Positions 1 through 44,114 of a stretch of 44,114 nucleotides of DNA are shown piece after piece. Source of the stretch: Candidatus Woesearchaeota archaeon (GTDB lineage: Archaea; Nanobdellota; Nanobdellia; Woesearchaeales; JAGWAF01); the NCBI GenBank assembly GCA_018303205.1, contig JAGVYP010000036.1:1-44114 (forward strand), read 5' to 3'. Numbering within the stretch: position 1 is the first letter of the stretch; every line of letters starts with the position of its first letter. The translations under genes and the position numbers were made by a program. The notes below the pieces were generated by a model, which was given only the letters and a program-made list of their open reading frames with translations, did not search any database and was not told the DNA's origin.

Positions 1-216
1 GTTCATATCTGCTGCAGCTCTGCACCTTCCATCAAAGGTAAGATCAAGAAAGATATGTCGTGCAACAAGAGCAGTGTCCTCGATGTTTACTACCTCATCT
101 CGATTAAGGTCTCCTGCTGCGTCACAATTAGCATAATCAACGGTTTGCGCAGAGACAAGCAACGGTACTAAGAAGAGAACTAATGCAAAAATAAAAAATG
201 GTTGTATGATTTTCAT
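1..216 (-). CDS. Secreted protein with dockerin-like/EF-hand-like repeat, truncated by window start (C-terminal part missing)
   Basis: Open minus-strand frame from ATG at 216 to the window edge, absent from the ORF track: MKIIQPFFIFALVLFLVPLLVSAQTVDYANCDAAGDLNRDEVVNIEDTALVARHIFLDLTFDGRCRAAADMN; signal peptide then D-x-N-x-D-x-x-V-x-I-x-D calcium-loop pattern. Confidence 0.7.
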   Translation of the reverse strand, partial: MKIIQPFFIFALVLFLVPLLVSAQTVDYANCDAAGDLNRDEVVNIEDTALVARHIFLDLTFDGRCRAAADMN

Positions 217-341
217 GATATACCCTCAGTTTTTAGTTACTTGCAAGTTAAAACTTATATGATATCACTAGTTAGTAGTATATTATATATAAAGATGAGG
301 GTGGCGAAAGCCTTAAGAGCTTTTCTTTGCTCATCAAGAAG

Positions 342-1436
342 ATGATAGCTGTGGTAGGTGCAGGACCAGCAGGATCCTATGCTGCATATTTGCTTGCAAA
401 ACAAGGATATGAGGTAAAACTCTTTGAAGAGCATAAAGAAATAGGAAGCCCTATACAGTGCACAGGAATTCTCACAGAAGGTATAAAAACCTTTTTTACG
501 CCCAAAAAAGAGGTTATTACAACGACTATTTCAAGAATTAAAGTGCATAGCCAAAAAGAACAAGTCGAATTCAAACTACAGAAGCCAGATATTATTGTGG
601 ACAGAACCTTATTTGACCAGTCCCTGGCAGCAATGGCTCACGACGCAGGAGCAGAAGTCCTGCCTTGGCATCGCTTTGAAAAAAAAGAACAAGGAAAGAT
701 TATTATTGAAGACATAAAAAATAAAACAAAAAAAGCATATGCACCTTCTCATCTTATCGGAGCTGATGGTCCCAATTCTCATGTTGCAAAAAGTGATCAT
801 ATGAAAGGAAAAAGAACTTTTTTTTATGGTGCTCAAGCAACCATCAAAGGAACTTTTGATCCTGAATGTTATGAAGTCTATTTAGGAAGTGTATGCCCTG
901 ATCTTTTTGCATGGGTTGTTCCTGAAAATGAACATTACGCGCGAGCAGGCTTAGCAAGTTTTTCCCATCCGCATACTTATTTTCAAGCTTTTCTCAAAAA
1001 ACTAGGAAGTCCTTCTATTTGCGCATGCCAAGGAGGTTTAATTCCTCTTTATAATAGGACTATCGAAACAGAAAAAGAACATACTTTTCTTGTCGGTGAC
1101 GCTGCTTTTCAAGTAAAAGCAACAACTGCAGGAGGCATCATTCAAGGAATTACTGCTGCAAAAGCATTAGAAGAAGCAATTACAAAAAATCAATCGTACG
1201 AACAACTTTGGAAAAAAGCGTTGCAGAGAGATTTATGGCTGCACTTGCTCATACGCAAGGCCATGAATCGTTTTGCAGATAAAGATTATGATTATTTACT
1301 ACATTTAGTACAACAACAACGTATGAAAAAGATTATCGAAGAATTTCCCAGAGATTATCCCTCCCGATTTATGACTTCACTCGCTTTGAGAGAACCAAGA
1401 CTAGCGTATTTTGCAAAGTTTTTGATGGGAAGATAA
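342..1436 (+). CDS. Geranylgeranyl reductase family FAD-dependent oxidoreductase
   Basis: MIAVVGAGPAGSYAAYLLAKQGYEVKLFEE FAD-binding N-terminus, IQCTGILTEG, GDAAFQVKATTAGGIIQGI motif; ATG at 342 preferred over TTG at 327. Confidence 0.85.
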   Translation: MIAVVGAGPAGSYAAYLLAKQGYEVKLFEEHKEIGSPIQCTGILTEGIKTFFTPKKEVITTTISRIKVHSQKEQVEFKLQKPDIIVDRTLFDQSLAAMAHDAGAEVLPWHRFEKKEQGKIIIEDIKNKTKKAYAPSHLIGADGPNSHVAKSDHMKGKRTFFYGAQATIKGTFDPECYEVYLGSVCPDLFAWVVPENEHYARAGLASFSHPHTYFQAFLKKLGSPSICACQGGLIPLYNRTIETEKEHTFLVGDAAFQVKATTAGGIIQGITAAKALEEAITKNQSYEQLWKKALQRDLWLHLLIRKAMNRFADKDYDYLLHLVQQQRMKKIIEEFPRDYPSRFMTSLALREPRLAYFAKFLMGR

Positions 1437-1453
1437 AAGAAATAAATTTTTAA

Positions 1454-2950
1454 TTATTTTTTTCTTAATGCATAATCTAAAGTCCGCAAAAAAAGATCAA
1501 TCTTGGTGAGATAAGAATCAACAGAAAATGGAGATCCGTTCAGTTGCGGATTTTTTCTTGGAAATTGAATTTGAAGTTGGTCAGTTCTTCCGCGAGCATA
1601 TCCTATTTCTAAAAAGGGACAAAATTGTTCATCGTGAACTTTGACAGTTTCATAAAATTCATAACTATCTCGAGTTTCTAAAGTTTTTTTTATTTCTTCT
1701 CGATCGATAGGAAAAGGAGGAGAGGGAATTAAGAGATGTTGTGTATCGCATACTACTTCTACAAGTCTATCAAGTGAAAGAGCATTAGGAATAATATAAT
1801 TAATAGATGCACTATCACACCCAGGAGCAAATTTGACATGCTCAGTTTCAATAGGATCATCATTACGATAAAAAGAAGCTAATATTTCCCTTAATTCAGC
1901 AACACATGCACTCTGTACTTTAGTAATATCGAAAACTGTTTTCCTTTTTACATAATTTTTCCGAGGTTTAACACCAGAATGTCCAGCAATATAGTTGAGC
2001 AAACGTTGAAGAGCATACATATAAACTCTTTCATGAACTAAGCCTTGTTCTGGAGTTTGAAATCCTTCATCTTGCACAAGATCTATCAAATGAGGATATT
2101 GATAAAGCTGTAATCTATTACCATGCAATAAAGAAAATTTACCGTCTTGAACAGTTGTCATATGAGGAAAAACAACAGAACGAAAACGTCTTCCTTCATA
2201 AACAAAAGAACGTTGAATATCCCTAAAATTAAGACGACCGGAATCACTATGATCTGGTTTATACAAAATACCTAACTGAAGAAGTTTTTTAACAAATCGT
2301 GCATCCAGAAGACCTGAACTATAACCATCCCTTGCTTCAACATGAAGTTTGTTCAAAACAAAAATAGGATGAATACGTTCTGAAGGAACACCTTGACTTT
2401 CAAAATAAGCGACTGCTTTTGAAAAACCACGAAGTGCGATATCGATAGTGTTATGGTCAGGTGTGGCAACTAAAAGAGGGAATAATCGAACATCTTTACC
2501 AAAAATATCAATAACAGGAGCAAGAGTGTAATCAAAAATCATACTTGGATGGGGAACCGGTGGTAAATCAACAGCAAAAAAAACATCATCTAACATGGTA
2601 GTTAAAATTTGTTCCAATTGATTTCTCTTTTCTGGATGATCATAAAGAGTTCCTGGAGGAAAAACAGCCACATGAGCTTGTGATGGTTCAACATCGATTC
2701 CTAATCTATGAAATTGATCTAAAAAAGCAAATTGTGTAGCAGGTGTTAAAATAACATCTGAAACAGCAAAATCGTATCCATCAGTAGGTCTAACATTTCC
2801 TAAAAGTGTACCTCCAAGTGATGCTTGATCATCAAAATCGATAACACCTACGTTATGACGTTGAGCTAAAGCAGAGACAAGGTCAACTAAAACAGAAGTT
2901 TTTCCAACGCCGCCTTTATTATTAAGAGGAAAAATGATATTCTTTGTCAT
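1454..2950 (-). CDS. ParA/MinD-type P-loop ATPase with long uncharacterised C-terminal extension
   Basis: MTKNIIFPLNNKGGVGKTSVLVDLVSAL deviant Walker A; start trimmed to ATG at 2950, because the upstream 112 codons of the 610-aa ORF are low-complexity and overlap the STT3 gene. Confidence 0.75.
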   Translation of the reverse strand: MTKNIIFPLNNKGGVGKTSVLVDLVSALAQRHNVGVIDFDDQASLGGTLLGNVRPTDGYDFAVSDVILTPATQFAFLDQFHRLGIDVEPSQAHVAVFPPGTLYDHPEKRNQLEQILTTMLDDVFFAVDLPPVPHPSMIFDYTLAPVIDIFGKDVRLFPLLVATPDHNTIDIALRGFSKAVAYFESQGVPSERIHPIFVLNKLHVEARDGYSSGLLDARFVKKLLQLGILYKPDHSDSGRLNFRDIQRSFVYEGRRFRSVVFPHMTTVQDGKFSLLHGNRLQLYQYPHLIDLVQDEGFQTPEQGLVHERVYMYALQRLLNYIAGHSGVKPRKNYVKRKTVFDITKVQSACVAELREILASFYRNDDPIETEHVKFAPGCDSASINYIIPNALSLDRLVEVVCDTQHLLIPSPPFPIDREEIKKTLETRDSYEFYETVKVHDEQFCPFLEIGYARGRTDQLQIQFPRKNPQLNGSPFSVDSYLTKIDLFLRTLDYALRKK

Positions 2951-2970
2951 AAACCGAGAGAATAAAGGGT

Positions 2971-2980
2971 TTTTATAAAG
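2971..2980. promoter_or_regulatory. Candidate bidirectional TATA box between ParA-like and STT3 genes
   Basis: ttttataaag, near-palindromic; core about 26 nt from ATG 2950 (-) and about 27 nt from TTG 3003 (+). Confidence 0.5.
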
Positions 2981-3002
2981 ATAGGGTGGTACTAAGACAA
3001 AA

Positions 3003-5987
3003 TTGTACAAAGGAGCTGGACGTAAAAATAGTAAGCTTTTTAAGACAGGGCAGATTGAAACAGCTCTGAAACAACTCGGGTGGGGGATTGTGGAAGGAAC
3101 TGAAGAAAAAAAAAGTGAAGAACCAAAAAAAGAGAAGAGCCTAAGGGATACTCTAAAGGACCAATTCGCTAAATTGACAAAGAAAAAAGAGACCCAAGAT
3201 TCTTCCCTGACAATACAAGACGTTTGGAAATGGGTAAAAAAAAACCGTACCTGGTTTCTTATTCTGATTCCTCTTATTTTAAGCATTTACTTGCGTACTA
3301 TCCCTTTGTATCTCCCCATTGCAGACGCCTGGGCTGAAGATAGCGTTCACCAAAGTATTCGAGACCAGCTCCAAGCAGAGAGTTATAAGCAGTTTCCTAA
3401 TTTGGATGATAAAAGAAGAAGCGAATATGTGCAGAGAGAACTAGAAAAATTTATTCTAGAAAATAAAGAACAGGTAAATACGGGAATACAAGCAACCTCA
3501 CAATATTTCAAATCACAAATGCAAAATGATGAAGGCCATACCTATCTTTTAGATATAGACTCCTATGTGTGGTATGGGTTAGCAAAAAATTATGTTAAGT
3601 ATGGAGCTCCCGGTGACATCACTGATGAGAACGGAGTAAGTTATAACAGTTTGAGAGATGGAAGGTTTAATCCTATTGTAGGATTTAACAGCATCAGTTA
3701 CTTAACAGCAATAATCTATAAAGTATGGCATTTCTTTAGTGATAAAGCATCCTTGATGGTTTCTGCTGTTCTTCTTCAGATTATTTTTATGGCACTGGCT
3801 GTTATTCCTGGTTATCTTTTAGGAAAAGAATTAGGAGGAGAACTTGCAGGGTTTATCACAGGAATGTATGTTGCGTTCCATAATAGCATTCTCGTAAGAA
3901 CTATTTCAACAGATAATGATATTTTTAATATCTTTTTTCCTTTAATGATCGCTTTTTGTATTGTCAAAACACTAAAAAGTGAAAAGAAAGCAAAATGGAT
4001 ATGGCTCGGAACAGCTATCTTTTTTATGGGTTTGTATCCTTTTTTCTGGAAGGGGTATTGGTTTGTCTATCTTTTTATGGCACTCCTCTTATTCTCCTAT
4101 GGGGCGTATCTTCTTGTTGATGCGTGGCGTAGAAAGAGTGATGTTAAAAAAGCGATGGAACCTTTCTTGATGACTGTTATTTTTTATATCGGCACTGCGC
4201 TTATCAAAGCATTCTTTAATCTTATTTCTGGAACAAATACTCAATTTTTTAAAATGTTTTCTGAAGTGATCAAAGCACCTTTGATTTCCATATGGTTTGT
4301 TGAAATTAAAGAAGTTGCTACGGTTGATATCTGGCCTAATGTGCTTACAACCGTTGCAGAATTGAATTCAGCTTCTATCGGAACAATCATAGGAACATTT
4401 GACGGATTTGTTTTTCTTGCTGCAGGCTTAACTGCATGTGTCTTAGCGATTCACCAAAAAAAATTGGATAAGAAAGACTGGCTTTTGGTCATAGGAAGCT
4501 TTTTTTATTTTTATTTTATACTCGCTCGATGGGAAAAAGGAAAAATAGGGAATGTGCTTTTCTTGATAGGCTTATGCGTACCGTTAGGCATTGCAATGTT
4601 AAAAAGCTGGTATGAAAAAAAAGAGTATCCTGTCTACTCTGGTCTTCTTATAGTAGTGTGGTTTGCAGGAACTCTCTATGCAAGCACAACGAGTTTGCGT
4701 TTCCTTGCACTTGTAGGTCCTATTTATGCTTTAGGATGGGCAGTTTGTATTGCTAAGATAGGAGAATTTGTAGGGATATGGAGCGAAGAACAGTTTCATA
4801 TCAAAAGGGTATATGTGATGAGCATCATCGCTGCATTCGCTTTACTTATGATGGTTACTCCTATTCAAGATGCTAAAGCACTTGCAACACAACAGATACC
4901 CCATTATAATGATGCATGGGACAACAGCTTAAAAGCAATTCGAGAAGATACCTCTGATAGTATTATTACTTCCTGGTGGGATTTTGGACATTGGTTTGCT
5001 GCTATAGGAGAGCGCAGGGTTACTTTTGATGGAGGAAATCAGGGTAACAGAATTCATTGGGTAGGCAAAGTTCTCTTAGAAGATGATGAAGAAACGTCTG
5101 TAGGCATTCTGAAAATGCTCAATTGTGGACAGGAATACTCTTACGAAGCATTGAAAAAATATAATCCGAGAGGAAAAATAGATAGTATCACTCTTTTATA
5201 CACCCTTAGTAATAAAGAACGAGAAGAAGCAAAACAACTCTTGCTAGACCGCGAATTAACAGAACAACAAGCAGAAGAAGTGTTAAATTTTACTCATTGT
5301 GAATTCCTTCCGAATTATCTTATTGCTTCAGAAGACATGGTGCAAAAATCAGGAGTATGGGGGCATTTTGGCTCATGGAATTTTACTAGAGCAGAGATGT
5401 ATAATAAAGTAAAAGGAAAAGATCGCACAACAGGGATACACGTCTTAGAAGAAGGATACACACTTTCAAAAGAAGAAGCTGAAGAGAAGTATCAAAAAAT
5501 CCAAGAACAAACAGGGGACCAATTTGTAACCAATTGGCCAGGCTTTGCTTCTAGTCGGGTAGGTTGTCAAATACAAGGAACGATGATCCAATGCGCATAT
5601 GGAAATAATTATGTGGGAGTTATCAATGCAACAAACAATGAAGCATGGATTGTCGTAGGAGGAAAAGGAGCTGCAAGACCTTACTCTCTCGTGTATGCAG
5701 ATGATAAAGATGTCAAAGAATTAAAATATGCAGATGCAACCAATGATTTTAGTATTATTCTTATCCCCACGCAGAGCGGTTTTGAGTCACTCTTAGCATC
5801 CCAGGAACATGGAAAAAGTCTTTTTACGAGGCTTTTTTATTTTGAAGGGCATGGGTTACGCCATTTTGAATTATTGTATGACACAAAAAGTTTTACCAAT
5901 CAACGTATTCAGGTATGGAAAGTACATTGGGAACCCCAAGAACCGAGAAAAATATTCCAGGCAAAAACAAATGAGACTCAACCCTGA
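3003..5987 (+). CDS. aglB: STT3/AglB-type oligosaccharyltransferase
   Basis: 994 aa polytopic N-terminal domain; SWWDFGHW (WWDxG) catalytic-domain motif. N-terminal start (TTG) uncertain. Confidence 0.92.
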   Translation: MYKGAGRKNSKLFKTGQIETALKQLGWGIVEGTEEKKSEEPKKEKSLRDTLKDQFAKLTKKKETQDSSLTIQDVWKWVKKNRTWFLILIPLILSIYLRTIPLYLPIADAWAEDSVHQSIRDQLQAESYKQFPNLDDKRRSEYVQRELEKFILENKEQVNTGIQATSQYFKSQMQNDEGHTYLLDIDSYVWYGLAKNYVKYGAPGDITDENGVSYNSLRDGRFNPIVGFNSISYLTAIIYKVWHFFSDKASLMVSAVLLQIIFMALAVIPGYLLGKELGGELAGFITGMYVAFHNSILVRTISTDNDIFNIFFPLMIAFCIVKTLKSEKKAKWIWLGTAIFFMGLYPFFWKGYWFVYLFMALLLFSYGAYLLVDAWRRKSDVKKAMEPFLMTVIFYIGTALIKAFFNLISGTNTQFFKMFSEVIKAPLISIWFVEIKEVATVDIWPNVLTTVAELNSASIGTIIGTFDGFVFLAAGLTACVLAIHQKKLDKKDWLLVIGSFFYFYFILARWEKGKIGNVLFLIGLCVPLGIAMLKSWYEKKEYPVYSGLLIVVWFAGTLYASTTSLRFLALVGPIYALGWAVCIAKIGEFVGIWSEEQFHIKRVYVMSIIAAFALLMMVTPIQDAKALATQQIPHYNDAWDNSLKAIREDTSDSIITSWWDFGHWFAAIGERRVTFDGGNQGNRIHWVGKVLLEDDEETSVGILKMLNCGQEYSYEALKKYNPRGKIDSITLLYTLSNKEREEAKQLLLDRELTEQQAEEVLNFTHCEFLPNYLIASEDMVQKSGVWGHFGSWNFTRAEMYNKVKGKDRTTGIHVLEEGYTLSKEEAEEKYQKIQEQTGDQFVTNWPGFASSRVGCQIQGTMIQCAYGNNYVGVINATNNEAWIVVGGKGAARPYSLVYADDKDVKELKYADATNDFSIILIPTQSGFESLLASQEHGKSLFTRLFYFEGHGLRHFELLYDTKSFTNQRIQVWKVHWEPQEPRKIFQAKTNETQP

Positions 5988-6639
5988 TGTGTGGATTATT
6001 ATCCCTGCGTATAATGAAGAAAAGCATATGAAAGATGTTCTGACTAAAGTGAAGAAGATCAATCAACAGATTGTTGTTATAGATGATGGTTCTTCTGACA
6101 ATACAAAAAGGATAGCAGAGGAAATGAATGTAATGGTGCTACATCATAAGATCAATTTAGGCAAGGGCGCTGCTATTAAGACAGGGTGTGACTTTGCGTT
6201 TCTTAACGATGCGAAATACGTTGTACTGATGGATGCGGATGGTCAGCATAAACCAGAAGATATTCCTACCTTACTTCAGGCATTGAAAGATCATGACATT
6301 ATCTTTGGTTCAAGAAAATTAAATAAGCATATGCCGCTGATGATGCGATTCGGAAACTGGTTTATTACTACTCTTACGCAATTTTTGTATGGAATAAAAT
6401 TGCATGACACCCAATGTGGTTTTCGCGTGCTGACAAAAAAAGCATATGAGCAAGTACGCTGGGAAGCAAAGGATTATAGTATGGAAACAGAAATGATTGC
6501 AAGAGCAGGAAAAAAGAGATTAAGATATCAGGAAGTTCCTATTGAAACCATCTATCTTGATAAATATAAGGGAACAACGGTGCTTGATGGAATAAAAATC
6601 GTAATGAATATGTTTTTTTGGAAAATAAGAGGTGCATAA
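5971..6639 (+). CDS. Glycosyltransferase family 2 (dolichol-phosphate sugar synthase-like)
   Basis: MRLNPDVWIIIPAYNEEKHMKDVLTKV...VVIDDGSSDNTKRIA...VLMDADGQHKPEDI...DTQCGFRVLT; in-frame ATG at 5971 preferred over 5809. Confidence 0.9.
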   Translation: MRLNPDVWIIIPAYNEEKHMKDVLTKVKKINQQIVVIDDGSSDNTKRIAEEMNVMVLHHKINLGKGAAIKTGCDFAFLNDAKYVVLMDADGQHKPEDIPTLLQALKDHDIIFGSRKLNKHMPLMMRFGNWFITTLTQFLYGIKLHDTQCGFRVLTKKAYEQVRWEAKDYSMETEMIARAGKKRLRYQEVPIETIYLDKYKGTTVLDGIKIVMNMFFWKIRGA

Positions 6640-6990
6640 ATGCTTGCAGTACAGATTGTGGGTATTATTTTTGGATTAGTCATGCTTTATTTAACACTGC
6701 TCTATAAAAAAAGAAAAGAGCTCAATGCGACAGAGCAAGTGATCTGGAGCAGTACCTGGATCATGATTACGTTACTTGCACTTTTCCCTCAAGTATTAGA
6801 TACTGCAACTGCTACTTTTGAATTTAATAGAACACTTGATCTTTTAGTTGTTGCTGGAATCTTATTTGTTGTAGGAGTAAGTTTTTATACGTATTCTGTC
6901 GTAAGAAAAACGCAGGAAAAAGTCGAGAAGCTTGTAAGAAAGATGGATATTGAAGAAAAGAAGAAGGAAGGAAAAAGAACACATGACTAA
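6640..6990 (+). CDS. DUF2304-like small membrane protein
   Basis: 116 aa, two to three TM segments, immediately downstream of the GT2 gene, a typical DUF2304 context. Confidence 0.7.
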   Translation: MLAVQIVGIIFGLVMLYLTLLYKKRKELNATEQVIWSSTWIMITLLALFPQVLDTATATFEFNRTLDLLVVAGILFVVGVSFYTYSVVRKTQEKVEKLVRKMDIEEKKKEGKRTHD

Positions 6991-8272
6991 TCAAGAAGAA
7001 ATTATCGCTATTGTAGGCTTAGGATATGTAGGATTACCTCTTGCAGTAGCTTTTGCAAAAAAATGGAAGGTTATTGGATTTGACATTGATCAGAGAAAAA
7101 TTGAATTGCTCTGCAAGGGAATAGATCCTACAAAAAGCGTTGAAGAAAAGGAAGTGAAAACCTCCCAGATCCAGTATACTGATGATCCTCTCTTATTAGA
7201 ACAAGCAAGTCTTGTCATTGTTTGCGTGCCTACACCCTTGAAACAAGGAACCATGCCTGATCTTGGTTATTTAGAAAAAGCAAGTGCGCTTGTGGGAAAA
7301 CATATGAAAGAAGATGCTATCATCGTCTATGAATCAACCGTTTATCCAGGAGTGACTGAAGATGTTTGTGAACCTATTTTAGAAAAAGTTTCTGGAAAAA
7401 AATGCGGAAAAGATTTTAGTATAGGATACAGTCCTGAAAGGATAAATCCGGGAGATCATGAACATACGCTTACAAAAATGATAAAAGTTGTTTCTGGAAA
7501 AGACGAGAAAACAAGAAAAAAGATAGCTGCATTTTATAGTTCGGTACTCGAAGCAGGAGTGTATGAAGCCCCTTCTATCAAAGTTGCAGAAGCTGCAAAA
7601 GTTATTGAAAATACTCAAAGAGATTTGAACATTGCTCTTATGAATGAATTGTCTGTTATTTTCAGAAAATTAGGGATTGATACGCATGAAGTGTTACAAA
7701 CAGCAGCAACAAAATGGAACTTTCACAAGTATTATCCTGGTTTAGTTGGAGGACACTGTATTGGTATTGATCCTTATTACCTGACCTATCGTGCAAAGCA
7801 ATTGGGGTATGAACCAAAAGTTATTTTGGCAGGAAGAGAAATTAATGATGCAATGCATAAAGAAGTGTTACGCCTTGTGAAAGAAGGACTTGCAGAAATA
7901 AAAAAGTCATTAAGAAATACCAGGGTCTTATTGATGGGTCTTACTTTTAAAGAAAATGTCAATGACACCAGAAATTCAAGAGTGCTTGAATTAAAAAAAG
8001 AATTAGAAAAAGAAGGATCTATCATTTTTGGAGTTGATCCTACGTTATCAAAGGAAGAGATTGAGCGTTGCGGAGTTATTCCTGAAACACTGGAAACGGT
8101 AAAAGAGATAGAGGTAATTATTTATACCGTTCCTCATACATCCTTTACAAAAATGAGTATTCAATCTTTAAAATCAAAAACCAAGGAGGGGAAGTCCGTG
8201 TTGTTTGATCTGAGAAATCAATTTAGAAAGGATGAAGCAGAAGCAGCAGGATTTGTGTACAAAACATTTTAG
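6983..8272 (+). CDS. Nucleotide-sugar dehydrogenase (UDP-HexNAc dehydrogenase, WecC/TviB-like)
   Basis: IIAIVGLGYVGLPLAVAFAKKW Rossmann start, YSPERINPGD, GGHCIGIDPYYLTYRAKQLGY. Confidence 0.88.
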   Translation: MTNQEEIIAIVGLGYVGLPLAVAFAKKWKVIGFDIDQRKIELLCKGIDPTKSVEEKEVKTSQIQYTDDPLLLEQASLVIVCVPTPLKQGTMPDLGYLEKASALVGKHMKEDAIIVYESTVYPGVTEDVCEPILEKVSGKKCGKDFSIGYSPERINPGDHEHTLTKMIKVVSGKDEKTRKKIAAFYSSVLEAGVYEAPSIKVAEAAKVIENTQRDLNIALMNELSVIFRKLGIDTHEVLQTAATKWNFHKYYPGLVGGHCIGIDPYYLTYRAKQLGYEPKVILAGREINDAMHKEVLRLVKEGLAEIKKSLRNTRVLLMGLTFKENVNDTRNSRVLELKKELEKEGSIIFGVDPTLSKEEIERCGVIPETLETVKEIEVIIYTVPHTSFTKMSIQSLKSKTKEGKSVLFDLRNQFRKDEAEAAGFVYKTF

Positions 8273-8275
8273 AAC

Positions 8276-9283
8276 ATGGGGGTTCTCGTAACGGGCGGAG
8301 CTGGATTTATTGGGTCATGGGTAAGCAAAGCTTTGCTTGAACAAGGAGAAGAAGTTATTCTCATTGATGATTTTAATGATTTTAATTACAAAAGTACCTT
8401 AAAGGATGATCGCATTCGTATTTTGCTTAATGAATCAAAATATCGTCGAAAGAAAAGGTATCATTCTTCTGACAAGAAATTATGGATTTATCATGCTGAT
8501 ATCAGAGATGAAAAAAAACTTAGGGATATTGCAAAACAGCATAAGATAGAAAAGATTTGCCATCTGGGAGCAAGAGCAGGCGTAAGAAGATCATTACAAT
8601 ATCCTAAAGTGTATTATGACGTGAACATTTTTGGAACGCTTAATGTATTTCAATTGGCTGTTCAGCAAAAGATCCCTTCTCTTGTTTATGCATCTTCCTC
8701 TTCTGTGTATGGCGGTGTGAAGGAACTACCTTTCAAAGAAACGATGAAGATAGATAATCCTCTTTCTCCTTATGCTGCAACCAAGAAAGCAGGTGAGGAA
8801 ATGGCTGCTGTTTTCCATAATTTATATGGAATCAACATGACAGGACTTCGTTTTTTTACCGTCTATGGACCCTGGGGAAGACCGGATATGGCTTTGTACG
8901 AATTTACTGAAAAGATTATTGCTGGAAAACCCATTCCTGTGTATAACCAAGGAGATATGCAGAGGGATTTTACCTATGTTACTGATATTGTCCAAGGTGT
9001 GATCAAAGCACTAGAAAAACCCTATCCCTATGAAATTTTTAATCTGGGAAATGCAAGAACAGAAAAGCTTTCCACTTTTATTGCTTGTATTGAAAAAGAA
9101 CTGGGTAAAAAAGCAGAAAAAATATTGCTCCCCTTACAACCAGGGGATGTTCCTAAAACCTCTGCAGATATTAGTAAAGCGAGGAAACTTTTAGGATATC
9201 AGCCTCGTACAACGATAGAGCAGGGAATTGCTGCATTTGTCGAATGGTATAAAGAATATCACAAGATCAAGGACGCCCGATAG
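8276..9283 (+). CDS. NAD-dependent epimerase (UDP-glucuronate 4-epimerase-like SDR)
   Basis: MGVLVTGGAGFIGSWV, SSSSVYGG...YAATKKAGE (YxxxK), RFFTVYGPWGRPDMALYEF. Confidence 0.88.
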   Translation: MGVLVTGGAGFIGSWVSKALLEQGEEVILIDDFNDFNYKSTLKDDRIRILLNESKYRRKKRYHSSDKKLWIYHADIRDEKKLRDIAKQHKIEKICHLGARAGVRRSLQYPKVYYDVNIFGTLNVFQLAVQQKIPSLVYASSSSVYGGVKELPFKETMKIDNPLSPYAATKKAGEEMAAVFHNLYGINMTGLRFFTVYGPWGRPDMALYEFTEKIIAGKPIPVYNQGDMQRDFTYVTDIVQGVIKALEKPYPYEIFNLGNARTEKLSTFIACIEKELGKKAEKILLPLQPGDVPKTSADISKARKLLGYQPRTTIEQGIAAFVEWYKEYHKIKDAR

Positions 9284-10568
9284 AAACATAGATAAAACCC
9301 GATTTTCTTATTTCTTCTGGTTCATAGATATTTCGCGCATCAAGAATAAAAGGCTGTTTCATCAGACTTTTCATTTTTTCCTTATCTAATTCTCTAAAAG
9401 TATTCCATTCTGTAATGATGATGAGCGCATCAGCTCCTTCTAATGCTTCATAGGGAGTTTGCGCGTAATGAAGAGAAGGAAAGAGAGCTTTGGTTGCAAG
9501 CATCGCTTCAGGATCAAATACTCGAACTTGAGCTTGTTCTTTGAGAAGGAAACGGATAATGTCAAGAGACGGAGCTTCCCTAATATCATCTGTTTTTGGT
9601 TTAAACGCGATACCCCAAAGTGCAATGGTTTTTCCTGATAAATGGGGAATTTGTTTTTTGAGTTTTTCACAGACAAAAATGCGTTGTTCTTGATTTACTT
9701 TATCAACTGCCTCTAAGATACGGAAAGGAGACCCTTCTGTTTTTCCTTGATGTAGTATTCCTTTAATATCTTTAGGAAAGCAGCTTCCTCCATAACCCAG
9801 GCCTGCTTGTAAAAATCTTGGTCCTATACGCTGATCAAGACCAATGCCTTTTGCAACTGCTTTAATATCTGCTCCTACTTTTTCGCAAAAACGTGCAAAT
9901 TCATTCATAAAAGAGATTCTTGTTGCGAGCATCGCATTACCTGCATACTTAATGACTTCCGCACTTTTAACATCAGTAAAAATAAGAGGTTGAGTAGGAC
10001 GAGTAATGCCTTTATACAATTGTTCCATAATGCTTTTTGCTTTCTCGTCAGAAGTTCCTACAATAACCCTATCAGGGTGTAAGAAATCTTGAACTGCTGA
10101 TCCTTCTCGTAAGAATTCAGGATTGGAAACAACCGAGAAAGAAACTTTATTTTTTTGATGTCTTTTAATAATTTCAGTTACCCTGTCTGCAGTACCCACA
10201 GGAACCGTGCTTTTATTAGCGATAACTGCATAGTGAGAAAGATGTTTTCCAATGGTTTCTGCAACAGCATCTACATACTGCAGATCCACAGAACCATCTT
10301 CTGCAGAAGGGGTTCCTACAGCAATAAAGATAACCTCTGCTTCCAAGAGTGCAGAAACTGCATCTGTAGTAAAAAAAAGACGTTGTTCACGTACATTGCG
10401 CGTGAGTAATTCAGGTAATCCAGGCTCAAAAAGAGGAACACTTCCTTTTTTCAATTTTTGGATCTTTTGATTATCAATATCGACGCAAGTAACATCATTT
10501 CCCAGATCAGCAAGGCAAGTACCTGCAACTAAGCCAACATACCCTGTTCCAAAAATAGTAATACGCAT
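9267..10568 (-). CDS. ugd: UDP-glucose 6-dehydrogenase
   Basis: MRITIFGTGYVGLVAGTCLADLGNDVTCVDID, SNPEFLREGSAVQDFLHPDRVIVG, GLGYGGSCFPKDIKG. Confidence 0.92.
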   Translation of the reverse strand: MRITIFGTGYVGLVAGTCLADLGNDVTCVDIDNQKIQKLKKGSVPLFEPGLPELLTRNVREQRLFFTTDAVSALLEAEVIFIAVGTPSAEDGSVDLQYVDAVAETIGKHLSHYAVIANKSTVPVGTADRVTEIIKRHQKNKVSFSVVSNPEFLREGSAVQDFLHPDRVIVGTSDEKAKSIMEQLYKGITRPTQPLIFTDVKSAEVIKYAGNAMLATRISFMNEFARFCEKVGADIKAVAKGIGLDQRIGPRFLQAGLGYGGSCFPKDIKGILHQGKTEGSPFRILEAVDKVNQEQRIFVCEKLKKQIPHLSGKTIALWGIAFKPKTDDIREAPSLDIIRFLLKEQAQVRVFDPEAMLATKALFPSLHYAQTPYEALEGADALIIITEWNTFRELDKEKMKSLMKQPFILDARNIYEPEEIRKSGFIYVSIGRP

Positions 10569-10840
10569 ACGTTTGAGCTGAAGAGCAAGGGTATAAAAAG
10601 ATTGTGGAGATCTGATCCTGTTTGAGACAATAGAAAATATTTCTTTTTATGATTTTTTCTTTTGATATTTTATATTATTTTATTTTTTATTTATCTTTTT
10701 ATCTGTTAAAGATCATTTAAAAAATTATTTTAGAAATGGAAGAAATAGAAAATTCAAAAATAGTAAATAGTATAAGATATAAAAAATGAAAATGAATTGA
10801 GAAGAGTATTCAAAAAAGAGAGAATGATGAAGATTTCTTA

Positions 10841-11677
10841 CTATGAAAATAGAACACGTTTTATTCCTGAAAAAAGAGAAGAAAGTTTATGATACGGCTG
10901 TTTTTGAAGTGAACAACAATTCCAGAAGAGAACGTGTGAGAGATTATTTTCAATGCCATGCACCTGAAGTGAAGAAGGGTGATGAAGCATGACTTTTCTA
11001 AAACTTGGCAAAAGATTTTGGGGAGTAATATATTTTGAGGGTATTTTTGTGTGAAGAAGAAGTCCTATCTTGGTATGCTCTTGACGATATCTTCCATGAA
11101 GATCAGAACTTCCAAAGCAAGGTAACCCCTGTTCTTTGGCAAAGGTTTTTACACGAAGATTATCAGACAACCAGGAACTGGAAACTTGAGCATTTTGTTC
11201 TACTCCTAAAGGCTGATGAGGAAATCTTTTTTTCATAGCAAGAATATTTTCTTTTCCACAACCATGAAAAAAAGAAGTGAAAGGATGAGCAAAAACAGCA
11301 ATTCCCCCTTGTGAAAAGGTTTTTTGAAGTGTAGTTGTAAGAGGAAGGTTGGGAGGAACAGCTTTTTGAATACCCCAGAGAAGAACATGTCCTTGTTGGG
11401 AAGTGACTTCTTCTCCTTTGATAACAAAAATTTTTTTATTATTTTTTTTAATGAGAAGTATATTTTTTTCTTGGGGATAAATTTTCCAATCTGAAGAAAG
11501 AATCTTTTTTCCATGAGAATCTTTGTTTTCTGAAAGCAGATCAAAGGTAAGAGTGGTGTTATAATCAGTAAAACTTATTGCATCTAATTTTCTTTGGAGA
11601 GCGCAGCGAAGTGTTTCTTCTAATCTTTCAGGAGGAACATGTACTTGACCATCAAAAGAAAAAAAAGATACTGCCAT
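10841..11677 (-). CDS. PHP-domain-like putative phosphoesterase
   Basis: Weak PHP pattern: FDGQVHVPPERLEETLRCALQRKLDAISFTDYNTT ... IAVFAHPF ... GSSDLHGRY. Confidence 0.6.
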   Translation of the reverse strand: MAVSFFSFDGQVHVPPERLEETLRCALQRKLDAISFTDYNTTLTFDLLSENKDSHGKKILSSDWKIYPQEKNILLIKKNNKKIFVIKGEEVTSQQGHVLLWGIQKAVPPNLPLTTTLQKTFSQGGIAVFAHPFTSFFHGCGKENILAMKKRFPHQPLGVEQNAQVSSSWLSDNLRVKTFAKEQGLPCFGSSDLHGRYRQEHTKIGLLLHTKIPSKYITPQNLLPSFRKVMLHHPSSLQVHGIENNLSHVLFWNCCSLQKQPYHKLSSLFSGIKRVLFS

Positions 11678-11849
11678 TAGCTTTTTGGGATGTTCTTATT
11701 TTTAAAGGTAGAGGTCGTCTGTGACTATGTGGTGTGTTCTTAATTTTATTTTATTATTTTTATTACAAAGAACAAAAAAAGAAGAAAAAGGACACAAGAA
11801 TATAAAAAAAATAAATTGACAAAGAAAAAAAGAGCGAAAAACCGTTATC

Positions 11850-11857
11850 TTTAAATA
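11850..11857 (+). promoter_or_regulatory. TATA-like box for leaderless NAD(P)H-hydrate epimerase-like gene
   Basis: tttaaata centred about 26.5 nt upstream of ATG 11880; only about 8 nt upstream of ATG 11862, supporting 11880 as the start. Confidence 0.5.
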
Positions 11858-11879
11858 GCGTATGAAAATAGCTTGCGTT

Positions 11880-12479
11880 ATGATTACAGTCCAAGAGTTA
11901 GAAGCTTTAAAGAAGCTTACCTGCGAAACAGGAGGAAGGTCTAGAGAAGACATTATGGAATCTGCGGGATGGGCTATTTACACCATCATGACCCAAAGGT
12001 ACCCTGATCTCGGAAAGAAAAAAATAGTGGCGATATGCGATGGGAGTGAAGAAGGAGGCTATGGTTTAGTGTTTGCTCATTTCTTGGATGAAAATTTTGT
12101 TGATGTCAAAATCCTGATTACTGAGAAAGTACTAGAACCTTCTACCCAAGCAAAAACAGAACGCATGCGCAAAGAAATTATGTGCAAAGATACTGGAGAA
12201 TTTTTAGAGCATCTTGAAAAAGCAGATTTAGTAATTGATGCATCAAAACATATGGATCGTTCGCTTATGGAGAAGATCAATGCGTCATCTGCAGAGATTA
12301 TCTCAGTAGAAGCACCCTCTGGTATTGATTTACGAAAAGAAAAAATAATGTTGCCCCATATTGATGCTGATTTGATTTTAACCATGCATGACATAAAACC
12401 CGCATTGGAAACATTAAAAGAAAAAGTAGTTATTTTAGATTTAGGATTAGCAGATTATAGCGTCGAGAGTGAAACCTAA
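11880..12479 (+). CDS. NAD(P)H-hydrate epimerase-like (YjeF N-terminal domain) protein
   Basis: MITVQELEALKKLTCETGGRSREDIMESAGWAIY...ICDGSEEGGYGLVFAHFL...VIDAS...SVEAPSGIDL. Confidence 0.65.
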   Translation: MITVQELEALKKLTCETGGRSREDIMESAGWAIYTIMTQRYPDLGKKKIVAICDGSEEGGYGLVFAHFLDENFVDVKILITEKVLEPSTQAKTERMRKEIMCKDTGEFLEHLEKADLVIDASKHMDRSLMEKINASSAEIISVEAPSGIDLRKEKIMLPHIDADLILTMHDIKPALETLKEKVVILDLGLADYSVESET

Positions 12480-12730
12480 TGCCACGATATAAGATTACGT
12501 ATGACAAGGAAAAGTGCATAGGGGCAATGACGTGTGTAGCAAATTCTCCAGACAGCTGGGAATATGATGGGGATAGGAAAGTAAATTTGAAAGGAGCGGT
12601 ATTTAATAAGGAAACACAAAAGTATGAGCTCATTATTGAATCAAATGATGATCGCTTTGAAAAAGATATGGACGCTGCGACAGGCTGCCCTGTGGATGGC
12701 GTAATAAAAATAGAAAGATTAGATGATTAA
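12479..12730 (+). CDS. Single-cluster ferredoxin, predicted 3Fe-4S type
   Basis: KCIGAMTCVANSPDSWEYDGD...TGCPVDGVIKIE: CxxAxxC...CP, second Cys of CxxCxxC replaced. Confidence 0.8.
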   Translation: MPRYKITYDKEKCIGAMTCVANSPDSWEYDGDRKVNLKGAVFNKETQKYELIIESNDDRFEKDMDAATGCPVDGVIKIERLDD

Positions 12731-12760
12731 GAAAATATATTCTTGGACTACTGCCTCCTC

Positions 12761-12875
12761 TTTTTTGATGGTGTTGCCTTGTAGTAATAACTAGGAGAAC
12801 AGCCGATTCATGCAGGCTGTTCGACGCGAATGCTCCGATCAACGGAGGAGTAAATCTACGCAACACCATCAAAAG
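12761..12875 (+). ncRNA. Candidate structured RNA/intergenic element, copy 1
   Basis: 15-bp perfect outer inverted repeat TTTTGATGGTGTTGC/GCAACACCATCAAAA, then CTT bulge, GTAG/CTAC stem, hairpin AACAGCC-GATTCATGCA-GGCTGTT and hairpin CTCCG-ATCAA-CGGAG; internal motifs shared with 34971-35076. Confidence 0.7.
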
Positions 12876-12948
12876 ATGTAATTTAAGAGCGTTTTATAAT
12901 TGTTACATTCTCGAGAAGATTCATGAATAAAAAAATAAATAAAAGGGA

Positions 12949-14484
12949 TTACGCTTCTGCTTTTTCTACGTCAAGAAGTTCAGATTCTGGAATAAGTTCA
13001 GCAACTTCATCTTTTCCTCTGCTGCGCATATTCTTAATGGTAAAGCCTACCAAAGCTCCTCCTGCTCGAGTTAAACGCACAACGTCACGCAAAGTACTTT
13101 GTTTAAGGAGGCGTTTTAAGATGTATCCTGGTCTGAAGTAAAATTTGCGGTACGCTTGATCAAAATAAGAAGTAATGACATGGGAGGGTAATCCACAAAT
13201 GAGCTCACTGAAATTTGCTGTTTCAAGCGTTTTTTCAATGTCATAGGCAGAGAAATCTTGTTTGAGCTTTAACTTGTCTTTGACTAAATCCCAGAGCTCT
13301 GTTCCTGGGTAAGGAGTAGTAATGTTAAATGATGCATAGGTAGGGTCAATTTCGAGTACAAAATTGATGGTTTGCTGAATCGTTTCCTCAGTTTCCCCAG
13401 GATTTCCCATCATGATATGAGCTACGGTGTCTATTTTATGTTTCTTGCAGAGTGCAAAGGTTGTTCTGATTTGATCAAGCGTTTGTCCCTTTTTAATGTT
13501 ATTAAGGATTTGCTGTGATCCTGATTCTACACCAAATTTGATGAGATGACATCCTGTTTTTGCCATCCAGCCTAACATTTCATCATCAACGGTATTTACA
13601 CGCGCATTGACAATCCAAGTAATGTCGATATTTCTATTGATAAGTTCTTTACAGATCTCAAGGGTTCTGCGTTTGCTGAACGTGAAGGTTTCATCCCTGA
13701 AAAATATTTCTCTGATGCCATATTCTTTTACATTGCGCTCAATTTCATCAACTAAGCGTTTGGCTGACATTGCACGATATACTTTTCCATGGAGAACAAC
13801 AGCTGTACAATAAGTACAAAGTGCTGGACAACCTCTGGAAGATAACATCGTTGTATACGGTAATCTTTTTGCAAGAGGATTAAAGTATTCTGCATTGGGA
13901 ATAAGGGAAAGGTCTGCAAAGGGAAGCGCGTCAAGATTTTCTATAGGAGGTGCTCTGCCTGTTGTTTTTATTTCTCCTTCGGGAGTACGATACCCAATGC
14001 CAATAACCTTATTCAAGTTTTTTCCGCCCTGCTCAAGTTCAACGATAAGATTTCTTAAAGCAAGATCAGGATCTCCTAAAACAATATAATCAATAGCATG
14101 CTCTTGCAAAGTAGGTTTTGGCATGGTCGTAACATGGGTTCCAAAAAAGATGACATTGAGATCAGGATATCTTTTTTTAATTTCTTTAATACAATCAACA
14201 TCTGATGAGAAAGTAATCGTTGCTGTGCTGACACAGACATATTTTGGCTTTAATGCTGCAACGTCTTGCACAATTTTATCAAAATCAAATCCTAAACCCA
14301 TAGCATCAATGAGCTTTACTTCTCCTACTTCTTTCAGCGTTGCACCAACAACTGCAAGTGCTGTGGGAGGCCAATTGTAATTAGCTCTGCCTTTACACCA
14401 GCAGCCATAGAACGTATCACGAACTACTTTAGTGCCTTGTCGTGAAGGCGGATTGAGCAAGACAATGATCGGTTTTTCTGTCAT
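12949..14484 (-). CDS. B12-binding-domain radical SAM protein
   Basis: LLNPPS...WPPTALAVVGATL N-terminal domain; SSRGCPALCTYCTAV (CxxxCxxC); DEMLGWMAKTGCHLIKFGVESGS. Confidence 0.9.
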   Translation of the reverse strand: MTEKPIIVLLNPPSRQGTKVVRDTFYGCWCKGRANYNWPPTALAVVGATLKEVGEVKLIDAMGLGFDFDKIVQDVAALKPKYVCVSTATITFSSDVDCIKEIKKRYPDLNVIFFGTHVTTMPKPTLQEHAIDYIVLGDPDLALRNLIVELEQGGKNLNKVIGIGYRTPEGEIKTTGRAPPIENLDALPFADLSLIPNAEYFNPLAKRLPYTTMLSSRGCPALCTYCTAVVLHGKVYRAMSAKRLVDEIERNVKEYGIREIFFRDETFTFSKRRTLEICKELINRNIDITWIVNARVNTVDDEMLGWMAKTGCHLIKFGVESGSQQILNNIKKGQTLDQIRTTFALCKKHKIDTVAHIMMGNPGETEETIQQTINFVLEIDPTYASFNITTPYPGTELWDLVKDKLKLKQDFSAYDIEKTLETANFSELICGLPSHVITSYFDQAYRKFYFRPGYILKRLLKQSTLRDVVRLTRAGGALVGFTIKNMRSRGKDEVAELIPESELLDVEKAEA

Positions 14485-14657
14485 AGGATCTTCCTGATAG
14501 TGAAGGGGTGGGACACTTTATAAAGTTTTCGTATTGTCTTGACGATAAAAGTTAACAGGGTGAAGAAGAATAAGACCGAAAACAATATAAAGGAGTAATA
14601 AATCTTAATTATTAATTATTTATATTTATTGTAATTTATTGAGCGAATTGATTGAAC

Positions 14658-14879
14658 ATGGTATCCAAAACTAAAACAACAACAATATCTATTCCCACAA
14701 TGCTCGCTGAAAAAATACGAGAAAAATGCGAAGGAACAGGATTTAATTCAATTTCTAGCTATGTTACCTATGTACTCAGACAAGTCATTGCAGCTTATCC
14801 AAAAAAAGGAGAGCCAGGAAGCAAAGAAGAAACAGAACAAGTCAAAGAAAATCTAAAAGGACTAGGATACTTGAAGTAA
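14658..14879 (+). CDS. Ribbon-helix-helix-like small protein with LKGLGYLK C-terminal tail
   Basis: MVSKTKTTTISIPTMLAEKIREKCEGTGFNSISSYVTYVLRQVIA; ends one nt before the next gene. Confidence 0.7.
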   Translation: MVSKTKTTTISIPTMLAEKIREKCEGTGFNSISSYVTYVLRQVIAAYPKKGEPGSKEETEQVKENLKGLGYLK

Positions 14880-14880
14880 C

Positions 14881-16254
14881 ATGACAAAAGTATTTCTCTT
14901 TGGAATAGATGGTGCAACACCTGAACTTCTTTTCGGAGCATGGAAAAATGAACTTCCTCATCTAAAAAAACTTATGGAAAAGGGAAGCTATGCAAAAATG
15001 AACAGTACCATACCACCTATTACTATTGTTGCATGGAATGCAATGATTTCTGGAAAAGATCCTAGCGAAATAGGACTTTTTGGATACACCTTTAAAGACG
15101 ATCAAGGAGAACAACAAATTGTCACTTCAAAAAATAGAAAGTGTGAAGTGCTCTGGGACATTCTGGGAAGAGAAAAAAAACAAAGCATTGCACTCTATGT
15201 TCCATTAACTTATCCTGTGCATCCACTTAATGGCTGTATGGTGAGTGATTTTTTAACTCCAACCATTGAAAGTGAGTGTACATACCCTCCTGAACTGAAA
15301 GAAAAAATAAAAGGATATGGTAATACCAAAATTTTCTTTGATGTTGTTGTTGGATTAGGAGGACACAAAAGCTTATCACCACAAGAACTGATTGAAAGAA
15401 CATACACCATGACAGAGATGCAAATAAAACTACTCAAAGATCTTCTCGTAAACAAGCCCTGGGATTTTTTTATGACAGTCATGCTCGGCACAGACAGATT
15501 ACAACACATGCTCTGGAATCATTTTGATAAAACCCATAGACGTTATGTTAAGGATTCTCCGCATAAGAATGCATTAAAAGAATATTATATTTATTTAGAT
15601 AAAAAATTCGGAGAAATACTTTCCCTTCTTGATGAGGATACGATCATTATTGTTGCATCAGATCATGGTATGGTCAAACAAGAAGGAAAAATTAACATCA
15701 ATAACTGGCTCAATGAAGAAGGATACTTAGTATTCAAAAAGCCTCTTAAAGAAAAAACACGATTTCATACCAGCCATATTGATATGAACAAAACACTCGC
15801 ATGGGGAAGCGGAGCCTATCATGGAAGAATCTTTATCAACAAAGAAAAAGCAGGAAATGCATATGGAAAGATACGGGAAGAGATTATTAAAAAATTAAAA
15901 AAAATACCTGATGATCAAGGAAAACCCCTCAAAACAACCGTGTACAAGGCAGAGGAAATTTATAAGAATCCAAAACATCCTGACTGTCCTGATCTGACTG
16001 TTTATTTTGATGACTTGCGATGGTCTTCTAATCCTGACCTAGGACAAGAAGGACTATATTCTTGGGAAACTGCACTGGGTGCAGACAGTGCAGGGCATGC
16101 AAGACAAGGATGTTTTATTATTTATGGAAAAGGAATAAAACACAGAGGATTGATGAAAGACATTGATATCAGGCAAGTAGCACCCACCATCCTGAAATTG
16201 ATGAAAATTCCTGTTCCTAAAGATATGGTCATACCTTCACTGGAGGTAACCTAA
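14881..16254 (+). CDS. Alkaline-phosphatase-superfamily phosphodiesterase/nucleotide pyrophosphatase-like protein
   Basis: MTKVFLFGIDGATPELLFGAW...PPITIVAWNAMISGKDPSEIGLFGY...IIIVASDHGM. Confidence 0.82.
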   Translation: MTKVFLFGIDGATPELLFGAWKNELPHLKKLMEKGSYAKMNSTIPPITIVAWNAMISGKDPSEIGLFGYTFKDDQGEQQIVTSKNRKCEVLWDILGREKKQSIALYVPLTYPVHPLNGCMVSDFLTPTIESECTYPPELKEKIKGYGNTKIFFDVVVGLGGHKSLSPQELIERTYTMTEMQIKLLKDLLVNKPWDFFMTVMLGTDRLQHMLWNHFDKTHRRYVKDSPHKNALKEYYIYLDKKFGEILSLLDEDTIIIVASDHGMVKQEGKININNWLNEEGYLVFKKPLKEKTRFHTSHIDMNKTLAWGSGAYHGRIFINKEKAGNAYGKIREEIIKKLKKIPDDQGKPLKTTVYKAEEIYKNPKHPDCPDLTVYFDDLRWSSNPDLGQEGLYSWETALGADSAGHARQGCFIIYGKGIKHRGLMKDIDIRQVAPTILKLMKIPVPKDMVIPSLEVT

Positions 16255-17351
16255 TGGCATATTTTCCTGAATCAACACTTATTGATACTATAGATGGGTT
16301 GCAATGCAAATCATATGCGCACGAACATCCTGAAGGGTACATTATTGTAAAGCCAAAATATGTACCAAAAGACATTCTTCAAGGAGAAGGTTTGAAATAC
16401 CGATTTCTTTTTGAAAAATGCCTTGTCCGCTTTAATTTTTTTGCAAAGAAAGAAATACTCAAACAATACGTTGCACAGTTCAGAAAGAAACTTCCAGAAT
16501 ATATTTATGAGTCTCCAAGTCATGGCACTTGGTTTTTTGTTGTTCCAAAGCATAAAATAAAGACCATCCATGATGGAAAAAAAGGACTCCAAGAACTTCT
16601 CAAAGTTCCTGAAAAAGATTTAGACAGTTACCTTACTCTTGTGAGAGAATTAGTATCTTTTTTAACCAAAAGCGGTGTTTCTACTAAACACCTTGGCATT
16701 ACCCATTCTACTCTTTTAGGAAATTACACACCAGGCACTTCTGATATTGACATTCTTATTTACGGGAAAAAAAATGGATGGAAAATTTTATGCTACTTAC
16801 AAACTGCAAAACATGCATTGCTCAAATGGAAAACAGAAGAGGAATGGAAAACCTATTATCAAGAGCATAAAACCTCAGAATCTTCACATTTCACAGAACA
16901 AGAATATGTAAGGCATATGATCAGAAAAAGATACGAGGGATTTTTTGGAGGAACCGTGTTTACCTTATTTATCATCGAAGAACCAGAAGAAACCTGGATA
17001 CCTTGGGAAGAGGAAACCTATGAAAGGATAGGATTAGTAACCATAGAAGGAAGAGTAACCCATCATGAAAATAGCCATGTCAGACCAGGAGGTTACGAAA
17101 TAAAAGACGCAAAGATTTTAGAAAAAGAAAAACAGATTACAATAGATCCTTCCCTTTCCATCACAAGAGTTGTATCTTACTCTTTACCTTTTCTTCATCA
17201 AGCAAGAACAGGAGAAACTATAACTGCCTGTGGATTATTAGAAAAAGTAACTTCCAAAAAAAGAAAACCCTATTATCGTGTCGTACTGGGTTATGTTGAT
17301 GCATACCTTTCAGAAAGAAGAGAAAAAGAATATCTCAAATCAAGATGGTGA
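16254..17351 (+). CDS. COG1665-like predicted nucleotidyltransferase, paralog A
   Basis: GITHSTLLGNYTPGTSDIDILIYG Pol-beta-like D-x-D region; C-terminal VRPGGYEI...ITACGLLEKV...YYRVVLGYVDAYL. Confidence 0.65.
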   Translation: MAYFPESTLIDTIDGLQCKSYAHEHPEGYIIVKPKYVPKDILQGEGLKYRFLFEKCLVRFNFFAKKEILKQYVAQFRKKLPEYIYESPSHGTWFFVVPKHKIKTIHDGKKGLQELLKVPEKDLDSYLTLVRELVSFLTKSGVSTKHLGITHSTLLGNYTPGTSDIDILIYGKKNGWKILCYLQTAKHALLKWKTEEEWKTYYQEHKTSESSHFTEQEYVRHMIRKRYEGFFGGTVFTLFIIEEPEETWIPWEEETYERIGLVTIEGRVTHHENSHVRPGGYEIKDAKILEKEKQITIDPSLSITRVVSYSLPFLHQARTGETITACGLLEKVTSKKRKPYYRVVLGYVDAYLSERREKEYLKSRW

Positions 17352-17357
17352 GGAACA

Positions 17358-18452
17358 ATGCACTTCTATGAATCTTCCATCATCACAACCAAAGATGGGT
17401 TACATTGCCAAGTCTATGGAAATGAACATCCTTCCCAAGCTATTTTTGTAAAACCGAAATATATTCCGACAGAAAAAGTAGAATGTAATGCTTTGCCTTA
17501 CCGTTTTATTTCAGGGAAAAAAATGAACAGGCTTAATCTCTGGATAAACCAGGAAGAATTAAAAAAATATATTGCTGATTTTAGAAAAGCATATCCTCAG
17601 TATATCTATAAAAGTCCTTATCATGATCATGATCGTCTTTTTTTTGCTATACCCATAGATCATATTGAACGTATTTATTACCCGAGAAGGGGGCTCAAAG
17701 AATTAATGGAAATGCCAGAAACAATGTTGGACAAGCATTTGAAGACCGTGTACCATTTTGTACAGTTCCTTCTGAAAAGTGGATTAAAAATTTCTGATCT
17801 CGGTATTACCTATTCGACACTGATGGGACATTATTTTAATGACATCTCTGATATTAACATTGTGATATATGGAAAAGAAAAGTTTTGGAAATTGCATGAG
17901 TTTTTAATGACTGCAAAGCATCCTTCATTGCAATGGAAAACAGACAAACAATGGATGGAATTTTATAACAAAAGAAACAGGTTTGCAATCTTTCCAAAAG
18001 AGGAATTTCTGCAGAGTATGAAAAGAAAAAAAACAGAAGGTTATTTTGAAAAGACTCTCTTTGTGCTTTTTGCAACAGAGAAAGAAGAAGAAACCTGGTA
18101 CACGTGGGGATCAGAACAGTATACTTCCCTTGGCTTAGCAACAGTGCAAGGAAGAGTAAAAGAGAATCACAGTTCTGTAGTACGACCCGGTTGTTATACT
18201 ATCGACCATACCCAGATAATCTCTTCTGAAAAAAACCTGCAAGTTCCTGTGAGCAAGATTGTTTTTTATTCACGTGATTATGGTATGCTTGCATATCCTG
18301 GAGAAAAGATCCGTGCATGTGGAATACTAGAAAAAGTGAAGCCTGCACGAGGAAGCGAGTATTACCGTATGGTTGTTGGTTACTTTGATGCATATCTTAC
18401 AGAAAGAAAAGAAAAAGAGTATATTACCTTGGTGAAAGAACATGCAAAATGA
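17358..18452 (+). CDS. COG1665-like predicted nucleotidyltransferase, paralog B (degraded D-x-D)
   Basis: Full-length paralog of the preceding gene; equivalent region GITYSTLMGHYFNDISDINIVIYG; VRPGCYTI...IRACGILEKV...YYRMVVGYFDAYL. Confidence 0.65.
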   Translation: MHFYESSIITTKDGLHCQVYGNEHPSQAIFVKPKYIPTEKVECNALPYRFISGKKMNRLNLWINQEELKKYIADFRKAYPQYIYKSPYHDHDRLFFAIPIDHIERIYYPRRGLKELMEMPETMLDKHLKTVYHFVQFLLKSGLKISDLGITYSTLMGHYFNDISDINIVIYGKEKFWKLHEFLMTAKHPSLQWKTDKQWMEFYNKRNRFAIFPKEEFLQSMKRKKTEGYFEKTLFVLFATEKEEETWYTWGSEQYTSLGLATVQGRVKENHSSVVRPGCYTIDHTQIISSEKNLQVPVSKIVFYSRDYGMLAYPGEKIRACGILEKVKPARGSEYYRMVVGYFDAYLTERKEKEYITLVKEHAK

Positions 18453-19752
18453 TTTTGAACAACGGTATCTGGAACTTTTGGAAAGAGCAGATATCATTTC
18501 CTCTTCTCCTGTAAAAGGATGCCCTGTATTAAAAGCGTATGGGTATAAGATCTGGGAAATGATTCAGAAAAATGTAGATACGAAATTAAAAACGCTCGGA
18601 TATGAAAATATGTATTTTCCTCAGTTTATACCCATTTCCTTATTGAAAAAACAAAAAGAGCATCATGACTCTTTTATCAGAGAAACCGTGCGAATTTCAC
18701 ACGCTGGAAATACTCCGCTTACTGAAGAGCATATTGTAAGACCAACCTCAGAAGCAATTATCTATGCTTCAATAAAAGATTGGATCAAAACAGAAAAAGA
18801 TCTTCCTTTACGCTTAAATCAATGGTGTTCTATTGTACGATGGGAAGTACTCAAAGAAAATTTTCCTCTTATTAGAGATAATGAATTTCTTTGGCATGAG
18901 TGCCATTCGTGTCATGCAACAGAAAAAGAATGTGATGCTTATGTTCAAAAAGTTTTTGCTTTACAAAAAAATTTGATTAAAGAGGATCTTGCTATTCCTG
19001 TCTTTGAAGGAAAAAAACCTGAGAGAAGAAAGTTTGCAGGTGCAGAATATACGCTGGCATTGGAAGCAATGATGGGAAATGGAAAAGCAGTGCAAATAGC
19101 AACTTCTCATAGTTTAGCACAACGATTTAGTATCCCTTTTGATTTACGTTTTACTACAACGAAAGGAAAAAAAGAGTATGTTTGGCAAGCTTGTAGTGGA
19201 TTGACCACGAGGCTTATTGGCGCATTGATCATGGTACATACTGATGCAAGAGGGATTATTCTTCCACCAAGAATTGCACCGTATGAGATCGCTATCATTG
19301 ACGATAGTGCTTTGTATGATGAATTGAAATTGCAATGGAGAGTTGCTTACGGAAAAACCAAGGCGTATTGGACAGAGAGGGGAGTTCCCCTTATTATAGA
19401 AAAGAAAAAAATGATCAGAAGAGACACTCAACAGAGTATGGACTTGCATCAAGAAAAAAAAGGTATAGCGAAGATACTTGAAGAAATACAAAAAAACTTA
19501 TTTTTAAGAGCACAAAAATTTCAAAAAGAAAGAACAATAACAACACAGAAGTATGAGGAGATGAAAAACCATCTCTTACAACAAAAAGGTTTTTGCATTG
19601 CTGCCTGGTGTGGAAAAACAAAATGCTCAAATCTGATAAAAAAAGAGACCTTAGGATCTTTACGACTTTTATTTTCGTCACAAGAAAAAAGGAAATGTAT
19701 ACGATGCCAACATGAAACAAAAAAACAAGCACTTTTCGGACAAGCATATTAA
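18442..19752 (+). CDS. proS: Divergent archaeal-type prolyl-tRNA synthetase-like protein with shortened anticodon-binding domain
   Basis: RPTSEAIIYASIKDWIKTEKDLPLRLNQWCSIVRWE, FLWHECHSCHATEKE, RLIGALIMVHTDARGIILPPRIAPYE; C-terminal CGKTKC...CIRC and final Tyr. Confidence 0.85.
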   Translation: MQNDFEQRYLELLERADIISSSPVKGCPVLKAYGYKIWEMIQKNVDTKLKTLGYENMYFPQFIPISLLKKQKEHHDSFIRETVRISHAGNTPLTEEHIVRPTSEAIIYASIKDWIKTEKDLPLRLNQWCSIVRWEVLKENFPLIRDNEFLWHECHSCHATEKECDAYVQKVFALQKNLIKEDLAIPVFEGKKPERRKFAGAEYTLALEAMMGNGKAVQIATSHSLAQRFSIPFDLRFTTTKGKKEYVWQACSGLTTRLIGALIMVHTDARGIILPPRIAPYEIAIIDDSALYDELKLQWRVAYGKTKAYWTERGVPLIIEKKKMIRRDTQQSMDLHQEKKGIAKILEEIQKNLFLRAQKFQKERTITTQKYEEMKNHLLQQKGFCIAAWCGKTKCSNLIKKETLGSLRLLFSSQEKRKCIRCQHETKKQALFGQAY

Positions 19753-20671
19753 GCAACAAGAAGAAAAGAAAAAAGGTTATGAGATAGATTTGCACAGCCA
19801 CAGCACTATCTCTGACGGAACCTGTACGATTCCACAACTTATTGATCTTGCTATAAAAAAAGGGATAAAAAAACTTGCAATCACGGATCACGATACCATA
19901 GATGGATTAAAAAAAGCACAAGAGTATTCTGCTGGAAAACCTATAGAGATCATTTCAGGCATAGAACTCAGCTGTGAAGAACAGGAAAATGGATTTCCGG
20001 ATGTGCATATTTTAGGATTATGTATCGATTTTCAAAATAAAGAGTTACAAAAACGCCTGAAAAATATTTTAGAGCAGAGAAAAGAGCAGAAAATGAAAAT
20101 GATTAAAAAACTACAGGCGCTAGGATTTTCTATTACGTTTAAAGAACTTGAAAAAATGGTCGGAGTTTCTTTTGGAAGACCGCATATTGCAAGACTCCTG
20201 ATGCAAAAATATCCTGAAAAATTTAAAAACGTGCAGGATGTTTTTGATCAATACCTTGGAGAAGGAAAACCTGCATATGTTCCAAGAAAAGACAAACTCA
20301 AAGTGAAAGAGGCAATAACCCTTATCAAAAAAGCAGGGGGGATAAGTTCACTTGCACATCCGGGAATTTATCCTGAAAAGAAAATGATAGCATTGATGAA
20401 CTATTTTGCAGAGCTTGGTGGAGATGCTATTGAAGTGTATTATGCATATCACATTATTCATAAGGAAACTGCATTAGATGAAAAAGAAAGCAAACGAAAA
20501 GTATCCTTAGCAAAAAAATTTGTAGAAAAAAAAGGTCTGCTGAGCACAGGAGGTTCTGATTTTCATGGTACTATCAGAAAAGTCATGATCGGAGAATCAG
20601 GGCTTTCCAGAGATCTTTTTGAAAAATTGGAAAAGAAAGTGAAAAAAAGAAAAGCTATGCAAGGAGGTTAA
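19712..20671 (+). CDS. PHP-domain phosphoesterase (TrpH/RNase AM-like)
   Basis: IDLHSHSTISDGTCTIPQLIDLAIKKGIKKLAITDHDTIDG...GIELSCE...SLAHPG...GSDFHG. Confidence 0.9.
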   Translation: MKQKNKHFSDKHIKQQEEKKKGYEIDLHSHSTISDGTCTIPQLIDLAIKKGIKKLAITDHDTIDGLKKAQEYSAGKPIEIISGIELSCEEQENGFPDVHILGLCIDFQNKELQKRLKNILEQRKEQKMKMIKKLQALGFSITFKELEKMVGVSFGRPHIARLLMQKYPEKFKNVQDVFDQYLGEGKPAYVPRKDKLKVKEAITLIKKAGGISSLAHPGIYPEKKMIALMNYFAELGGDAIEVYYAYHIIHKETALDEKESKRKVSLAKKFVEKKGLLSTGGSDFHGTIRKVMIGESGLSRDLFEKLEKKVKKRKAMQGG

Positions 20672-20674
20672 AAA

Positions 20675-20866
20675 ATGAAAATAAATATTGAAGAGGATAT
20701 TATAAAAAGTTTTGAAAAGAAAGCAAAACAGGGAAAAGTTTCTATAGAAGCATATATTAATGATATCTTAAGAAAAGTCATTGCAAAGATGAAGGAAAAA
20801 GAAGAAAATCTCAAAGGAGAAGAAGAAGTAAAGCAACGCTTAAAAGCACTTGGGTATATTGACTAG
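20675..20866 (+). CDS. Small RHH-like protein with RLKALGYID C-terminal tail
   Basis: MKINIEEDIIKSFEKKAKQGKVSIEAYINDILRKVIAKMKEKEENLKGEEEVKQRLKALGYID; same position and tail pattern as 14658-14879. Confidence 0.65.
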   Translation: MKINIEEDIIKSFEKKAKQGKVSIEAYINDILRKVIAKMKEKEENLKGEEEVKQRLKALGYID

Positions 20867-20870
20867 GCAC

Positions 20871-22199
20871 ATGAAAAACTCTATTTTTTTAATAACTATA
20901 GACTGTTTACGTAGCGATTATGTGACAGAAGAAGTGATGCCATTTTTAAAAAGTCTTGCTGACCAAGGAACAATGTGCATGCATTTCTTTTCTAATGCCC
21001 CTTTTACTGCTCCTACGATGCCTGCTATTCTGAACTCCCAATACCCCTTAGATCATCCTAACTGTTTTCCACTACCCGAGCAAGAAACAAATATTGCGCG
21101 TGTTTTTCAAAAAAAAGGATACACCACGATAGGTTTTACAACTAGTATTTATCTAACCAAATATTTTCATTGTAATTACGGCTTTGAACATTTCTTTGAT
21201 GTAATGAAAATAAAAAAAACAAGTATCTACCATCTTAAACACACCATTGCTTCACTATTATGGAAGTGGGAATGGCTCTACAATCTTGCAGAGAAAATCT
21301 ATTTTCGTTTTATTCATAAAAAAATAAAGAAAAAAGTAAAGATCCCCTATACTAAAGGAGAAAAAGTTATTCAAGATAATCTTGCTTTTTTGGAAAAGTA
21401 TGATGAAAAAAACAAGATTTTCAATTGGATCCATTTTATGGATGCACATTCACCACGAAACCCGCCTGAAGCATACTTGAAAAAATTTAAAGGTACTTTA
21501 GGAAAAGAAGGCGAGCAAAAGTCAGTTGAGGAAGACATACGATGGTATAAAGCATCGTTACACTACATCGATAACCTTCTTAAACAATATATGACACGCA
21601 TACAACAAAAATTTCCTGAAGCCGTCTTTTTCATAACAGCAGACCACGGAGAAGCATTTAACGAACATAAAGGAATTCGTAGCCATCCCTCTTATTTGTA
21701 TAATGAATTATTAAAAGTACCTGGTATACTGGTAGGAAAAGACATTGCACAAAGAAAGATTTCTTTCTTATGCTCTAGTGTGGACATTGCTCCTACACTC
21801 TGGAATATCGCAGGAATTTCCTTTCAAGACCAAAAGATAAGAGGACAAAATATCCTTACAAAAAAAGAAGACAAGCCATTAATTGCAGAGTCCATCCACA
21901 CCAAAAATAGAGGAGCAACCATTAATGCAACAAGTATGGACGAAGAAAGAAAAGGAGCAACTGCAACGTACAAGATCTATGCAGTACAGGACAAAAAGAG
22001 AAAAATTATTTATGACAAAATTAATAATCGTTTTGAATATTACGATCTTATGAAGGATCCTGGAGAACAACAGTGTTTAAAGTATAGTGACACCTTCAAA
22101 GAACTGAAAAAGATTATTGATGACAGAAGAGAAAAGAGGATAGAAAAAAAGAAAGAAGAAGATCGTATCCAAGAAGCTATTGCAGATCTTGATCTTTAA
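20871..22199 (+). CDS. Sulfatase / alkaline-phosphatase-superfamily hydrolase
   Basis: MKNSIFLITIDCLRSDYV...FSNAPFTAPTMPAILNSQYP...MDAHSPRNPP...FFITADHGEAFNEH. Confidence 0.88.
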   Translation: MKNSIFLITIDCLRSDYVTEEVMPFLKSLADQGTMCMHFFSNAPFTAPTMPAILNSQYPLDHPNCFPLPEQETNIARVFQKKGYTTIGFTTSIYLTKYFHCNYGFEHFFDVMKIKKTSIYHLKHTIASLLWKWEWLYNLAEKIYFRFIHKKIKKKVKIPYTKGEKVIQDNLAFLEKYDEKNKIFNWIHFMDAHSPRNPPEAYLKKFKGTLGKEGEQKSVEEDIRWYKASLHYIDNLLKQYMTRIQQKFPEAVFFITADHGEAFNEHKGIRSHPSYLYNELLKVPGILVGKDIAQRKISFLCSSVDIAPTLWNIAGISFQDQKIRGQNILTKKEDKPLIAESIHTKNRGATINATSMDEERKGATATYKIYAVQDKKRKIIYDKINNRFEYYDLMKDPGEQQCLKYSDTFKELKKIIDDRREKRIEKKKEEDRIQEAIADLDL

Positions 22200-23749
22200 T
22201 GTGAAATGAATCTTTTAAGAAAAGAAAAAGAGATTCCTGTGCGTTTCTCAATGACAAGCAAAATCTTGTAGTCTTCTTCTTTAAACGTTCTCAAAAGTAA
22301 TAAGAAAAGAATGTAGAGAGGAACATAGATTAGAGCAGAAACAATGATACCTGTATAAAAATGTGGGATCTGATAAAAGATAAACAAAGCAATGAGAATA
22401 GAAGGTAGGCCTGCTAAAATAAACTTAAGATTGTAGCGATAATCTAAGCTTATTTTTTCATATCGTTTTGCAATAAAAAAAGAGATTACTTCTTTCAAAG
22501 CAAGTGCTCCGCCACTTGCAAGAGCAGGACCCACAATACCGAAGTAAGGGATTAAAGCAATATTCATCAGAACGTTACTGATTACAATGATCACGTTCAG
22601 AATAAACATGACTTTAGTCTTTTGATGAAGAAGGAGTATATTATAATTAAGACCTGTTGCAATATTGATTAAGAATCCTAAAGCAATGATCATAAGAACA
22701 GAAGCTCCTGGAATATATCCTTCTCCAAAAATGAAATGCAAGACAAAGGGAGCATAAAAAAACATCACAAGAAAAATGGGGAAGGTAAGACCGAAGATCC
22801 AAGCTGCTGATTTTCTGAACAGAAAAGAAATTTCAGCATGATTCCCTTTCACATATTGTTCAGTAATAAGAGGGGTAAAAATAGGAGAAAATGCACGTTG
22901 AAAAAAATCAAGCAGTGAACCTAAAGAAAAAGCAGCTGCGTAAATACCCAGCTGCTCTGCAGGAAGATATTTAGCAATAACAAGATTATCAGACCAGCCC
23001 ATGACATAGGAAAAAAGCCCTACAAAAAAAAGAGGAAAAGAAAAAACAAGCCACTCTTTGATAAGAAAAACTTTATGATCTGCTTTGGGAAGATGAATTT
23101 TCTTGAGATACACCAAAAGGTCAAAGAGGAAAGGAAGCACCATAGATGCGATAAGTCCGATAACTAACCAAAAAAGCGAGAGATTGAAAATAAAGATGAT
23201 AATCATCATGGCTAAGAGAATAAACTTTTCTAAAAAATCATAACTGAACGTTGCATAAAAAGTTTCTTTTTTTGCATAACAAATTCTTCTGAAGACCCTA
23301 CTTAATACACGCAAAGGAAAAACAAAGGAGGTTAATTGCAAATAAAGAGAGAACGATGAAGGAAAACCAAAGAAAGAAGTGATCTGATCAGAAAAGAGGA
23401 TGGTAAGGATAGTAAGGATAACAGAAAGAATAAAAGGAAATTTGAAAACAAAAGAAAGATACCCTCTGAGTTGTGCATACTCTTTTTTTTCAAGATAATA
23501 AGGAACAAAACGTGCTATTCCTTCTGCAGTGCCACATAATGCGAGAATAAAAAGAATGCCTTTGATCGTTTCAAGCAAGGTATAAATACCATACCCTTCT
23601 GGGCCAAAATGACGAGCAGCAAGAAGCCTGAAAAAAAACATGATAATGTACCCTAAAATACCAAAGAAGAAGATGAGACTTGCACTACTTGCCATCTGCT
23701 TAAGAGAGTGCATACGTTCTTCACTAAGATCTTGTTTTTTATTCATCAT
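22196..23749 (-). CDS. Polysaccharide flippase (Wzx-like, MOP superfamily)
   Basis: 517 aa, multiple TM helices; ARHFGPEGYGIYTLLETIKGILFILALCGTAEGIARFVPYY; LPAEQLGIYAAAFSLGSLLDFFQRAFSPIFTP. Confidence 0.85.
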   Translation of the reverse strand: MMNKKQDLSEERMHSLKQMASSASLIFFFGILGYIIMFFFRLLAARHFGPEGYGIYTLLETIKGILFILALCGTAEGIARFVPYYLEKKEYAQLRGYLSFVFKFPFILSVILTILTILFSDQITSFFGFPSSFSLYLQLTSFVFPLRVLSRVFRRICYAKKETFYATFSYDFLEKFILLAMMIIIFIFNLSLFWLVIGLIASMVLPFLFDLLVYLKKIHLPKADHKVFLIKEWLVFSFPLFFVGLFSYVMGWSDNLVIAKYLPAEQLGIYAAAFSLGSLLDFFQRAFSPIFTPLITEQYVKGNHAEISFLFRKSAAWIFGLTFPIFLVMFFYAPFVLHFIFGEGYIPGASVLMIIALGFLINIATGLNYNILLLHQKTKVMFILNVIIVISNVLMNIALIPYFGIVGPALASGGALALKEVISFFIAKRYEKISLDYRYNLKFILAGLPSILIALFIFYQIPHFYTGIIVSALIYVPLYILFLLLLRTFKEEDYKILLVIEKRTGISFSFLKRFISH

Positions 23750-25304
23750 AGCGGGTAGCTACATACTCCTGAATGTCATTCATCCTAAAAATATAGATAG
23801 TGGTGTCGAGATCATAAGGTGCATGTAAGAAAACATCAAAAGGCTCTCCTAGTTTTTGACCAATAACAATCCTTGGCTGCTCAGTAAAGTAATGATGCGT
23901 AAACATTTTGATAGGCTTTACTTGTTCAAGAATTTCTAAACCAAAAGATTTGTCATCCATTCCTTCTCCCACAGCCATAAAACGCCAGTCAAGAACAAGA
24001 TGGGAGTAATCACTTTCAGCAATGGAAGAGAGAGAATCAAAATTCTTTAAACCCGCCGTACGCGAAGGAAGATCACGGAGATAAAAACGATATCCTCCTT
24101 CATTAGAAGTAATAATCCCTGTTGCGCCCCCTGCTCTGAGATAATCAGCAGTATTCTTATAGGCATCAAAGGTAAAAGTGAGTAGGGGAATGGAAAAGAA
24201 AAGACTAGAAAGAACAATGACCATGCTTGCAGTAGAAAGCATTTTTTTAGAAGCAAAAACGCGTAATGAAGTTATGCCACGAGCAATAAGTAAGGATAAG
24301 GGGGGAAGAAACATCACAAAAAGTTTAAGACGATGTTGTGGATAGAAACTCAAGAAGAGATACAGATAGAAAAGCCAAAGAAGGATAAGCACGTCATATT
24401 CTGTTCTCTTTTTGAAAAGAATAATAATGCTCACAAGTGCTAATAAGGAGAGAATGGGGGTTCCTAGATACCAATAAGAAAGGGGATAATACGCTAAATC
24501 AATATTTTTTGTAATTTCAAAAAAAAGAGAATACACATGACCTGCTGTTTTGAGCTGAACAATATGATCCTGATTTCCCGGAGCAAGAGCTGAATAACCG
24601 AAACTGATGAAGAGGATAAGAATAAGGGAAAGAAGCCCTATAAAGACTATTTTTTTTGATTTTTTAAGAATAGAAAATTTCCACGCTTCTTTTTTTTCAT
24701 GATACAAAGTATCCAAAAGCTCAGCAAAGACAAATACGGGGGCTATCAGGATAGCACTGTTCTTAGTAAGGTAACAGAAGGCTATGAGGAAAGCAAAGAT
24801 CGTATACTGGAGATAGGACTCTTTTTTCATATGAGTGAGATAATAAAGAAAAACAAATGTAATGATCAGGGTAACAAAGATATCAGAATAAATAGCGCGT
24901 GAAAAATGAAGAAAAAGAGGAGTTGTTGCGAGAATAAGGGAAGCAAGAATAGCAACTTTTTTTGAAAAGAGATGAACACCAAGAAGATAAACAAGGTAAA
25001 CGAGGAAAATGCCTGAAACTGCAGAAAAAATAAATCCTGAGAGTTCATGAGTTCCCAAGAAGAAAGTAAAAAGAGAAAGACCGAGCATATACACAGGTTT
25101 AAGCCCGGCCCCAAGATAAAGCAGATTTTTATCTTCAGCAACCTTTCCTGCCGCAATCATATAATCTGTTTCATCCCAAAGGGAAATGTGAAGGTTAGTA
25201 ATATGATAAAATGTTAATAAAAAGGTGAAAAGAAGAACAAGGAGGATAGCATAATTAAAATCCAGCCTTATTTTCCACCAGGAGGGAGCATTTGTTTCTT
25301 GCAT
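23739..25304 (-). CDS. Glycosyltransferase family 39-like membrane protein
   Basis: ITNLHISLWDETDYMIAAGKVAEDKN acidic loop after TM1; multi-TM domain; FYPQHRLKLFVMFLPPLSLLIA. Confidence 0.75.
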   Translation of the reverse strand: MQETNAPSWWKIRLDFNYAILLVLLFTFLLTFYHITNLHISLWDETDYMIAAGKVAEDKNLLYLGAGLKPVYMLGLSLFTFFLGTHELSGFIFSAVSGIFLVYLVYLLGVHLFSKKVAILASLILATTPLFLHFSRAIYSDIFVTLIITFVFLYYLTHMKKESYLQYTIFAFLIAFCYLTKNSAILIAPVFVFAELLDTLYHEKKEAWKFSILKKSKKIVFIGLLSLILILFISFGYSALAPGNQDHIVQLKTAGHVYSLFFEITKNIDLAYYPLSYWYLGTPILSLLALVSIIILFKKRTEYDVLILLWLFYLYLFLSFYPQHRLKLFVMFLPPLSLLIARGITSLRVFASKKMLSTASMVIVLSSLFFSIPLLTFTFDAYKNTADYLRAGGATGIITSNEGGYRFYLRDLPSRTAGLKNFDSLSSIAESDYSHLVLDWRFMAVGEGMDDKSFGLEILEQVKPIKMFTHHYFTEQPRIVIGQKLGEPFDVFLHAPYDLDTTIYIFRMNDIQEYVATRYDE

Positions 25305-25348
25305 AGTGCACTAAACCTTGAACACATATATAAATATGCTTATGAAAA

Positions 25349-25558
25349 ATGGAAGTACGTCTTATTTTTATTTTCTGTTTATTTTCCCTCTTTATATTTT
25401 ATTCTTCTTTTATTTTTTCTAGTATTTATATAAATTTGACATTTTTATTTATTTTTTTTTTAATCTATAAAAAGAAGAGAGCGTTTTGTAAAAGAAGAAT
25501 AGAGAGTACCAAAAAGAGAGAGGTCAAAGAAAAATATTCAAAAAAACAAGAAAAGTGA
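25349..25558 (+). CDS. Possible small membrane protein with basic tail (uncertain)
   Basis: 69 aa, hydrophobic segments then K/R-rich tail; TATA-like tatataaata at the divergent junction; composition-biased, so may be spurious. Confidence 0.25.
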   Translation: MEVRLIFIFCLFSLFIFYSSFIFSSIYINLTFLFIFFLIYKKKRAFCKRRIESTKKREVKEKYSKKQEK

Positions 25559-25817
25559 TCATTCTTTTTTTTCAAGGTAACTAATATCAAAAAAGTTGGC
25601 AGAAGAACAATAAGGCTTTTTTTTATCTTTGACCATCACTGTGAGAAGAAATCGTTTGAGAAGAAAAGAAAAGAAAGGAATCCTTCCTAGAGTGATACAA
25701 TAGAAACGTAAGCATATGTTTTTCAAAGGAGTGAGATACATGGTTGAAATGAAAACCCTTTTCTTTTTAAATATTGCTGAATATTGTACCAACTTTTCTT
25801 AAAAATCTGACAGGTAG

Positions 25818-25827
25818 CTTTATAAAG
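25818..25827 (+). promoter_or_regulatory. TATA box for GT2 operon
   Basis: ctttataaag centred about 26.5 nt upstream of ATG 25849. Confidence 0.55.
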
Positions 25828-25848
25828 TAAGTATCGTTATAAGTTATC

Positions 25849-26580
25849 ATGGGGGATTCTGAAACAAGAAACAAGATCGTTGTAACCCTACCTGCCTACA
25901 ATGAGGCTGGACAGATAGGAGAAGTACTGAAAAGAATAAAAAAAGTACTACCTCAAGCTGCGCTCTTAGTGATAGATGATGGAAGCAAGGATAGTACTGC
26001 AGAGAAAGCAAAAGCTGCAGGAGCTCAAGTGATTTCCTTTGCTGCAAATAGGGGAATAGTTGAAGCGTTCAAAACAGGTTTAAAAAATGCGTTACTCTTG
26101 GGCGCTGATATTATTGTGACTATGGATGCTGATGGACAACACCTTCCTGAAGAAATACCTGCCTTGCTAGAGCCCATAGAAAAGAAAAAAGCAGATATGG
26201 TGATTGGTTCAAGATTTCTGGGAAAGATAAGATCAAAGTCAAGAACAAAGTACTTGGGAAATATCGCTTTTTCACGCCTTATCTCAAGGCTTGTGGGAAA
26301 TAAGATAACTGATGCACAAAGTGGATTTAGAGCATACACCAGGGAAGTTGCAGAGCGATTAAACATCCATAAAGGGTATACTTATACTCAACAAATGAGC
26401 ATCTTTGCAATCTATTATCCTCTCAAATTTTTTGGTACCAGTGGTATACTCATCATGATTCTTGGTACCTGGATCGGGCTTAGCTTTCCAGCAAATGACA
26501 ACCTCTCTGCTATGCTTGTCCTGATCGGTGTGCAAATGATCTTATTTGGAATACTCTTTGAGCTGATCAATAAGAAATAA
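25849..26580 (+). CDS. Glycosyltransferase family 2 with C-terminal TM helices
   Basis: KIVVTLPAYNEAGQIGEVLKRI...LVIDDGSKDSTAEKA...VTMDADGQHLPEEI...DAQSGFRAYT. Confidence 0.9.
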   Translation: MGDSETRNKIVVTLPAYNEAGQIGEVLKRIKKVLPQAALLVIDDGSKDSTAEKAKAAGAQVISFAANRGIVEAFKTGLKNALLLGADIIVTMDADGQHLPEEIPALLEPIEKKKADMVIGSRFLGKIRSKSRTKYLGNIAFSRLISRLVGNKITDAQSGFRAYTREVAERLNIHKGYTYTQQMSIFAIYYPLKFFGTSGILIMILGTWIGLSFPANDNLSAMLVLIGVQMILFGILFELINKK

Positions 26581-26582
26581 CC

Positions 26583-27545
26583 ATGAAAAAATATCTAAGT
26601 CTTATCATTGGCATTTTGGGAATTGCTGCTTTGATTCTGTTTTCAGATTATAGAGCAGTACTGCGAGCAATGCAGGAAATGCAAATTTCTTATCTTCTCT
26701 TAGGATTCTGTGTCTTCTTTTTTTCTCTGCTCTTACGTGGAACACGTTGGAATGCAATAACCCTTGATACCAAGGATACGAAAGCATTGTATTTTATCTG
26801 CTTTTTAGGAAACGCAATGAATAGAATTTTACCCTCTAAATTAGGAGGTTTAGTAAAAGCATATCTTTATGCGCAGAGAGAGAAGAAACCTTTGGCTGAG
26901 GGCTTTGCAAGTGTTTTTCTGGATAATATTCTTGAGCTTTCTTTTGTGCTGGTCAGCTGTGTGATCATTTTTCTCATCTGGCCTTTTCAAATGATGATCA
27001 AAAATGCTACGCTTATTGCAATGGGAATTTTTATAATAGCAGTGATAGCAATTGTGATGAGCATTTTTTTCTTGCAAAGCCCTTGGTTTATGAAAATAAG
27101 TAGTAAGATAAACAAGATAAGAAAACTACAAGAAAAATATGGAACAGGATTCAAAGACGCATTTAAAAAATATTTTTCTTCACTAAAGATAAAAAGAATT
27201 GTTATAGGATATCTTTTAACCCTCCTGGTTTGGTGTATTGTAGCTCTTGCTAATTACTTGGTCTTACTGGGGTTGGGAAGATCGATAAGTTTTATGATGA
27301 TCTATGTTGTAGCAACATTACCTGTAGTACTTGGTATTATGAGCCTTCTTCCCGGAGGGTATGGCGTGCAAGAAGTTTCAACAGTAGCATTACTTGTTGC
27401 GGCAGGAATTCCTCTTGAGATAGCAACCTCATTCTCCCTTATTATGCGCGCCATCGATCTGGTTTTGGTTATGATTACCGGATATCTCGGAATGTGCGCA
27501 TTAAGCATAAAATCATGGCATCACTTGGAGGAAAAAGTAGCATGA
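26583..27545 (+). CDS. AglD/LPG-synthase-TM-like integral membrane protein
   Basis: 320 aa; LLRGTRWNAIT, LGNAMNRILPSKLGGLVKAYLYA, LPGGYGVQEVSTVALLVAAGIP. Confidence 0.85.
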   Translation: MKKYLSLIIGILGIAALILFSDYRAVLRAMQEMQISYLLLGFCVFFFSLLLRGTRWNAITLDTKDTKALYFICFLGNAMNRILPSKLGGLVKAYLYAQREKKPLAEGFASVFLDNILELSFVLVSCVIIFLIWPFQMMIKNATLIAMGIFIIAVIAIVMSIFFLQSPWFMKISSKINKIRKLQEKYGTGFKDAFKKYFSSLKIKRIVIGYLLTLLVWCIVALANYLVLLGLGRSISFMMIYVVATLPVVLGIMSLLPGGYGVQEVSTVALLVAAGIPLEIATSFSLIMRAIDLVLVMITGYLGMCALSIKSWHHLEEKVA

Positions 27546-28462
27546 ATATTTTTTTAGAAAAAGGACTAGGACAAGCTCCGAGAATTCTTGGACTTTGTGA
27601 TAGGAATCCTGAACAGAAGACCTTTGGTTGTTTTGATAGACCATACTGGAATTATAAAATCAAGGACATTGTAAATGGTCGATTGCAAGAAGGATGTTAT
27701 TATCTTGCATTGTTATATACTATAAAACATGATGAAAATAAGTTTTATAAAAAAGAAAAAATAAAAGAATTGGCACTAGCTTCTTTGAAGTATGCAAGCA
27801 ACATACAAAACAGGGATGGAAGCTTTAATGAAGTATACCCTTTTGAACGAAGTTTTTGCGCAACCGCATTTCTTACGATGCATATGACGGAAACCATGCT
27901 GCTGATGGAAAATAAAGAAAACATAAAAATAATAAAGAAAGCTGCACAATGGTTAATGCGACATTCCCATAAAGAAGTAGCAAATCAGACAGCTGCAGCA
28001 GCACTTGCATTGTACAATACCTTTCTTCTTACCCAAGAAAAACAATTTCTTGAAGGTTGCAAAATAAAAATAGCACAGCTCCTCAAACAACAAAAAAATG
28101 GGTATTACCAGGAGTATAGAGGATATGACATAGGATATCAGAGCATCACCATGGGCATCGTGTTGCGTATGATACAAAAAGATAAAAAAGAAGAGTTAGG
28201 ACTAAAAAACTCAATTCAAAAAGCATATGCCTTTATAGAAGGAAAGATAGGAAAAGAAGGACACTATGATAATACGGAGACTTCACGAAAAACCCAGTTC
28301 GTGTATCCTTTTATTTTTTCTGAGCGACCTTTACGAGAAGAGATAACCAAAGGATTAAAAAAAGATAAAATCCTTAACCCTGCATGGCTTGATGACAGAT
28401 ACGTTATTCCCTTGGCTATCGATTACCTAGAAACAGGAGTAAATATAAAAAGTAAAGAGTAG
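27542..28462 (+). CDS. Putative alpha/alpha-toroid (terpenoid-cyclase/prenyltransferase-fold-like) protein
   Basis: ATGA overlap with previous gene; helical repeats with NRDGSFNEVYPFERSFCATAFLTMHMTETMLLM, KNGYYQEYRGYDIGYQSITMGIVLRM. Confidence 0.5.
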   Translation: MNIFLEKGLGQAPRILGLCDRNPEQKTFGCFDRPYWNYKIKDIVNGRLQEGCYYLALLYTIKHDENKFYKKEKIKELALASLKYASNIQNRDGSFNEVYPFERSFCATAFLTMHMTETMLLMENKENIKIIKKAAQWLMRHSHKEVANQTAAAALALYNTFLLTQEKQFLEGCKIKIAQLLKQQKNGYYQEYRGYDIGYQSITMGIVLRMIQKDKKEELGLKNSIQKAYAFIEGKIGKEGHYDNTETSRKTQFVYPFIFSERPLREEITKGLKKDKILNPAWLDDRYVIPLAIDYLETGVNIKSKE

Positions 28463-28472
28463 TTTATAGATA

Positions 28473-28510
28473 TCTTTTTTGATGTTGTTGTCTTGGAGTA
28501 AGATCAAAAG
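28473..28510 (+). repeat. Degenerate partial copy of the 12761-12875 element
   Basis: TCTTTTTTGATGTTGTTGTCTTGGAGTAA matches copy 1 at 12759-12787 with three mismatches over 29 nt; followed by GATCAAAAG resembling the 3' arm. Confidence 0.45.
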
Positions 28511-28572
28511 GTTAAAAAATCAGAAGAGTTTATCTAGAAAAAATTAACAGAAAAATATTGAAAACAGAAAAA

Positions 28573-29691
28573 ATGATCAAAGGAAAAAAAGGAAAACTGT
28601 TGGTAAATCTTCTTGTTCTTCTGGTAACGATAGTTTTTTTCTTAATTGTTTTTGAAATATTTTTACGTGTAGTCATTAAAGTGCCTGTACCTCCTGCACG
28701 TTTTATTCCTGATCGCTATACAGAATATCGGTTACAACCGGATAGCACCTTTGTGATGAGGTCCCCTGATTTTTCAACTCCGACAACAATTAACAGTCTT
28801 GGAATAAGGGATAATGAGTTAAGGGATCTTGAAAAAAAAGAATATCGCATTCTCATGCTGGGAGACTCGTTAACTTTTGGAAATGGTGTTTTGTTAAATG
28901 ATACTTTTTCCCAACTGATTGAAAAAAGATTACAGAAAAAAACTGGAAAGGATATTGAAGTCATTAATGCTGGAACAGGAGGCTATGGAACAGTGAATGA
29001 AATGAAATACTTACGTCATTATGGGTTTGAACTATTCAATCCCGATATGGTTATTGTCAATTATTTTGTAGGAAATGATCTTTCCGATAATTTACGAAAA
29101 GCTGAAAATTTTACGGTCATGAGCGGATATTTAGTTTCCATCAAAAGCCTTACTCTTATGAATAGGATAAAATTTTTTCTCTTTGCACATTCACGCACTG
29201 CAGTATTTTTAGGAAGAATTATTAATGATAAACTTGCATATGACAAAAAAGGAGATGAACTTCCTCTTGATTTTAAACAGTTTATCAAAGACCAGGAAGA
29301 TGCTGAAATAGAAGAAGGATGGAACCTTACTTTTGCTGCCTTAGAAGAAATAAAAAAAATGACAGATGAGAAAGAGATCCCTTTTATTCTTGTTATTATT
29401 CCTATGAAGGAACAAGTATATAACCATTTTTTTGAAAACGCAAAAGAAAATTTTAATTTAAAACAAGAACAATTGGATATGACACTTGTTAATACTAAGC
29501 TTGTGAAATTTGCACAAGAACAGAATATTACGATACTTGATTTACATGAACCATTTAAAGAAGCAAAAGAACAAGGATTATATTTTGAAATAGATAGTCA
29601 TATGAGTCAAGAAGGGCATAGCATTACAGCAGAGAAGACATATCCCCTCATTATAAAAGAAATAAAAGAGAAAGTTAGCGTTGAGCAATAA
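28573..29691 (+). CDS. Membrane-anchored SGNH/GDSL hydrolase-like protein
   Basis: N-terminal TM helix; LMLGDSLTFGNGV, VINAGTGGYGTVNE, VNYFVGNDLSD, IDSHMSQEGHSI. Confidence 0.82.
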   Translation: MIKGKKGKLLVNLLVLLVTIVFFLIVFEIFLRVVIKVPVPPARFIPDRYTEYRLQPDSTFVMRSPDFSTPTTINSLGIRDNELRDLEKKEYRILMLGDSLTFGNGVLLNDTFSQLIEKRLQKKTGKDIEVINAGTGGYGTVNEMKYLRHYGFELFNPDMVIVNYFVGNDLSDNLRKAENFTVMSGYLVSIKSLTLMNRIKFFLFAHSRTAVFLGRIINDKLAYDKKGDELPLDFKQFIKDQEDAEIEEGWNLTFAALEEIKKMTDEKEIPFILVIIPMKEQVYNHFFENAKENFNLKQEQLDMTLVNTKLVKFAQEQNITILDLHEPFKEAKEQGLYFEIDSHMSQEGHSITAEKTYPLIIKEIKEKVSVEQ

Positions 29692-30775
29692 TCTTTCTAA
29701 AATCATAAAGAAATCGTTCAGGAGTATGATCTTTAATGATCATCTGTTTGCTTTTTTTCCCAAAATCTCTTAATTTTTTCCAATCTATTTTTCCATTGAT
29801 AAGAAATTGTTCTATGGATTCAACAAGTGCGGGAACATCAATACTAAAAAAATATCCATTCATGTCAGAGTGAACATAGCACTTTGCTCCTACTTCAGTG
29901 CTACAAAGAATTGGTAATCCGGTTGCCATGGCTTCGACAAGAGCATATCCTAAAGGTTCTTGTGAGGCTGGAAAAACAAAAAGATCAGCATCCGCATAAT
30001 GACGAGGCATGTCGTCATAAGGAACATCCTTCAAAAGAGAAATGTTCTGTTCTAACTTTTTTTGTTGAAGAAGAGCAAGAAGATCATCATACACTTTTTT
30101 TTCAGGAAGAAGGTGCTTATTAATAGGCCCCTTTGACCATGCTGTTCCAATAATCGTGAGATGAAAACGAAGATGCGGATATTTCTTTATGAGCGTTTCC
30201 AGTGCCTCTATAAGGATCGGAAGGTTTTTTCTTTTTTGATATTTTGAAACACAAAAAAAACGTAATGTTCTTGATAGCTTGTACTTTTTGTTGAGAAAAC
30301 GTTCCGGATTAATGCAGGCTGGCATATAAAAGGTAGAAGGAAAATACTTTTTTGATTCTTCATAACCTTTTTGCGTAACTGCGAGAATTTGTGTTTTTTT
30401 TCCTAGAAAAAAGATAAGTAATTTGAAAAAGGGATGATAAAGAACATTTTTGTAATGCTGTATTTCTTGGACCATGATCATACACGGGATGCGTTTTAAT
30501 TTGCAGATGAGATAGACAAGAAAATTGCCAGGAGCATTGATATGCTTTACCACAACAAGATCAGTATTGTGAGAAAGCATCTTCCAAAGTGCAAAGGGAG
30601 AATAAACGACTCCCAAGGGTTTGATTCGTTTGGAAGGAATAATTTGATAAGCAATGTCAGTTGGAATATCCCTTCCAATGATGGGAGTAAGGAGAGTAAC
30701 ATGCATCTGCGTTGAAAGAGATTGGAAAGTATCATACAAATTTTGATGGTAGGGCATGATAAAAGTGATATTCAT
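29675..30775 (-). CDS. Glycosyltransferase family 4
   Basis: FFCVSKYQKRKNLPILIEAL...ADLFVFPASQEPLGYALVEAMATGLPILCSTEVGAKCYV. Confidence 0.88.
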   Translation of the reverse strand: MNITFIMPYHQNLYDTFQSLSTQMHVTLLTPIIGRDIPTDIAYQIIPSKRIKPLGVVYSPFALWKMLSHNTDLVVVKHINAPGNFLVYLICKLKRIPCMIMVQEIQHYKNVLYHPFFKLLIFFLGKKTQILAVTQKGYEESKKYFPSTFYMPACINPERFLNKKYKLSRTLRFFCVSKYQKRKNLPILIEALETLIKKYPHLRFHLTIIGTAWSKGPINKHLLPEKKVYDDLLALLQQKKLEQNISLLKDVPYDDMPRHYADADLFVFPASQEPLGYALVEAMATGLPILCSTEVGAKCYVHSDMNGYFFSIDVPALVESIEQFLINGKIDWKKLRDFGKKSKQMIIKDHTPERFLYDFRKIIAQR

Positions 30776-31518
30776 TTTTTGACCTCTACAAGATACGCAT
30801 AAGAACTCGTAAGCCCAAGCGTATTTAAAAACTTACGCAGTTTAGGAAGATCATACCCTGCGCTGAAGTAAAAAGGCATTTTAACTATTTTTTTTATTTC
30901 ATAGTCATGATGAAGAAAAAGTTTTGCCCATCTTTTTTTTCTCCATGATAAAAATTCATTAAAGTGATGGGAAGCAGCACCATGGATAGGTGGAAAAATA
31001 CATTGCCAGAGTGATTTTCTATAGCGATTATCTGTGTTCTTTTCTTTTTTGGAGAATTTTTCATTTTTTTCTTCTTTGAGTTTCTTCAATTTTTTTGGAG
31101 AAAAGAGAATATGAAAAGCTTTGACATAATAAAAAAAGACATGGGACACTTTGCACCAGCACGAAGGCATGATATGCACATGAAAAGCCTCAGGCGTACT
31201 TACTCTTTTGAGTTCAGCAAATGCTTTATGAAGATCAGGAATATGCTCCAAAACATTTGAGGAATAGACAAAATCAAATTGGTTGTTTGAAAAAGGAAGT
31301 TTTTGAACATCTGCCTGCATTTGTTTTACATTTCTTTTTTTCATGCGTTCTGCATGGTATTCTGTTGAGATAAAATCTGTACAGAGAGATGCTAATGCTT
31401 CGCTTTGACACCCGTCTCCTGCACCAATTTCTAATCCGAAAGTAAATTTTTTTTGAGGAAGGAGCGAAGAAATAAGACCAAATTCTTCCTTTCGTATCCA
31501 ATGCTCATCGTGTTCCAT
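30772..31518 (-). CDS. Class I SAM-dependent methyltransferase
   Basis: FGLEIGAGDGCQSEAL...MQADVQKLPFSNNQFDFVYSSNVLEHIPDLHKAFAELKRV. Confidence 0.85.
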   Translation of the reverse strand: MEHDEHWIRKEEFGLISSLLPQKKFTFGLEIGAGDGCQSEALASLCTDFISTEYHAERMKKRNVKQMQADVQKLPFSNNQFDFVYSSNVLEHIPDLHKAFAELKRVSTPEAFHVHIMPSCWCKVSHVFFYYVKAFHILFSPKKLKKLKEEKNEKFSKKEKNTDNRYRKSLWQCIFPPIHGAASHHFNEFLSWRKKRWAKLFLHHDYEIKKIVKMPFYFSAGYDLPKLRKFLNTLGLTSSYAYLVEVKK

Positions 31519-31524
31519 ACCATG

Positions 31525-32262
31525 TCAGAAAAACTCTTTGTTTTTAAATTCTTCCTGAAATGCGATGTATTTTTCCATTCTTCCCATTCCCCTCTTGATC
31601 AGTCTTGGAAAAACATCTTTTGCAAAATCAACAAATTTTCCTTCAGGAAGGTAAGCAAATATTCTCTGATCACAAACGTAAATGCCATTGTTTTCGTATC
31701 TTTTCTGTGTCAAATACCTCTTTTTAGTTTTAGAATCAGGCTTCTCTAAGAAAAGATTAACTCTTTGGTTATCATCAAGAATAATGGCGCTATCCATAAA
31801 GGTAGGATCTTTGATATCTCCGTTCTTTTTCTGAGGCCTCATGACAATAGTTGCAAAAGCATTTTTTTTTCTATGAAAAGAAATCAGGTCATGAAAATTA
31901 AGATTGGTAAGATTATCTCCATAATAGACAATAAATTCTTTGCTCTTTATTTTGGATTGTGCATATTTCACTGCTCCTGCTGTTCCACTTAAACGCTCAG
32001 GAGAAGTATAGGGTTCGAGACTATACGTGAGAAGAAGATCTGGAATTCTTTCTTTCTTGAAATAATCAACAACCTTATTGGCTAAGAAACCTAAACAAAA
32101 AAGAATATGCGTAAAGCCTTGTTTTTTAAATTCTTCAAGTTGATATTGAATAAGGGGTTTTCCTTTTATGGGAATCAAGCATTTGGGAGTCGTTTCAGTA
32201 AGAGGTCTCATACGGGAACCAACTCCTGCTGCAACAATAACTATTTGAACATCTTTTTTCAT
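31525..32262 (-). CDS. Sugar-1-phosphate nucleotidyltransferase (possible HddC)
   Basis: IVIVAAGVGSRMRPLTETTPKCLIPIKGKPLIQYQLEEF; located in the heptose operon. Confidence 0.82.
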   Translation of the reverse strand: MKKDVQIVIVAAGVGSRMRPLTETTPKCLIPIKGKPLIQYQLEEFKKQGFTHILFCLGFLANKVVDYFKKERIPDLLLTYSLEPYTSPERLSGTAGAVKYAQSKIKSKEFIVYYGDNLTNLNFHDLISFHRKKNAFATIVMRPQKKNGDIKDPTFMDSAIILDDNQRVNLFLEKPDSKTKKRYLTQKRYENNGIYVCDQRIFAYLPEGKFVDFAKDVFPRLIKRGMGRMEKYIAFQEEFKNKEFF

Positions 32263-32264
32263 GT

Positions 32265-33341
32265 TTACTCATTCCTTTTTGCTATTCGTTTTGCAAGATC
32301 TTCTGCAGTTTGTACACAGGTAATAATTTTTCCTGCAAAAATAGAATAAATGTTGCTGCCGTACTCTGTTATTTCTGTTGGCCTTGCATCATCTGCTTCT
32401 TGATGCGCTTTTACAACTCTGGTAACAAACAAAGAATTGAGAACTTTTGCTTTTTGAAGAAGAGGAAGATAAAGTGCACTCTCTTGTATAATCTGATTTC
32501 TGTGTGAAGAGATTTTTTTATTGCTCATGACAGAAACATCCTGTTCTTTAGAGATAATACCTTTTAAAACAGATGCGCGTACATGTCCTAAGGTGAAGGT
32601 TCCTCTGGTTCCCCTGGGTAGAATGCTAGGAAATTCTCCATCGACAATAGTAGCGCCAAAGAGCTCTTTATGGGGAAGTTGCACTTCCAAGAGTTCTATA
32701 AGTTCATATTGCACTTCTTTTTTGGGAAAACCAAACCAGGTATGAAATGTGTTAAAATGTGCATAGGTAGCATTGATGATCACATCAAATTTTTTTTCAA
32801 AGGTTTTTCCTCCTTTCATGATGGTCAGTGTTTTGTTTCTTTTTCCAGCAACAACACTATGATTGAGAAGAAGCTTGATAGGAGAGTTGGAGAGTTCTGT
32901 TTGAAGGATGTTTTTGAATGCGTCCATATCATAAATAGCTTCAGGTGTTTTGACACATAACGAAAGTGCATCTTTGTCAAAGATCTCTTTTGGCGGCTCA
33001 CAAAGAGTGTAGGGTAATTTTTGTTCTTTGCAAAATTTAATGAATTGTTCTGCTGTTGTCTTGGTGTTTGTTTTTGATATGCCATAATAACTGGGAAATC
33101 CATTGATAATTGCTTTTTTGTATTTTTTTTCAAATGAAACAGTAGCATTTCTAATCTCTTGAACAGTGTCTTTACTTCGTGGATAATGATAGCCTATATG
33201 ATGCCTCCAGTGATTGTTAAATGATGCTTCTTCCATAACATCTGTATGCTGTTCGAAAAGAGTAACTTCATGCTCTTGGGATAGCCTCAGAGCTGTTGTG
33301 ATGCCAAAGACTCCTGCTCCGATAACAGCGATGTTGCTCAT
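32265..33341 (-). CDS. FAD-dependent oxidoreductase (DAO-like)
   Basis: MSNIAVIGAGVFGITTALRLSQEHEVTLFEQ; NNHWRHHIGYHYPRS. Confidence 0.8.
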   Translation of the reverse strand: MSNIAVIGAGVFGITTALRLSQEHEVTLFEQHTDVMEEASFNNHWRHHIGYHYPRSKDTVQEIRNATVSFEKKYKKAIINGFPSYYGISKTNTKTTAEQFIKFCKEQKLPYTLCEPPKEIFDKDALSLCVKTPEAIYDMDAFKNILQTELSNSPIKLLLNHSVVAGKRNKTLTIMKGGKTFEKKFDVIINATYAHFNTFHTWFGFPKKEVQYELIELLEVQLPHKELFGATIVDGEFPSILPRGTRGTFTLGHVRASVLKGIISKEQDVSVMSNKKISSHRNQIIQESALYLPLLQKAKVLNSLFVTRVVKAHQEADDARPTEITEYGSNIYSIFAGKIITCVQTAEDLAKRIAKRNE

Positions 33342-34273
33342 AGCTTCACGGTCTCTCCTGTGACAAGAGATTTTTCTCCTGCAGAGATGATTTTTTGTAT
33401 GCGTAATGCAAGATCAATATTTGGATAAGTATTTTCTTTTTTTTGGAGAACATCAAGAAAATGATGTAATTCCCAGACTAAAGGCTCTGGATGTGCATAT
33501 GACATTTTTTTCTTTTTTCCCTCTTTGATGATAGTAATAGTTTGCTCAAGCAATTCAACAAAAATATCTTTGTCTGTAAAACGAAAGAGAAGAGAACGTT
33601 CTTTTTGTGCACCAACCCAACCAAGAGAAAGATGGGAAGTGAAGGTAGGATAAAGTAGATCAACAGAGACAAAGTCATGGAAAGGATTATTTTTCTTTAT
33701 TTTTTTTCCTTGGGCATAAATGGTGAGAGGTTGTGTTTCAAAAAGAAAATCGAAGATATCAAAAAAATGAAGGATGGTAGGAAGGACACCACAATCTTTT
33801 TGCGGAATGCTTTGTCCGAGAAAGTTTCCTTCAATGTGGTAGAGTTTTTCTTTTTCTGGTAAGACCATTTTTTTTAGTTCTTTTACTGCTTTGTTAAAGC
33901 GAAAAATATGGCCAACAAACAGTGTTTTTTTGTGGAGGGTAGAAAGTTTTTGAAGTTCTTGTATTTCTTTTTCATGAAGAGCTAAAGGTTTTTCAACAAA
34001 AACATGACATTGGGGTAAGCATTGTTTTATGAATGTAGAATGAGTAGTTGCAGGAGTAGTGATAACCACTGCGTCTACGTTCTGAAGAATTTTTTTTTCA
34101 AAAGAAGAAAATGTTGGTATTCCAAATTCTTTTGTAATCTTTTGAGCTGATGAAGATGTTGCAACCACAACACCTTTGAGCTTAATCTTTTTTTGTTTTT
34201 CAAATTGTTGTAAAACGCGCAGATGATGCTTCCCAAATTTTCCACAGCCAATGAGCAGAATGAGAGGAACCAT
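33338..34273 (-). CDS. Gfo/Idh/MocA-family oxidoreductase
   Basis: LILLIGCGKFGKHHLRVLQQF...VVITTPATTHSTFIKQCL...HVFVEKPLALHEKEI. Confidence 0.87.
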   Translation of the reverse strand: MVPLILLIGCGKFGKHHLRVLQQFEKQKKIKLKGVVVATSSSAQKITKEFGIPTFSSFEKKILQNVDAVVITTPATTHSTFIKQCLPQCHVFVEKPLALHEKEIQELQKLSTLHKKTLFVGHIFRFNKAVKELKKMVLPEKEKLYHIEGNFLGQSIPQKDCGVLPTILHFFDIFDFLFETQPLTIYAQGKKIKKNNPFHDFVSVDLLYPTFTSHLSLGWVGAQKERSLLFRFTDKDIFVELLEQTITIIKEGKKKKMSYAHPEPLVWELHHFLDVLQKKENTYPNIDLALRIQKIISAGEKSLVTGETVKL

Positions 34274-34281
34274 ATCTTGAT

Positions 34282-34938
34282 TTATTGTTCTCCCTTTTTA
34301 AAAGCTTCCCATTTGTCAAGAAACTCTTGGATAGTACTTTCTGTTCTCGGATGATAGCTCATTTCATAGAGAAATTGCGGAGGAATCGTAAGCACATGAG
34401 CTCCTGTTCGTAATGCCTGGTTGATATGGGAGATTTGACGGAAACTTCCAATAATGACTTTGGTAGGCATGTTATGCATACGTAGAATGTCAACGGTTTC
34501 TTTTACGATCTGTTCTGCAGAAACTCCTAGATCTTCCATTCTCGCCCAGAACAAGCTCACATAGGTTGCTCCTGCTTTTGCAGCAAGAATAGCTTGCTTG
34601 GTAGACATACACGCAGTAACATTTGTTTTAATGCCTTCTTCCTTGAATATTTTTACTGCTTTTAGTCCATTAATATTCATAGGAACTTTAACAACCACAT
34701 TTTTTCCAAAAGCTGCGAGCTCTCTTCCTTGCTTGAGCATTTCTTGCAGATCATTGGTAGTAACTTCAAGGCTTACAGGACCTTTGATAAGAGAAAGTAT
34801 TGCTTTCATTTGGGTAACGTGATCTTTATTTCCTTCTTTGACCATAATAAGAGGGTTGGTAGTACATCCATCAATAACTCCCATGCTGCTCAGCTCTTGG
34901 AGGTCTTTGAGGTTTGCGGTATCTGCGAAAAATTCCAT
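34282..34938 (-). CDS. Transaldolase / fructose-6-phosphate aldolase-like (TalC)
   Basis: MEFFADTANLKDLQELSSMGVIDGCTTNPLIM...VVVKVPMNINGLKAVKI...YVSLFWARMEDLG. Confidence 0.9.
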   Translation of the reverse strand: MEFFADTANLKDLQELSSMGVIDGCTTNPLIMVKEGNKDHVTQMKAILSLIKGPVSLEVTTNDLQEMLKQGRELAAFGKNVVVKVPMNINGLKAVKIFKEEGIKTNVTACMSTKQAILAAKAGATYVSLFWARMEDLGVSAEQIVKETVDILRMHNMPTKVIIGSFRQISHINQALRTGAHVLTIPPQFLYEMSYHPRTESTIQEFLDKWEAFKKGEQ

Positions 34939-34970
34939 AGTTATCACTCCTTAAAGTTTATATCACTGGT

Positions 34971-35076
34971 AAGAATCATTGCGTAGCTAGGCTGCTCCGT
35001 TGATCGCAGATCTTGCGAAAAACAGCCTGCATGAATCGGCTGTTTTTCTGTTTTTGCTACAAGGCAATGATTCTTA
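34971..35076 (-). ncRNA. Candidate structured RNA/intergenic element, copy 2
   Basis: Minus strand: AAGAATCATTGC-CTT-GTAGC...AACAGCC-GATTCATGCA-GGCTGTT...CGATCAACGGAGCAG...GCTAC-GCAATGATTCTT; same internal motifs as copy 1 with a different outer stem. Confidence 0.7.
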
Positions 35077-35088
35077 TTCACCGAATTA

Positions 35089-35529
35089 TTAGTTTCTTTC
35101 ATCTTCATGTTCCCAACAATAATTTATTTTGTTTTCAGTTTCCCTGAAAAAAAAATGAGGTTTGAAAATGCTTTGTGGTTTTTGAAAAAGCACCGCAGTA
35201 TAATTTTTTCTTCCCTGCATGAATTGGGATAAGGTTTTTCCTGTGTTGGTGCAATCATCTACGATTAATGTTTTTTCAGTAATATCTGCTTTTTCTAAAA
35301 TAAGAGATATCTTCATTTTATAAGAGAGCGTTACTGCTAAGGGGAGTCCTCCTCTTGGTAATCCATACACACTTTCAAATTTGAAACTATTCTGTTTTTC
35401 AAATTCTTGAATGTGGGAAAGCAAGACTTGGGTTGCTAATCTGAAATCTGCCCAGCTCAGGAAATCAAGAACTTCTTCTTGTTGAAGCTTTTGTTCTTCT
35501 GGATCAAAATCATGCGCTAAGTTATCCAT
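35089..35529 (-). CDS. Phosphoribosyltransferase-like protein
   Basis: SVYGLPRGGLPLAVTLSYKM...KTLIVDDCTNTGKTL. Confidence 0.8.
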   Translation of the reverse strand: MDNLAHDFDPEEQKLQQEEVLDFLSWADFRLATQVLLSHIQEFEKQNSFKFESVYGLPRGGLPLAVTLSYKMKISLILEKADITEKTLIVDDCTNTGKTLSQFMQGRKNYTAVLFQKPQSIFKPHFFFRETENKINYCWEHEDERN

Positions 35530-36154
35530 GCTGTGCTCCGTGCTCCTTGATTTTTTCTAAAAGCCGAAAAATAATGAGGTGTTGTAAGACACAGTGAAAT
35601 GCCTCTACATGAGGAGTTGAATGTGCAGGAACAACAATGCATGCATCACACATCTCTTTCATTTTACCCCCATCAAATCCTGATAAGCCTACCATTTTTG
35701 CTCCTCTTTCTTTTGCAAGCTTCATAGCTTCGACGAGATTACCAGACCATCCCGAGCCTCCGTGTACTGAAATAAGAAGAAGAACATCATCTTGTTCTAG
35801 GAAAGTATGTAATAATCCTGAGTATGCTTTGTCCCATCCGCAATCATTAATCCATGCAGTGAGCGCTGCTTGATTGTCATTTAAGCAGAATGCTCTGAAT
35901 CCTTTATTGGTTGAGATGTCTTTGAAGGAGCTGTCATTAGAAACTGTTTTTGCAAGGTCTCCTGCAAAGTGGGATGCTGCAGCTGCGCTTCCTCCATTGC
36001 CCACGGTGTATACTCTCTTTCCTTTTTTCCATGCTTCAAACAAGATTTCTATTGCTTTATCAATAGAAACATGATCAAATCTATCAATAACTTCATGTGC
36101 GTCTTTGAAATAGTTGATTATATATTCTGTATTTTGCATGCTATCCTCTTTCAT
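35522..36154 (-). CDS. gmhA: SIS-domain sedoheptulose-7-phosphate isomerase-like protein
   Basis: VYTVGNGGSAAAASHFAGDLAKTV...VLLLISVHGGSGWSGNLVEAMKLAKERGAKMVGLSGFDGGKM...VEAFHCVLQHLI. Confidence 0.85.
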   Translation of the reverse strand: MKEDSMQNTEYIINYFKDAHEVIDRFDHVSIDKAIEILFEAWKKGKRVYTVGNGGSAAAASHFAGDLAKTVSNDSSFKDISTNKGFRAFCLNDNQAALTAWINDCGWDKAYSGLLHTFLEQDDVLLLISVHGGSGWSGNLVEAMKLAKERGAKMVGLSGFDGGKMKEMCDACIVVPAHSTPHVEAFHCVLQHLIIFRLLEKIKEHGAQHG

Positions 36155-37133
36155 TGTTAAAAACTATGGTAGAACCGTCAAATTCAAAATGAAAGTCTAA
36201 TGGGATTAATCCTGCTTTGCTCATTTCTTGAATAAATTTTTCTTTGTCTTTGTCAACGTAAAACATGAAGAAGCCTCCACCACCTGCACCCATAATTTTA
36301 CCACCGATAGCACCATTTTGGAGAGCGATATTGTACCATTCATCAATTTTGGAATTGGTCATTTTTTTGCTGAGTTTTTGTTTGGTTTGCCAATGAATGT
36401 TCATCCATTCTCCAAAACGTCTCAGATTTCCTGCTTCAAGTGCTTTTTTGATTTCTTCACCAATTTCTTTGATTTGGGTTAAACCATTGATTTTTTCTTC
36501 ATCAGTTTCTGCTTCTTTGCGTTGACTTGCTAAAACTTCATCTGCTGAGCGAGTAAGACCTGTATAGAGAAATACAAGATTCTTTTCTAATGCGCGTAAG
36601 TGATGATCTGCAATGTCTAAAGGGCTCACAATGACTTTTCCATTTTTGTTGATGTTCATGGTCATGATGCCACCAAATGCTGCTGCGTATTGATCTTGTA
36701 GTCCTGCTTCTGTGCGGAGAATTTCCATTTGAATTTGAGTTGCTTCGTCTGCTAAGGTTTTTTTAGAAACTTTTTCTCCTTTGTATGCGTGGAGTGCGTG
36801 TAAAACTCCTACGAGAAAGCTGCTTGAAGAGCCTAATCCAGATCCTGCGGGAAGGTCTGCAACGCTAGTTATTTCTATAGGCTCTTTGATGTTAAGTAAG
36901 CGCAATGCTTCCCTGACTAAGGGGTGTTGAATTTCGTCCAAAGTTTTCGTCATTTCAGTTTTTTTGTACCTGATAAAGAAGTCATCATAGAGAATCCTTT
37001 TTTGAACGATAATGTACATGTATTTGTCTACCGTAGCAGAGATTAAGGAGCCTCCTTTTTTGGTATAGTAAAAAGGAAGGTCTGTGCCTCCACCACCTAT
37101 GGGAATACGAAAAGGGGTTCTGCTGATGATCAT
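36141..37133 (-). CDS. hddA: GHMP kinase, D-glycero-D-manno-heptose 7-phosphate kinase-like
   Basis: MIISRTPFRIPIGGGGTDLPFYYTKKGGSLISATVDKYMYI; ADLPAGSGLGSSSSFLVGVLHAL; GGKIMGAGGGGFFMFY. Confidence 0.87.
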   Translation of the reverse strand: MIISRTPFRIPIGGGGTDLPFYYTKKGGSLISATVDKYMYIIVQKRILYDDFFIRYKKTEMTKTLDEIQHPLVREALRLLNIKEPIEITSVADLPAGSGLGSSSSFLVGVLHALHAYKGEKVSKKTLADEATQIQMEILRTEAGLQDQYAAAFGGIMTMNINKNGKVIVSPLDIADHHLRALEKNLVFLYTGLTRSADEVLASQRKEAETDEEKINGLTQIKEIGEEIKKALEAGNLRRFGEWMNIHWQTKQKLSKKMTNSKIDEWYNIALQNGAIGGKIMGAGGGGFFMFYVDKDKEKFIQEMSKAGLIPLDFHFEFDGSTIVFNNERG

Positions 37134-37151
37134 AAAAGATGAAAAAAGTAT

Positions 37152-37162
37152 TGATATATAAA
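37152..37162 (-). promoter_or_regulatory. TATA box for heptose operon
   Basis: tgatatataaata, core about 25 nt upstream of ATG 37133 on the minus strand. Confidence 0.5.
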
Positions 37163-37234
37163 TATTGTGTAGAAAAGTTTATAAATAGAAAAACATATTA
37201 TTATTTTTATATAGAAAATAATATTTTGTAAAGC

Positions 37235-37243
37235 TTTTTAAAA
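37235..37243 (+). promoter_or_regulatory. TATA-like box for cupin-HAD pair
   Basis: tttttaaaa centred about 26 nt upstream of ATG 37265. Confidence 0.45.
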
Positions 37244-37264
37244 CAGAAGAAAATCAAGATAAAA

Positions 37265-37612
37265 ATGGACACGCTTACCGTAGAAAGACCTTGGGGAAAA
37301 TTTGAGCTCTTTACTGCAAATCAACAATGCAGCGTAAAAATACTAACGATCAAACCTTACTCTTCCATTAGTTTGCAATATCATAACCATCGCGAAGAAT
37401 TTTGGCATATAGTTGTGGGAAGCGCAAAAATTACCATAGGAGATAAAACCCTGCAAGCAAAAGCAGGAGACGAATTTTTCATTCCCAAAAAAACCAATCA
37501 CAGAATAGAAACACAAAACGAAACACTGAAAGTATTAGAAATCATGTACGGAAAATTTGACGAAGAAGATAACGTACGATTAGAAGATAAATATGGACGA
37601 GTAAAAAAATGA
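37265..37612 (+). CDS. Cupin, mannose-6-phosphate isomerase type II-like
   Basis: VERPWGKFELFTANQQCSVKILTIKPYSSISLQYHNHREEFWHIVVGSAKITIG...GDEFFIPKKTNHRIE. Confidence 0.88.
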   Translation: MDTLTVERPWGKFELFTANQQCSVKILTIKPYSSISLQYHNHREEFWHIVVGSAKITIGDKTLQAKAGDEFFIPKKTNHRIETQNETLKVLEIMYGKFDEEDNVRLEDKYGRVKK

Positions 37613-38202
37613 ATAAAGCATTTTTTTTCGATAAAGATGGAGTCTTAAATGAGGGAGTTTATCGTGAGGATTATTATAAAAAAGGAAAATTTCTCAACGG
37701 CGCTCCCATAGACATAAAGGATTTGAAAATAAAACCAGACGCAAAAAAAACCATTACTTTAGTAAAACAAAAGGGATTTATTCCGGTTATTGTTACCAAT
37801 CAGCCTGATTTTCTTGGAAAAGATGTTCCTTTGAAAAAATATGAAGAAATGATTACTAAAATATGTGAAACCATAGATATTCCCAAAAGAAACATTTTTA
37901 CCTGTCTCCACAAAAATGAAATCGGACTTCCTTGCAATTGCAAAAAACCAAAACCTGATTTATTCTTAATGGCAAAAGGAGTTTTTGATATTGACATGAA
38001 AAGCTCCTGGGTAATAGGTGACTCTTGGAAAGATCTCAAAGCAGGACTTGATGCAGGAGTAAAAAATACTATTTTTTTGCTGATTAAAAAAGAAGAAGGA
38101 AAACAAGTAGGCAATGAAGGAGACTTAAAAAAAATGGAAGAACAAAGCATAAAACCAGCACATATTATTACAAAATTAGCTGAATTGAAGAAGATCCTCT
38201 AG
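37609..38202 (+). CDS. gmhB: HAD-family D-glycero-D-manno-heptose-1,7-bisphosphate phosphatase-like
   Basis: MNKAFFFDKDGVLNEG...PVIVTNQPDF...CNCKKPKPDLFLMA...WVIGDSWKDLKAGLDAGV. Confidence 0.87.
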   Translation: MNKAFFFDKDGVLNEGVYREDYYKKGKFLNGAPIDIKDLKIKPDAKKTITLVKQKGFIPVIVTNQPDFLGKDVPLKKYEEMITKICETIDIPKRNIFTCLHKNEIGLPCNCKKPKPDLFLMAKGVFDIDMKSSWVIGDSWKDLKAGLDAGVKNTIFLLIKKEEGKQVGNEGDLKKMEEQSIKPAHIITKLAELKKIL

Positions 38203-38204
38203 TT

Positions 38205-39317
38205 TTATAAGTTGAGAACATCCCTAAACAATTTTATATATCTTTCTCCTTGTTTGCTATTTGCCAGTTCAATTGCATATTCTCTGCTTTTTTTTGAAAA
38301 TGCTGCATGAAGTTTTTGATCAGAGAGTATTTTTTTTATTTTTTTTACAAATTCATGAATTTCTCCTTCTTTGATGTCAATGAGGTATCCATTGACACTC
38401 TGACGTACTTGTTCAACCGTTCCTCCTCCTTTAGAAGCAACAATGGGCAAGCCACAAGCCATGGCTTCATTGACACTTGCAGCTAAAGGCTCTACTTCGC
38501 TGGGAAAAATAAACACATCTGAAGAAGCAAAGATTTTAGGAATACACTCTCTGGGAGGCCTTACGTCTGAAAAATAAATATTGGTATGCTTGCTAAAATC
38601 TAAGTGTAACTCATTTTTTCCATGGACTATAAAATTATATTCTGGAAGCAGTTCTGCAATTTTGGGAATGAGATACGCACGCTTTGTTTGCGTAATCTTA
38701 CTCAGGTACAACACATTTTTGTTATTATTTTTTATTCCATAAAACTTTTTCACCCAGGAAAGATCTTTTTTCGAAGGTTGAAATAAATGAATATCTGTTC
38801 TGTCTCGAATAACATGCACTTTTGACTCATCTAAATGAAATCCTTGTGCAAACCCTTTTTTAGAAAATTCGCTCACCGTAATGATAGCATCTGCTCTTTT
38901 CAACAAATACCAGTACGACCAAAACTGCATTCTTTTAAACAAAGGACCCTTTCTATTATGACCGAAGCGTTCCCAACACGTGTGTACACAAAAGATATAT
39001 TTCAAAGAGGGACGAAATATTTTTGCAAGAATCATCGTTAAAAATTCTCGAGGACCACCATTACCAATGAAAACGTCACTAGAAAAGAATTTTTTGAAAG
39101 AGAAAAAAATGCTTTGCAAAGAACGAAGAAAAGCGTGTGAAGAAACAGAAATGATTTCAATTTCTTTAGTATTAAAATCTGCAGTATAAGAAGGCAATTT
39201 CATAATCGAAAAAGAAAATCCTGAGGGAAGAGAACGAATAATATTCCTGTTTCCAATAGGAAGTGCTGCTTCTCTAAAGGGATTCAAAAAGAAGATATCA
39301 AGAAGTTTTGTACTCAT
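38205..39317 (-). CDS. Glycosyltransferase family 4
   Basis: VLYLSKITQTKRAYLIPKIAELL...SSDVFIFPSEVEPLAASVNEAMACGLPIVASKGGGTVEQV. Confidence 0.88.
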   Translation of the reverse strand: MSTKLLDIFFLNPFREAALPIGNRNIIRSLPSGFSFSIMKLPSYTADFNTKEIEIISVSSHAFLRSLQSIFFSFKKFFSSDVFIGNGGPREFLTMILAKIFRPSLKYIFCVHTCWERFGHNRKGPLFKRMQFWSYWYLLKRADAIITVSEFSKKGFAQGFHLDESKVHVIRDRTDIHLFQPSKKDLSWVKKFYGIKNNNKNVLYLSKITQTKRAYLIPKIAELLPEYNFIVHGKNELHLDFSKHTNIYFSDVRPPRECIPKIFASSDVFIFPSEVEPLAASVNEAMACGLPIVASKGGGTVEQVRQSVNGYLIDIKEGEIHEFVKKIKKILSDQKLHAAFSKKSREYAIELANSKQGERYIKLFRDVLNL

Positions 39318-39319
39318 TG

Positions 39320-40879
39320 CTAATCCTTATTTGAGCGCCAGCGGTAACCTGCTGTGCGTTTGATAGCTTGTGCAATAAATTCTTTATTGTTGACGTAATC
39401 GTTTGCTTCATCACGTATTCTCGCAAGCTTTTCAGGAGGAACTATAGTATTCTTCATAACCGGATGCTTCCAATTCATCATATCAGGATCAAAATTCTTA
39501 TCTAAGTATCCTCCCTCAAGTGCAATATCATAAAGTTGTGATCCTGGAAAAGGAATAGGAACAAAAAAAGTAACATAAGGTGCTCCTGCTTCTGCAAGTT
39601 TTTTTCCAAATTCAATGCTGGTTTGTATTTCTTCCTCAGTCTCATCAGGAAATCCGATCATCATGTTTACAGGAGCCATGATCCCCATACTCCTCATGGT
39701 TCTCATAAGAGCAAGAAGATCCATTTTGTCATGCTGCACTTTTCCACTTGCATACACATTCAGAATACGCTGATTTCCAGATTCAACAGGAAAGACAATT
39801 TGTTTAAAACCCGTATCTTTAAGCAATTGCAAAAAAGGAACATCAATGACCCATTTACCGTCCACAAGCGGTTGTGTCCTATCAAAATAGTCAATAAGGT
39901 TCATACCATTCACGTTCATAATCGTTAATCCTTTATCTTTTATTTTTTGAAAGAGCTCTCGTGCACGCTCTTTTTTTGCAAGCAAAGAATCATCTTCAAA
40001 GAATATTTTTTTAACACCGAGGGATTTGAGTTTGTCAACTTCTTGCACAACACGCTGTATAGAATGTACACGATATTTTCCTATGTCATCTTTTTCTTTA
40101 GAAATATGGCAGTACTTGCATCTCCAAATGCATCCGCGAGAAGTCATAATGGGGGCATACCTTTCAATTTTTTGAGCTCCAGTCATATCTGTTCCATGAG
40201 CAGAAGCAGTTAAAGATTCATACACTTCAAAAGGTAGCTTTTCCCAAGCAGGCATGGGAAGCTCATCAAGTTCTTGTGGAAAACAAGTGATATCAGGATG
40301 ATTGATAACAATATTTTTGTTCTGATCAAGAAATGCAACTCCGGCAATGCCATGGGGATCTTCTTTGAGCAATCGGGGAAGAATAAGCTCTCCTTCAGTT
40401 AAGCAAATCGCATCAAAATTTCCTGTTTTCAAAAATCGCTCATAGAGAGAACGTGCATTGACTCCTCCTGCAAAAACTTTAATCTGAGGATTAGCTTTTT
40501 TGATAGCAGCTGCTGTGCGAAAAGCCATGTTAGTTTGCGGCGTGAAGTTAGAATTAAGCCCTACAAAAGTGTATCCTCCCTTAACAACATACTCTGCAAT
40601 TTCATCAAAATCCATACCAATCTTAATAAGGCCATTAGCCTGCTTCACAAGACGATAGAACGTCTTCTCTAAAGAAACACCCGGAGGACCGACTGATGCA
40701 TCAAGCAGATCTGTAGGAATCCCTTGCTTTTCCAATGCTGCTGCAAGGTAAAGAGGACCTAAAGAGCCATCAGGACGAGGAGTTTCAATCTCCATAAGCT
40801 GATTAGGAGGATAAATAATAAGACCCTTATGAGCTTGGTGGGATTTTATTGATTGAAGATGCACAAGTTGAGTTTCCAT
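39320..40879 (-). CDS. B12-binding-domain radical SAM protein
   Basis: IIYPPNQLMEIETPRPDGSLGPLYLAAALEKQG; MTSRGCIWRCKYCHISKEKD; VFPVESGNQRILN. Confidence 0.9.
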   Translation of the reverse strand: METQLVHLQSIKSHQAHKGLIIYPPNQLMEIETPRPDGSLGPLYLAAALEKQGIPTDLLDASVGPPGVSLEKTFYRLVKQANGLIKIGMDFDEIAEYVVKGGYTFVGLNSNFTPQTNMAFRTAAAIKKANPQIKVFAGGVNARSLYERFLKTGNFDAICLTEGELILPRLLKEDPHGIAGVAFLDQNKNIVINHPDITCFPQELDELPMPAWEKLPFEVYESLTASAHGTDMTGAQKIERYAPIMTSRGCIWRCKYCHISKEKDDIGKYRVHSIQRVVQEVDKLKSLGVKKIFFEDDSLLAKKERARELFQKIKDKGLTIMNVNGMNLIDYFDRTQPLVDGKWVIDVPFLQLLKDTGFKQIVFPVESGNQRILNVYASGKVQHDKMDLLALMRTMRSMGIMAPVNMMIGFPDETEEEIQTSIEFGKKLAEAGAPYVTFFVPIPFPGSQLYDIALEGGYLDKNFDPDMMNWKHPVMKNTIVPPEKLARIRDEANDYVNNKEFIAQAIKRTAGYRWRSNKD

Positions 40880-40935
40880 GATCAGACAGTAGAGGGGGTT
40901 CTTTTTTAAAGGTTTTGAAAAATCGATCCCAAATG

Positions 40936-40946
40936 TTTATATAAAG
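40936..40946 (+). promoter_or_regulatory. TATA box for ferredoxin 2
   Basis: tttatataaag centred about 26 nt upstream of ATG 40967. Confidence 0.55.
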
Positions 40947-40966
40947 CTTATGAACTATAAGAAGAT

Positions 40967-41221
40967 ATGGGAAATTTTCAAATCCAACATGACAGGCCAA
41001 ACTGCATAGCTTGCGGAGTATGCGAATCCATTGCTCCAGAATTTTGGGAAATGGATAAAAATGATGGAAAATCCAATTTGAAAGCATGCAAAAAAGTAGG
41101 TCATGAAGAGCATCGCGATATTGACGAACATACTTTTGAAGAAAATAGAGAAGCTGCTGATCGCTGTCCTGTAAATATTATTCACATTGTTAACAAAGAA
41201 ACAGGAGAAAGGCTAATTTAA
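40967..41221 (+). CDS. Single-cluster 4Fe-4S ferredoxin
   Basis: NCIACGVCESIAPEFWEMD...DRCPVNIIHIV: CxxCxxC...CP. Confidence 0.87.
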   Translation: MGNFQIQHDRPNCIACGVCESIAPEFWEMDKNDGKSNLKACKKVGHEEHRDIDEHTFEENREAADRCPVNIIHIVNKETGERLI

Positions 41222-41233
41222 ATTTAAGGTATT

Positions 41234-41401
41234 CTCAAGGTTGTTGCGAAAGTGGTTAGCAGCCTTAAGGTCGAGTGTTTCAGCAAAAAGAATAAACAGT
41301 GACAAGAGGGTTGTCTCAGTCGGAGAATGTCACTTATCAAGAAAAAAAAATAACTACGCGAGAAGGCTGCTAACCCGAACGAAGTGAGTTTCGCAACAAC
41401 C
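41234..41401. ncRNA. Complex inverted-repeat element, candidate structured RNA
   Basis: Outer stem GGTTGTTGCGAAA (41239-41251)/TTTCGCAACAACC (41389-41401); inner stem GGTTAGCAGCCTT (41254-41266)/AAGGCTGCTAACC (41363-41375); apical AGTGAC/GTCACT and TCTC-AGTCG-GAGA pairing. Confidence 0.65.
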
Positions 41402-41455
41402 TCGGTTTTCTCAAACGAAAAATAAAGATGATCACTTCCAAAATAGAAAGATTTA

Positions 41456-41479
41456 AGTACTGAAAGTACTTTCAGTACT
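41456..41479. promoter_or_regulatory. Perfect 24-bp palindrome, candidate operator
   Basis: AGTACTGAAAGTACTTTCAGTACT equals its own reverse complement; ends 2 nt before ATG 41482 and begins at the TATA-like atttaag. Confidence 0.7.
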
Positions 41480-41481
41480 CT

Positions 41482-41730
41482 ATGAAAGAGCTCCTCATAA
41501 GTTACAGTACGAAGCATCTTCTTCCTAGAAAACAAGTTCAGATAGTAAGAGAACTCTATGGATACACTGATGTTTCAAAACACGGAAAGTATAGATATGA
41601 AAGATCTGGCATTTTAACAGGGATATTCCATAAAAGAATCAGGCATGGTTGCTTTCAGATTCACCAAAAACATCTTTCCATGTTGAAAAGTTTTTTCAAA
41701 AAATGGAATGTAAAAATAGAGGTCTACTGA
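41482..41730 (+). CDS. Small basic protein of unknown function
   Basis: 82 aa MKELLISYSTKHLLPRKQVQIVRELYGYTDVSKHGKYRYERSGILTGIFHKRIRHGCFQIHQKHLSMLKSFFKKWNVKIEVY; TATA-like box about 28 nt upstream. Confidence 0.6.
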   Translation: MKELLISYSTKHLLPRKQVQIVRELYGYTDVSKHGKYRYERSGILTGIFHKRIRHGCFQIHQKHLSMLKSFFKKWNVKIEVY

Positions 41731-41889
41731 GAAAACCAAATTTTTCAAAATCCTTGAATCTTTTTTATTTTTCATCGAATTTTTCGAATCTTTTTAAAAA
41801 AATAGGCATAAGAAGTAGTTTCAATCATTTTTCCTATTTCTCATCATTGTACCCTTATTTGTCATAAAAAAAAGAAGATAAAAGAAGGT

Positions 41890-43437
41890 TCAATTTGATC
41901 TGACATGAAGAAAATTTCTGCAAGAGGTTTGGATAGGAGTAGGTTGTCCAAAAATGCTTTTGAGTTTTTCATACCAATTATCAAATGCATTTGGACGATA
42001 CGTATCAGGCAAGCAGACTTCTTTGAAATGAGAAAAAAGATAAGAACTTTGATTATGAAAGATAGGATCGCTAGGAACTCGTGCGTCTAATAAGAATGCG
42101 GTCACATTATGCTGTTGAACATAAGATTGCACATTTCTGAATTCACTTCTATCCTTGAAGACGGTATCAAGTTCGGCAAGAAGATACGATTCTTCCTGTT
42201 TTACACCGTAATGAAAATCATTATCTTGTTCAAGCAAGAAAAGATCTGAAGCATAACGCGTAAGAATATTTGAATGCCCCTGTCCTACAAGATACTCATG
42301 AACATACTTTTCTCTTTCACCTGTAAGGTTCGTGATAGGATTAAAAAAATTAACAGTCATGATGAGAATGAGAAAAATAATGAACAAAGATGCTGCAGTC
42401 TTTTTGAATGAAATATGTTGATACAATTCATATGCTCCGTAAGCTGCAAGCAGAGCAATGGCTGGCATGACTTGATAATAATACGATGCGTAATATCCCT
42501 TACTCATAAGAAAAAAAAGATGGAGAACAACAACCCAGAGAAAAATCAAAAAACAAGGTTTTTTGAAAGAAGAAAATTTTTCAGAACGAAAAAAGAAAAA
42601 ATATGCTAACAAAACAAGAGGAATAAGATACATATCAAAGAGGAGATGCGTAATAGTACGAAAGACCTTCAGTTGTAAACTGGGAAAAATAAGAGGATTA
42701 AACTTATTAAAAACACCCACCATATAATAAAAAGTTTTGAACGTATGCGTTTTGAAGAGATAAACAAAAAGAGGAAGTAACCCAAGAACAACACCAAGAA
42801 CACATTGGAAGCTTTTTTGGAAAAAAGACTTGAGTGTTGGCATATGAAAACATTCTACGATAAAAAGAACAGGCAGGAGAATGAAGGACTTAGGATGGAA
42901 AAGAATGGCAACGCCAACAAAAAAGAATGATGAAACAAGATAATATCTTCCTCTTTTCAGATAAAGCAACACAGCAAGCACCTCAAAAAAGGTATGCACT
43001 GCATCAACAAAAACAATACCTGAAAAGGAGTTTACAATATTTGTGATGATATAGATAAAGATAGTGAGAAGTCCGATTTCTTTCTTATGAAAAATACGTA
43101 CTGCAATACTATAAAGAAGAAACGCAGTTGCTGTTTTAAAAAGAATAGTAACAAAGCGTGCCACCAAAAGGGAAGTGAATGATCCTCCGAAAAAAGAAAC
43201 AAAAGGGGTAAGCAACCAGATCATTCCCGGAGTCTTTTGATGGGAATTAAAGTAATCTGCATAAACGTGCTTTCCTTGTGTTTCCTGGAACGCAGAGTAA
43301 AGAAGGTTAGTTTCCACATCCCAACGAAATTCTTTGTAAACTGAAATAGAAAAAAAAGGAATAAGAATGGAGAGGATGAGAAATAGCCCTAAAAGATAAG
43401 GCATAAATTTGTTTAAAGAATAGGTCATAAGAGCCAA
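41890..43437 (-). CDS. Glycosyltransferase family 39-like / multi-TM glycosyltransferase
   Basis: 515 aa, YKEFRWDVETNLLYSAFQETQGKHVYADYFNSHQKTPGMIWLLTPFVSFFGGSFTSLLVARF periplasmic-loop pattern, many TM helices. Confidence 0.75.
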   Translation of the reverse strand: MALMTYSLNKFMPYLLGLFLILSILIPFFSISVYKEFRWDVETNLLYSAFQETQGKHVYADYFNSHQKTPGMIWLLTPFVSFFGGSFTSLLVARFVTILFKTATAFLLYSIAVRIFHKKEIGLLTIFIYIITNIVNSFSGIVFVDAVHTFFEVLAVLLYLKRGRYYLVSSFFFVGVAILFHPKSFILLPVLFIVECFHMPTLKSFFQKSFQCVLGVVLGLLPLFVYLFKTHTFKTFYYMVGVFNKFNPLIFPSLQLKVFRTITHLLFDMYLIPLVLLAYFFFFRSEKFSSFKKPCFLIFLWVVVLHLFFLMSKGYYASYYYQVMPAIALLAAYGAYELYQHISFKKTAASLFIIFLILIMTVNFFNPITNLTGEREKYVHEYLVGQGHSNILTRYASDLFLLEQDNDFHYGVKQEESYLLAELDTVFKDRSEFRNVQSYVQQHNVTAFLLDARVPSDPIFHNQSSYLFSHFKEVCLPDTYRPNAFDNWYEKLKSIFGQPTPIQTSCRNFLHVRSN

Positions 43438-43544
43438 ACAATAAGAAAGAATATTTAAAGGTTGAGAAAAAAAATAGGAAAAACCTTTATAAATGGAACA
43501 GGATGCTTTAAAAAGAGAAAGCTTATGTAGAGTGAGGGTGGAGT

Positions 43545-44114
43545 ATGCAGGAAAAAGTTGAGAGTCTGATTAAGCTGTATTGCAGGCAAAAGCAGCTTCA
43601 AAAACTATTGATGAGGATAGTACAAAATCGTTTTCTCAAATTCTGCTTTGTGGGAGGAATCAGCACGATTCTGAATTACGGTTTTTTCTTTCTCTTCTTT
43701 ATACTGGGAATCCATTATTTGATAGCAGCAGCTGCAGGATACATCATAGGTGTTTTTGCAGGTTTTTTAATGAACAAGCATTTTACATTTCAGTCAAGTG
43801 CAAAATCCTATACGATTGAAATAACAAAGTACTTGATGGTGTATGCAACCTCCTTATTGCTTGCTTTGGGATTATTGAGAATTTTAGTCTTTTTTGGAAT
43901 GCATGCGACCCTTGCTTACATTGCAACGATTGTGGTTACTACGATTACCAACTTTTTGGGATGTAAATTATTTGTGTTCAATCACAGCTTATGGATTACG
44001 AAAGTAAATTTTCTGATTTACAGACATAAGTACTTGATACGCTATATGACCATTGGTGTCAGCGCTGTTTTTCTTGAAATTTTTATGATAGAAGTGCTCA
44101 CGTTAGCACAGAAA
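43545..44114 (+). CDS. GtrA-like membrane protein with tandem GtrA domains, truncated by window end
   Basis: Open frame from ATG 43545 to window edge, absent from ORF track: FLKFCFVGGISTILNYGFFFLFF...AGFLMNKHFTFQ...TNFLGCKLFVFN, then LIRYMTIGVSAVFLEIFMIEVL starting a second domain. Confidence 0.8.
   Translation, partial: MQEKVESLIKLYCRQKQLQKLLMRIVQNRFLKFCFVGGISTILNYGFFFLFFILGIHYLIAAAAGYIIGVFAGFLMNKHFTFQSSAKSYTIEITKYLMVYATSLLLALGLLRILVFFGMHATLAYIATIVVTTITNFLGCKLFVFNHSLWITKVNFLIYRHKYLIRYMTIGVSAVFLEIFMIEVLTLAQK

Follow-up and report, generated by a model that had tools for sequence, protein, structure and literature searches.

What are the two related segments that lie on opposite strands of this 44,114-nt stretch of Woesearchaeota DNA (the window), and at which level, RNA or DNA, does their common fold act? 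An earlier note on the sequence had proposed two related elements, and both are found where it placed them, copy 1 on the + strand and copy 2 on the - strand. The 24-mer AACAGCCGATTCATGCAGGCTGTT, which belongs to the hairpin that we call P2, occurs exactly twice in the window, with none expected from 100 shuffles. The element is a compact unit of about 104 nt, and its parts in the two copies are the following:

12767..12870, + strand: copy 1, whole structured core, a three-way junction (model match 12769-12868, 101.5 bits; BLAST match 12767-12870)
12767..12777, + strand: copy 1, 5' arm of the outer stem P1a (GATGGTGTTGC), pairing with 12860-12870
12778..12780, + strand: copy 1, conserved CTT bulge (CTT in 111/120 aligned copies)
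12781..12784, + strand: copy 1, 5' arm of the inner stem P1b (GTAG), pairing with 12856-12859; G(G/T)AG covaries with CT(C/A)C
12794..12825, + strand: copy 1, P2 hairpin, with the loop GATTCATGCA at 12805-12814
12833..12850, + strand: copy 1, P3 hairpin CTCC/GGAG, with a probable tandem G-A and the apical pair C12840-G12844
12856..12870, + strand: copy 1, 3' arms of P1b and P1a (CTAC, GCAACACCATC), from covariation
12871..12906, + strand: copy 1, approximate right end of what looks like a surrounding, decayed T2 miniature transposon (..GCGTTTTATAATTG, compare GGGTTTCATAATTGCC), from alignment with four other T2 copies of the same genome and from the T2 clade
34974..35072, - strand: copy 2, whole structured core (model match, 110.5 bits)
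35017..35048, - strand: copy 2, P2 hairpin with the A-U form at its base and the loop at 35028-35037
34992..35009, - strand: copy 2, P3 hairpin (CTGC GATCAACGGA GCAG)

Copy 2 has the same orientation as both neighboring genes, and no TIR was recognized around it. Elsewhere in the window, an ORF at 40967-41221 (+) resembles a second single-cluster ferredoxin, as judged by eye only.

Across the family, the fold is a three-way junction composed of an outer stem with a CTT bulge, the P2 hairpin with the loop GATTCATGCA, and the short P3 hairpin. P1a spans about 10-12 bp, is free in sequence and ends sharply; in 38 aligned copies from the genome that contains the window (hereafter, the source genome), 98.0% of its cells are paired and 8 of its 9 pairs show changes on both sides. 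The joining stretch that follows P1b usually ends in CA. P3 consists of 4 bp followed by opposed G-A and A-G and by a triloop closed with either C-G or G-C; mutual information pointed to this apical pair, and counts confirmed it. Copy 1 has tandem G-A/A-G at the P2 base, instead of which two A-U pairs are present in about half of the copies; a K-turn at this position was rejected because the pair adjoining the tandem G-A is Watson-Crick and covaries. Also rejected was the hairpin CTCCGATCAACGGAG in copy 1: covariation, including that of the apical pair, supports CTCC pairing with the second GGAG (12833-12836 with 12847-12850), although energy folding of copy 1 by itself favors the other register of P3.

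The outer stems of the two window copies differ and yet are self-complementary in each, as originally noted, and compensatory covariation throughout the element is far above chance. In the 38 source-genome copies, both sides changed with pairing kept in 22 of 28 pairs, 95.0% of paired cells are standard (71.9% when shuffled), and double-sided changes are seen in 242 cells, compared to 65.3 after shuffling and to at most 41 when the partners were slid by 1-3 columns. Other genomes contributed 54 matches, in which pairing holds for 91.9% of cells, 25 of 28 pairs show changes on both sides and 375 cells are changed on both sides (99.6 when shuffled); this alignment was fitted to the model and leans towards it, the changes themselves being present in the sequences. 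Copies that fail to pair, named beforehand as evidence against a conserved structure, were thus sought in the source genome and in others, and the copies stay paired in both.

As RNA, copy 1 folds at -47.1 kcal/mol (z -6.7; opposite strand, -44.3) and copy 2 at -40.0 kcal/mol (z -5.3; opposite strand, -40.2), so that both strands of each copy fold well and energy alone does not pick the strand. G-T combinations exceed A-C mismatches (63 versus 22 cells; 39 versus 20 distinct contexts, each counted once, p=0.018), and since a neutral two-stranded process should yield both equally, the fold probably belongs to the + strand, on modest evidence that fits RNA and single-stranded DNA alike. These observations bear on the possibility that the element is purely selfish DNA, a reading that we regard as unlikely but serious, under which the core would be a domain inside MITEs that adopts its fold in single-stranded DNA or as a cruciform and aids transposition or inter-MITE recombination, with no host or RNA function. 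The rarity of G-U pairs (63 of ~3,190 cells), which we judge to be low for an RNA family, is in its favor and counts against an RNA reading. The excess of G-T, however, is contrary to a symmetric cruciform, and the combination of conserved loops and junctions with stems that vary freely is more suggestive of a folded strand that is recognized.

How widespread is the element? The covariance-model search that the earlier note had suggested, run with a model built from the 38 copies, returned 72 matches at E<=0.01 in the source genome (1.42 Mb), where BLAST finds about 40. A match to an existing Rfam family, which would have counted against the proposal, did not appear: none of the Rfam 15 covariance models reached its gathering score in the window, and permissive settings gave nothing over the element in the four copies tested. 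Nor was it described in any paper found by a literature search that had most subscription journals outside its scope. The family is undescribed, with some 70 copies scattered over the source genome. At the order level, 19 of 353 genomes are positive, mostly with multiple copies, and two other genomes of the same family as the source genome have none; the 4 positives in a class-level sample of 378 genomes all belong to the same order. A DNA pattern scan of 84,980 prokaryotic species recovered 46 stretches, 45 titled Woesearchaeota and the remaining one a MAG titled Euryarchaeota archaeon SM23-78, and the pattern found no copy in viral contigs; plasmids also had no copy. This patchy, usually multicopy distribution resembles that of a mobile element.

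An ordinary cis-regulatory RNA, such as a riboswitch or a leader serving a defined regulon, is very improbable. A three-way junction with conserved loops would suit such a role, as would a variant found at the same place beside orthologous genes in two species, but there are about 70 copies, with mostly unrelated neighboring genes and a MITE context, and the sites differ between the source genome and its relative G002, none of the insertion sites compared being conserved. The variant itself consists of weak matches in G321 and G323 (L063:1501-1602 and L064:1501-1605) beside genes with 48.5% identity; its outer stem is identical, P2 is swapped for another paired hairpin, and the variant possibly extends over the beginning of an ORF for a secreted protein.

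Side-by-side comparison of the flanks revealed several TIR types around the one core:

T1: GGTAAAGTCAAG
T2: GGCTAATATGAAACCC
T3: AGTAGAAGACA
T4: TTAGAACCTATC
T6: GGCTCTGTCCC / GGCTCTGTAGAAA

In a blind test, a TIR together with an 8-10-bp duplication was present in 17 of 113 copies, compared to 2 of 339 controls with mismatched left and right flanks; the target duplications are mostly 9 bp. Flank matching recognized a TIR in 25 of the 72 source-genome copies and none in the other 47, copy 2 included. The source genome also contains two DDE_Tnp_1 transposase genes with open transposase frames and TIRs matching those of core-bearing miniature elements:

L182:1076-2093 (G000:C66): autonomous DDE_Tnp_1 element of 1018 bp with exact T2 ends
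L183:1073-2148 (G000:C1): autonomous DDE_Tnp_1 element with T6 ends (GGCTCTGTAGAAAA) and a ACCATTTC duplication

Autonomous partners of T1, T3 and T4 were not found in the source genome, and an IS1-type transposase (PF03400), considered as the partner for 9-bp duplications, was rejected as absent. T2-type ends with the core are also present in G298. Neither autonomous transposon was seen to contain the structured core, and therefore their transposition does not need it.

The resemblance to prokaryotic MITEs derived from insertion sequences, as portrayed in passages of a review (PMC10969869), is close: these are short, non-coding and multicopy, with TIRs, target duplications and a cognate autonomous transposase in the genome. 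Here, TIRs with a target-site duplication accompany a minority of copies, and for T2 and T6 there is an autonomous DDE_Tnp_1 element with matching TIRs. Unlike the MITEs of those passages (PMC10969869), in which stable transcript folds are described and no such shared core appears, our elements have one covarying three-way-junction core common to several TIR types and present also in many sense-biased copies with no recognized TIRs. Copy 1, with a right flank that aligns with T2 MITEs, a degraded left end and a tree position inside the T2 clade, looks like a decayed member of the T2 miniature transposons. Because many copies reside in miniature transposons and copy 1 is a likely relic of one, the initial alternative, structured RNA or a transposon-related, hairpin-recognized DNA element, comes out as partly both; the earlier note was right that the element is structured and outside known RNA families and rightly left the DNA option open, and missed the high copy number and the carriage by MITEs.

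Much of this also suits purely selfish DNA, namely, the TIRs, the target duplications, the patchy multicopy spread, one core with different TIRs, and other hairpin insertions nested in the loops of the core; on the other side are the lack of the core in the two autonomous transposons found and a strong sense bias of the TIR-less copies. Several kinds of nested and partial sequences were observed. Several copies contain a second inverted-repeat element (CAGATCTTTAATAAGATCTGGTAGAAAC...), frequently located at the loop of P2 or next to P3 (L025:5217-5314, L028 ~2030-2153, L029, L034, L039). Double-hairpin insertions in the P2 or P3 loop, varying in sequence and similar in shape, form nested palindromes (L107:976-1128, L178 ~1252-1400 and other aligned copies), for example, AAAAATC-GNA-GATTTTT followed by AGAAA..TTTCT. 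Isolated 3' halves (..CTCCGCAACAAC.., ..CTACGCAATGACTTTT..) downstream of one full copy at L027 ~2150-2260 suggest truncated repeats in a row. Hairpins within hairpins are familiar from the nested palindromic elements of Rickettsia and Wolbachia, to which these are similar in general description, with the nested hairpins here occupying the loops of a conserved junction. Elements of the HEARO / omega-RNA type are likewise mobile, multicopy and structured, often without an ORF; the present element shares these traits and has no Rfam match.

Orientation distinguishes the two classes of copies. Between same-strand gene pairs, with neighboring genes taken as simple longest-ORF calls, the source-genome copies are sense rather than antisense by 33:9; a split by TIR, made after this total had been seen and based on ends identified by eye, gives 30 sense versus 3 antisense for TIR-less copies (p=1.4e-6) and 3 versus 6 for TIR-bearing copies. 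A small sample of copies from other genomes shows no orientation bias (8 co,co versus 6 anti,anti). Sense copies start at a median of ~40 nt downstream of the stop codon. Terminator-like T-runs are few between the stop and the element: runs of T5 occur in 3 of 26 sense stop-to-element gaps and in 28 of 55 element-free gaps (first 60 nt), a contrast drawn without length matching (median spacers of ~40 nt versus 60 nt) that becomes marginal when whole gaps are compared (p=0.06 for T5, 0.03 for T6). The right flanks of source-genome copies are A-rich for ~80 nt (A ~0.5, against 0.39 before start codons without the element).

On a tree of the source-genome copies, TIR-bearing and TIR-less labels require 6 changes, compared to 20.8 when shuffled (for the tree alone, one further copy, C4:2144, was assigned to T3 by eye), so the TIR-less copies are mainly separate lineages, beyond worn TIR copies. 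Because these lineages amplify separately from those with TIRs, their excess of sense copies could come from a way of inserting that favors one orientation, or else from selection on orientation. In another explanation, the core might be a unit mobile in its own right, with its outer stem as the boundary, inserting strand-specifically in the manner of single-strand-hairpin transposons and only hitch-hiking in MITEs. The amplifying clades of TIR-less copies, their sense bias and an outer stem that in either class breaks off sharply at 10-12 bp are consistent with such a unit, and the inner-stem G(G/T)AG recalls the GTAG tag of REPs (PMC3733652). Like the GTAG- and CGTC-tagged palindromic repeats associated with RAYTs, the copies are dispersed, mostly intergenic hairpins with a G(T/G)AG motif and a possible effect on mRNA, but REPs are palindromes of 20-40 bp (PMC3733652), whereas the element is branched and ~100 nt long, and its GTAG, rather than being a conserved end tag, is paired inside P1b, is GGAG in most copies and varies across genomes (GAAA in G066, GCGA in a UBA525 contig). 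Further against an independent unit, no Y1 (RAYT) transposase (PF01797) was found at E<=0.1 in the source genome, which is 85% complete, and some TIR-less copies have possible remnants of further inverted ends (GGTCACCGTC.. on the left, ..GACGGTGACC on the right). On balance, we find this explanation improbable.

We therefore return to the reading that we prefer, to which we assign a probability of roughly 50%: the element may be a mobile structured cassette of Woesearchaeota whose RNA acts in transcripts. MITEs in general are mobilized in trans by transposases, and the TIR-bearing copies would have been moved in this way by DDE transposases encoded elsewhere. The core would be kept through the action of its sense-strand RNA inside transcripts; once folded, and perhaps in complex with a protein that contacts the conserved loops and the junction, this RNA might stabilize or define the 3' ends of transcripts or the boundaries between cistrons. 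The conservation of the loops on free stems, the sense bias and the scarcity of T-runs are indirect signs compatible with a transcribed RNA domain. We lean slightly towards some function at the RNA level; its specific 3'-end or intercistronic version is put forward tentatively, at clearly less than even odds. More speculative still, and in our estimate rather doubtful, is the broader proposal of a functional archaeal RNA of a new class, in which the three-way junction would be recognized by a dedicated protein or have an activity of its own, would travel as the cargo of several transposons, and would have been adopted across a Woesearchaeota genome as a sense-strand mark of gene ends, that is, a SINE-like, exapted RNA element.

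The small genomes of DPANN archaea are usually seen as lean, and yet one folded element is present in about 70 copies in a genome of 1.4 Mb. A conserved structured core common to unrelated miniature transposons is unusual, and the sharing of this core suggests that transposons can carry functional RNA in archaea. The alignment and the model make the element directly searchable and testable.
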